Of a DNA stretch of 64,000 nucleotides, positions 1-64,000 are shown piece after piece. The notes below the pieces were generated by a model that searched no databases, had not been told where the DNA came from, and saw nothing but the letters and a program-made list of their open reading frames with translations. Both the position numbers and the translations under genes were made by a program. Source of the DNA: Halichondria panicea (Eukaryota > Porifera > Demospongiae > Suberitida > Halichondriidae); NCBI RefSeq assembly GCF_963675165.1, contig NC_087377.1:14194198-14258197 (forward strand). Direction: 5' to 3'. The stretch's first letter is position 1, and every line of letters begins with the position of its first letter.

Positions 1-199
1 TAAAGCCACAGGAGACAAGTATTTGTTAAAAATAATACGGAAAGAAACTAGTAAACAAACTAGTTTACGGTATAATTTTACAAAGGTTTACTAACGTGAA
101 CGAATTCCCCAGATTCTGGGGAACTCAGTTTGCGCATGTGCACTATCACCCATGCAATAGAGACCAGGCCGTATTTTAATCGGCCTGGTCTCGAGGCTA
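1..199. mobile_element. Right end of a TAGCCTCGA-family (9-bp TSD) element
   Basis: Positions 160-199 carry the subterminal palindrome CCAGGCCG...CGGCCTGG followed by the terminal CTCGAGGCTA, which is the right tip of a repeat family found many times in this window. The 100 bp inside the tip also matches 15224-15320 and 16895-16988 (inverted relative to the former). The matching left tip is not visible and probably lies outside the window. By analogy with complete copies the target duplication would be the 9 bp after 199. Confidence 0.6.
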
Positions 200-399
200 G
201 ACATAATTATACCTGAGAAACTGCATCTATATATATATAGATTCCTATATATAGGTGATTGTTGTATTTATGTTGTGATTATTAGCTTATTATAGTGATA
301 ACACTGAGTACGCAAGTAGCAAAAGGGGTCTTCCCTGGGAAAATCCCGCATGAATCACATTCAACATCCATATAAAGTGATAAACCTTGGACTAAAGAC

Positions 400-510
400 C
401 AGAGGAGGTACGACATCCGCGTGTCAAAGGAAACGTTTTAGACACACATTCCTTAGGTCAAAGTTCGGAATGTGTTTGTTTAAGACACGCGGATGTCGTA
501 CCTCCTCTGG
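400..510. mobile_element. 110-bp hairpin MITE with 8-bp target duplication
   Basis: The two halves are nearly perfect inverted repeats starting CAGAGGAGGTACGACATCC. Direct 8-bp repeats CTAAAGAC flank it at 392-399 and 511-518. An 8-bp duplication with such termini fits hAT-type MITEs (inference). A longer relative with the same tips lies at 33341-33712. Confidence 0.75.
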
Positions 511-825
511 CTAAAGACTATTAGTGGTCATAGCACACTATTAAGTGGAAAGTGCATGGGTGGGTTCAGGTGCAGTGGTGCACTTATAACAATTAGCTAA
601 ATCTATACTGTATTTAATTAGCAGTGGAAAGTGAAAGTGAAAGTGAAAGTTATTTTCTAGTATCATGATACCAGCCAGTGTGGAAGGGAGAGAACCATCT
701 TGTAACTCTGGGCTAACAGTTTACAAACAAGTGTTACTGACGTATATTCAGTCCTAGATGTAGAATGGATTGTGTGTGGGAGTTGGATACTCCTCTTAAT
801 GTACTCCTGCTTTCAAGAATACAAC
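511..825. other. Non-coding stretch
   Basis: No gene is supported. It contains a short GTGAAA direct repeat near 630 and ordinary AT-rich sequence. Confidence 0.5.
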
Positions 826-1704
826 TAGCCTCGAGACCAGGCCGATTAAATACGGCCTGGCCTCTATTGTGTTGTCAAGAAGGCTTACAAGAGGCTCTCT
901 ACGATGGTCCTATGGTTGCAGTTGGAAGCACAGTCAAAGACTTACCATAGTCTGTCAAAAACCCAAATCAAAACATCACGACAATCCAACCATCATAGAC
1001 TAGAGGTAGATGAGAGCCTCTTCTGGCTTTGTGTGCAAGCATTCTCAACACAACACCATATAGAGAAGGCCACATGCAGCTAGCTAGCTAGCTAGGCTAT
1101 AAAAAGCTTCATATAATATGCACTTGTCAAAGTAATGCCTCACCTCCCCCCTACCGGGGATAAGTGGGGATTAGTTGGGGATTAGTTGGTGATCTGCCTA
1201 GGGGAATTAGACAGATCACCTGATGCATACATTGGGTCAAAGGTCAATTAAAGATCACATGATGTCCTTCCAACACATGCTGAGTACAGTGAGAGCAAAA
1301 TTTACTGTTCCTTAATCCCTGAGCAATCTCTGCCTTCTTGACTTCACTAGCTATAGGAGTATAGCTGTCAATATTTATATAGTAATTCTGATACTTCAAA
1401 TAATCTGTTTATCATTCTCGCTAGAAACCACAAAGAAATACCTATAGTGTGATACAGGTCTAATCCCCACATCACCCCCATGTTGTACTTGGGGCTACCA
1501 GGGGATTAGACCAAATAACATGCCCAAAGGTAGGGGTATTAGATCAGGTGATTGGTCTAATCCCCACCTATCCCCGGTAGGGGGGGGGTGGGGCATTAGA
1601 TTGACAAGTGCAATAGTACATAGTACATGGGCGTGGACGGCCACGCCTATGATTAATTACACAGATACCAGGCCGTATTTTAATCGACCTAGGATTCGAG
1701 GCTA
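826..1704. mobile_element. TAGCCTCGA-family non-autonomous element, complete, 9-bp TSD
   Basis: The left tip TAGCCTCGAGACCAGGCCG and the right tip ending TTCGAGGCTA are inverted repeats with subterminal palindromes. The element is flanked by the direct 9-bp repeat GAATACAAC (817-825 and 1705-1713), which proves insertion. A 9-bp duplication suggests a Mutator-like origin (inference). It contains another inverted-repeat element at 1121-1610, and sequence at 870-1060 related to 15376-15610. No transposase is present. Confidence 0.8.
1121..1610. mobile_element. Nested inverted-repeat element starting CACTTGTCAA
   Basis: Termini CACTTGTCAA... at 1121 and ...TTGACAAGTG at 1610 continue inward as a roughly 50-bp inverted repeat that includes CCTACCGGGGATAAGTGGGG and its complement. 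It lies inside the 826-1704 element and has no coding content. Confidence 0.65.
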
Positions 1705-1713
1705 GAATACAAC

Positions 1714-2970
1714 CAACTCCTAAAACTCCACAAATGTAAGACAGGAAGTGCTACAAGTTGCCTCATGAATAAATTTGTTTCTGATAAATAAAGGTTTTTT
1801 GAAGAAGACAGTTTATGATAAGCACTTTAAATTATGAATTTAGGTCAAACTAGCATAAAGTTGTGTAAAATGATTGCTAAAAGTTTGAATTTTTGAGCAA
1901 GCTGTTCACCATCGACGTAGCAAGCTAAACATTGGTTGAACAATTAACTAAATAACCACATAAATGCCATACAGGGTTTTTGCAAAGCAGTCACACAAAC
2001 TTTAACATTAATACAAAACTTGGCAATAGCATAGAATAGGCCCTGATAAATTATGCTCGGAATAATTTTAGCATAATGGGTGTCTAAAGAATAAATTGGG
2101 CATCAATGTTCATTTTTGGTAAAGATCATTACATTAAGTTTTGCATAACTATGTTCTCCAAAATAGCTGTAAGGTGAATATTATGCATCAGTCAGCAAGA
2201 TAACACTTGGAACCATGTGATATGATTATTAATTATGTTGTGTCAGTTGTGTGCTGTGTTTATGTCTACGTCTTATAATTATTATTTCACATTTTTTGGG
2301 AATAATCAGAGAATAATCGGATTTTTTATGAGAATAAAATAGGATAATGGATAAAAAAAATAATTTATCAGGGCCTAGCATAGAATACATCAGGAAAATG
2401 ACTTCAAGCCTTCTATAGCTTGCTGCAAAGCATGTACGTCCATCAGATACACTAGTTAATACTTCAGACAGTCACTGGTTCCATTCACATCTGCATGGAG
2501 ATATATGCAGCCATGAGTTCCACTAACCACAGAGATTATTCAGAATTAGCTAACTTTGACTTTTTGCGCAAGCTGTTCACACTATCTCAATCTAGTCCAA
2601 ACTTGCTGAGTCAATATATTGAACTAATTTATATCCTAGTAACAAGTTCTAATGGTCTGTGTTATGAGCTTTGGAAATCTATCCTTATGAAACCATTAAA
2701 ATACTTGTGGTATGTAATTCCTGTCTTGTCTTGCAAATGCTGAAAACCTAGGGGTCTTAGGGCAGACTGACTGTTCTATTTCAGAGGAGGTTGGTCACGA
2801 AGCCAAAAAGTTAATAATGACGTCATCTTTATGAAATACTTGAACCTTGAACCTACTTGTACCAAGCTCTTTTCTAGCCAGTATAAGGCCAGTGAATATA
2901 TCTGGCCACCTTTTCCGAACAAGAGTATAAAATTATACTTAGATGATGACATAGCTGAGCTATAATTATA
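1714..2970. other. Gene-free stretch with a dispersed repeat
   Basis: No supported gene. Positions about 2080-2180 resemble 58260-58390 in gene R3 (shared words such as ATCAATGTYCATTTTTGGTAAA), so this is a dispersed repeat. The remainder is AT-rich. An 82-codon open frame at 2495-2743 has no recognisable features. Confidence 0.5.
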
Positions 2971-3174
2971 CCGTATAGTGGGTAATTTTCAGGGGACAAA
3001 ATATTCGTAGTTCAGCAATATTGAGATATTTCGTGGGTAATATTTTCGTGGTAGCTGCTTGCACTGCAGGTAAAGGTAGACAAGGTTGCGTCAGGTAAAA
3101 TATTCGTGGTTAGACCTCCATCCAACCACGAAAACCACGAATATTTTACCCCACTAAAATTACCCACTATATGG
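2971..3174. mobile_element. 200-bp MITE (TATAGTGGGTAATTTT termini)
   Basis: The left end, TATAGTGGGTAATTTT, and the right end, AAAATTACCCACTATA, are inverted repeats. The internal ATATTCGTGGTT / AACCACGAATATT segments also pair. There is no coding capacity. Confidence 0.7.
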
Positions 3175-6136
3175 TATTTGCTCTACAGTACGGTCTAAAA
3201 GTCAAAGGTCAGTTTGACGTGACAGAGCAGCGACCTTTGTGTGAGGTCACCTCGAGAGTGCAAAATTTTTCTCGAGGGGCGCAATTTGCAGCAGCACCAA
3301 TACGAATTGGGGATGGCGTGGCCATGCAGACTAAATATGCCCAGAGTAACCAGACAGTTCTCTCTCTCCCACATGCACTACTAATGAGAACCCACTATCA
3401 CAAGACTCAGATTAGCAGAGCTTAGCATGCAACTTTCAAACTGTCACTGACTTATATCTTTGCATGCAGGGACGGTCCATAAAATATCTGGAAACTGACA
3501 GCACAGCTATAGTTTAGTTGTTCCTGTGTGCTATGTAAATTAATGTTCACATGCATGCAGAAACATTCACTAATACCGGCATTTCACGCGGCTCGCTATA
3601 CATGTAAGATGTGTAAGTATATATATAAGGCGTTTCTCTCTCGACTATAGAAAATCATTCTTTTTGCAGACATCTTCAGGACTTTCTGCACACACTTTCC
3701 AAATGACTATACAGCCTGGATTAAGGGTTTTTTGCTCAGATTTGCGAATACTTTCATGAGGCAGATGACCTTCAATTTACACAATTTAGATCTCCTGAAT
3801 GTAGTATACGTAAGCTGCATGGCTGTCATTTTATCACGCGACTTACTCGCAAACTATCAGGCTCATTCCTATCCTGTCTTCTCTTTATCACTTCTTGAAT
3901 TTCCACTTAATCAATATACTCCTATGAAAAAAACATGTTTAAATAATACATGCAATATGTGAGGATTGCCCGTGGGAACTACCAAAAAGCGTCGAGGGAG
4001 AGAGAGAGAGAGAGAGATATAATTATATATTATTATATATAATATATATAGGGGTTGCATGGTAGATTATGCTACCTATTATAATATGCTATTTTTTATG
4101 CTCAAGTTAACAGCTATAATTAGCCTTTATACTATTTTATACCTGAGGCGCGTTTTATTATTATTATTCCTCTAAAGCACAACATATAAATATAGATCCC
4201 ATTTCGTCGCACAAGTAATATCAAAACTATACAGAATTCCAAGGAGATAATCAACCACCAGTATACTTTGATCACGCCTACAAATGTTTTTACTATGATT
4301 CGTACTGACTTGTATTTCTAAAACCTGCCTATTATTCTCATAAAGGTGCTATTATGCATGCCGTACCATGACTGATGACTGTTATTTTCTCAGAATACAA
4401 GGTTAACCGAGGTATCTCCCATGCAGCCCTGCCTATTATCATTTACATAAAGACCTCGCCATCTTATATGCATGCGCATGTGCTCTCAGCTTACTACCTC
4501 GTACTGAGATATCTGCCTGTGCTATCCTGAGTAAAATCCAACCCTCCCTTGGTTTCTATAAATTTCTTTGTCGATCGTTACGGCAAGACTGTGACGAGGC
4601 TATGACTGGTGGCTATAGGCCACATCTTTATTCCCAAGTATACTTAATTAAGGGAGATATTAGAAATGCCTAATTATTCTTTATAATAGACTGCATTAAA
4701 GTCATCAGTTATATATGGTCCGGCTCGTGGAGCGTTGCGGTATTAAATGGGTATATGTTTAGAGTTGTACTTTATGCGTCATGTTCTTGTATAATTATGT
4801 GTATATATATAGTTAGGGCAAAGTGCAAGGCATGCACTTAGCATATGTTTCTCGGAGTAATGAATTATGCATGGCTTAACATACCGGCCTAAGTACACAC
4901 GCTGTTTACTAGTTGTCTGCGCATGCGTCAAATTTTCATTGTATGTGTGGTCAGCAAAGATATTTAATCAATAATTGACATTAAAAGTGAGTACAAAAGA
5001 TGCACATAGGGAGCTGCTTCACAAAGGGAGTTGCCGGTTGTGCTGCAGCATGATTATAGTGACCCAGGGAAACTTGAGGATGATTGAATGGCTCAAATTA
5101 CTTTTCAAGAAGGTTTAGTAGGCTGCTAGACCCCTCTGATTCTAGGCCCTTATTCGTCTCAGATAAATCTTGTTTGAGTAACATAGATTCTCTTGATGCC
5201 TCTGAGCTAACAGAAACAACGCTCGAACAGTCAGGTATATACACTCCAGTCCTGTGAGTAAGAAAAGATTAAAAGACAAAAAGATAGGTTTAAACTCTTA
5301 CCTCACACTGTCCAGTCTTGTCCGTTAGTATAGCCAGGAGCCCATAAATAATAAGGAGCGGCTGACTACGGGATCACATTTCGTAAGTGGTTATGACCGC
5401 ATTTCCAGAGTCACTTAAGTGGTTGAATCCCTACACGTGTTATACGCAACACAGGGCTGCGGTTTGCAAGCACTTATAGTCGATTCCATACAAGGAAGTG
5501 CGGTTTCACCGACAATTACGAAACGTGATCCCCGAGTATACGTTGAAGTTAGCCGCTCATTCTCTTTTTTATGGGCTCCTGGTATAGCCAAGAGGAGAAC
5601 TGTTGGGATAGCTAGATATTTAATAGCCATTGCTCCTGCATGTGCAGAAAAGTAGACATTCTATAATAATTATGTGTACAATGTACATTACATTTCTCGT
5701 ATTAAACAGGTTATAGTATCATTTTCGATCCCTCTGTTCAAGCTGATAATGGCAGCACCATGCAAGTCCTATAGCTCACACTCTTCACTTGATCCACCCT
5801 TAGATATATCAATGGTGGATTAGATCTTGCTAAACAAAAATGACTTGATATGATAGAACCGCACAAAAATATCTGACCTTGACAAAGCTAGCTATAGCCT
5901 CTTCACTTGTTCTTCTGTCTTCAGAATAACGTTTTCAAAGCTTCAGGGAAGATAAAAGCTTCAGCTAAGAGCCATTCCAATCGATTCCAATAATGATAAA
6001 CGGGATACTGACTATATATAGACTTCTATTACACGATACTATACTATCGTGCATGTATACTGGATATAGTACACAAATATAAATGTCACAAAAGTGAATG
6101 AGAATATCCATTAGTTAGAATCTGACTAACGACTGA
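3175..6136. other. Long gene-free stretch
   Basis: About 3 kb without a supportable gene. A GA microsatellite followed by AT-rich simple sequence occupies about 3996-4050. Open frames at 3171-3425, 3732-3962 and 5415-5655 (both strands) are short, show no motifs and are treated as chance. Confidence 0.5.
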
Positions 6137-6209
6137 CGCATGCGCAGACAACCAGGCCTAGTTCACCTAACCGTTATAAAAGCGAAAACTCGGCCTGGGA
6201 TCGAGGCTA
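6137..6209. mobile_element. Right-end fragment of the TAGCCTCGA family
   Basis: CCAGGCC ... GGCCTGGGATCGAGGCTA ends at 6209 and matches the right tip of complete copies. No left tip was found. It lies about 75 bp upstream of the start codon of receptor gene R1, so it could contribute to that promoter (inference). Confidence 0.55.
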
Positions 6210-6285
6210 TTTTCGGTGTGAGCTTTTTCTAGATAGTATATATAATTATATAGATAGATCAATTAGTATACATAATTGTTGACTA

Positions 6286-8648
6286 ATGTGCCATTTACAG
6301 ACTGCTGTGCACGTCCAGAGTGTATTACACCTGCTGATCCTATGCCTTCTTATAGTTGAAGGTCAGTTATAATCATTATACAATTGACTTACATATAGGA
6401 GGGAGTGTACGTAAAGCTTGGAATTCATTACCTCGCTGTTTTTACCTCATTCTTATCTCTCAGCTGCTATGCATGTTGCATGCTAGCCTCCCCTGAATAA
6501 AATGCCTGCTACTGACTGCTTGCGCATGCGCAAAATTATTGCCTGTAAAATGTCCTGTAATACAGAATTTATCACAGAAATATCCTGACAATTGAAAGTC
6601 ATACACAGAGCTATTTTAGCTAGCTATATATAGCTAGAGAGAGCTGTATAGGTTTGTTGTACAGCTATTTTCTCTGATAGACTTTTCCCAAAGTTAGTGT
6701 CTGATGGGGGTGGCCTGTTGAATAGAGTTGTCAGCTTTCACCGGCTTCGTTCACAAACTGTTGCTGGCTGTGAGTCTTTTCTTAGCATAGTAGGCTAAGG
6801 GTATATATATAGCTGTCAGACTACCATCGGATGGGCTAGAAACCCTTCAATCGAACTTTCTATCTACTTCCTTCAATCTACTTCCTGCATGACGTCATTG
6901 TTTTACTGACCATAAACGTTGTTATCCGGATCCGCCAGATGGTTAGCGCATGCACAAGCAATCGATACCAGGCTATAGTTGTATGCATGTACATTGTTAT
7001 ACTCATCATGATAATTATGTGTATATATACATGTATAGGTATAACACCTTTTGTGTCTCTCACAGTTGATGGAGGAGGGAGTCTGGTTGGTGAACAATGT
7101 CCAGGAAAAGTCAAACTCTTCTGTAAGGGTGTAGATCTCTCTATTTTAAGATGGAGATATAATGGTGGAAATGAAATCTACTCATCAACCACTGACTTGC
7201 CAATGATCTCAATTCTGTCTAGTCCTGCTTTTGTGTCCGTAGAGTTAATTAATGTCACACAAACTCCAAATGATCCAAGATTCGGACAGTTTACTTCAGT
7301 TCTAATCGTGGATATTGCTCAACTTCAAGCTCAAAATATAGCAAGTATCAATTGTGGGGACCCTTTAACAATTGATTCCAAACCAGTTAACGTGATTACT
7401 CTCCAACCGTCTGTTCCCACTAGTCCCACGATAACTGCTGTGACTGCTACCTATAAGTTTGGCCTTTTGATGACCCTTGAAGTATCATGGATGGAGTTGG
7501 TTAGTACATTATCACATAATTATATGCAATGACAGTCTTTTACAGGAAGAAGTTTGCCTGGAATTCAAGGCCTCGTTTGTATACATGCTGAATCTAACTA
7601 GTCAACTATTACCACCCACTGTCATTGTGGTTGACCGAATTAGTTGCAGAGGCGGAATGTGCGTTGGACTATTTTCAAATATTTCAGAGAATGTAGAGGA
7701 GTACATTCTGTCACTGAGTGCTGGAAATGACATGGGATTAAGCGAAGACTCTACATATCAAAACACAATACGTAAGTTACTTTAATTTATAGATGTGATT
7801 ATTTTCATGTTTATGTAACTGCATAGAGCAACAAAGTGATCAATACTTCACTCCTGAAATCTTGAATTCTACAAGCTGCGAAATATTTGTTCGATGTGTG
7901 TCAACAGATACAAGTCTAAACAATGCTACATGTTCTGTGTTATATGGTATGAATGCCAGCACTGTCACTTTTCTACTTAACACAAACACAAAATTACGTG
8001 TTTTAAATGAACTTCAGTCAGCTGTAGTGTCACACTTATTCGTTTTCTCGTTGATGGTTGATCACATTTTAAGAATAAATGTCATCAAAGAGACGAGTAT
8101 TTCAGGTAACATGCATGCATAATAACTTTGTGCATGCATGATGATTGACATTCGTAACATGTACATACAGGTACCTGTGAGAGAAAAACGAATGACGCTG
8201 ATATCGATACAATATTTGTCGTCCTTTTCACATCAATTATTGTTGTGGTGTTGATGACGGTGTCAATTATTATAATGTGCCTTTTTGTTGTTGGAATTAA
8301 GGTAAAAACGCATATACTTTTGAGTGTGTCTGTTAAGAGAGCCGGCCATAATAACAAGAGTCTTGTTATTATGACTCTTGTTATTATGGCCGGCTCTCTG
8401 TCACCCATGCATGCACTTAATTGCACTTCATTGACAAGCCATTTTGTTTTGCACGAATTGCTATAATGATTAAAACTCACTCTGAATTACAGCCACCCCG
8501 TTACTCTGTATAAAATTAATTACAATTAATGCATGGTCAGTTCTATTACTTAGCCCTTAACACGATTGCTTACCCTTTTCTATAGCACTGTAACAAAAGT
8601 CAGAAGCCTAAAGAAGAGTATCCAGTGTCAAAAAATAATGACAATTAA
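6286..8648 (+). CDS. R1: Ig/FN3-like single-pass receptor, short tail
   Basis: Six exons by splice site and phase: 6286-6361, 7039-7499, 7546-7771, 7827-8105, 8171-8301, 8586-8648. Their 1236 nt keep frame throughout and give 411 residues. Residues 1-25 form a signal peptide (hydrophobic LLILCLLIV). Exon 2 is Ig-like: Cys46 and Cys54, the LRW motif at 62-64, and a later Cys in SINCGD. Exon 3 ends like an FN3 G strand (LSLSAGNDMGLS). Exon 4 is a second Cys-containing beta-type domain. Exon 5 has one strong membrane helix. Exon 6 encodes a 20-residue tail with EEYPVS and a stop. Several NxS/NxT sites are present. The ectodomain is clearly paralogous to R2. Ligand and function are unknown. Unlike R2-R4 it has a single span and no kinase or tyrosine array. 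The start was chosen because it opens the signal peptide in the phase the next exon needs. Confidence 0.85.
8336..8399. repeat. Perfect 27-bp-arm hairpin in an R1 intron
   Basis: Arms 8336-8362 and 8373-8399 are exact inverted repeats (AGAGAGCCGGCCATAATAAC...) around a 10-nt loop. It lies in the last intron of R1 and could be a tiny MITE. Confidence 0.85.
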
Positions 8649-8663
8649 GGTATCATGATAACC

Positions 8664-8669
8664 AATAAA
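8664..8669 (+). other. Putative polyadenylation signal of R1
   Basis: AATAAA occurs 16 nt after the R1 stop codon. The short spacing would give a very small 3' UTR. Confidence 0.4.
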
Positions 8670-8718
8670 TAACTATGTGATTCATGCTCAAATGTGTTTT
8701 ATAGTTAAAGTTATAGTT

Positions 8719-8826
8719 ATACTATGGTTGCTAGGGATTTATGGTAGTAAACCCACCAAGCACGAGTGCGGAGCCCGAGGGCGAGGTGTGGTTTACGTTG
8801 CCATAAATCCCTAGCAACCATAGTAT
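8719..8826. mobile_element. 108-bp MITE
   Basis: The arms ATACTATGGTTGCTAGGGAT and its complement close a hairpin with a GC-richer centre (GAGTGCGGAGCCCGAGGGCG). No genes. Confidence 0.75.
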
Positions 8827-9003
8827 GAGTGTTACATATCCTATGTGATTGGCTAGCTATAATTGCGCATTTACTCCTCTACCATTGTAACTCACGTTCA
8901 AACTATCAGAAAGCAAAAAGAAAGCATTGAGAAGAAGCTTGCTCTGTCAATAGCTAGCTAGCTACAGGTACTATTGCTTACCGTTCGACACCAGAGTTCT
9001 TGC

Positions 9004-9356
9004 TAGTCGAGCGCCGCCGCCCTCCTTGAAGGAGGTCGGGAATCAAGCCTATCCACAGTTTTGTTCTGGCCTGTTACGCAATAGTATCATGAATATCATT
9101 CATTCTATGTGGGTGCTAACCAATAGCGATGAATATCATTTATTAAAGTGGGTGTTGGCCACGCTTCTCAGTCAATCCAACGTGTGCAAAATTCACACGT
9201 GGTACAGTTGAGTGGGTGTGATCAATCCCCTTGAGATACTGCAATCTGATTGGAGCTGGTGGAATTGTTGGATTTCCAACAACAGAACAAAACTGTGGAT
9301 AGGCTTGATTCCCGACCTCCTTCCGGGCAACGGTAGAGGGTGGCGGCGCCCGACTA
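9004..9356. mobile_element. 353-bp element with ~65-bp terminal inverted repeats
   Basis: The left end TAGTCGAGCGCCGCCGCCCT and the right end GGCGGCGCCCGACTA are inverted. The similarity continues through the GGAGGTCGGGAATCAAGCC and CTATCCACAGTTTTGTTCTG segments. The central part is unrelated AT-rich sequence. Confidence 0.75.
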
Positions 9357-9953
9357 AGTTCTTGCCACGCTGTCAGCTAACACTCTGAGCCCCGCCCTGA
9401 CTCCTCCTCCATGACTAAAGCCTCACAAACTGCTAAAGCCACCCATACCCACAGAGCTAGAGCCAGACAGTGCGCAGTGCAGTGCATACAGTGCCAAGGC
9501 GCAGGCAGAGTGGTGCCAAGGCTCTCAGGCTCCACTAGCACTTGGACTGCACTAGCTCTCTAGTTTGAGAATCTCTTATCAAGTGCCTCACTATCATCCA
9601 AACATGTCTGGGGAAATATCAGAGGGAATTATCCTAGTTATCCCCTGGCATGACCATATCCTAGCAACCGCATGAAAACAGGATATAATAATATTATAAC
9701 AAAACCCCACAAGCACCTGAGTGCTTACTGCTATATAGCTTTCTCCCCTGCATGATGATAATTTTTCATCAGTAAAATACCGAGAGGTAAAAATTAAAGT
9801 GCAAGTGAAGGCTGTTGCTCTGGCAGTACATTTTCTTTGCGTTTGTAGCTCCCAAATAGCTAGTACTTTTATGCAAGGGCTAACTCATACAAAACTTTAT
9901 GTCGGTGAACTGATTCTACAACAATTCTGAACGCAACAGCCTTCACTGTATTC
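9357..9953. other. Non-coding stretch before the gap
   Basis: No gene supported. Positions 9866-9950 (GCTAACTCATACAAAACTTTATG...) resemble 26610-26690, so this is a dispersed repeat. Confidence 0.45.
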
Positions 9954-10153
9954 NNNNNNNNNNNNNNNNNNNNNNNNNNNNNNNNNNNNNNNNNNNNNNN
10001 NNNNNNNNNNNNNNNNNNNNNNNNNNNNNNNNNNNNNNNNNNNNNNNNNNNNNNNNNNNNNNNNNNNNNNNNNNNNNNNNNNNNNNNNNNNNNNNNNNNN
10101 NNNNNNNNNNNNNNNNNNNNNNNNNNNNNNNNNNNNNNNNNNNNNNNNNNNNN
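9954..10153. other. Assembly gap (200 N)
   Basis: Exactly 200 unspecified bases, probably a gap of nominal or estimated size. Repeats abut it on the right, so the true content may be a collapsed tandem array. Confidence 0.98.
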
Positions 10154-10156
10154 CAT

Positions 10157-10328
10157 ACAGGGTTTTGCAAAATCCTTGCAACAGGGCTAAACAGACACTG
10201 CAAAGACTTCCATATATGGAAGTCAACTGCTGACTATAATATTTTGGGTACAGGGTTTTGCAGAGTTCTTGTAACAGGGCTAAGCAGACACAGCAATGAC
10301 TTCCATATATGGAAGTCAACTGCTGACT
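10157..10328. repeat. Two tandem ~80-95-bp units, inverted copy at 10925-11012
   Basis: Units starting ACAGGGTTTTGCA at 10157 and 10250 both end in CTTCCATATATGGAAGTC, a palindrome, then AACTGCTGAC. A third copy in reverse orientation lies at 10925-11012. The array abuts the assembly gap. Confidence 0.8.
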
Positions 10329-10384
10329 TTTACTATTAATTTTATTATTACTTTTATTATTGTACATGTGCAGGTATCTGTATT

Positions 10385-10656
10385 TTGAATTGAAAGATGT
10401 CCTGGAGCCTTAAGAGAGCATCAGCTTATTCACAAGATTTAATTAAGGTGGTGGGTGGTGCACCATGGAAATGCTTATCAGGGTGTCATTGAAAAGAGCA
10501 ACAGTTCTGCACACAGTTGAAGCAAATTGTCTTGTCACCAACTTTACGACATTTCCACCTGGTACACCGTCCATGCACCACCTTAAATCTTGTCAGGATG
10601 TCCTCCTGATCTTGTGATGCTCTCTTTTAGGCTCACAGGACAACTTTCAATTCAAG
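10385..10656. repeat. Inverted repeat around a ~50-bp centre
   Basis: The left arm TTGAATTGAAAGATGTCCTG continues through AGAGAGCATCA and AAGGTGGTG. The right arm is its complement, ending near 10656. This is a MITE-like hairpin with no gene. Confidence 0.7.
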
Positions 10657-11129
10657 CCATTCAAATAATTATACACATACCAGAGTGTCATACAATTGCA
10701 ATTAGAGAGGGGACTTTCAAACATTACCATTTGAAACATCACCAGAACATAAAAAAAGGTCAACAGTTATTTCGATACCCTACCGCTATGGACACTCAAA
10801 TACAACTGAGTATCTAAATGCACATTTTAGGGGGGGGGGGGGATTGGAGCCAGAGGAGGGATATAATCATATCCCTCCTCTGTATGAGCAGTATGACACC
10901 CTGCATAGTACACACAATATTTTAAGTTAGCAGTTGACTTGACTTCCATATATGGAAGTCATTGCTGTGTCTGTTTAGCCCTGTTGCAGGAATTCTGCAA
11001 AACCCTGTAGCAAAACAATCACATAATAATCAGAATAGCAATGCAAAGTCCAAGTCATAATTATATAGAGTAACCACAATAGTTACTGTGAGTATGAAGA
11101 GTCACCCTTGCACAGCCTCTTCAAAATTG

Positions 11130-11568
11130 GAGGAGCCTCGGCTTTTGATCTGGTATAATATCGTTTTCGGGGAATCCGTTGCTTATAGCACTCTCCGGTG
11201 GCGGCTCATGAGGATGAGTGGAGTTGGGTTCTCTGGCTCGGGAGTGGAGTTTGGGTTCTTCTCTGGCTCAAGAGTGGAGTTTAGGTTCTTCTCTGGCTCG
11301 GGAGTGGAGTTTGGGTTCTTCTCTGGCTCAAGAGTGGAGTTCGAGTTATCTGACTCGGGAGTGGAGTTTGGATTCTCTGGCTCGGGGAGTGGAGTTCAGG
11401 CTCTCTGGCTCGAGAATGGAGTTCAGGTTCTCTGGCTCGAGAGTGGAGTCGGTAGTGTTCTTTGGCGGTTCGAGAGTGTTCTCTGGCGACTGAGTGACGT
11501 GTGTAGAACTGCGAGTTGATAGACCCATACCATAAACGATATTATACGAGATCAAAAGCCGAGGCTCT
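11130..11568. repeat. Inverted repeat enclosing a 30-bp minisatellite
   Basis: The outer arms 11130-11172 (CTCGGCTTTTGATCTGGTAT...) and 11523-11568 (complement) enclose about eight imperfect units based on CTCTGGCTCGGGAGTGGAGT at 11220-11470. Open frames across the minisatellite follow from its unit length and are not evidence of a gene. Confidence 0.75.
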
Positions 11569-12455
11569 GCTGCTACCAGTGCTACCAGAGCTACTGCTGC
11601 TACCAGCGCTACCATGCAGTGCTACTGCTGCTACCAGTGCTACCAGTGCTACTGCTGCTACCAGCGCTACCAGTGCTACTGCTGCTACCAGTGCTACCAG
11701 CGCTACCAGTGCTACTACCAGCGCTACTGCTGCTACCAGTGCTACTGCTGCTACCAGCGCTACCAGTGCTACTGCTGCTACCAGCGCTACTAGTGCTACT
11801 GCTGCTACCAGTGCTACCAGTGCTACTGCTGCTACCAGCGCTACCAGTGCTACTGCTGCTACCAGTGCTACCAGTGCTACTACTGCTACCAGCACTACCA
11901 GTGCTACCAGTGCTACTACTGCGCTACCAGTGCTACTATTGCTACCAGCGCTACCAGTGCTACCAGTGCTACCAGTGCTACTGCAGTGCTTCTGCTACTA
12001 CCAGTGCTACTGCTGCTACCAGTGCTACCAGCGCTACCAGTGCTACCAGCGCTACCAGTGCTACCAGTGCTACTGCTGCTATATACCAGTGCTACTGCTG
12101 CTACCAGCGCTACTGTTGCTACCAGTGCTACCAGTGCTACCAGTGCTACTGCTGCTACCAGTGCTACCAGTGCTACTGCTGCTACCAGTGCTACCAGTGC
12201 TACCAGTGCTACCAGCGCTACCAGTGCTACTACTGCTACCAGCGCTACCAGTGCTACTATTGCTACCAGTGCTACCAGTGCTACCAATGCTACCAGCGCT
12301 ACCAGTGCTGCTATACCAATGCTACTGCTGCTACCAGTGCTACCAGTGCTACTGCTGCTACCAGTGCTACTAGTGCTACTGCTGCTACCAGCGCTACCAG
12401 CGCTACCAGTGCTACTACTGCTACCAGAGCTACCAGTGCTACTGCTGCTATTACT
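11568..12455. repeat. ~890-bp minisatellite (GCTACCAGT / GCTACTGCT units)
   Basis: The array is built from 9-bp units GCTACCAGT, GCTACCAGC and GCTACTGCT in a varying order. All unit lengths are multiples of three and lack stops, so several frames on both strands stay open (Ala-Thr-Ser or Leu-Pro-Val on +, Val-Ala-Leu on -). No start context, splice signal or flanking domain supports a protein. It directly abuts the inverted arm of the preceding repeat. Confidence 0.85.
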
Positions 12456-12695
12456 GATACACCTACCAGCTACTATGACGTCATTAGGAAGGTATATAGA
12501 TGATGTAATCTAGGATTGGTTACATGGAGAAACAACCCAGAATTGCTGCAATAGTTACCAGACGTTCCCTCCCTCCCACGTCTGCTCGCGAGATTAGAGA
12601 TAGGTTACCGTTAGTTTTCATCACTTAATGCAAAACCAAGGTTAGCCTCGACCCCAGGCCGATCCGTCTCCAATTGAACGCTAGGTCACCTACTA

Positions 12696-13938
12696 CAGTG
12701 CAACAACCAAAGAGAGTAGATTTTTTTTATATTATTATTTTTCACATTTTGTGGCATATCTTCTGAAGTAAAGGTGATATGATCTATTTGAGTGCAGGTA
12801 CTGAAAGTTCAACTATTGGCGCTTCCATTGGACCACCACCTGTTACATCATATGACATCATCACTATGAAATGGCTGTCTAAAGATGTGTACCTCCGAAA
12901 ATATGTTAGGAATAGAAGTAGCTTATTTGTTTGAGTTAAGATCTGAAACTTGTTGTGCATGTACCTGAGTATATTGCTCATCTTTTGAGCTTCAACGGAA
13001 GTCTGGGCTACTAGTAAGTTCTGAGAAATACTGCATTTTGTTGTTTTTTGGTGGCAAATATGTTAGGAATACAACTTTCTATTTTATGCTAGTTAAGGTC
13101 TGATTTTTGAGAAGGATGTACTACAATAGTGTAAAATTCATTTGCACTAACTTACAGGAGCTAGACAAGTCTTTTCTTTGCTAGAGCGGCCCTTCTTGTC
13201 AAAAATGGTGATTTTGCTCCGTTTTGCTACTTTTGCTGACGTTGCAATGATATTCATTGATTTGTGACATCACAAATCATCTTGTTGTTATTTGCTACAT
13301 CCAAAGGTCATGTGATGTCTACCTGCAAATACACAGTTGGTGTTGGTCATTCTGTATCACAGGGGCGTGGCAATTGAGCCTTATACGTAGGCAAATCGCC
13401 CCAAAAGTCATAAAAAGCACTGTTTTTGACAAGATGGGCCGCTCTAGCAAAGAAGAGGCTAGCCTAACTCCTGTAAGTTAGTACAGATGAAAAGTACACT
13501 ATTGTAGTACATGCTGCTCAAAAATCAGACCTTAACTAATATAAAATCGAAAGTTGTATTCCTAACATATTTGCCACCAAAAAACAACAAAATGCAGTAT
13601 TTCTCAGAACTTACTAGTAGCCCAGACTTCGGTTGAAGCTCAAAAGATGAGCAATATACTCAGGTACATGCACAACAAATTTCAGATCTTAACTCGACAA
13701 AATAAGCTACTTCTATTCCTAACATAATTATTTTCGGAAGTACACATCTTCAGACAGCCATTTTATACTGATGATGTCATGTGATGTAACAGGTGGTGGT
13801 CCAATGGAAGCGCCAATAGTTGAACTTTAAGTACCTGCACTCAAATAGATCATATCACTTTTACTTTAAAAGATATGCCACAAAATTTTAAAAATGTGTA
13901 CCAAAAAAAAAAATCTACTCTCTTTGGTTGTTGCACTG
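12696..13938. mobile_element. Foldback element, ~500-bp arms, TA target site
   Basis: The ends CAGTGCAACAACCAAAGAGA and complement are flanked by TA on both sides (12694-12695 and 13939-13940), as in Tc1/mariner-type elements. The arms run from the ends to about 13220 and from about 13420, with few mismatches. It splits the CCAGGCC ... GGCCTGG palindrome of the surrounding element. No transposase is encoded. It is probably a mariner-related MITE (inference). Confidence 0.8.
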
Positions 13939-14094
13939 TAGGCCTGGTATTTGATTGTATTTGGGCGTGATCTGGGCGTGGTTTTTAATAAAATTGACTC
14001 TGTGGTACAACAAAAAATAAGTCCTCCAACATGAACAGTGGTCTTCAACAACAGCCTCTGGGGCAGTATACAGCAGGAAATACTTCTCTTCTGC

Positions 14095-14350
14095 TCTCGC
14101 GTACGCGTTATCCTGTGTTGGAAAACCAGGTCTAGTCTTGAAAGACAAGCAGCTGGAGGCGTTGAAGTGTCTGTACGCTGGTGTTTATGTGGGTACCGTA
14201 CCGACCGGCTATGGCAAGTCCCAGAGCAAGTCCATCTGCTTTCCAGACACTCCCTTTCTTGATTGATGTGAAGCTTGACAGGACCAGTGCACCTCTCTCT
14301 GAAAGAAGTGTTGTGATGGTGATTTCTCCTCTTGTTTCTCTGAAAGTGTT
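14095..14350 (+). pseudogene. Fragment of a RecQ-like DNA helicase
   Basis: Reading + strand with one frame change near 14255 gives a segment with LKDKQLEALKCLYAG, then a Walker A motif PTGYGKS (14205-14225), PFLIDVKLDRTSAPLSERSV and VVMVISPLVSL. This matches the start of RecQ-family helicase cores, where PTGxGKS binds ATP and the following hydrophobic strand leads into motif Ia. Only the first part of the helicase is present and the frame is broken, so it is a pseudogene fragment. It sits inside the 12643-15170 element. The long open frame on the opposite strand is a shadow. Confidence 0.7.
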
Positions 14351-15375
14351 GGTGTGTCTGTTCGACGTTCAGTGCCATTCTCTCTGGAAGGAAGTATTGT
14401 TGTGACATTTGCCGAAAATTGGTCACAGAGTAAGTACGTGGTATCTGATCCGAGAACTGTGTGGCCTGAATGTGTTTACAATCCGAGGGACTTGTGTGTA
14501 TCCGATCCGAGGGACTTGTTGCTGAGTGTGTATCCGGACTTGTTGCTTGAGTGTGTATTAATGGATAGTGCTTTCAATGGTAAATCTATTGTGTAAATCA
14601 ATAAGTAGTCCTCACATTATGTTACGTCACAGCCACTGTACTTATCCACATTTATTTTTTACCCACAGGTTTAACTATGAGATTAACTTGTCGCCTGAGT
14701 GTGTATCCGATCCGAGCCTCAAGTTAAGGAATAAATCTACAGAGCTGATGTTTTACTTAGCTGTCTCTGTCTACAGTATATACAGAGAGGTAGCCTCTTC
14801 TTTTTCTTTTTTCTGTTCTTTATCACAATAACTGTTTTAACGTTCAATGAGATAAAATACGGTAAATAATAAATTAATTGTCCACCCACGCGCCAATAGT
14901 AAATACCAGGCCCACTATTCAAGGGGCTGGAGTCGAGGCTAGCTAGCTATAAATTGAGAACATGACACGGAGCTACATTACTGTAACTTTTACGGGAGTA
15001 AAATGCCTCTACGTACACCTTTAGTATTACAGAAAAAATGCAGGAAACAAAATGTGAAGAATCTCTCTGCTTTAGTTTCCGGTTCCTGCCACGCCCAGAT
15101 ACAATCAATACCAGGCCGTATTTTTTCAACTTTGTTCTATTAAAAAAAAATCGGCCTGGGACCGAGGCTAAACCAAGGTATGTGTTAGCCTCGAGACCAG
15201 CCGTTCGTTATCTGAAAGAACACTAGCCTCGATTCCAGGCCGATTAAAATTCGGCCTGGTACCTATTGCATGGTGATAGTGCGCATGCGTTAGTTTATTC
15301 CAGAATCTGGGGAATCCCCTTTTTTCTTTCTCTCATCTATTTTCTATCTTTGTACATCAGCTTAGCTCTCTATTG

Positions 15376-15610
15376 CGTTGTTCCAGAAGGCTTTCACACT
15401 AGTCTGAAGCCAGAAGAGGCTCTCATCTACCTCTATGACAGTTGTATGGTCAGGATGTCTTACCTTGGATCTGTACAGGCTATGGGAAGTGTATGGTGCC
15501 TCAAACTGCTACTTGCAAAGACAACCCGGCTATAGGACCATACTAGACGTAGATGAGAGCCTCTTCTGTCTTAAAACTAGTGTTCAAGCCTTCTAGACCA
15601 ACGCAATAGA
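15376..15610. repeat. Inverted repeat shared with 870-1060
   Basis: AGAAGAGGCTCTCATCTACC near 15410 pairs with GTAGATGAGAGCCTCTTCTG near 15550. The same pair occurs in the 826-1704 element, so both are copies of one subfamily. Confidence 0.6.
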
Positions 15611-15763
15611 CGGTATAAGCCACAGCTTCACAGAACTCAGTCATAGATAAAGTATTACGGTATAATTAATTTTTTTGTTTTTTTTGTTTTTTTTTTGCAT
15701 GCGAAATTTTTTGCATGCGCAATGATAGAAGGTTCAAGGTAAGTGAAAAAAAGAGTAAGTATA

Positions 15764-16624
15764 TATGGTGAGCCTTTTGTTTCAAAATGGCGATACAATA
15801 TACCATGTGTTGGTGTCCCAAACTGGAAGGATAAATCGACTCGATGTGTTTTATCAACTCGATTTTATCGACTTCTGTCTGGTAGGGATCGACTCGATGT
15901 GTTTTATCAACTCGATTTTATCGACTTCATCTGGTAAGGATCGACTCGATGTGTTTTATCAACTCGATTTCTTCTGGTGAGAGGATCGACTCGATTCCAG
16001 GTCGCTGGGGGGAAAAGGCGAGTTTCGAGGGCGGCCTGATATGGCTGTAGTCGCTGTACTCTAGCGTGCAACGAAGGCGCTAGGCTAGGCTCAGACAAGA
16101 CGCTGAGACTCTTGAGGCCACAGGCACGCCTACAGCAGCTCAGAGTAGCTACTTACTATGTTTCATGAACTCAAGAGTCAAGTAGACAAGCATTTAGTGA
16201 TTTAATTTACTGTGATCCAGCACAAGTAAGCTGCTGTGACCTTCTGCAGGCGTGCCTGGAAGGTCAGCTACTCTGACCTGCTGTGGGCCTGCCTGTGGCC
16301 TCAAGAGTCTCAGTGCCTTGTCTGAGCCTAGCACCTTTGTTGCAAGAGTACGGTCATATATAGCCTCGATATCAAGCCGCCCTCTAAACTCGCCTTTTCC
16401 CCCAGCGGCCTGGAATCGAGTCGATCCTCTCACCAGAAGAAATCAAGTTGATAAAACACATCGAGTCGATCCTTACCAGATGAAATCGAGTTGATATAAC
16501 ACATCGAGTCAATCCCTACCAGATAAAGTCGATAAAATCGAGTTGATAAAACAAATCGAGTTGATTTTTGGGACACCAACACATGGTATTTTGTATCGCC
16601 ATTTTGAAACAAAAGGCTCACCAT
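15764..16624. mobile_element. Foldback element carrying a TCGACTCGAT minisatellite
   Basis: The ends ATGGTGAGCCTTTTGTTTCA and complement are about 250-bp arms. Each arm contains three to four imperfect units built on ATCGACTCGATGTGTTTTAT. The centre has a second inverted pair (about 16085-16150 and 16255-16345). No protein is encoded. Confidence 0.75.
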
Positions 16625-16654
16625 AAGTATAATGTAATGTTACATTCAGAGTTA

Positions 16655-16850
16655 ACCATGCAGGTCCACGGCTGTAGGGGTTAACGCTGCGTGCCCACAT
16701 GAGGACCTTGCTCCTCTAATGGACATGATTGATGATCGGAGGAGAGAGAAAGATAGTCGGCATCTTAGCCAGCACATAGTACTACTGTAGGGATTGTTCC
16801 ATTTGGTTGCCAGAAGTGATGTCAGTCTTTTGTAAAATGTGTTGGCCTGT
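16655..16850 (-). pseudogene. 3' fragment of an RLE-type non-LTR retrotransposon
   Basis: The - strand encodes TFYKRLTSLLATKWNNPYSS followed by WLRCRLSFSLLRSSIMSIRG. This is the same C-terminal module as in the 53456-54385 and 52067-52440 copies. The upstream parts are absent, so it is a short dead fragment. Confidence 0.65.
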
Positions 16851-16997
16851 GGCAGAAAGTACGAGTGGTGTGAAGGTTTTACGTTCGTAGTACGATTACC
16901 CATATTCTGGGTAATTTGAAGCGCATGCGCACTATCACCCCTGCAATAGGTACCAGGCCGTATTTTAATCGGCCTTGAATCGAGGCTAAAAGAACAC

Positions 16998-18654
16998 CTG
17001 GTCAAGTTCTAATGTGCAACTTGTTGTCTAGCTGAGTCAGCATTTTATAGCATCATAAAATTGGCGAGCGAAGCGAGTCCCTTAGTTAGTCTTGCACGTG
17101 GTCCGGGTGGTGTATGTATGTATGTATGTCTGTCGTACCGGCATACACTTTTGTGACTCGTGATCCTTTACCAATTTCTATGTGACTCGATAAAGATATG
17201 AATAGCGGATCCTCAGAAACAGTTAAAAAGAGGGAAAGGAGGCTTACTAGACCCAGAGAAAGATACAGGGCACACAGGAGCAGCAGAAAGTGAAGGTATA
17301 ACTGACTCAAACGGTTCTGCAGGTGTCCAAGTTGCCTAGTAGAAAGTGCACAAGCCAGCAGAAAGTGGCCAAACATTATAAATTTTCATTACACTTACAG
17401 AGACTCCAGAGGCCATATAGGCACGCTTGAAGCAACACATGCAGGCAGAGGCATACAGAGTGAATCCCGATATGCCTCTATTCGAACACAGTTCAATCCA
17501 AGATGCTGTTTATATCTGCAGTCATGCCAATAATGTCTATCTATCGATTACCACTTGGACAATATGAATACGCAGGCCATTCATCAACCTGCCACAAGAA
17601 GCGAAAACTCGGCCTGGGATCGAGGCTAACCCTTTCCTTGCCATTTGTGAAATCTGGAACAGGATCGTCTTTAGGTCGATCAATTAGTGTGGATCCGGCC
17701 TCACCACGCCTCCATGTCATTCTATTAGTCTAGATCAGGCTAGCAATTCTAGCTGGGACTCCCAGTTCTAGCTCGTTTTGTTTAGCGTGTCAGAGACTGG
17801 GAGAAGATGATTGGCACTCCTTGGCTCCTTTGGATGTACAGCTGTCCAGATCCCTAGAACATACCCTCCATTCTGACGAGTTATCAGTGCATAGGGTGCT
17901 TACTAGATTCTTGCCAGCCAGTACAGTTCAAGCTACACACAGCACCGCTCAACTATTCTCTACCCCATTATCTAGCTAAATCTGGTCCAACTAGACAGCA
18001 GACACAGCTAGTTAATTCAGTAAAGCCAGGGGTAGCCCTACTTCTACGGTTGTTCAGTACCCACAGTAACAATTCCTCTGGGCTGGGCTAACTAGTTGAG
18101 CCACGCCTCCCAATTCTCAAGGCTAGGTACATGTCTCTGTCTAGCTGCTTCTTCAGCTTCTTGCTCAGTTTTGTGGCTTAGAGAAAGGCCAGCTACTCAG
18201 GGGGAAGAGTCCAGATGAAAGTCTGGCAGCCAGGTGACGTCCAAACGGTCAGTTATTCTTTCCACCAACTTTTTATTAATCTAGTCTAGTCCTGCTTGCA
18301 CTGCTACTACTACTGCTACTCTTCCTACTACTACTACTGCTGCTACTCTTCCTAGCTAGTCAAAGGTTTCTTTAACTACATATGCACAAAGAGACATCAA
18401 AGCTTACATCAAAGGACACAGATTTTTAGCCTACTTGACTGATAAGGCCGTTACCTAGACTACAGTTTGTTTGTCAGGGAGGAGCTCACATACAACTTCA
18501 TCTAATTCATCATAACGATTCGTTACCGTTGTTGTAATTTCTACAACAGATTGCCAAGGAAAGAGCTAAGTAGGTAGTTGGCTTACGTACCTATTTAGCT
18601 TTCGAAGTACGTAAGGTAGTTGGTGACTCTAAACGGAATGTCCAATAAATGCCC
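16998..18654. other. Gene-free stretch
   Basis: No supported gene. It holds a GTAT microsatellite at 17111-17130, a right tip of the TAGCCTCGA family ending at 17628, CTA/CTG triplet runs at about 18300-18350, and, at about 18560-18640, units of the TTCGAAAGCTAAGTAGG minisatellite that is larger at 23100-24060. Confidence 0.5.
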
Positions 18655-18809
18655 ATTTAAATTAGATGGGCGTGGCCCTCCTCCCAAAGGGGAGACGGGT
18701 TGCAGCCCTATCTACAGTGGATTTCAGTTACGTTCGAATGTTGCGTTGATACGGACTTCCGTGTTGCGCTATAAGATAGGAAAAACGCGGGAAATTATTA
18801 TATTGTCAC

Positions 18810-19929
18810 GTGAGCTTCCACGTGAAAATTTCAGAGCCTTCTCAGATTATTCACAGTAAGTGTCTGACAGTATTAAACAACATTAACAGGGACTCTGGCT
18901 GGCCTGATTACATGGAGAGTTGTGACTACCAGTCCCACTTACCATACCCTGGGCCTAGCCCTGGGTCTATCTCTATGGGTCGTTGTTGGCAAGGCCAAAG
19001 TAGAGTGGAAGTTTCAGCACCCAAAGCTACAGTTAGCGCTGCTTCTGGAAGCTGCATCGAAGTAGAAGTAAGTAAATAAAATTGGCTAACATGTTTCCAT
19101 GTAATACCCTTTGTGTACACAGTGTGAAACAGCACGGGTTAGGGTTTCCCCTTCAAAATTATCTTCTAAACACTACGTATATTCGGTAAAGGTAGTGAAC
19201 CCAGTACGCAAGTCCGAATACACTGTCAGAAAGCTTAGTACTTATGATCGTTTCTCCTCATTTGATGAACTAACAGAACAGTTGCAAAAGTGTTTGGACA
19301 AAATATCACCCAGCCAAATAGGCTACATTGAGCCAGGGCATGGATTAAAGGGGAAGCAGAGGTGGCTGTATACAGATGAAGATGTAGATACTATGTATGA
19401 CATTTACAAGAGAAAGACTGAGATTCTGCTCTGGTGCTTTTCTGAGAACCCTGAAGGATCTGAGATCACTACATGCAGTAAATCGAAAAAAGCAGAGACA
19501 AGTTCCAAATCTAAGAAGGAAGCGATTGCTTCGAAAATTAACGAAGTTGAGTGCATCGTGAAAAAACTTCAAGATAAGCATGGCAACCAATATTCAGTAG
19601 AAAAGTGTAATGCTTGGGCACATTTGATTCATGTGGGAAAACATGATTCACACGATGATCCTCCAGATTTACCATACTTCCGAGGAACAAAGAAACGAAA
19701 ATTGCAGACTGCTAGTGAAGGACGCGAGAATTCTCCACCTTCACCTCAAGCTGCCTCTAAGTCTTCACCATCAATTATTACTTCTCCCAGTAAAAGGGTT
19801 GGCCTCCGGAGTCAGTGCATTGAGCAGTTAGTTAAATGGCACTCACTGCTTGAGAAAGGTGCCATTTCTCAACTGCAGTATGATGAAATGCAAAAGGCAA
19901 TCATGGAGGAAATTAAATCCAACTATTGA
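18810..19929 (+). CDS. Accessory protein of the Tc1/mariner-type element
   Basis: Two exons, 18810-19067 and 19123-19929, join in phase 0 (donor GTAAGT, acceptor TACACAG) to give about 354 residues. If the first exon is not used, an ATG at 19111 opens the second part. The N-terminal part is Gly/Pro/Ser-rich. The middle has a compact region (YVYSVKVVNP..., TYDRFSSFDELTEQLQKCL) vaguely like a PB1 or ubiquitin-type fold. A Lys/Ser-rich stretch follows with likely nuclear signals (TKKRKLQ), and the C terminus is a predicted helix (IEQLVKWHSLLEKGAISQLQ). I do not recognise the family. Position inside the inverted repeats and opposite the transposase suggests a transposition or regulatory role, but a captured host gene is possible. 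Confidence 0.6.
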
Positions 19930-20046
19930 CTGTTTGTAACATTGCTAAATTCGAGAATCAAAGAATCAGGAAATTTCTTGCCTTCAAATCAAGTATTGTG
20001 TATGAATGACAATGTGTAACTATATTATATGAATGGAATGCACAAA

Positions 20047-21044
20047 TTATTTTGAGTAACCGCTGTGTCGAACCCAAGCAGTGCAATGTTCACTGGTGAT
20101 ACTATCAAAAGCTGAGTGTATTATATTATCAGTTGGGTTGGTGACAATTTGCAGTAGGTTATCGTGTTTCCTTAAGTAGTTTTTTACAAAACTAAACATT
20201 TCTTCTGCCGGATTGAGATCAGGACTATACGGTGGAAGAAATAGTAAAAGTATGCCCATTTGTCTGAATAGATCTGTGATATCTTGAGTGTGGTGCACAG
20301 ACAAATTGTCCATTATAACAATTGAACAAGGATTAGATCCGTTGAATGGTAGCATGTTCGGTATGAGGGATCGTCTTGCATAGTCAAAGAACACTTCCGC
20401 ATCAACATTAGACTTAGTAACTTCAACAGCTACTACACCATCAGTGCTCATGCCAGCAATAGCATTAACTCTTTGCCCACGACTCAACAGGCGTTTATTC
20501 TGTGGTGCCAATCCTCTTATTGCATATCCATACTTTCTGATATGATCTCTGGCATCTGAACCCGTTTCATCAATAAATACAAAGTTTACTGGTCTGGATT
20601 AAATAGTAAACACTGAGCCATAAATGCTCCACGGAGTGTATAGCACCTTTGGAGAGCTACTTGTTGAATCTTCTTTCGAGTGATCCCATATCTTCTAAGT
20701 AGCCGACAAATAGTTGGGGGAGTCACCACAACCCCCATTGCTTCCTCCAATTCGTGGCACACCTCAGAGAGATACATGGATGGATCCTCGAGCACCATCC
20801 AAACTGTATATATTTCTTCATGTACACTTAGCTTTCTCAGCTCTCTCCTTTGTTCGCTCAGTACAGGGTCTACTTTTCCTGTTTGCTGAAACCACCTCGT
20901 AAATATACTGTATGCTGTGCTTGCTGCAATATTTAAGTTAGTAGCTATCTTGTCATAGGTAAGATTCATACCAATTCTTTGATAGACTACTCTCCAGCGT
21001 AGATCTATGCCATAGGCTTTCTTTCTTCCCGGTTCAGCTGACAT
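20047..21044 (-). pseudogene. Tc1/mariner (IS630-like) DDE transposase, frameshifted
   Basis: It starts at the ATG complementary to 21042-21044 (MSAEPGRKKAYGIDLRWRVV). Residues about 12-65 form a helix-turn-helix domain (YDKIATNLNIAASTAYSIF), and a second helical DNA-binding part contains VTPPTICRLLRRYGITRKKI. After one frame change near 20590 the catalytic domain continues. The three acidic residues are in FIDETG, VIMDNLSVHH and PYSPDLNPAEEMF, in a DD-E arrangement with about 34 residues between the last two. Apart from the single frame change the enzyme looks complete, so the copy is young or the change is a sequencing error. It would cut and join the element's own ends. Confidence 0.8.
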
Positions 21045-21691
21045 TTTGATCTGTAGTATTACATTTGAATTTCCCGCGGTTTTCCTCTTGTAAGCGCAAC
21101 ACGGAAGTCCGTACGTCAACGCAAATTCGAACGCAACTGAAATCCACTGTAGCATTCGTTCTGCTGCATCGCGTACTAACTATGAAATCATTAATATTAG
21201 CCGTGCCTCTAACCACAAAGCTCAGCTTGCTGCAGAGAGGGGAGGGGCTGGGAAGCTGTGGCGTACTCCTAGTAGCCACTAACCACAAACACTCAATCTG
21301 TGGTCAAGTTGAACTATGTGCTGTGTTATGGACTAGAAATATCTTAGTTGTTCTAGAGTAATCTTACACTAAGCAATTCTGGACTATTCTATGTATTGTT
21401 CTGGTTTGTTCTAGAACTGTTTTGTTTTGTATTTAAAACAGTTCAGTTTTGTGTCTAAGTTGTGTTATTCGTGCGTGTTCTTTATTGTTCAAGACAGCTA
21501 TTAAAAGTCAATTCTCCTATAGTCAAGAGTACTACGTTACAGAAGCCAACAAAAATGCATTACGTAAGGGTTATACAATCTGATTGGTGTATATGCATTC
21601 CTGAATGCAAACTGCTTACGTAATGTAGGCAGTCTGCAATCTGATTGGTGCTGCATGTTTTTCTGCAGCAAGAACGAATGCTAGAGAGGGC

Positions 21692-22461
21692 TAGCCTCTA
21701 CACAGGCTCTCCTTTTTCTGTTCTTTATCACAATCGTTCAATAAGATAAAATACTGTCTTAATCGTTCAATGAGATAAAATACGGTATTAATTGGAGGAA
21801 TAAAGAAAGAAATAGACGTAGAGTTAGGAAAAAAGAGAGCCTGTATCGGGAAGTCGCGTGAGGGTAGAAGGGTGGTAGAAGGGTGAAAATGAGCGTGGGC
21901 ATGCTGAGCTAGAGATGTTGGACTGCCCACGCAGATATCTATGACTAATAAAACTTTACCTGCAGCAAGCTGGACATGGACTTGGAACTGGAAGTTTGCA
22001 AGCACTATAGCTAGCTATATACCTTAGGCTTAGCTAGATGATCTACTAGTCTAGATTGTGTGTTCAGATTCTATCAGACTATTACCTTTTCTTGTGTCTT
22101 TCTACATGCTAGTATAGATCAAGAATAGCTTAGTCATCATTATTATATTGCAGGTAGCTACTGCCAGAGCTGGCCACGCTGGTTCTCTGATCTGACTTGC
22201 AGCACAGCTTGGGTGGTTGTCTCAGTACAGTTTTATATATTAACTCTGAATGCGTGGGAGAATACCTTAGGTCACGATTGTGGGCTACATATCGCCCACG
22301 TTCATAAAAATCCTTGTGGATCACGCGATTTCCCAAACCAGGCCTTACTTTTTCTTAACTGTACGCCCATTTCTTTCTTTGCTGCCTCACTATGTCTTTC
22401 TTGTGATTTACGGATGAACAGTGACAACAGCAAGAAAAAGTAAGGCCTGGGAACGAGGCTA
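21692..22461. mobile_element. TAGCCTCGA-family element, 9-bp TSD
   Basis: The left tip TAGCCTCTACACAGGCTCTC and right tip GGCCTGGGAACGAGGCTA are flanked by the perfect 9-bp repeat AGAGAGGGC (21683-21691, 22462-22470). Two inverted modules inside start from the tips. A related but differently truncated copy lies inverted at 40985-41719. No gene. Confidence 0.8.
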
Positions 22462-22520
22462 AGAGAGGGCTGCAACCCGTCTCCCCTTTGGGAGGTGGGC
22501 CACGCCCATCTACATTTAAA

Positions 22521-23099
22521 TCTTACTTAGTTCAGTGCTAAACGCTTTAGCCTTGCCATGGTGTTTGTGCTGTGTTTATACTGTAGAGAATGTCAGCATG
22601 CAGTGCTCCAAAGTATGTAATATCCTTAGCAAACTCTTGAAGTCTTGCAAGATGTTGCAGTAGCCTGAGACAGAGTTGAGTAGGAAAGGTAAGGAACTGT
22701 AGTTACAAATTCCCCTTCCTCTCCCCACAAAAGTAAATGTAAGCCTTACATCATAATTTATAGTATCTAACCTGAATCTGCTGTGCTTGTATAAATCTTA
22801 TAAATTGCTGTGGGTGGGAGGAGGGTCAACAGTACAGGTATACTGTTTGTAATCGTATAAACTAGATCTTTGTCTTGCAGGTTATTACTGCTTGCTTCGA
22901 AGCACTGTATGCTGAGCACAAGAACATACAGGATCTAAGAAGGAACGAGTGAACAAATGATATTCAATGTGTATTAGAAAATCTACAGTAGTGTGTGCAA
23001 TACTGTTACATGTTTCAGCTGAACCACAGTGCTGATATAGCATGTTCTCTGTGTGTCATTGCATCCAATGATTATAACACACAACAAAATAGTAAATAG
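22521..23099. other. Gene-free stretch
   Basis: No open frame or motif worth reporting. Ordinary AT-rich sequence. Confidence 0.5.
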
Positions 23100-24060
23100 T
23101 CACCAACTATCAACTTCGAAAGCTAAGTAGCTAAGCCAACTACCTACTTTGAAAGCTAAATAGCTAAGCCAACTACCTACTTCTAAAGCTAAATATGTAA
23201 GCCAACTACCTACTTCGAAAGCTAAATAGGTAAGCCAACTATCTACTTCGAAAGCTAAATAGCTAAGCTACTTCAAAAGCTAAATAGCTAAGCCAACTAC
23301 CTACTTAGAAAGCTAAGTAGCTAAGCCAACTGCCTACTTCAGGGGCGTAGCTACCATTGTTTCCTGGTTGCCCAGAAACCCCCCCAGGAGCTGCTGAGAA
23401 AATTGGGCAGGGCTCCCTATAATTGAAATCATGCAGCCCTGCCCATCTTTTCACACTTGGCTTTGTCTCAGCTAGTTAGTCTCAGCTAGCTACCTCAAAC
23501 AAAGAAGACCAAGACTTAAGTTCTAGATCTAGTATCAATCCTGAATGCTCTGGTATTCTCAGACTCAGCTCTAAGCACAACTTTATTCAGGAAGTGTACA
23601 AGTTTAGAAAAATCTCAGCCACATGAAATCTCTCAGGTAAATGACATTTAATTGTTGCTCAGCTAGACTAGCAATACACAATTGGCACCTGCATGCCTAG
23701 TATGTTACGTCTGTAGCTAGCTAGCTTCTCACAAACATGTAAAAAAGTCATGAACAATAGTCAATAAGCAGTAGGTGTGCCCCAATCAAGAGGGTGTGGT
23801 ACCGGAAGTGGGCGTGGCCACGAAAATTTCGCGGCGCTATCGCGCCACTGATTTTTCTGAAGAAACCCCTGTCTCAAAAGTCTGGCTACGCCCCTGTGTA
23901 ACTTCCAAAGCTATATAAGTAGGTAAGCCAACTACCTACTTCCAAAGCTACGTAGGTAAGCCAACTACCTACTTCCAAAGCTAAATAGCTAAGATAAATT
24001 GAACTACCTACTTCGAAAGCAAAGTAGGTAAGCCAACTACCTACTTCGAACGTCAACTGC
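23100..24060. repeat. ~36-bp minisatellite interrupted by a MITE
   Basis: Units based on CTTCGAAAGCTAAATAGC + TAAGCCAACTACCTA repeat at 23100-23339 and resume at 23897-24060. The same unit occurs, inverted, at about 18560-18640. The break is filled by a different element (23340-23896). Confidence 0.8.
23340..23896. mobile_element. Element with CAGGGGCGTAGC ends, inserted in the minisatellite
   Basis: The termini CAGGGGCGTAGCTACC and GGCTACGCCCCTG are inverted. The insert is 557 bp and has no coding capacity. A second family member lies at 38632-39258. Confidence 0.7.
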
Positions 24061-24248
24061 AAGTAGCTCTCAGGGCCACCGTACAGAAGTGATGCTCTCT
24101 CAACGTTCACAGTCTGACATTGTATTGCAACATTTTGCAAGCTAAAGGAGTTTGTTTTTCCATATGTGTTTAGTTACAGTACACTCGAGGCGACCATTTC
24201 CTCGAAAAGTCGCTGCCCTCTACCTCTGCTACCGCTCATCCCATAGAT

Positions 24249-24685
24249 CAGAGGAGGTTGGACGCGCGTTATCCACCGTCAGGTTTTATCACGTGCGCTC
24301 ATAAGAATCTAATTAAAATGGCCGATTAGGCACCATTAGGCACCTCCATGCTCGATGCTCCACTGTTTTGTAGGCTGTACAGAGACACTGCAAGTAGCCA
24401 GAAGTGGTCTAGGAGCATTCCCACCGCCCTTTCACCTTCCCTACACTGCTGAAAAGATTCCAAGATGGATCTAGACTAGTATTTAGCACTTTTCCAATTT
24501 TTGTTTAACAGGATTATGATCTACATGAGCAGAGGAGGTCAGAGCACCATTAATGTGTTTCTCTTTAGCGTTCTCTAGCTCTTGCACTGATAAGCTTTTA
24601 CATTCTCACCTTTGACCTCAAAGGAATTCATAATTATCACATGACTCAAGGCGTCATGATGATGATGCGTGTCCAACCTCCTCTG
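24249..24685. mobile_element. MITE (CAGAGGAGGTTGGACGCGC termini)
   Basis: The ends CAGAGGAGGTTGGACGCG and GCGTGTCCAACCTCCTCTG are inverted. It is nearly identical to the copy at 33973-34409 in an R2 intron. Confidence 0.8.
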
Positions 24686-27600
24686 ATGATATGTAGGTAG
24701 AGTCAAGGGCGTTTATAATTATATCTAATTATATCGAGTCACTACCTACATTTTGCACTGTCCCTCGATCTGAGCCAGGCCGTCTAAAATGAAGGTGAGT
24801 TGAGAGGGTTGCTCATAGACGTAGACATGATAGTGCCAGGTAGATCTAGACTAGTATTTAGATTTTTTTGACACTTTTCCAATTATAGATACTGCTAGCT
24901 TGGGTCTCTAATAATAAGTCCAAAGTGCCTGATGGTCTAGAGATCTAGATCTTGTTTACATGAAGAACAATAATCTAACTTTGTCCTTTCATAGAGAGGG
25001 GTTGGAAACGGAAGTGCTGCACATGACCATTTAACATTAATAGTTCTACACAGAGGCCTCGAAAACTATCCGCTTTTCGTCCTATTTTTTGCCAAGTAAT
25101 AAACTTATTCAAAATAAGAAAGTAGACATCTCAATTTTTAACACGCTTATTCTATGAGCCGCGTGTAGTACTAATAACTGACAACACCCAAGACATGAAA
25201 GAAGCTTCACATACGTGCTATTGGTCTTTAACATGTAAGCGTCCTGGTTCTAAAATAGGTATATGAGCACATTTACTAGACTAAGTGGTTTCTTCTCCAC
25301 AGTGTGTAGAAATGGCATTAACTTGGCTACCTTTCAAGCCACGCCCTTTGCAGATAAGGCTGCTAAAGACAGCACAGCAGATGTTCATTCGAGGGTACTT
25401 CCGTTTCCAATTCCTCTTTTTCCTTTATCTCTGGTCCTTTTAATTAACCCATGATCATGTGTAATTTTGATAATTTGATCACCTTATATCTATAAATTTA
25501 TATTCAAGAGCAGTTCTATGTGGCTGGTGGATTTCAGTTATTTTGCTTGCCTGGCTATTATGATGTGCCCTTTCATAGTTATTTATTACGAAATATTCAT
25601 GATGCATGTGACTGTCATGAATGTCATGGATTGGATGCAGGTGTTCATGTTAGTAATGCTATTCATTCATGGTCACTATGTTATTGTTAGATCCCATTTG
25701 AGTGTATTTTGCTATAATTTTAGTACAGCAGTTTTAAGCACCTTTGCAGCACATGAACACAAGCATAAAACCACAATGTACTATTGTAGTAAATTGTGGT
25801 TACTCAAATAGGAGACCATCTGCAGTGCTGTCCAATCCAGTGGTGTACTAAAAGTAGGAACCAGGCCCCTTACACTGCATGCTTGCTTTTTACCCAAGCT
25901 CAATTGAATCAAAGATCAAGCTTTTAATTGTACCAAATACACCAATCAATACCAGAGCATGCAATTTTTTTAGGGAACTACCCTAAGATCCCTTGCAGGC
26001 GCACTTTAATATGTGTGCACATGCGTATCAGCTCCCCTTCTAAACTTTTTCCATGCTCTCTAAGTGATAACTCTCTTCCCACGCCACTGCTATCACTGCT
26101 GTCAATAACTAGTGTTCAAGCTGGCGCTGTGCTAATGCCTCTCGCCATGTTTTTGCTTTCGCTTAAAAGTATTAGAGTGTTATATTAGTATTAAAGTTAG
26201 CTTATCTATATAAAGTCACTGAGAAGAAAAGACTTATTTACATGCATCTATTGTTGTATTATGTGGCTTACCAGGATCTTAAGAAAAAAGAAAATTGATT
26301 CTTCCAGGATCTGTAGTTCAGTGTATATAATATCTAAGAAGAAAAGACCTGTGTACATGCATATTGTTATCTATATTGTTGTTTTGTGGCTTATATACCA
26401 GGCCCTCAAGACAAAGATGATTCTGCCAGGAGGATCTTGGGATATTATTTTCTCACACGTGGGGAATGAGCGCGCATGCGCATTACATCCACAGGAATAA
26501 TTAAAGGGTGTGTCCAAAGAGATCAATTTCACAAATGGCTACTGCTAGCTAGCTGTTTTAACAGATATTTTCTGAGTATTGTAGCTAACAAAAAGCTAGC
26601 GCTTTAGTGCAAGGCTAACTCATATGTTGAATAGAAAGTTTGTGCGGACAGACGATGCTATGAAAGATTCTGAAGAGACTGCAACAGCCTTCAATGTGAG
26701 TCAAACTAGCCATAACTCGAGAAAGAAGCTTTAGTTTGCTAATTCACGAATCAAAATCCAAGAGAATGTGGCTAGAAGCCTATAGAAGCTGTTAGTTTTC
26801 GTTACATTGCAACCGTTGAGCAGTTATAGCTGGAATACACACACACACACACAGACAGACAGACACACACACAGTCAGCTTTACCGTATCCCTCGTGCGG
26901 CTACGCCTCGAGGCATAATTATGTTCGCATTTCAAATTGCTAGTTATTTTTTCTGTGTGATATGAGATAGACCAAGTACACACCTCAGCTCTGGTACACC
27001 ATTCTCCATCTCACGTGAATCTGTGGAGTAGGCCTTATTAACTGCAACCTTGTATAGCTAGATCTATAGTTGTTGTGTTTTTTTGAAACCACTCAAGGAT
27101 GTAGTCCATGTTTACATTGTGGGTTTACATTGTGGTTTACCCATTTGTGTGTGTGTGTTGCAAAGGTGCTTAAAAGTGCTGTACCAGTAGTAGTGATTGC
27201 TCCAACTACTACATTATACATTGTATTGTCATTAACCCGAGGCGCGTGGGCGGCCACGGGTTATAGTAGTCTGTCTGTTTGTTTGTTTGTTTGTGATTGG
27301 CTTTTCTACTTACCTGGATGCTACAGCACTGCGTTTACAGCATGGATAGCCTTCACACAACAATATCTTGGTTTAAATAGTGGCAGATTTTTATGTTAAA
27401 GCTTCTTTGTCGAGCAAAAGCTAAGAAGCTTGAACAAGCTTGTGACTAGGTCTGCTTACCTGGATGTTCTAGCACTGCGTTTACAGCATGAGTAGCCTCC
27501 ACACAACAAGTTAGTACTTTGGATAGTGGCAGCTTTCGTTTTTAAAGCTTTGTTGTCTAATAAAAGCGAGCAAAATGTAGCTTGAACAGAACTTGCACAT

Positions 27601-28094
27601 GCGTTACTTATAACTGAAGTGATCCTGTACCAAGAACGATGGAACAGGGTCACTAAAGTAGAAAGCTTGAATTATAGCTCCTGCTTAGCTGACTGGGATC
27701 CTACTCCACAGGACCTGGAGCCATACTTCTCTGAGACTCCAGGCTTCTTTGCTGTGATCCTAATCCACAGTGCATATAGTACCACTACCTGTTCTCAAAT
27801 GTTTCAGCATGCCTCCAGTCTGGTTTAGTTTTATTGCTCCTTAGTTGCTGTGCAAGTCATACGTGATAACAACATCACTATATATGGCACTGCATTATAT
27901 TTCTGGTTTCTTTATAATCATGTCACCAGCCGAGGGTTTGCACTTTAGTGCTCTAGTTTACAAGGAGATACACATGTAAAACATAATGTAATAGCTAGAT
28001 GCTTAGTCTAATATAATAACATAACTAGAATGGAAGAGAGAAGCTCTAGTTTCTTCTTTTGGCTTTATTCGAGATCCGTTCGTTTCTTGCTGTG
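24686..28094. other. Gene-free stretch with small duplications
   Basis: No supported gene. Inverted TTGGAAACGGAAGT blocks sit at about 25002 and 25396. An imperfect direct duplication occupies 26221-26317 / 26335-26438. A CA microsatellite lies at 26838-26876. A direct duplication of about 140 bp occupies 27309-27445 / 27455-27595. The open frame at 25518-25811 is Met/hydrophobic-rich but lacks any support. Confidence 0.5.
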
Positions 28095-28245
28095 CTTGTT
28101 TGCTGCAAGGCTGCATGGGGGAGGAGCTGGATGTAGGAAAGTGCTGGGATTTTAACGAGCGGCTTCTATTTACTCGAAGAAACCAAAGTAAAATCTCAGC
28201 GCTACATCCAGTTCCTCCCCCTTAGCATTGCAGCAAACAAGCTCA
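28095..28245. repeat. Imperfect hairpin
   Basis: TGCTTGTTTGCTGCAAGGCT with GGGGGAGGAGCTGGATGTAG pairs with its complement 20-30 bp further on (28183-28245). No coding content. Confidence 0.6.
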
Positions 28246-28499
28246 GCACACTGCCCAGCAGCTCCTACTCGAACAAAGCAAGCTGTCTATTACGTTAATT
28301 ACATGGCTGTGTATAATATATATATCCAAATAATTTAAGTTGATGTTGTAGTTTGTAGCCCAGAGCAATCTATCGGTACTATAGCCTGCTAAATACACTC
28401 AAATGCAGTGACGGATCCAGGGGATCTCCCCTTTCAGTCCAGCTATTGTGGCTTTATTATACAGCTACCAGCTAGGTATTTATCAGTTTTCGTAGTTTG

Positions 28500-28895
28500 G
28501 TAGAACCTCGCTAATCCGAATAGAGCCGGACTAGACCCCATCCGAATACATGAAATTTTCCGGATTAACGGATGCCATTAATTGATTATGAATATCATTA
28601 ACGAAGACACTTTTGTACATGCATTATGATATTACTGTGCATGGCCAGAAGGGAATTAGCTGCTAGCTAGAATAGTCTTTTATAAAATCCAATACGGTGA
28701 TGAGTCTTGTGAGAGCTCTCTCTTCGTTTTCTTTGCAGTGGACATTGTTTGAGCAGTTTATAATAAAATTATTGCTGATTCAGCAAAGAAAGTTAGTCTA
28801 TTCTACTGACAGCCCCTCCTCCTTTTCAGTTTGCCGTTTTGTTCGGATTTGCGAGGTTTCAGACTAAAGAGGTCCGGATTAGCGAGGTTCTACTG
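28500..28895. mobile_element. Pogo/Tigger-like MITE
   Basis: The ends GTAGAACCTCGCTAATCCG and CGGATTAGCGAGGTTCTACTG are inverted, with TA after the right end. The sequence resembles the termini of pogo-type elements. No transposase is present. Confidence 0.65.
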
Positions 28896-29124
28896 TAATT
28901 GTACCTGTTGTTTTGATGTATCAACTGCCAAAGGAGTATTCAAAGTCAATGGTTAGCCTATAGGCTAGCTAGTTGATTGTTCGTGGCAGCTAGCTAGCTC
29001 TACGCAAGTGACTTACTAGATTAGGGAAAATCCCATTCTCAGCCAGGGGAAGTCACTTTGAAACCCCCCTTTCATTTTTTTCTAAATCAACCACTGAAAT
29101 AGGTAACCTGCATGTGTGCAGATA

Positions 29125-29556
29125 CCGTAGAAACTAGATTATTAGCGCTTACTCGACTATAAGCGTATCTTTATTTTAGGCTTTTTATACTTCAATTGAA
29201 GCGATTTTCCAGTTATATTGGTGATATCCATCTGTAAGGACTCTCTGGGCACCTTGTCTGATCATGCTGAGAGAATGTGAGACATGATGATGTCCTTTTA
29301 TTCCAAGTTCCTGGTCAATATGAATGTTTTTATAATATGAACTGTAAAATGAACTGTAACATTATAATAGTATGATATAGATCCAGTTAGGGTTGCCTGC
29401 TAGCTCACTTTCTAGCCAGCTTGCGACTCATCACAGAGACATCCGGTTGCTGGGTGGGGCTTGAAATGACTGCATTATAGGCGCATTCTCGAATATAAGC
29501 GTATAGAGCTCTGCTATTGACCCTAAAAGCGCATGCGCTAATAATCCAGTTTCTGG
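29125..29556. mobile_element. MITE (GTAGAAACTRGATTATTAGCGC termini)
   Basis: GTAGAAACTAGATTATTAGC at the left and GCTAATAATCCAGTTTC at the right are inverted. A solo end with the same sequence lies at about 43738-43840. Confidence 0.65.
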
Positions 29557-29814
29557 TAATCTTGCTTATATAAATGGCAAACCCTTGTACTAGGGGAGGT
29601 GGGGTACAGGTGGGGATTTGAACATTATATAACTGCGATGTAAATTCCCTGTCTATATATACAATCATCAGCACATGGCTGCCCATGCATGGGCAATAAT
29701 TATGTCAAGTCAATATAGCTTGCCTTGATAATTTATTGTAATTGTATAGTGGGGTTTTCCTAGGGAAATTTCCTAGCCAGCATGTAACCACGTACATTGT
29801 TCTAATTACCACAG

Positions 29815-32800
29815 AAACATCTCATTCATCTGGGTTACATTGTCCTGGTTGTAACTGCACACTTGACAGCTCAGTCTCAAGGTGGGAAATCAAAACGTCA
29901 CTCGTGCACATGTAGTTGATCTTGTTGCTTTCTTTTAAAGGTACAAATCCATCACTCACACTGACTGTTGAGGGAGGAGGGAGTCTGGTTGGTGAACAAT
30001 GTCCTGGAACTGTCAAGATCTCATGCATTGGAATCGACTTGTCGATTTTAAGGTGGAGATTCAATGGGAGCACAGATGTAGTAACATTTTTCTCAGACAA
30101 TGTGGCACCTTCTCCATTCACAAATAATCCAGCATTTATAAGTGCCAAGCTACTGTCTGCAGCACCAGATCATCTGGATCCAAACTTTGCTAACTTTTCT
30201 TCAGAACTTGTTGTAGATGTGTCAAAACTGGAGACAGAGAGTGTAACAAGTATTACTTGCGGTGAGCCAGATACTTTCAAAATGATTCCAGTAGATGTTG
30301 AGATCATACAACAAACTGAGCCAGAGAGTCCCAATGGAACTAATGTGACAGCTCTCTATGAAGATGGATCCTTGACAGATGTCACTGTTTCTTGGGAAAA
30401 ACTGGTGAGCTATTAACAAACGACGAGAAAAGTTTTAAATGAAGTACCTTATTGTTACTATTATTAACGGCTACTAATTTTAGCGAATTTATAATTAACG
30501 CTAAATTAAGTACACACTAATAATAAAACGCAATTAAAAATTGTGAATCTCATTAAAAAAATAATAATAATAATTTTCCTTTCTTTTTTTCTAATGTACT
30601 ATAGTATAATGTAATGTACCATCAAGGTAATGTTTTTTTGCTGCAGGAAGCACGTTGTCCTGTATTTCAGTCTTCTTTAGTTTATCAAGTTCAGTTTGGC
30701 TTTAGTGTCGTTGCAGTAAATCACACAAGCTGTGGAGAAGTGTGTATCGTCAACTTCCAGAATTTTTCTGATGCTTCTGAGGAGGATAGGGTATCACTAT
30801 CTGCTGTGAATGTAATCGGGGCCAGTAAAGTTGTTGAACATTCAACCCTCATCGGTGTGTTTAAACAATCATGTATATGACCCATAATTATTACCTTGTG
30901 CATAATTATAATTACGTTATTCTATTTTCAGTGAAACAAAGCAGCTTCTACTTCACACCTATTTTCCTTTCAAACGATTGTCTGTTTACTTGTGAATGCT
31001 TGTCAAATGGAAGTCTGGATATAGACAGTTGCAATGTGTTGTACACGACTGACTCGATGTACAGGGATCCAACGATGATTGTTTCTCCACTCAATACGCA
31101 ATTTGAAATAGCTGAAATTACCACTGACAGAGTCTATTATTTTGAGTTCTCCACGTCTGTGAATGTCACTCTGCTTGTTAGGAACAGACTTACTGAAAAA
31201 GCAATATCAAGTGAGTATATATCACACAATTACAGACGTTTACAGACGTTAACTAATCTCTGTTTTCAGGTCCGAGGTTCAGTGCAGTGGTTATAGTTTT
31301 CCTTGCTCTAACCATTTTGCTTATCACTGTCGGAACAGCATTTGGTATAGGTATACATTATAATGTAAAATTGCTTTACGTCTTGCACATTTTTGCAGTT
31401 ATCTGTGTTACAAAGCCGCAGGGGATTAAAACAAAGATTGTTTTGTTGGTATATCTCTTGGGAATGTTGAGCTTGATTTTTCTAGTTGTTTTCTCCATTA
31501 TCACTGGTGTTCAACAAGGTAAGTTTTTACTGAGTTAAATATATTTTCTAAGACATCTCTCTGTAGACACATGCAGTCTGGATTGGAGCAGAGCACGTGA
31601 TGCATTGGTCATCGTAGCCTTTCTGTTTGCTCTATTTGGAAATGCTCTTCTGGTCTGTTTCCTGCTTGCCTCTTGCCAACAGAAAAGTAAGGCATCTTTA
31701 ATTCTCAAATTAATAGCAATCAATTTAATTTGTGCCTGTGCCTGTTGTCAGAGTCCCAGATGAATTTGCAGTTTAGCGAAGATTCCCAGACCAACATGCA
31801 TAGGTAATAATATTATAATATAGTAATTATAGGTATACAATTAATATTTTTGATTTCCTCAGTATCTCAGAACAAACGGACGCAATAGCTGAGGTTAGTA
31901 GTTGCTTCTATCAAAACTATTGTGTATGTGTTGCATAATTATATAGGAGAAGACAAACAACACTTCAGGGGATAATGCACATTCGGAGAATATAAACGGA
32001 GAGCTGGAGTCTAGTCAAAACAAAAAGAAGAAATTCACTGTCTACAAAGTTGTGGTCAGACTTGAGGATAGGTCGTACTTTGTGTTCAGAAGGTGATCAT
32101 GCAATGCTGTCCTTTGTTAGATCATTATGTAAAGTGTTGTAACTGCAGGTACAGTGAATTTGAAACTCTTTTTGGCGAAATTAAGAAGAAGTACCCATCC
32201 AGGGATAAACTGGTGAAATTGCCGGGGAAGAAAGTCTTGAAGAGCAAATTTGATCCGAATTTGATCGATGAACGTCGCATTGGGCTGCATGATTTCATTA
32301 TCAACCTCATGAATGTATGCTTCAGTTGTAATAGTGACTTGTAGGTATGTGAGCATATTATACACACTCCCAGATCCCCAACATCCTAGAGTTTCTCCCG
32401 GTTCGTGAATTCCTTGCCATCGACGACCCACGTTCAGCACTCCCCATCAACGACGAGCCGGCAGACGAACAGAAAGTGAAAGAGGCGGCAAGGGGGGAGC
32501 TTGGTGAGAAGGAGGACGCCACTGCCAAGATCACTGACCTTGACCTGCTCAAAGTTATTTGGAAGGGAACCTTCGTGAAAGTAGGTATAGCTTGTGAGAG
32601 TTAATTTACGGTAAAGCCTGACCTCCCATGCAAAATGTTGCTACAAATCACCTATCAGCCTCAAAATTACAGTCAGACAATGGACAAACTCACTTATATT
32701 TCAAGGTCTATACCTATTGTAGTAGTCATAACCAGCACGCTTACACGTTACATGTTCCAATAGCTCTAAAACAGCCTTGGGAACATATAACTTTATTGGA

Positions 32801-35800
32801 AAGTCTCTTTTACTGGGTGTGGTCAGTCATTAGCAAGTACTACACGTGGCTCATGGACTAGGCGTTTTATAAATAGCTGAAAGAGATGATGTCTCGAGGA
32901 AACACAGCTTTGGGAGTTACCCGGCAAAAATGTGCTTAATAGCCTCGTTCATAGGGCGTAACGCGGATAATTTTCGAGGCTCCACTGCAGATTCAATGTA
33001 AAATCATCACGTGCACCACTCCGTTTCCTATCCCTCTAACTCTTCAATCTATGATAAAACTAAGGATTTTATGTGTGTATAATCTTACGCCTGATTTTTT
33101 GTATAGATGAAATTGTATGACTAACTTTAATAATTATGTTGAATTCATGTCTAAACAAAATTGCATGTTGTCAAATCAAAACAGTCCTTTTCACAATAAG
33201 CTGCTGACACAGTAATTTATCTGGCTGGAGTCCCATTTTGGTGGCTGTGTGGGGAATTTTTACCGATGTAAAATTGATGATCTTTACAAGTACATTTAGT
33301 AGCCATTTCTTCTAATATAAGGATGCTATTAAATGCATCAAAGGAGGTACGACACGGTCACTTGACCAGCCAAAAGGATTATGAATCTCATTAACTTGTG
33401 CATGATGAAGACTGTGTACTTTGATAGTGGATTTGGTGTTTTTAGTGTAATTCCGTTTTAGAGTGTTTATTCAGGATATAGGATCACTGCCAACATCTGA
33501 GCCTTGGTTCTTACAACAAACCTAATCTCTACTTGTAAAACTCTAGTTACTAGCCAGCAACAAATTCACTGAGTTTTATGCTCTCTTTATGGCGCTTACT
33601 TGCCACCAGCTGAAGAGTTTTGGAATGCATTTTTAACGACTTCTTTGTCTTTCTTGCCTTCAATCAAGAAATAGCAGCGACGTGAGCTTAACCGAGTGTC
33701 GTACCTCCTCTGTAAATGCACCAAGTTTGATGTTCTGAATCAAAACTACACCTGAGTTGTGGTAGCTTGTATACTTGTCTACTAATATGGCTCTAATATG
33801 GCTCAGCTTGACTCTTCTATGACCAACCAAGAGAAGAAAAAGGTTTTTCTCACTGAAGTAGATTGGGAACTCTTAGAATTCAGCTAGATCTACATACACT
33901 TTATGTTGATTTAGTGAGTGCTGTATAGGGGGGTATATCACAGGTGTAGTTTCTTTCTAGAACATCAGACATCAGAAGGTTGGACGCGCGTCATCCACCG
34001 TCAGGTTTTATCACGTGCGCTCATAAGAATCTAATTAAAATGACCGATTAGGTACCATTAGGCACCTCGATGCTCCACTGTTTTGTAGGCTGTACAGAGA
34101 CACTGCAATTAAGTAACCAGAAGTGGTCTAGGAGCATTCCCATCGCCCTCTCACCTTCCCTACACTGCTGAAAAGATTCCAAGATGGATCTAGACTAGTA
34201 TTTAGATATTTTTGACACTTTCCCAATTTTTATCTAACAGGATTATAATCTATATGAGCAGAGGAGGTCAGAGCACCATTAATTTGTTTCTCTTTAGCGT
34301 TCTCTAGCTCTTACTTGCACTGATAAGCTTTTACATTCTCACTTTTGACCTCAAAGGAATTCATCACAAGACTGAAGGGCGTCATATGACGCGTGTCCAA
34401 CCTCCTCTGGGTAGAACAAGCTTCAAATTTCTTTTGGCAGCCTTATATGAACTTGGTGACCTTGTAATGATCATCAATTTTACATCGGATTGATAGTAAA
34501 AACGCTCACACAGCTACCAAAATGGGACTTCAGTGGCGACTGACATTAATTTGACAGGCATGCAAATATTTTTTTTTATCGCGAGCCCTGCCTATTGTCA
34601 GGTTTAGCATATTTTGGCCCAGCCCGGATCTTTGATGTATACAGGCACACATGTAGCACCAAGAGTAGATAAGAGTAAGAGTGTTGAACTGCTAGTAACA
34701 GCATTTGCCTGCTCCTGCGTCATCACTTGATATAGTAATCAGTACTAATTTGTTATGTTAGCAACACTTCCCAGAAACCGCACAATCTGTGATTGCGCAG
34801 TTCAGTACTACAAACCACAGACCACAGTTTACTTAACAGCACTCATTAATTGAACAGTGACGACAGTGATGACGCATGTCAAGGTAAATGCGGTTCCACG
34901 ATTACTACAGCAGTTCAACACTCTTACTCTTATCTACTCTTGATAGCACACGTTAAACTTTTAAGAGCATTATTTTAGGGGACTGAGCTCAGTAATTCTC
35001 CTTTCTGAACAATGGCAGACTCCTTCGATTGTGACTGTAGGGGTACGTGTATCTCTAGCCCATGAAGTGGGCTAAATCAGTTAAATTCATTAGTATATCT
35101 ATGGTCTTAGACACTAGTTGATAAGATCTACATGGGAAGTACAGTGGAACCTCCTTTAACAACCACCTCTGAATAAAGGCCAGTTGCTATATAACGGCCA
35201 GACACCCAGGTCCCAAATGAACAGTTTGTGTACAAAACAACCTCTCAACAAAGGCCACCTCTGTATAAAGGCCAAAACATTGTTCCCCAAAGGTGTCCGT
35301 TATAGAGGGGTTCCACTGTACATGGGAAAAGTGCTTCAGAGCAGGTATACTATGGGACTTAGTATACCTGCAAGTTTACTTAGTATACCTAGTATTCCGT
35401 TGTCAAGTAATTGTATTGTAATTGTATTGTAGTCAAGCGGTTTGCGCATGCGCACTAGTATCTAAATGAGTTAGTCACTGTTTTGTCGGTGTCCATGTGA
35501 TTTAGAAGCCCTCAGCTATTTTAGTACCCTCGCTATGCACGGGATACTAAATCAGTGCCTTTGGGCTTCTAAATCCCATAGACACCTCCAAAACAGTGTC
35601 TAACTATTATATAGTGTCCCTCAGCCCTCGGGCTACGATAACGCCCTAGGCTCTAACATAATACGTACAATCATGCGTCCTATAGGAGAACACATGGTAC
35701 AAGGTTCATTTTCGTGGCATGACTCATGCATGTGTATCGATTTATAGAGTAAATGATCGTCTTATTTAATGATAGGCACATAAGAAAGCTAGGTTTGTGC

Positions 35801-38800
35801 ATTCAATAAAGACAGTGTAGAAATTCACTGTGAGATCAGAAGTGGTCCAGAGAGTCTTGTGTTGATGTATAGACTACGTATTTGAGTTTAGATAGAAGTA
35901 ATATAAGCTAGGGTACAGAAGTAGCGCTGGAGACCTTATTTAATTAATAATCATTCTTGTGGCGGTTAGTCACTGCATGTAAGGAGGCATAATAATAGTT
36001 CACTAACAGAGCTTTCCTGTGGGATGATATTAAGCTAGTGCATGCATGGTTTAAAAGGGTTAAATTCTTGTGTTGATGTACAACAAATGTAAACCTGCAT
36101 GTGATCGACAATTCAACACCACTATACCACTACAATGCACATGCAGTGGTGGATCCAGACAGGTTTTCACACAAGAACACACTAGAGATCAACTTACTAT
36201 AGCTAGCAACTCAGCTTGAATGATCGTGATAAGTTACCAGGCTGATTTCGTGCAATTAATAATTATGTGGGCAGGGCTCTCTAATATACGCATGCTCATT
36301 GCTTAGGAAAAGTGATGACCTATTTTTTAGTAAAATTAGCTGTTTTGGAACCTCCCTTTCAACATTCCTGGATCCGCCACTGATGCACAATGATTGATTT
36401 CGATTGAACTCAGTTATAGCCCGGAATAATCGGACATTATTTAACACAGATTGTTTTACTCTTCCTATATAATCTTATCAGATATATATCTTTAATGCTA
36501 TCACATGATCTCTATGCAGCCAATCAGCTTATCTAAAGTAGTTACCTGACCATGCTTTAAATAACTTAATTCACACTGAAGTATAGTGTTCTTTAAGTTA
36601 CTTTGGCACACAGATTTAATGTTGGCTAGGTGTGTTCTATAATATCCACTGCACATGTGCACTCTAACCACACATATTATACTCTCTCACAGGTATACCT
36701 GGGTCGACACAAGGAAACTGGTGCTTTCTATGCCATCAAAGTCCTGCAAAAGGAAGCAATCATCAAACGCAGCGAGGTTGAACTCATCATGGCAAAGAGA
36801 AGCATCGCGATCCACCCGTTTCTAGTAGGCCTACATTGCTCCTTTCAGACAAGGACCAAGCTATATTTTTTGTTGGAATATGTAAATGGTGGAAGGCTGT
36901 CCTCTTATCAGGAAAGGCTGGAATATGTAAATGGTGGAAGGCTGTCCTCTGATCAGGAAAGGCAGAAAAATAATGTGTTTGATGAGCGCAGTGCAAGGTG
37001 AGTAGTCAGACGCCAGTTATTATTATGCTAAGCGGATTATTTAGGTAGCTGCATAGCCTAAACTCAGTTTGTTAGCTCTTATTAAGCTCCTATAACATAA
37101 TAATGATCAACTCTACGTAAATGTAGTGTATTATTATAATTATGCCTTCAAATTAGTTCAAGTTCCTATGATACTGCCGCCGATGACCTTACTGCATATG
37201 TTGGTTTTTGAAATCCTGCATGAGTGTCGTACAGTGTCTGTCTGACGTTGCTAAGAAATGGACAAAGAAATTCAGCAAGAGCATAACTTAGATTCCAGGA
37301 TTCGAGCTGGTTCAAATAAAGGGTGTGGTCTCATACATATTTACGCAACACTAGAGCCACACTTTTTTCCTTTAAAAAGGTGTGGTGTCTATGAGATTTC
37401 ATTTCTGAATCACAGATTTGGTTCGAGATTTCATGGAATATTCCGGATTGATTCCCTTTCCCCGTTGAAGCCGTCATAATTATGACGGCCACTCTATTGG
37501 TCATTTTCAAACATTTGCTGTGCACGCTGTGTTGGAGCTATGCGCACGCTGTATGTACCAGCACATGCGCATTGAGCTGCTCTTTCACGTGGTATCTTTA
37601 ATATACTTCCTCGAGGTACAGTAATGTCGAAAGAAAAGTGACCGTTTCAAGATCTTCGTAGTACAACCTCAGCGAGGTTCTAGAGCAGCTAGACAGTGAG
37701 AATATCAATGCTTATGGTCTTGTTGAGTGAGAGAACAGTGACTGGGATCATAGCTAGATAAGAAGCTACCTCAAGCTAGAAAATATAGAGCCTGAAGGCC
37801 TGAGGAAGAAGCTCTTGCGATGGACCGACTTCTTGGATCTGGTAAATCTAGAGTAGCATCTGTAGTCTTGATAGCTTCAGTACAACTGTATTTAGGCTAT
37901 AGTTAGTACAGCAGTGGACATCACCATTGAACTTGTAAACCTGAGTGTAGGTGAAGAAAACATTTCCCGGGAAAAGGGCGTCTGCTGATACGACCTCGCA
38001 GATAACTTTCTGCAGATCCTGATTGAACCATGTCACTGTGAGAACATTGAGAACACTGCATGTCTTTAGCCACTCTGTGCCTTCATACAATATTGTTTGT
38101 GTACATGGATTGAGTATGTTTGTAAACAATTGCTAATTAGTGGGGGTGCATGGTCAGTTGCTAGGTAACGATGATGGTGTCAAGATACCTCTGGTGTCTG
38201 CGCTACCTGTAGAAAATAGTTACAAGTCATTTCAATGTATGGTTCATGAGATATGCATTTTTAAAGAAAATTGTGTTCTCAGAATTATGTCTCCTCTGAT
38301 AACGTTTTAGTTTGTGGGGGGGATGGGTGTGGCTTGTATCATTTATTCTGTATTTTCTTGCTTTAATTAAAACGGGGAAAGGGTTAAGGCTATATATAAT
38401 TTATGAGATTTCACGTTGTTGCCAGCCCCTCGGTTCGATCTTACTCGAGAAAAGACTCTTAATTGTCTCTCACCCTTGTGAGCTTTCCTTTGTTACAATA
38501 CAGTGTAGCAAGTGCTATAGATACTCATAGCAAGTCTTTAGAAAAATCTTGAACCTCTGCATGGATGGCTGGATATTGATGAGAATCACACAAAGCAAAT
38601 CACACGAAGTATAAACAACATCAGTGGCGTAGCCAGAGGGGTGCAGAGGGTGCTCCAGCACCCCCCTCTGGCCTCAGACTCTGCTCCACAAGTTCCTTTT
38701 TTACTATTAAACTAAGCTGATATGAGAGAACTAGAGCTAGCTCTATATATATTGCACGACGATCAACTCAAAACTCCACCTCCAACTAGCTAGCTCCACT

Positions 38801-41800
38801 TCCAAATATTCATTCATCATGCGCAAAGCCACGTGGGCTGAGCAGACCAAGGTCCCCCACAGAGTTGCAGATTGTTCAGCAGCTATCACCATCATCATCA
38901 TGTCACTCTTTGAGTATTTTTCAGTTGAGCCCAGTTCACAGAGCAGCACTCCAACTGTAATTCACAAGCAGAAGTACCTGGTTAGCAGCTGCATGATTTA
39001 ATTGTCACAAAACAATGCATTTTCTAGGACATCTTCAGATGAAGATGTGGCTTAACCACCAGTACCCTCAAAGCAGCAGTACCCTCATTTCTTTAGCCAG
39101 ATTGCGTTAGAATCAATCTCAGAACATGTAACAACACATTTTCTGGGGGAATGCCCCCAGACCCCTGTTGGGGCGCATTTTGCTCCGCGTACTGGTAATT
39201 CGGACAATCCATTCATCCATGCAGCACCCCTCTCTCTCAAATCCTGGCTACGCCCCTGAACATAGACATACACAGTTACTTCAGCTATACTGTTCTTAGG
39301 TACTCTAGTACAAATAAGTATAGATCAATGCTTGCATGTAGAGTGCATGGAAACGGAATGCGGACACGGAATGCGGACGCGGAAAGCGGAAACGGAAATA
39401 TCTTAGCTGTCTAAAGTTAACGACCATTATACCATTCTGTGTTTTTTTTTTTACACAGAATGGTAATGATGAGCAAAAAACATGCACAGAATGGTAAATA
39501 TGAAATAATTATGCCTCGGTGCGCATGCGCAAGCGAGGTATACGGTAGTGTGTTTGTGTGTCTGTCTGTGTGTGCATGAGTGTGCAGACTATACTATACA
39601 GCTGCTCAAGGATCAATCAAGTGCAAGTAAGAGTTCTATAGGCTTCTATAGTCATGTTTTCTTGGATTTGCAAAAATTAATAATGCTTCATTCTCGAGTT
39701 ATGCCTAGTTTTGCTTGCTTGGAATGCCATTGCAGCCTTTTCAGAAGAGTGCGTAACAAAACTTGCATGTTCACCGCGCGAGTGTTGCTACTCTAATTGT
39801 AGTTAGCTCTGCACTAGAACACTATAAGCTATTGGTAGCTGCAAGAGCGAGAAGAGAGCTGGCAAGGCTCTGCTGATCCATGCAGCCATTAATTTTAGAC
39901 TTGAACTTTTGGCATCGATCATTTTTAACAGCAATCATGGTCGATTATTACCCACTCCTTGAATTTGCATGCAGCAAAATTAATTAATGCAAAAATTCAT
40001 CACAATGATTGTGTGTATAGCTTTGGCACCTCCACCGAGGCATCACCACCCGCGATGCTTTCATTCATATAAACATGAAAGTATGAGAGTGAATGAAGTG
40101 AACGTTTCTGCATGATTTAGAAGCCCAAAGGGCTGGTAGTATCTCGAACGCAGTGCCCTGAGGACTTCTAAATCACGTGGAAAACTTCCTAAACAGTGTC
40201 TAAGCATTTTAGAGCATAGCAACCATGAGTATTTAGCCAATCAGATTTGAATGTTCTTATCTCTACATGATTTCTACATGAAAGCACCTTGTCTCTAGCT
40301 ACCTTACCTAGTTGCTCCTTGAAGCTATAGATAGATTTGATAGATTTGATAGGTTTCCCCACAGCACCCCTCTACAAATACATCTGCCTACAAAAAAATT
40401 AATGCTTTTATGTTCATTTATTCATGTCAAAAACACAGAATGGTAATGGTCGTTAACTTTAGACAGCTGAGATATTTCCGTTTCCGCTCTGCTTTCCGCC
40501 TTCCGTTTTCCGTTTCCTTCTTTTCCATGCACCCATACTTATAATTATGCTTCATAAATTATCTTATTGAGGCTGCTGCATGAGGAAGATATCTCATGTG
40601 TCGAACTTGAACTATTTATTACTCCTCTGATTTGACGGCACTCATTATGTAGACACTACTATAGATATTGTTGAAGTGTAAATGGCTCTTGTCTGGAATC
40701 TCCTCACCCGGCTTTAAAGACATGTCTTCACTTCAATTTAGATTGCTAGGCAACCAAAACACGTTCAATATGTCAAGAATAAATAATTTTTGCCACATCA
40801 TCTAACATTAGAATTTTTCTTAGTACGTACATAATGGTGTGCAGTGAAAATTAATCTGACAGTTAAAAAGTGCTGAATCAGCGAATAAGCCTAGCGCTTA
40901 TAGTATGTCCCGTGGCTGGACTCATTGCATAGGGGAAGTACAGGGGGTGGGTGTAGCTCATTGCTAATTCAGTAAAAAACGCTGTTGTCACTGTTCATCC
41001 ATAAATCATAAGAAGACATAGTGAGGCAGCAAAGAAAGAAATGGGCGTACAGTTAAGAAAAAGTAAGGCCTGGTTTGGGAAATCGTATGATCCACAAGGA
41101 TTTTTATGAACGTGGGCGATATGTAGCCCACAATCGTGACGTAAGGTATTCTCCCACGCATTCAGAGTTAATAAGACTGTACTGTACTATATATACTGTA
41201 TACTGAGACAAGCTGTGCTGCAAGTCAGATCAGAGAACCAGCGTGGCCAGCTCTGGTGGCAGTAGCTACCTGCTATATGATAATGATGACTTGATCTATA
41301 CTATAGACTATAATTATAGCATGTAGAAAGACACAAGAAAAGGTGCATGATAGTAGAATAGGATAGAATCTGAACACACAATCTAGACTAGTAGATCATC
41401 TAGCTAAGCCTAAGGTATAGCTAGCTCTAGTGCTTGCAAACTTCCAGTTCCAAGTCCATGTCCAGCTTGCTGCAGGCAAAGTTTTATTAGTCATAGATCT
41501 CTGCGTGGGCAGTCCAACATCCCTAGCTCAGCATGCCCACGCTCATTTTCACCCTTCTACCACCCTTCTACCCTCACGCGACTTCCTGATACAGGCTCTC
41601 CTTTTTCCTAACTCTACGTCTATATATTTCTTTCTTTATTCCTCCAATTAATACAGTCTTATTGAACAATTGTGATAAAGAACAGAAAAAAAGAAAAAGG
41701 AGAGCCTGTGTAGAGGCTAGATAATCTACTCAGCTTGTGATGTCAGTTAGCTCTAGCTGGTATAGTTTAGTAAAACGGGTTCGTTATGGCGAAAATCGAA

Positions 41801-42731
41801 TTATTAGACAACATTTTTCACTGTTTCGACAACATTTTTGCTGGTTGTTACAGGCAATTATTTGATAATTATTTGTTTGTGAAATACATGAACTTTTACC
41901 AGGCGCACTTTGATGTCTAACGGAGTTCGGCGACTTGCTGTAAAGTTTTAAAATAGCCCTATTAACTCAAAAACACTCTTACAATTGCGACTTTATAACT
42001 AAATAAGGGCATGCACTATATACTGCCAGTGACTGGACTATAACATAATTTTATTATTATTTACCCGTTACAGATTCTATGCTGCCGAGATCACCTCCGC
42101 CCTCGGGTACTTGCACAGTCTCAATATTATTTATTGGGATCTCAAACTTGAAAACATTCTACTAGACACTAACGGGCATATCATGCTAACAGACTTTGGA
42201 CTCTGCAAAGAAGAGGTCAAATTTGGAGAGGCAGTAACAACTTCTGGCACTCCCTCATACCCTGCCCCTGAGGTGCTCAAAAAGAAAGAGTACGGTTACA
42301 GCGTCGACTGGTGGTGTCTGGGCGTGGTAACCTACGAAATGCTGTACGGGCTGCCACCGTTTTATTCTGAAGATGTTGCTCAAAGGCACAGTAAAATTTG
42401 TCAGATGTCACTAGATCTGCAACTACACATCACGTTCAGTGCTCGAGACTTGCTCGAAAAATTGCTACAGGACAAACGTGATCGATTAGGTGAGATTGGT
42501 GATGCTAAAGACATCAAGGCTCACTTATTTTTCAAGTCCATCAACTGGGATGACCTGTTTGATAAGCGATTGAAGCCTCCTCCGTTCAACCCTCCGGTAA
42601 AGAATGCCCTCAAACTCGGACCATTTGGGTCCGAGCTTACTGCCAAGGCTATTTCTGGCGCACAGAAACACGGCACAGTGGGTTTGCCATGTGTGAGCAT
42701 TGCTGACGACACTTTTAGTGTAATGAACTAG
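29815..42731 (+). CDS. R2: Ig/FN3-like three-pass receptor joined to PX + SGK3-like kinase
   Basis: Exons by splice site and phase: 29815-29881, 29941-30404, 30647-30854, 30932-31210, 31270-31350, 31399-31518, 31567-31686, 31752-31803, 31863-31893, 31947-32092, 32149-32314, 32374-32580, 36693-36997, 42074-42731. They total 2904 nt, frame intact, about 967 residues counted from 29815. No ATG lies in the first exon, so an upstream exon is missing from the model. Order: hydrophobic leader, Ig-like exon (SLVGEQCPG, LRW), FN3-like exons, helices at about 344-364, 380-402 and 419-440, a linker, PX domain (504-610, FRRYSEF), kinase (about 637-967). PX domains of SGK3 bind PI3P on endosomes. The kinase resembles SGK3 but several catalytic positions are changed. 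Alternative: a separate SGK3-like gene starting at the ATG near 31760. Confidence 0.75.
31947..32580 (+). other. PX domain and linker exons of R2
   Basis: Three exons (31947-32092, 32149-32314, 32374-32580) encode KKKKFTVYKVVVRLEDRS, then FVFRRYSEFETLF, the Lys/Pro loop (KLPGKKVLKSKFDP) and the C-terminal helices (ERRIGLHDFIINLMN). The Arg-Arg-Tyr motif is the PI3P-binding signature of PX domains. The first of these exons also holds the acidic/polar linker leading from the third membrane helix, so receptor tail and PX domain share an exon. The last exon ends with the first kinase strand. Confidence 0.9.
32581..36692. other. 4.1-kb intron of R2, packed with MITEs
   Basis: It contains an outer inverted-repeat element 33229-34529 (AGTCCCATTTTGGT ends) enclosing two others, 33341-33712 (GGAGGTACGACAC ends) and 33973-34409 (copy of 24249-24685). 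After these come 34660-34942 (CAAGAGTAGATAAGAG ends), 35142-35319 (CAGTGGAACC ends flanked by TA), 35471-35606 (TTTAGAAGCC hairpin, relative at about 40115-40205) and 36144-36382 (CAGTGGTGGATCCAG ends). No exon-like open frame was found. Confidence 0.7.
38632..39258. mobile_element. Element with CAGTGGCGTAGCCAG ends
   Basis: CAGTGGCGTAGCCAGAGGGG at the left pairs with CCTGGCTACGCCCCTG at the right. Same family as 23340-23896. No transposase. Confidence 0.7.
39343..40532. mobile_element. 1.2-kb element with ~100-bp inverted ends
   Basis: GTGCATGGAAACGG, Pu-rich GGAAACGGAAATATC and GTTAACGACCATTA at the left are repeated inverted at 40440-40532. Internal sequence includes a TTTAGAAGCCC hairpin at about 40115-40190. 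Confidence 0.65.
40985..41719. mobile_element. Truncated inverted copy of the 21692-22461 element
   Basis: Long stretches match 21692-22440 in reverse orientation. The right tip GTGTAGAGGCTA is intact at 41719. The other tip is missing. Confidence 0.7.
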
Positions 42732-42975
42732 ATACCAAGTATTTGTGTGCTCAACGACTGTGTATCATTAGTCTGCGAAGCTTAACGTTCGAGTTTCAAT
42801 TCAATGTTTGTAGATCTATAATTATTGCATTCAAATGTGTTTTTCTCAAATTTTGATCTATCTGCACAAAAACAATCAAAAGAGTACGTCTAATTCACCA
42901 TTTTTCTAGAGCGGCGCAGTAGCTAAAAGTAAACTAATTTGCAGCAGCTATAACATGAAGTGGCTATTTATTATA

Positions 42976-43321
42976 AGGCCACTCCAAATGAGACTGTAGT
43001 TTCCCGTCAGAGACTCCAGTAAATTATAAGCGGATGTGAGCAATATTATTATTATGAATATAATTATAAATTGATCCGTCATCAATGAATTTAATTAAAT
43101 AGCCACAAAAATTCAACCAACCATGTGCTTAGAGGCAACAAAGAACAAGAAAAAAGTAATTTCAATATTTCATTGATAATAAATTATTAGTGAAATAATG
43201 GCCATAATGACTATCAATGAGGTAGCTAGCCTCGAGACCAGGCCTGGATTCGAGGCTATGAGGTAGCTAAAGCAGGAAGCGCGAGTTGGACGGGAAACTA
43301 CAGTCTCATTTGGAGTGGCCT
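42976..43321. mobile_element. MITE (AGGCCACTCCAAATGAGAC termini)
   Basis: Inverted ends of about 33 bp, AGGCCACTCCAAATGAGACT onward and complement. It contains a 32-bp TAGCCTCGA-family insertion at 43227-43258. Confidence 0.75.
43227..43258. mobile_element. 32-bp minimal TAGCCTCGA-family element with 9-bp TSD
   Basis: It consists only of the two terminal repeats joined: TAGCCTCGAGACCAGG then CCTGGATTCGAGGCTA. It is flanked by the perfect direct repeat TGAGGTAGC (43218-43226, 43259-43267), so it inserted as a unit or was reduced after insertion. Confidence 0.8.
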
Positions 43322-44145
43322 AAGCAGTCATGCACACTTGTAAATTTACTGCACAAAACATGAGCACACGTGGATTCAATTAGTGACCTTTTGACCCTGT
43401 CCAGCCTCCAACGAGAGGGCGGCAAGTGAAGGCGAGTGACCTTTATCGGCCAACATATCCCGCTATAGCTATATAGTTAATCACTTAGTTATTTCTTGCA
43501 CTTTACGTTTACAAAACAATGTACATGCATGCTTATTCCCAAGCCGATTTGTCTACGCATTGATTGCATCTAGGTGTAGTTAGAATTCGCTGGGTATGAC
43601 GGAAACTGTACATTGTATACATGTAAATAATCATCAGTGGCTAAAACTAGGGGAAATGCTTGATTTTGCTCCTGTTTGACGTGACAGGCTAAAGTCTTAA
43701 TGAGTAGGCGTAATTTCTAGACATAACTCATCCCACCTGTAGAAACTGGATTATTAGCGCATGCGCTTTTGGGGTCAATAGCAGAGCTCTATACGCTTAT
43801 ATTCGAGAATGCGCCTATAATGCAGTCATTTCGAGCCCCCTCCCAGCAGTGAAATTTACGTTAGTTATAATATATTAGCGCTTATAGCTAGAATATTGCT
43901 GACTCAGCACTTTACAACCTCAAAACGAAGCAAGTGTAGCTCCGCTTTGCAGGGTCGCCTGATTCTGGGAATTGCTCCACTCTGTACTGCACTCTATATC
44001 TAGATTGTACCAATTAAGGGCGTATACAGAGAAGAGGGCATGCAACTCGCCCTATTCTCAGAATCATCTGACTTCGTATTGAGCTATTTTTAGATCCCAT
44101 GCATTTGAGTGTATTTAGCAGGGAACTATGAGCTATAGTATTATA

Positions 44146-45504
44146 CCGGTGTCATAAAATTTTAGGCCCCCCGGGCCTAGAATTTTAACATTTTAGGCCC
44201 CCCCATTAACAGTGCAAGCAGCGATAACATTATGTGACAGTGCATTCTCAAAATACACCAATACAGTCTTCTATGGTCTTCACAGTCTATGCATGCAGTG
44301 CCAGTTACTGAATGCAGCTCTCCTCACACACACACATTTCATGCATGTACAGTAGTACCACTGGTCTCACAGCCATCACACTGCACCATGTCATTCTATG
44401 ACCTCATGCAACACGAAGCACATAGGTGCCAACTGTCCCGAATTGGTCAGGACTGCTGTCCAAGATTACCCTTGTCCCGAAAGGAAACTGTTATTCACCT
44501 CAGATATCCCGGATTTTAAGGTTGCTGCTTCTGAGCTGGGTTACTAAGCTCCAAAAGGCTTATCAAGCCTGAAACTACTGCATGCTAGAATCTTCAAACA
44601 ATGAACAAAAACAGCTTTACACAAGAAACTTAGTTTATATAGCAAGGGCATATGAGAGAAGCGCCCTTGTACTATGATACAGTCTAATAAGTGGGCAGGG
44701 CTCACTTGCTTGCACTCTTATTACATGTATATACATGTACTGTGATTCCACCATAGATACAACAGTTTCTCTCTTGACTTCTATATCTATGATTCCACAT
44801 TACTTGAGAGCTGAGCCAGTGATGCTATTGGAGCATCCCCACAACAATTTACATCTTCTATGTAGGAAAACATGGAGGAAGATATGAATTGTTGTCTTTG
44901 CACTGAAAATTGTGTGCTTTATACTTTATAATTATTGTGAATTCACAAAATTTTGCCTCCTTTGGCGGCCAGCCGCTTGGGGATAACGCCGCCATGTTTT
45001 GTCCTGAAATTTGGCTGAGAAAGTAAGCACAATGTTGCAAATATGGCGATAGCTATGCACAACATCGATTGTCTTACAGGCAGATCGAACATTGCAGAGC
45101 TGCATCAAAGCATTTAACTCTTATAGGTAGAAGCATGAGTAACTTGAAAGGTAAATCTTCCTTCACTTTGAATTCCATAGAATAACAATTTTGCTACTTT
45201 GATACAGAGTCTTTGCATGCATGCAGTCTCTTTGATGCTTTGTAACTAATAGAGCTAACCTTACCATAATTCTTTGACTTCGTTCTATCATAGATAAAGA
45301 TTTCTGTTCGTTTATCTATGGTTCTATATATCGTGCAGAAATGAGGGGGGCCTAATCTCACAGTGGGAGGCCTAGAATTTTAATAGATTGGACCCCCTGG
45401 GGGGCCTAAACTGTTAACATTCTAGGCCCGGGGGCCCACAATTTTTAAAATTCTAGGCCCGGGGGGGCCTAAACATGGGGGGGCCCAAAATTTTATGACA
45501 CCGG
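44146..45504. mobile_element. 1.36-kb element with CCGGTGTCATAAAATTTT ends
   Basis: CCGGTGTCATAAAATTTTAG at 44146 pairs with the complement ending at about 45504. Runs of G and C (GGCCCCCCGGGCC, GGGGGGGCC) follow each end. The open frame at 44289-44519 shows no motif. Confidence 0.65.
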
Positions 45505-45640
45505 TGTAGAAGCAATATGGGGCTCCCCCCGTTTTCGGGGCCCCCCGGCCCTAAAACGCTAGCGATTTGGGCCCCCCCTACGGCCCTATTTCACTAGCGC
45601 TTTGAGGCCCCTCCAGCGATATGGGGCCCCTATAGATGAT
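45505..45640. repeat. G/C-run repeat, inverted copy at 55140-55282
   Basis: GGTGTAGAAGCAATATGGGG followed by C and G runs and CCCTAAAACGCTAGC matches 55140-55282 in inverted orientation. The two copies could be ends of one 9.8-kb element spanning the Ginger-like gene, or independent insertions. Confidence 0.6.
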
Positions 45641-48089
45641 CTGCATGGGCAACCACAAAGTGCTGACCATTCGCTCAAGAAAAATTCCCTGCTGATCTAT
45701 CCCACAGTGCTGACTCCATAAATCTCTCACAATGTGCTGACTCTAGGTGCTGGCTGACCCATGGGACCAAGCTCTCTTGCTGACACTGATAGTCCAGATT
45801 TACTACACACTAGCACCCTCAGGCTCGCCCAATCATGCTAAGTAGAGTCTGATGTCTCCCACATAGTGCTTACCATTCACAAAGTCATGGTGACCAAGCT
45901 CTTGTGCTGACTAGTGTAGTAGCTAGAGCTTGGTAACTATGACTTGCAAACACAGTTAGTTGTCAATGAATCAGGTGTATATAAAGACAATGCAGTACAG
46001 TTTGGCTAGTATTTTAGTTACTGTATAGTCTACATTGCTCCCACAATTCCGAAGTCAGTGAAAATGGACTCCAAAGTGCAAATTGGCTCCTCTAAGTTGC
46101 AAATGGAAGAGCAAGAAACTGAGACGTACCCATATGCTGCCATCACTACTTACCTACAATCAGGCATGTATCCACCAGACGCTGACAAAAAGGAGAAGCG
46201 TGCATGGCCTCCGCAAAAGAGCGAAGTATTTCGTGCTGTTCGGGGGCAAGCTGCAGTATGTAGGAGGAAATAAGAAGAACACTCCTAGGTTGGTAGTGGA
46301 AGATGAAGAAGACAGAAGAAAGATCATTGAGAGCATCCATGGGCAAGCTCATCTAGGAAGAGACAAAACACTTTCTCAGCTAACTCAACGATACTACTGG
46401 CCAAACATGCATGTACAAGACAGCATGTGCCTACGTAAGTTTCAAATTTATATACCTTGTTATAGTGCAGGTGTTTGGTGCATTGAACGGTATTTCTCTT
46501 GCAGATTGCTTCATGTGACCACTGCATGCCAGCGCCAAAACCATAAGTTGCATAAAACTAATGCAACACTTCATATCCCATTCCTGTTAAAGAAGAAGCC
46601 TGGTATCAGGTTGGAATGGATTTAGTGGGCCCTCTGCCTGTAACTCCAGCAGGAAACAAGTTCTTGATGACAATTACAGATTACTACACAAAGTGGGCTG
46701 TAGCTGCTGCTCTAAAAGACAAAACTGCATTGTCAGTAGCCAACGTCTTATACTCGGTATAATTATATAAATTATGTGCTGTGCATGCAACGGCCCTTAG
46801 TTATAATTATTTACTGTAACGCAGGTATTTTGCACATACGGCTGCCCTATACTGTTATCCTCAGTGACCAAGGAAGAGAATTTGTCAATAAAGTTACTGA
46901 GGCACTCTTTAAAAGAACAAACACACAGCATAGAATCACTTCCGCCTATCATCCTCAAGTAAGAAGCATGCATGCACATAATTAAATACTGTATAATAAA
47001 TTATGGCATATATAGATATACTTTCACACCACCCCAGAAAGGAAGTTCGAAAAAGGAGTGAACGTTTTTACTTTTACCTAGTGCAAAAAGGAGTGAATAC
47101 ATATAGGATATACATGCAACTATTATAATTATGGTATAATTATTATGGCTAATTACTGAATTTTCAGACTAATGGCCTCACAGAGCGATTCAATCAGACA
47201 ATCTGTCGTTCTCTCAGCAAGTTAGTGAATGAAGCACACAATGATTGGGATACAAAGCTAGACACTATTCTGTTTGCATACCGAGTGTCGAAACACCGAT
47301 CAACCGGCTATTCGCCATTCTTCATGATGTTTCATCGTGAAGCTCGGCTGCCTATAGAAGCAGATGTAGAGCAAAACGAAACAGTGACCAGTGAAGATAT
47401 AGATACAGAGACAACTGCAGATGCTTTTATTGAGAAAATGCTCAAGAGGCAAGAAGATATAAAGAGCATAGCTGGTGAAAACCTCAAAAAAAGCAAAAGG
47501 AGTGCTATGATAAACGGCATTCACCAGAGGTATATAATTATACAGCCCTATATATATTATACAGGCTGCATGCAAGTATATATACACTTGCACATTCATG
47601 TGTGTGAATGCTATAATTATATGTACGAAGCATATATGATTTCAAACTGTGCAGTTTGTTCTAAGCAAATTAAATACATTTTATATTTAGGAACTGCAAC
47701 CTGGAATCAAGGTTTTGGTTGAGAACACCCAACAAAAGGAGAGGAAAGGTGGAAAGCTCGAAAACAAGTATAGTGGACCATACATTATTAAGACCTCAGA
47801 TGGAAAGGGTGTCTATATACCCGGACTTGGATGGGAAGGTGTTAAAAAAGAAATGTAATATCAAACGTCTCAAGGTAAATATGAATGTATATAGCTAATC
47901 CTATAACTATATACCATAATTGTGATAAATAACACATGCATAATACAGGCTTATATGGATCCTTCTTCATTGGTTGAACAAAAAGGTATTTATTTAGCTA
48001 CCAGCACAGGTGGCAATTTGATACTGCACATATATACATGCATGTAGCCTGCATGCGCATGAGATTCGATCCCTAATGTAGCTCTCAGT

Positions 48090-48400
48090 GGCCAAACTTC
48101 ACCGGAAAATTCCAATGGCTCTACCCCACCAGAGAAATCCAATGGCCCCACCCCACCAGAGAAATCCAATGGCCCACCTCACCAGAAGATCCAAATGGCC
48201 CCACCCCACCGGAGAAATCCAATGGCGGCTCTACCCAACCAAAGAAATCCAATGGCCCCACCCCACCAGAAGATCCAAATGGCCCCACCCCACCGGAGAA
48301 ATCCAATGGCCCCACCCCACCAGAAGATCCAAATGGCCCCACCCCACCGGAGAAATCCAATGGTCCCATCCCACCAGAATATCAAAATGGCCTCGCCACA
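48090..48400 (+). repeat. Coding minisatellite, Pro-rich (SNGPTPPE) units
   Basis: About ten 27-30-bp units based on AAATCCAATGGCCCCACCCC. In one + frame they read SNGPTPPEK or PNGPTPPED and run into the downstream frame at 48401. A single-base loss near 48175-48185 shifts the first three units out of that frame. Frames on the - strand are shadows. Confidence 0.7.
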
Positions 48401-49439
48401 TTGGATGATCCCAATGTCCCTACTTCACCGGACGGGCCCAATGACCAATTGTCGGATCCCAATGGACCCACACTCCCGGATAATACGCCTGGCCTCTCTT
48501 CAGAATACGTTTCCAGTGGGTTTGATGATCCTATTCTGATGGAATGTCTGTTTGATCCAAGCCTTTTGAGACTGTACAGAACAGGAGCTTCTACACATCT
48601 GTACAGAAGAGAGGAGGATGATGATTTTGATGTGAGTTCACTGCTATATTAAGTGTATTGTATTGTACATTTTTAACACTTAAATTTCATGTAGTGTATA
48701 ATTATATAGATTACTGACAATTCTCCATTGCAGTTATCGTACCTCTTTCAAAACAAGCACGAGTATGGCTTGAGCAAAGATACTGATGTGGCACTGTGGC
48801 TAGCTTACAGAGTATACACCCATCAACCAGACTTAGTTGAAGCGTTTGACTTCGTGGTCGTCAATTCACTCCTTCACAATCAGTTTAACGACTTCAAAAA
48901 AGCAGAAAACACTGACATCAGCTACTTAGAAATGAACAGCCTGTTACATTTCTACATTCGTCAACACCCCCAGTCTGGTACTTTCCTGACAAAAAAGTAT
49001 GGTAAAACATACCTAACCTGCACTTGTGGTCAAGTCAATGAACTATGTCAATGGATCTACGATATGAGAAAACAACACCCTCAAGGTATATACGGTAAAA
49101 CTATTATGCATGCGTGTATACTAAAACTGCGTGTGTGTATAATTATCATCTCACTATGTATATTCCAGACTTGCCACAAAGTTCTGTGATGGGCAAAGAG
49201 CAGCAAAAGATGCCACTTTGCTCAACACCAGACGTGAGCCTTACACATGGACCTGTGGTGACTCATTTGCAACCAATTGATGTCCCCTTAGACCGTCCAC
49301 CACCACCTAAGAGACGAAAGTCTAATCAGTCTGTACCTAAGAGTCAAAACGTAACTTCTGTCAGCCACGTGTATGGCATGTATAATTATAATTGTCCTGA
49401 CATTAATTTTGTGATCAGGCACGGTCAATTAATATGTAT

Positions 49440-50000
49440 AGATCCGACTAGAAAAACATTTGCAATGTGAAAAATTGCTAGGATTGGCCAGGGGAACCAC
49501 AAAAAAGCGTGGGAACAAGAAATCAGACGAGAGCATAACTCCAATCCGTTACAACGTCAATCACATGTATACTGGTAGTTTTCCCATGTTTTCCCAGCCA
49601 ATATGCCACGCAATTTTTACTGGTGGAGTGATGACCAATCCCTATATATATTTATTACACATCCATTTTAGAATGTGGGGCACATAATCATGATGATTTG
49701 TGATGAATTGATGTTCCTAATACATGCAGTGTTGAGCACAGGTACACACAGTCCATCCATGCGTAGTAACATGCACGGACCGTACTGGTGACTGCATGGA
49801 ATGATGTGGTGGATGGAGTCTGATAGGTGGATCTGGAACACAGTCTATTATTTAATATACTATGTATTGTACATGTTCATGACGTTGTAACGGATTGGAG
49901 TTATGCTCTCGTCTGATTTCTTGTTCCCACGCTTTTTTGTGGTTCCCCTGGCCAATCCTAGCAATTTTTCACATTGCAAATGTTTTTCTAGTCGGATTCC
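49440..50000. repeat. ~120-bp inverted repeat with ~310-bp spacer
   Basis: The left arm 49440-49567 (GATCCGACTAGAAAAACATT..., GCCAGGGGAACCACAAAAAA) recurs complemented at 49878-50000 with very few changes. One arm overlaps a Lys/Arg-rich reading frame of the Ginger-like gene (RGTTKKRGNKKSDES), so part of an exon appears duplicated in inverse orientation. Confidence 0.8.
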
Positions 50001-50552
50001 CTTTCTTTTTCAGTACAGTTTACGTATCATGACATGCATAAGTGGAACGTCAAGAGGCAGTACAAGAAGAGAAGACAGGACTAATCAGATATCTTCTCGA
50101 ATATCTCTGGACTAATAATTATAGTATAATGAGTAATAATTTATTGCTTGATAATTATGTTGAATTTGCGAATCAGTATTAAATGACAGCCATTTTAAGA
50201 GCATGATATCTAGCCAGTGCATATAGCATGCCTGTCAGAGAAAGGGAGCTAGAGCTGAACAGTGTGAAGAAAAGGAACACCTCAGGCTCTGGAAAAGCAC
50301 TGCTGCACTGATTTTAGGCACACAGTTTATTAGCCACGCCTATCTATTATTATTGGCCACAAAGCAATTGCTGAGTCATTAAAGATGGCGGAATTGTCTA
50401 GGTAAGAGAAATAGAGACTGAGAGGTCATCTGCCTCGTGGAAGCAATCGCAAATCTGAAGAAGCGCTTTGTAATCCAGGTTGTAGTCGTTTGGAAACCCT
50501 GTGCAGAATGTCCTGGAGATGGCTGTACTTGGAGTAAATGCTGGGCAAGAAA

Positions 50553-50595
50553 CTTACTTACTTACTTACTTACTTACTCACTTACTTACTTAGTC
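50553..50595. repeat. CTTA tetranucleotide microsatellite
   Basis: About ten ACTT/CTTA units with two interruptions. Confidence 0.9.
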
Positions 50596-50989
50596 AGTCA
50601 GACAAAGAGCGGTGAAACGTCGAAATAGTGCAATTTTTAAAATGAAAATATTCATTCATTAAAATGTTTATGGATTATGAAATGAGAGATACAAAGAGAG
50701 AAAAGGCTAAATAAACTATCTGTTCAGCCAGTTTCTTGATGTGGCCTTTCCCTGCAGAGATAGAACAGTTTGAACATGAGTCAAAATAATTGAAATATTG
50801 CTAAACATGGGCAAACCCACTGCCAATCCTATGTAAAACCTACTGGTTTTACTAATATATACTATTAACTACATAATAATTATTGTACATGCTCAGACCA
50901 GGTATGCTGGGAGTCTCTGGATACCTGACTAGATCTACGTTACAGGGGTAGGGCAGTTGTAAAGAGAGGAAAACTATGTGACAAGCATA

Positions 50990-51632
50990 TATGTATGCTG
51001 CCCATGAAGTGCTGAGGTATCAGTTCCCTCATCTGCATGGTCTTCAATCGACATTACTTACTCAAAAAGAGTTTAAAGCAATGCAATGCCATGACTCTGT
51101 TGTAAGAGGTAAGGGTTAGGCTTATATAATGTTATCTCGATGGATCACTAATTATATTACTGTAATGTACATAGTGTATAATAATAATTATCGCCTATAA
51201 TTATATGCAGCCGTTCAGATACTATTTGTTGAGGAAAGAGAGCACTGGGTTGTTTCCAGCCTCACCAATGGAAAACTGAGACTATACGACAGCAGCTGTT
51301 CAACTGGAGAATTAACCTCAAGTCTTCAAGTACAGCTAGCTCAAACATACGGCAATCAATTTGCGGTAAACAACAAACTCAAAGTTTACATTGAGCCTGT
51401 ACAGCAGCAAGAAGGAGAAATGGACTGTGGTGTTTTCAGCATTGCAAATGCATACAATGCTGCACAGGCGAAGAGTACGAAAGATGTAACGTATGACTCA
51501 CAACAAATGCGTTCATACATTCAGCACTGTTTTGAAGCTAAAACGTTCAGCACTTTTCCTCAATCTAAAAATTCGGCAGCAATCAACAGATGTGATCCCA
51601 AACAGATAAGTGGTTTCACTTTAAATGCATAA
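50990..51632 (+). pseudogene. ULP1-type (C48) cysteine protease exons
   Basis: Exon ending at 51109 (AAHEVLRYQFPHLHGLQSTL) and exon 51211-51632 join in phase 1. The second has the C48 signature: His in REHWVV, Asp in LRLYDSS, Gln in QQQEGE and the nucleophile in GEMDCGVFSIANA. ULP1 enzymes cleave SUMO or related conjugates; in transposons the substrate is unknown. The reading frame upstream of 50990 is broken, and the domain is probably the C terminus of the integrase-containing gene. The four catalytic residues are all preserved. Confidence 0.75.
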
Positions 51633-51959
51633 ACATCAAGGTCAGGCCAAGAGGATGGCTGTGTATAACATGTAGATCTAATTCATGTTAACTGTATCAC
51701 CAAACTGTTAAATTGTTATTAAATAGCTAGCTAGCAAGCTATATTATGGACATTGAATATTATTGTTTTGCCATTATTATACGTAGACCATTACTTGTTT
51801 TTGCCATTGATTCTCGACTCAACCTCCATTACTTCTAATACGTACGACGCTGGCCTCATCTCATACCGATATAATTTATGTGTAGAACTAGGAGTAGTTA
51901 ATAAGAAGAAGCATGTATACGTGTACATATAATTATAATGGTTTATTGAAAGCAGTTTA

Positions 51960-52858
51960 TAGTGACAGTTAATTAAATTTGAGGGATCAGGCCCTCTTGT
52001 AGCAAGAGTGATGTAGCATCACGTAGGGGTCCATGATTTGATGATCTTGTTCCGTAGGGTCCATGATTATTTTGATGATCTTGTTCCGTATATAGGGGTC
52101 CATGATTTGATGATCTTGTTCCACGGATGCACATAATTGAAGATCGGACGGCAGCGAAGGATAGCTTGCACCTTAGCCAACTGATTAATTACTACTGAGT
52201 ATAGTTTTTTCCTTATTTCCAGGCGAGCATGTCTGCTAGTCTTTTGTAGAAGGTGGCGGCCTCTTGCCCCAGTCCACCTGTGGTTTATAGAAGACGTCGA
52301 CGAGGGGGTGAAAACTCCTTGCTCAATGTCTCTGACGCGTTGGCCGTAAGCGCGTTTAATTTTGTCCTCATGTTTCTTGTACCTCATGTTTCTTGTAGGC
52401 AGCTTTGATGGTTCTGGAGCTGTTGCTGGGTGCATTCGGGTACATCAAAATATGCGTTTTGAACAGCAAACCAGAACCTCTTGCACGGATGTCTAAGCGG
52501 GCATCGTCAGTGGTTAAATGGCTGAGCGGTGGGATAAAGATTCTCGCTTAGTGGTTGTAGTCGGGGTTCTCATGTTCTGTGGCAACATTGTGGCAGACTT
52601 TGGTGAGAAGTGAAGCAGTCAGGTCACGTAGCTCGTTATGCCTTCTAGTTGGGAAGTCGCCCTTTGGTAAAAATCATTGCGCATGATTTGCTGAGAAGGC
52701 TGAGCCACAGTTGCACTTAGTTGGGGTTGATGGCAGTGGCCAGCCATAACAAATACAGGGTGCATCTCTGAAACCGTGGTCATCAATAGGTAGAACTGAA
52801 AGCCACCTTCAGAGGTTGTACCTGGCAGCTAGCTCATCGATGAGGCACCTTTCTCTCC
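51960..52858 (-). pseudogene. Degenerate RLE-type non-LTR retrotransposon 3' end (copy 2)
   Basis: The - strand reading at 52067-52440 gives YGQRVRDIEQGVFTPSS and further residues matching the C-terminal part of the 53456-54385 product. Upstream, 52440-52858, the zinc and endonuclease-like parts are recognisable but frameshifted. At the 3' side, 52022-52125 holds three tandem units of a GGGTCCATGATTTGATGATC repeat. The copy stops next to the foldback element at 52869. Confidence 0.6.
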
Positions 52859-53315
52859 TGGTAGACTACAGTTCATTTAGTCTAGAGAGTAGATTACCAC
52901 AAATGTGTAAGTAGTTGTACTTAAATGTAAATATCTTTTGATTGGAGCATTTTTATGAAATGGTGTTGTTACCCGTGTGATGAATGACTGAACTACAACA
53001 TATACAAAAATGTTTCCATGGAAACATAAGGTGGTGGGTTTGTGGTGATTAATAGAACAACAGCAAATTGTTATAGTGGGTAATCGGTTAGAGTAATAAA
53101 ACAGTAATCTTGTACAGCTAAGGTCCTAGACTTCATCACATAATTGTTCAATGGTTTAGGTATCCGACCATCCCCTTTTTATGGGTGTTACAAATGTTCA
53201 CAGTGTTTATAATTCATGATTTACTGGTTTTCAGGTACACTTTTGGTTAGAGTAATAACTTTTGAAAAATTAATAGCTTAGCTTTAAAATTTCTGTAGTA
53301 AGTTTACAGATAAAT

Positions 53316-54410
53316 TTTTTTTTTTTTTTTTTTTTTGCATGAAAGCTCTCCATCTCGGGGCTAAGAAAAAAAGTACATTGTACAAAAGAAGGAGGTAGTT
53401 TAGTGATAGTAATTATGTAGCAGTCAAAAATAAAAACAAAGCGAATATAAGTAGTTCATAGATGAATTATGTATTCAGGGGGGGGGACTCGCCCCTCCTG
53501 AGATACAAGGTTGATATTGTCCATGTAGACAGGTCTGTGCAACGATGAACGGCTTCCTCTAATGCACATTATTGCAGAGCGGATCGATGCAAAGGATAGC
53601 CTGCATCTGAGCCATCCCATTACTGCTGGGTACGGATTTTGTCTTTTTGAGGATAACAGATCAGCGAGCCTCTTGTAGAAAGTTGCTGCTTCTTTGCCCA
53701 TTCCTCCCCAGGTTGAGAGGACTAAGGGTGTGAAGACTCCCCGCTCGATTTCTCTGACCCTTTGTCCGTATTCCCTCTTTTTTGCTTGCTCGTGTCTCCT
53801 GTAGGCATCTCCGGAACGGTTACTAGGTGCGTTAGGGTAGAATACCCTTACATCAAAAAATGCATCTTGGTGGTTGTTCCAGAAGCCTCTTGCACGAATA
53901 TCGGGGCGAGCATGGTTGCTTGTGTTTACTGATCTGGCAGAGAAGAGCTTTCCAGTGAGGGGCTGGAGGGGTGGCTCTGTAGCGACATTATGGCATACTT
54001 CTGTGAGCAGTGAGGCTGTGATGTCACGAATTTCGTTGTGGCGAATAGTCGGGAAGCCCCCCATGTGGCAAATCATGGCGTGATCTACAGAGAAGTTTGC
54101 ACCACAGTTGCATGTTTTAGGGATGTTGCTGAGCTGCCAGTTATATCTCAGACGTAGAGCGTCTCTGAAATCTCCCTTGTGTAACTGGAAGCCGTGTGTG
54201 CCTATGGGTATGACCGATAGCCATGATGAGGCTCCTTTTTCACTTGCCAGGTCTGCGTGATGTTTCAGATCACTGGGTAACTTGTCCTTGACATCATTGG
54301 CTTGTTGAGCATGTTCCGCACGGTTTAGGGCTCTCACATCTCTTTTAGCGGTTGCTGTTATCATCGGGTCTGGATTCTGATCCATGTCTTAAGACACGAT
54401 GAGAGATACT
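53316..54410 (-). mobile_element. 5'-truncated RLE-type non-LTR retrotransposon insertion
   Basis: The T-run at 53316-53338 is the poly(A) tail of a - strand transcript. Upstream on that strand is a 309-codon open frame, 54385-53456. The insertion lies within one arm of the foldback element, which marks its edges. It lacks the reverse transcriptase and is dead for autonomous movement. Confidence 0.7.
53456..54385 (-). CDS. C-terminal zinc-knuckle / restriction-like endonuclease region of a non-LTR retroelement
   Basis: 309 residues, open throughout. Seen: a CxC...H...C cluster (CNCGANFSVDHAMICHMGG), then TIRHNEIRD, then RPDIRARGF and AFFDVRVF, a spacing like the CCHC, R-H-N and PD-(D/E)xK motifs of R2/NeSL-type restriction-like endonucleases. 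After this comes a conserved tail (REYGQRVREIERGVFTPLV, WLRCRLSFASIRSAIMCIRG). In intact elements this part cuts the target DNA to prime reverse transcription. Here it is only the 3' part of the original polyprotein; the methionine at 54385 is probably internal. The open frame suggests recent insertion. Confidence 0.7.
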   Translation of the reverse strand: MDQNPDPMITATAKRDVRALNRAEHAQQANDVKDKLPSDLKHHADLASEKGASSWLSVIPIGTHGFQLHKGDFRDALRLRYNWQLSNIPKTCNCGANFSVDHAMICHMGGFPTIRHNEIRDITASLLTEVCHNVATEPPLQPLTGKLFSARSVNTSNHARPDIRARGFWNNHQDAFFDVRVFYPNAPSNRSGDAYRRHEQAKKREYGQRVREIERGVFTPLVLSTWGGMGKEAATFYKRLADLLSSKRQNPYPAVMGWLRCRLSFASIRSAIMCIRGSRSSLHRPVYMDNINLVSQEGRVPPPEYIIHL

Positions 54411-55139
54411 AGGGGTTTACATTGATACCAAGAACATCCTATATGCTTATTCCATTGCTGAGATAACACTGAAAAGCTACATAATTTACTATTTTCTACT
54501 GTTTTGATGACATCAGCAGCATGCTTTAATCAACCACAAACGTAATTAAAAGTGGGCGTACAGTTATTGTACGCCCACTTACGTGGTTAATTAAAGTGTC
54601 ATCGATTTGTGGTTAGAGAATATGTAGTTTTTCAGTGATATCTCAACAATGGAGTAAGCATAGAGGATGTTCTTGGTATCAAAATGTAGCCCATTTATTT
54701 GTAAACTTACCAGAGAACTTTTAAAGCTAAACTATAACATTTTCAGAAGATATTACTCTAACCAAAAGTGTACCTAAAAACCGGTAAATCATGAATTATA
54801 GACACTGTGAACATATGTAAGACCCATAAAGTGATGGTCAGGAAACCTAAACTATTAAACAATTGTGTGATAAAAGTCTAAAACCTTAGCTGTTTAAGGT
54901 TAGTGTTTTATTACTCTAACCGATTACCCACTATAACAATTTGCTGTTGTTCTATTAATCACCACCTTATGTTTCCATGTAAACATTTTTGGATATGTTG
55001 TAGTTCAGTCATTTATCTACACACGGGTATCAACACCATTTCTTAGAAATGCTCCAATCAAAAGATTACAACTACTCACACATTTGTGGTAATCTACTCT
55101 CTAGACTAAATGAACTGTACATGGTAGAACATTGCGTTG

Positions 55140-55282
55140 CTATCTCGAGGGGGGCCCTAAATCACTATGGGGGGCCTATATCACTAGCGCAATAGACCCC
55201 CCCCCTAACACCCCAAATTGCTAGCGTTTTAGGGCCGGGGGCCCCAAAATAAGGGGGAGGCCCATATCGCTTCTACACCGGT
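55140..55282. repeat. G/C-run repeat, inverted copy of 45505-45640
   Basis: Runs of G and C (GGGGGGCC, CCCCCCCC) with GCTAGCGTTTTAGGG and CATATCGCTTCTACACCGG. G-quadruplex formation on either strand is plausible (inference). Confidence 0.65.
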
Positions 55283-56060
55283 ACTATAAACTACAACATT
55301 AACAGTTTATTGTGATTTACAATGACAGTAATAACAAAATAATTATAAGAGCTAGATAATTGCAGTCGAGTAACGTAATAACATAACTAATGGTTGAGAG
55401 AAGCTCCACTGTCGACGATGGACCCGTGGCTGTATTGGTTGATGTTCACTTGGCAGTTATGGAAGTTCATGACTGCATGGAACAGATGAGTGAGTTGCAA
55501 TGTTCGCTGTGTTTTCTGCCAGTTTCGTCATTTCCACATTGAAACTGGTTTCTTTTTTGCAGATAAAACTCTGGATACGGCATTCTGTTGCTTCTCACTT
55601 GTACGCTCCAATGCCCACAAAAACGCCCACGCGTAACCTTTGACCGCACAAGGTAAATCAAAGTCTATATAATTATCTGCAAGTACGTAGATCTAGCCGC
55701 ACACAATCTGGAAAATCTGGAACAGTTCCATCACTTCCTAATTGAACAGCTCAGCAGAACATCAAAGGATAATCGCATTCATGATACTATCCAATCTGCC
55801 ACAGAATCCAATATCATGCAACATTCACAAGTTGTTGATAGCACGCTCCCTCCCAGATTGTTGTTGTAAAATTTACAACATTTTGACCGGTAAAGGGATA
55901 TCGGTATGATACCGGTGAATTCTGAATTGATTATGCAACTAATAATGCAGCAGGAAGCATATAATTATACTTATAGGCATGCACAAAATTTAATGAACAA
56001 CAGTATTTTCAGTTGCTGCAAAGCAGAGAATTACTTAATGCAGAGGTCAATACATTTATA
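55283..56060. other. Upstream region of R3
   Basis: No gene supported. A 64-codon - strand frame at 55467-55661 has no motif. The promoter of R3 should lie here, but no core element could be fixed by eye. Confidence 0.4.
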
Positions 56061-59000
56061 ATGAAGTATCATGCAAGACACTTTGTGATCTTTCTGCTAA
56101 GCTGGTTACACTACTGTCAAGGTATGTTTAATGATCGATTATACTCCGAGTACTCTTTATTGACTTGTGTATATAGGAACCTCAGTAAGTGTAATTACGG
56201 ATGATGGAAAAGATACACTTTCTGGTTCGTACTGTCCTACTACTGTTAAACTTATCTGCAATGTTACAAGTCTTCCTCATTTGCGATGGACGTACAATAC
56301 CAGCAAAAACATAATTGTTATTTTTCACTCGGATAGTGTAGTACGTTATCCAATTGCAGCATTTCCATTTTACCAGTTAACACAATTTAATGTATACAAA
56401 AATAATATGAATCGGACTCTGATTAATGCTTCAACGATCCTCACTGTTGATCTGTCAGATCTGAACAAACAGAATATTGAAATTATTTCTTGTGGTTTTT
56501 CTGCTCTGGACAAGACAGTGCCAGTGAATATCAGCATTTTGCAACCATCCTTTCCTTCTGTCAGCCCCCAAGTTTATACAGCTGTCATTGTATGCTATGA
56601 GTCTGGACTTGTATCTAGTGTAGATGTATCATGGAGAAAATTTCAGGTACATATAATATAATAACTATAGAAAGAAATGCAAATGCAAACCCATGGTTCC
56701 TGTAGCAACCAAATTGTCCTGAATATGAAAATTCCCAAGAATACCTCATCAATGTCACTGGATGTGGGTGGACGTGGCTCAACCACAGTACCTGTCAGGA
56801 TACTATTTGCTCGTCCGTTTTCAGTAATTGTACGGAGAACCTGAGTAAAATTACCCTACAAGCCAAGATCGCTGACATTGAGAGTGGACAAGTAGTTTTT
56901 CCCACATCTGTAGGTGAGGGCATTAATCTAGTAGTTTTTAGATGTATCGGCTTTTTTTACAGATTACAATAATCGGTACTTTAGAGCTGCTGTTAACCAG
57001 TCATCTAGATGCCAAATTCATGTGCAGTGTTTACCCATGAGAGGAGATGTTAGTATACATCAAATGTGTACCATTCGATACACTACAGATCCAGATTATG
57101 GAAATCTATCAAATCCTATCACAACTCTAGTTGGCACAGCACCTGTCTCACTTTCACTTACTACTCCTGGTACCATGTACTACTTTGAGTTCTCTGTGTT
57201 GATGAATGATACCCTGTTGATTGTGGAACGAATACAGTACACGATTACAGAATCAGGAGGTATGGCACGTGATTAAGAGGTTCATGTGTATTCACTTCAA
57301 TTAGCACAAGAAGTTCATGCACTTGTGTTCATTTTCTTACCGTATTACCATACACCTACAGAATCGTTCCAGTTGGGTGCAAGAGAAGGCGTCATCATTG
57401 CCATTACATCAGTTTTCTTAGGATGTTTTACTGTGCACACTACTATCATGATATTGTGCCATTTAAAATTTAGCAGTAAGCAATTCTTGTCACTCAGACG
57501 ATGGTACATAATGATATCATTGCAGGTGATGATCATACTGTTTCCAGATTGAAAAAGTTAATTACTAACAAACGAATTCAAATCTCGATAACACTGATTC
57601 TCCTGGTGCTGTTTATTGGGTGTAGCACTCTGCTGACAACCTTTGCCATTATTTCAAACGGTATATTGGAGTATTAATATTGTGCTAATTTGATAGAATC
57701 AGAGTGTTTAGTATGTGTTTGAGTGTTTTCTTTTCAATAGATATGTGTTTCACAAACCAACAAGTTCCCAACAGTTTGCTTGATGCATTGTTAGTAATTT
57801 CAATCATTGGGATAGCATCCATTCTCCTTTATTGGGTCTCAGTGGGATACACAGTTTATAAACAGAGTACAACAGAAGGTAAGATATTACAGTTGTACAT
57901 GTATAGACTCATATTTTTCATGCAGGAAACAAAACCAAGCTTCAAACAATGTATGTTCTCCCTCAGTAACAATGTTCTGTTTATGTGACATACAATAATT
58001 ATAGGTCTTGTTGCGACAGCAATCTTCACAAGAACAGCAAATCAAAAACGCATGAACGTAATATCCAAGAGGTAATTTGTTTATGGTTTATGATGTAGAT
58101 TGTATTTACGAAGGATATATACCACATGCAGGAAAACTATAACACTCTGAAGCACACCCATAGTTTAAGGCCATCAGACAGACATGACATACAGGACGAA
58201 ATTTACGGGAAACTTGAAGAGGTTTTACTATCATGTATATACTCTCGAATAAATATTAGGGAATAAAATAAGCATTGCATCAATGTCCATTTTTGGTAAA
58301 ATTTAATAATTATTAAGTTTGCCATACAACATCCTATAAAGGTTGGAGACTGGAGAGTTTATAGTCGGCAAAATAACACTGAGAGTCATATTATGTGTTT
58401 TGTCACTTGCATGTGCATGTAATAATTATTTTTTATGGAGACAAATTTTTCAAATAGAATATAATTGGGGGGGCCAGAAGAATAATATTATTTACTCTGT
58501 CAATTTCCCCCCTAAATTAGACATTTGAGTATCTCCCTATGAACGTCAGTGTGTATGAGCCACTGAGGGCTGGAGAAAAATCGCAACCTGTTCATAACGT
58601 AGCCAATGCAAGTTACTCCCATATTGGAAGACAATCAGAACCTGCTGATACTCATGTTCTATGCAACATGCAGATCCATAACATGAGAGTAAGACGTAAT
58701 GTCATAATTATGCATAATATAACCTTGATGAACCTCAGGATGATTACGATGTTCTGGATAGAAATGAGATGTCCTTGTGTACCAGTGCCGATATCCATGA
58801 TCCATGTGAATCGGTGTATGGCAATCTTGATGAGGTAAGCAAAGTCTATATAATAATTATATCCATGCAATTCAAAACTATACGAGCACGCATTTGAAAC
58901 TATTTTTGTCACACAATCTATAGGCCTCCATTGAACCCCATGGTGATGGTGTCTATAGTCAGCTAAGGCCAGGGGAGAAGTCAAGGCCAGTACCAAACAT

Positions 59001-59079
59001 GACTGATTCCAACTACTCCCATGTGGATTTTAAAGAACAAAGTCCAAAGAGACAACATGAACTGAAGAAGCTAGACTAG
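56061..59079 (+). CDS. R3: Ig/FN3-like three-pass receptor with nine YxxPhi motifs
   Basis: Thirteen exons: 56061-56121, 56177-56646, 56706-56913, 56963-57259, 57362-57475, 57526-57660, 57741-57878, 57926-57950, 58005-58071, 58132-58221, 58521-58688, 58739-58834, 58924-59079. Total 2025 nt in frame, 674 residues. Leader 1-20 (FVIFLLSWLHYC). Ig-like exon with Cys40, Cys48, LRW at 56-58. Cys-rich FN3-like exons with many N-glycosylation sites. Helices at about 355-378, 403-426 and 441-463. Tail of 211 residues with tyrosines 508, 530, 539, 547, 567, 594, 618, 634, 654, each in a YxxL/I/V/M setting; Y547, Y618 and Y654 fit the ITIM form S-x-Y-x-x-L/V, and Y539 (YLPM) fits a PI3K SH2-binding YxxM. 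Such motifs recruit SH2 proteins when phosphorylated (established). A signalling receptor is inferred; the ligand is unknown. Start chosen by match to R4. Confidence 0.85.
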
Positions 59080-60147
59080 ACATTTCAAAAAAACTAGATC
59101 TGGTAAATGACTATATAATCAGTTTTTATTATTACTTAACTGAGCTGTATACATGCATGCATTTATAATAGAGAGTACGAACGAAGCATAATAGCCTTGC
59201 ATCAGGTATGCATGTATTTGGAAAGTAACATGACTGAAATCCTGCTTGGTAACTGACCAATTCAAGTGCCTGATCTCATGAGCCACCACTTACCTCGATC
59301 GGAGGCAGCAATACTGCTAAAATTAATGATTAATGTATAATTATATACTAGAACATTAATTGGTGGGTGTTTTAATTTGTTGAATTGGACCATGCAAGTT
59401 CCTAAACACAAGGTATATAAATTATGTACATAATTAAATTTATACTACCTCACGCATGCGTGTATACATTACCCCAAAAAAGGAGTAATGTGTACATTTA
59501 ATTTGTGGACCTATACTGTCACTAAAACGATGTATTTGAAGTTGTAGCTATAAAAATATAGTCCATGTTATAATTTGATCATTTATTTTTGATTTATTGT
59601 GTCAAGCCAAGTATAGTTACTGCATGCAGGTGCCCTCGTGCAACATGCCATACTGGATGACATAATGCCCGAGGGCCGCAATCTAACTTGTTGCCCAATG
59701 ACGTTAAACTCTTCTGAATGGTCGAGTTTTTCCCTGTAATAAAAAGACATGTGTTTTGATTAGATTTGCTGAGTTCCATAGTAAATTCTTAGGTTTTCTT
59801 CCCACAATTAGTGCAAAAGGTAGTAGCCTATAAAATGGAGTTATTATTGAGTGGGATGGTGGGGAATAAGTCCAAAAGCCACTGCATTTACACCCTACAT
59901 GCACTATTGCATGGGTAATATGGACCAGCTAGGCAATTGATCTTATCTGCTCAAATATTGCCTTTTATGTTCAATAGCATACTGAAGATGAAGAAGTTAA
60001 TGATCACTCCTTAATTAATATTAAAGCTTACACTCGCACTCACACAGGGAGTTATTTAGTCTTGCAAGCAGCCATCAAAAGAGGTGAAGGTTTATTCTAT
60101 CAATCCCCTTCGTTTCAATTCCCCATGCACCCATTCCCATTTGTAGT
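59080..60147. other. Gene-free stretch behind R3
   Basis: AT-rich, no supported gene. Open frames at 59594-59904 (-) have no motif. Confidence 0.45.
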
Positions 60148-60277
60148 GCTATATTTATACAGCTTTGGGTCTGTATATAGAAAGGCATGCCACACGTTGT
60201 GTTCGACGATTGTTTTCTTTTGAAGGATGTTGATGGCATATAGAAACCACCAGTTCTTGTGGCGACTCAGGTAGATC
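60148..60277 (-). pseudogene. Decayed AGC-kinase exon behind R3 (inverted)
   Basis: Read on the - strand from 60277: IYLSRHKNWWFLYAINILQK then KTIVEHN, and after a deletion YTDPKLYKY. This parallels the R2 exon at 36693 (VYLGRHKETGAFYAIKVLQK, KLYFLLEY). The ATP-anchoring Lys is Asn here. There are no flanking kinase exons, and orientation is opposite to R3. It is a relic of a kinase that was once part of this duplicated unit. Confidence 0.6.
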
Positions 60278-60414
60278 TTTGATGGTGCATGGGTGCATGT
60301 GATGCATATATCATGTGTGTGGTGAAAGCCTATAATTATGGCATGGTGAGGGTGTGTGTGTATAATTAAATGACCTGCTTGTTCCATAAGTGCTATTGGA
60401 GTCTCCTTAACCTC

Positions 60415-60495
60415 CGGCCAGCAGAGGACGCACTCGAACCCGAGAGGTTGGCTCTGCCTTTATACCGCGCCAAGGCTATTATGACGCACTCTCCC
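60415..60495 (-). other. tRNA-like / SINE-like segment (weak)
   Basis: On the - strand GGTTCGAGTGC (complement of 60430-60440) resembles a tRNA B box. About 25-40 bp upstream, TAGCCTTGGCGCGGTA resembles an A box. A full cloverleaf could not be drawn with confidence, so it is either a tRNA-derived SINE relic or chance. Confidence 0.25.
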
Positions 60496-60916
60496 CTTTG
60501 AAACACGAGACAGGGGACGTGTCTGTGAGCGCTACAGATCACACTTTTGTTATAATTTATCACCGGAAATGAACTAGAATTTGACTCTCTGTGTGTGTCT
60601 GTTTTTATAATTATTATACCGGTATGTACATTATTGATTGTGACATTATATTTATAAATTCAAGCAGTTCTAGCGACTGCATGCTTTACAAGACGTATAT
60701 TATAGTAATTATAGATGATGATCTATAGTATACGTAATGTACATAGTGATGTACTGATCTATATAATGTATTGTGTTTGTACTGCAGATTATGATCATTT
60801 TATGGTATTAAAATAATGCAACAGGAAGCGTGCACATGCATAATTATGAAAAAGGAGAGTATAGATTCTATATACAGTCATAAGTTAAGCACACACAGAA
60901 TCCAGATGCCTTTATA

Positions 60917-63551
60917 ATGGTGAAATATTACTTTCTACTCTTTATTCTAAGCTGGTTACACTACTGCCAAGGTATGTGAAACAATTATAATTATAAATTA
61001 TTCAAGCTAAAAATTATTACAATCCCTTGTGGATGGACAATGAATAATTATAGGAACTTCAGTAAGTGTAATAACGGATGATGGAAAAGACACACTTTCT
61101 GGTTCATACTGTCCAACAACTGTTAAGCTTATCTGCAATGTTACGAATTTTCCTCATTTGCGATGGACGTACAATACCAGCAAAAACATAATTGTTATTT
61201 TTAACTCGGATAGTGTAGTACGCTACCCAATTGCAGCATTTCCATTTTACCAGTTAACACAGTTTAATGTATACAAAAATCATATGAATCGGACTCTGAT
61301 TAATGCTTCAACGATTCTCACTGTTGATCTGTCAGATCTGAACAAACAGAATATTGAAATTATTTCTTGTGGTTTTTCTGCTCTGGACAAGACAGTGCCA
61401 GTGAATATCAGCATTTTGCAACCATCCTTTCCTTCTGTCAGCCCCCAAGTTTATACAGCTGTCATTGTATGCTATGAGTCTGGACTTGTATCTAGTGTAG
61501 ATATATCATGGAGGAAATTTCAGGTACGTATAATATAATAACTATACAGAAAGAAATGCAAATGCAAACCCATGGTTCCTGTAGCAACCGGATTGTCCTG
61601 AATATGAAAATTCCCAAGAATACCTCATCAATGTCACTGGATGTGGGTGGATGTGGCTCAACCACAGTACCTGTCAAGATAATATTTGCTCGTCCGTTTT
61701 CAGTAATTGTACGGAGAACCTGAGTGAAATTACCCTACAAGCCAACGTTGCTGACATTGAGAGTGAACAAGTAGTCTATCCCACATCTGTAGGTGAGAGC
61801 TTTAACTTGGTAGTATTACATTTATCGACCTGTTTTTTTTATTTACAGATTACTATAATCAATATTTCCGACCTGCTGTTAATCAGTCGTCGAGGTGCCA
61901 AATTCATGTTCAGTGCTTACCTATTCATAGATATTTTAGAGGGAATCAAAAGTGTACCATTCGATACACTACAGATCCAGAGTATGGAAATCTATCAAAT
62001 CCTATCATAAATCCTGTTGGCACAATACCTGTCTTACTTTCACGTATCACACCTGGTGCTATGTACTACTTTGAGTTCTCAGTGTTGGTGAATGATACCT
62101 TACTGATCACAGAGAGAATTGAGTACATTACAGAATCAGGAGGTACGGGAATGAAATTTTCTTGAGATAATGCCACTTTAATCAGCAAGATCTTGTCTCA
62201 TAGACGTGTGCATGCTCATTTTATACTGCACACATGCACCTACAGAATTGTTTCAGTTGGGTGCAAGAGAAGGCGTCATAATTGCCATTGCATCAGTTTT
62301 CTTAGGATGCTTTACTGTGCACACTATAATCATATTGTGCTTAAATAGTAAGTATATATATATATACGTTAATTTTTGTCACTCATCAGTATTGGCATAA
62401 TAATAATAGTATTATAATAATTATTGCAGAGGGTCATCCTACAGTTTCCAGGTTCATTTCTAACAAACACATTCAATTCTTGATGACACTGATCCTCTTC
62501 ATGTTCTTTATTGCGTGTGGAACTCTGTTGACAACCTTTGCGATTAATTCAAATGGTGCGTATTGGACTTGTGCCAACTCTCGTTTGCAATACTTTGTGT
62601 GACATTGTTTTTAATACAGATGTGTGTTTATTGAATGAAGAAGTTCCCAACAAATTGCTTGATGCAATGTTAGTACTTTCATGTGTTGGGATAGGAATTC
62701 TTCTCCTCTATTGGGTCTTTAGACGATATAAAATATATAGACAGCATACTAAAGGTAACTTAGAGAGAGTAATTAATATTGTATACATCTTTTCATGCAT
62801 CTTATTTTGTGTATAGGAACCAAAAACAAGCTTGAAAACACGACGTATGTTCTTCCTATGTAGTACAGTTCATTATATTTTAATATAGGTCTCATTGCGA
62901 CTATGCTCTTCATCCGAACACCTCTTCACAAAGAGCTCAATATAACGCTCAAGAGTCACCTGAGGTAATTAAATTGTGTTTCAAATTAAGACAATTTATT
63001 TTGCTATTCAGAAGACACCTGATTCTCAAGAGTGCCAACAATTGCATCCCGAAGGCGTTAATGAAATGGTTCCAATGCCTAAGAAGCCTTCGAATGGCAG
63101 CCAGCTAATGACGACACCTAGTAGGAAATGTCCACCCTCTACACTTCCCAAACAAAGAAAGTTAGGTCAGCATTCCAACACTGTTTTGTACGATGAGGTT
63201 GGTTTAGCGAAAATCAAAGGCAATGTCTCGGATATGACAGAAGTTGAGTTGAAAGCTAACGAGTCTTACGGGCACATAGACAAAAGGTTTTCAACTGCCA
63301 AGAACAACGTGACTGCTTGTCCATTATGTTCAACACCAGCCAGCAAAATCCAGCAAGATTTGTCATTAAGTCATCAGTACAGTGAGATTAAAGCGAAACC
63401 GAAGGGTGAGCATCCTGAGCTGAATGCTATTGAGCAGGAGCAGATAGAGTTGAAGTGTAATCAGTCGTATTGTCAGCTAACAAGTGCTGTGGGTCAGATA
63501 GGAGGATGTGAACCACTGCACGAGTACGACTATATATACGTGGACTCCTAA
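60917..63551 (+). CDS. R4: Ig/FN3-like three-pass receptor with a different tyrosine-rich tail
   Basis: Ten exons: 60917-60971, 61054-61523, 61585-61792, 61849-62142, 62246-62347, 62430-62555, 62620-62754, 62817-62844, 62889-62964, 63012-63551. Total 2034 nt in frame, 677 residues. Leader MVKYYFLLFILSWLHYC. Ig-like and first FN3 exons are nearly identical to R3. Three membrane helices correspond to those of R3. The tail has no alignable repeat of R3 and is mostly one 180-codon exon with tyrosines at 558 (VLYDEV, ITIM-like), 584 (YGHI), 621 (YSEI), 651 (YCQL) and the C-terminal cluster EYDYIYVDS (670, 672, 674). A CPLCSTPASK stretch near 601 is Cys-containing. Probably a tyrosine-phosphorylated receptor (inference). 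It is a tandem duplicate of R3. Confidence 0.85.
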
Positions 63552-63925
63552 TAACGAGGGATAAGAACCACTGCACAAGCATATCATAAATGGCTATATA
63601 TACATAATTATAAACGAACGGCACCTATATATAGTAACTATATAGTTCATCACACACAATTTCATAAAGGATTGCAATTAATGTATAGCAAACTGAGTAT
63701 AATTCTGTCATCGTAACATCTGAGTGTATTGCATGTGTGTTATCATAATTATATTTGTTGGGAATAATTAAGCTGCTTAAAATAGTCCCTAGAATTCTTT
63801 AGATGTACAGTACAGTACTATGTTTAGCCAGCATTGTTTGTCCATTGCAGACACTCTCACACATGTACACACACCCTCACACCTTGTCATACGTTCACCA
63901 CACATGAACACGATAACATGTCTAA
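63552..63925. other. Gene-free stretch behind R4
   Basis: AT-rich 3' flank of R4, no supported gene. Confidence 0.45.
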
Positions 63926-64000
63926 TTGGGTTGGACGCAAGGAAACTGAGGCACCAACGTCCTGCAAAACAAAGATCAAACACATTATGCCCAAGAGAAA
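63926..64000 (+). pseudogene. Decayed AGC-kinase exon behind R4, cut by window end
   Basis: The blocks CGCAAGGAAACTGAGGC, CGTCCTGCAAAAC and CATTATGCCCAAGAGAAA follow the order and near-sequence of the R2 kinase exon (ACAAGGAAACTGGTGC, AGTCCTGCAAAAG, CATCATGGCAAAGAGAAG). Deletions break the frame. It continues past the window edge. Confidence 0.55.

Follow-up and report, generated by a model that had tools for sequence, protein, structure and literature searches.

The window analysed here, a stretch of 64,000 nucleotides from the breadcrumb sponge Halichondria panicea (C1:14194198-14258197 of a 131 Mb assembly), includes a gene whose predicted product begins with an extracellular receptor part and ends with a PX domain and a kinase. 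Positions given without a prefix are those of the window. Between 29815 and 42731 the gene, referred to below as copy B, has 14 coding exons on the plus strand, with standard GT/AG borders, consistent phase and 965 codons ending in a single stop. Exon 1 (29815-29881), a hydrophobic leader which is 98.5% identical in copy A, carries no ATG. A start exon upstream of it (ATGAAG, Met-Lys; 24789-24794, plus strand) is proposed, and with this exon the gene would span approximately 24789-42731. The proposed exon shows a signature, taaaATGAAG/gt, common to the window copy and copies C, E and G, and yields the N-terminus MKKHLIHLGY of the NCBI protein P0001. In copy A this signature was not found in the 6.8 kb upstream.

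Exon 2 (29941-30404) encodes an Ig-like domain with a C-W-C pattern and the beginning of the next domain, exon 3 (30647-30854) an FN3-like part and exon 4 (30932-31210), placed by the phased exon chain, the membrane-proximal extracellular part. Three membrane helices follow in exon 5 (31270-31344), exon 6 (31399-31518) and exon 7 (31567-31686), all assigned from hydropathy, a structure model and phase. Two mini-exons, exon 8 (31752-31803) and exon 9 (31863-31893), form the beginning of the cytosolic tail. The PX domain is distributed over exon 10 (31947-32092; linker and first PX strands), exon 11 (32149-32314; PX core) and exon 12 (32374-32580; PX end, linker and Gly-loop), and the kinase continues in exon 13 (36693-36997; N-lobe) and exon 14 (42074-42731; C-lobe, tail and stop). 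Exons 10 to 14 are supported by Pfam matches and by phase; exon 14 is also placed by a tree of the last exon. Exon 13 of the window copy contains an in-frame 45-nt tandem duplication which A and C lack.

The 54 nt between exons 5 and 6 (31345-31398) are open in frame in the window copy and were read as coding in the initial annotation, which drew a single first membrane exon at 31270-31518. They are recognisable as an intron because their length differs among the copies (57, 54, 52 and 55 nt in A, B, C and E) and because the NCBI proteins P0001-P0003 lack them. Apart from this exon, which is in fact two, the proposed chain of exons in phase from leader to kinase stands, and the three membrane helices remain once the intron is removed. 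In a structure model of copy A the helices occupy residues 344-373, 377-408 and 417-458, with mean pLDDT of the blocks of ~40-76. Since an odd number of helices follows the signal peptide, the C-terminus, with PX and kinase, presumably lies in the cytosol.

All 15 aligned family members share the C-W-C of exon 2. For Ig and FN3 there was neither a Pfam match above the cut-off nor recognition in a profile search of PDB sequences (best E 0.34). An Ig-like sandwich, a weak match, is seen in a low-confidence structure model and hints at an Ig fold. The FN3-like region, whose fold is not confirmed, has a model pLDDT below 50; its label comes from FN3-type motifs, and the exon itself from phase and from the copies.

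The receptor part of the gene is a member of a clustered array. At least 55 related Ig-exon matches, of which 25 are on the plus strand and the others on the minus strand, lie within 0.66 Mb (C1:13.88-14.54 Mb). Within the window there is a related receptor gene at 7065-8645 (P0005, LOC135351494, 399 aa), apparently short-tailed and with a single membrane helix, and the family is also represented by two further diverged Ig-like exons, at 56203-56649 and 61080-61526. The array also contains five scattered short stretches (42 aa, 73-76%) that match the beginning of the last kinase exon, at C1:14077639, 14099133, 14159617, 14168451 and 14493423.

Genome searches identified two further complete loci on the same chromosome, copy A (C1:14011805-14025365) and copy C (~C1:14400494-14410211). 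Neither frameshifts nor stops occur in the exons read of A, B and C (C from exon 2 on), and the splice borders are kept. Each of the two is a single predicted protein at NCBI: copy A is LOC135351103 isoform X2 (980 aa) and copy C is LOC135351084 isoform X2 (994 aa), the model of C having extra residues where exon 12 meets exon 13, a border with a weak donor. Copy B was not among the NCBI proteins found, and the database looks incomplete for H. panicea. An assembly duplicate is ruled out: A, B and C are on one contig, and in exon 2 copy B shares 94.6% identity with A and 79.1% with C. Synonymous divergence between A and C is 0.58 in the Ig exon versus 0.08 in the membrane exons, a difference which hints that the loci exchanged sequence by recombination or gene conversion.

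Other copies are partial or carry different tails. Copy E (LOC135351367, 551 aa) keeps the receptor, helices and junction exons and terminates just inside PX. Copies F and G encode three-pass receptors that lack PX; where the PX-kinase would be, copy G (LOC135351061, P0004; L056/L057) has a long cytosolic repeat tail resembling KYRFSLGPLKFGRSEDTTP. Copy D (L053:4932-7027) is an orphan pair of pseudokinase-type kinase exons, and no PX or three-pass receptor exons were found in the surrounding 10-kb stretch.

A protein domain search, suggested in the initial annotation as a check, scored PX at 48.5 bits and Pkinase at 184.4 bits, both above the Pfam cut-off, whereas neither Ig nor FN3 reached it. 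The closest solved structure to the kinase is SGK1 and the best protein relative an SGK1-like protein of Amphimedon (57% identity). The order, PX followed by an AGC kinase of SGK type, is that of the SGK3 family. In the tree of the last exon the kinases of A, B, C and D form a single clade (support 100) on a long stem (0.455), which adjoins the canonical H. panicea SGK exon (C1:17683570; support 95) after the Amphimedon split. Judged from these relationships, the PX-kinase is derived from the sponge's own SGK. The last exon of the ordinary SGK, at L054:4529-5245 (minus strand), has intact motifs, and the 5 kb on its 5' side consist of N.

The kinase differs from the SGK3 family in the motifs on which catalysis and regulation depend: intact catalytic motifs, the T-loop TFCGTPE and the hydrophobic motif, all characteristic of the family, are not found in A, B and C. 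In these three copies YRD is YWD, the last Gly of the Gly-loop is Val, the alphaC Glu is Lys or Arg, the T-loop is altered and the hydrophobic motif is missing. In place of the first Gly of the loop B has Trp and C has Arg, and the DFG of A is DLG. By comparison, the Gly-loop, the alphaC Glu, YRD, the T-loop and the hydrophobic motif are intact in all 25 SGK rows of alignment A1. The module is nevertheless constrained, with dN < dS in PX and N-lobe in 3/3 pairs (p 0.00016-0.036), in the C-lobe in 2/3 and in the ectodomain in 3/3. From this constraint together with the lost motifs, we infer that the PX-kinase module is kept but is probably no ordinary enzyme. As in pseudokinases, a kinase fold is combined with loss of conserved catalytic motifs, so the tail is probably a pseudokinase, and we think it likely that ordinary kinase function is lost. 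The suggestion that an extracellular signal is passed by this protein to a functioning kinase module is thus not supported, several catalytic and regulatory residues being lost in all three full copies.

Among the alternatives, the one that fares best is a fused receptor with an unusual but catalytically active kinase. B and C retain the catalytic Lys as well as the Asp of HxD and that of DFG, and loss of activity is therefore deduced from the other residues; the N-lobe is constrained, and the Arg before the catalytic Asp, lost here as YWD, can also be lost in active kinases. Against this stand the Val for the last Gly of the loop and the Lys or Arg for the alphaC Glu in all three copies, the Trp or Arg for the first Gly in B and C, DLG in A, the altered T-loop and absent hydrophobic motif, the long stem branch and the 45-nt repeat that B carries in its N-lobe exon. 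We regard an active enzyme as unlikely. In the PX domain the putative PI3P-contact residues are kept, and the domain may bind PI3P.

That receptor and PX-kinase belong together is indicated by the pattern of length differences among the copies. In pairwise comparisons of A, B, C and E over exons 2-14, 62 of 62 exonic gaps are divisible by three versus 18 of 71 gaps in short introns; introns above 400 nt were left out, copy E contributes exons 2-9 only, and the six comparisons of four copies are not independent. At the junction itself, the gaps in exons 8-10 are multiples of three in 22 of 22 cases versus 3 of 18 in introns 7-9. On these counts a chance chain of exons is rejected. The two in-frame mini-exons noted earlier between helix 3 and PX recur in A, C and E with phase unchanged, although they vary in length (58, 52, 55 and 64 nt for exon 8 and 40, 31, 31 and 49 nt for exon 9 in A, B, C and E, differences of 3n). 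Copy E has lost PX, the kinase and the ATG of exon 8 yet keeps their frame, and they would therefore belong to the receptor tail. Taken separately, the junction exons (p 0.09-0.27) and the membrane exons (p 0.055-0.29) have dN/dS not significantly below 1.

The reading of receptor, PX and kinase as one continuous gene is well supported at the sequence level, because it is preserved at three loci, the junction exons stay in frame at a fourth, and A and C are each a single protein in the NCBI predictions. The isoform numbers of these models may point to RNA support. The original proposal of a receptor continuing in frame into a PX-kinase thus holds, with the frame open in A, B and C, and very probably the fusion is produced as one protein.

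The competing arrangement, which we consider improbable, is that of two adjoining genes duplicated as one block, a short-tailed three-pass receptor and an independent SGK3-like gene whose start would be the exon 8 Met (~31760). This Met codon, a possible start of a separate protein, is retained in A, B and C; reading exon 7 on into intron 7 (31687-31765) gives an open tail of ~25 codons in the same three copies, a possible short-tailed isoform, and short-tailed forms such as P0005 occur among the other clustered receptors. However, E has lost the Met and still has exons 8 and 9 in frame without PX and kinase, exons 7 and 10 lie a mere 260 bp apart, and NCBI joins the two parts in A and C. The ordinary SGK N-terminus, ETW before PX, is present in the four SGKs inspected (P0006, P0011, P0066, P0018) but in none of A, B, C and E. 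The receptors F and G likewise splice their third-helix exon to a phase-1 exon, the residue similarity here being mostly not significant.

Least probable of all is a decaying gene, in which the fusion would be a dead by-product of tandem duplication that gives no product: the degenerate kinase, the exon 13 repeat, the orphan kinase exons of D and the five short kinase fragments nearby would suit it, but the absence of frameshifts and stops in A, B and C, the retained splice borders and dN < dS in ectodomain, PX and N-lobe in all three pairs speak against it.

Our preferred explanation is a three-pass receptor with a captured SGK3 tail, PX and degenerate AGC kinase, copied to at least three loci. 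It builds on the architecture, the shared frame, the conservation in the copies, the origin of the kinase and the loss of catalytic and regulatory residues, which are established from the sequences, and we give the explanation as a whole a probability of roughly 0.7. The fusion gene is real, conserved and apparently lineage-specific, with a pseudokinase-like tail. In the proposed history an SGK would have been duplicated in the Halichondria lineage and the duplicate joined behind a receptor of the large clustered Ig-like family; the captured SGK3 kinase would then have lost its catalytic residues, and receptor and kinase would have been copied together into at least three loci. In one study, contact between PX and kinase keeps SGK3 inactive and PI3P activates it (PMC8318898). 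For the fusion protein, ligand-driven internalisation could bring the PX domain to PI3P on endosomes, where the pseudokinase might not act as an enzyme but influence receptor sorting or SGK/PDK1 signalling as scaffold or competitor. Such an endosomal sorting or scaffold role is tentative. Equally speculative is the broader idea that clustered, fast-diversifying recognition receptors of the sponge captured SGK3 as a PI3P-reading pseudokinase tail, so that the receptor would sense its own endosomal arrival and modulate SGK/PI3K signalling, perhaps in self/non-self recognition.

If correct, this would show how an endosomal kinase from the cytosol can become the tail of a receptor and persist there as a pseudokinase, and it would tie a large candidate recognition-receptor array of a sponge to phosphoinositide signalling. 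The genes named here may be used for testing self/non-self or microbe recognition in sponges. The architecture had been thought undescribed, and in agreement with this neither a receptor-PX-AGC kinase protein nor any AGC kinase built into a transmembrane receptor was found in the open-licence literature searched on the genomes, receptors and kinases of H. panicea, on SGK/PX, allorecognition clusters and receptor kinases of sponges, and on tandem Ig receptors, PX pseudokinase receptors and AGC fusions, which is no proof of absence. A paper on the immune transcriptome of H. panicea lists other receptor classes (PMC8242945).

In several ways the gene resembles known systems while differing from each of them. 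The Hydractinia allorecognition complex is a clustered Ig-like recognition locus, and the sponge array, known from one assembly, similarly comprises dense, diverged Ig-like receptor genes with varied tails; the Hydractinia complex is not known to include a PX-kinase tail. Receptor kinases and pseudokinases of the tyrosine-kinase type, such as HER3 and ROR, have extracellular recognition, membrane and cytosolic kinase or pseudokinase parts. The fusion has the same three parts, but its kinase is of AGC type, it has three membrane spans rather than one, and a PX domain lies in between. SGK3 is a soluble PX-AGC kinase of endosomes and shares PX and AGC kinase, in the same order, with the fusion gene. 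In contrast to SGK3, the predicted fusion protein would be anchored in the membrane behind an Ig-like ectodomain by three in-frame helices, its SGK N-terminus is replaced, and its kinase lacks catalytic and regulatory residues.
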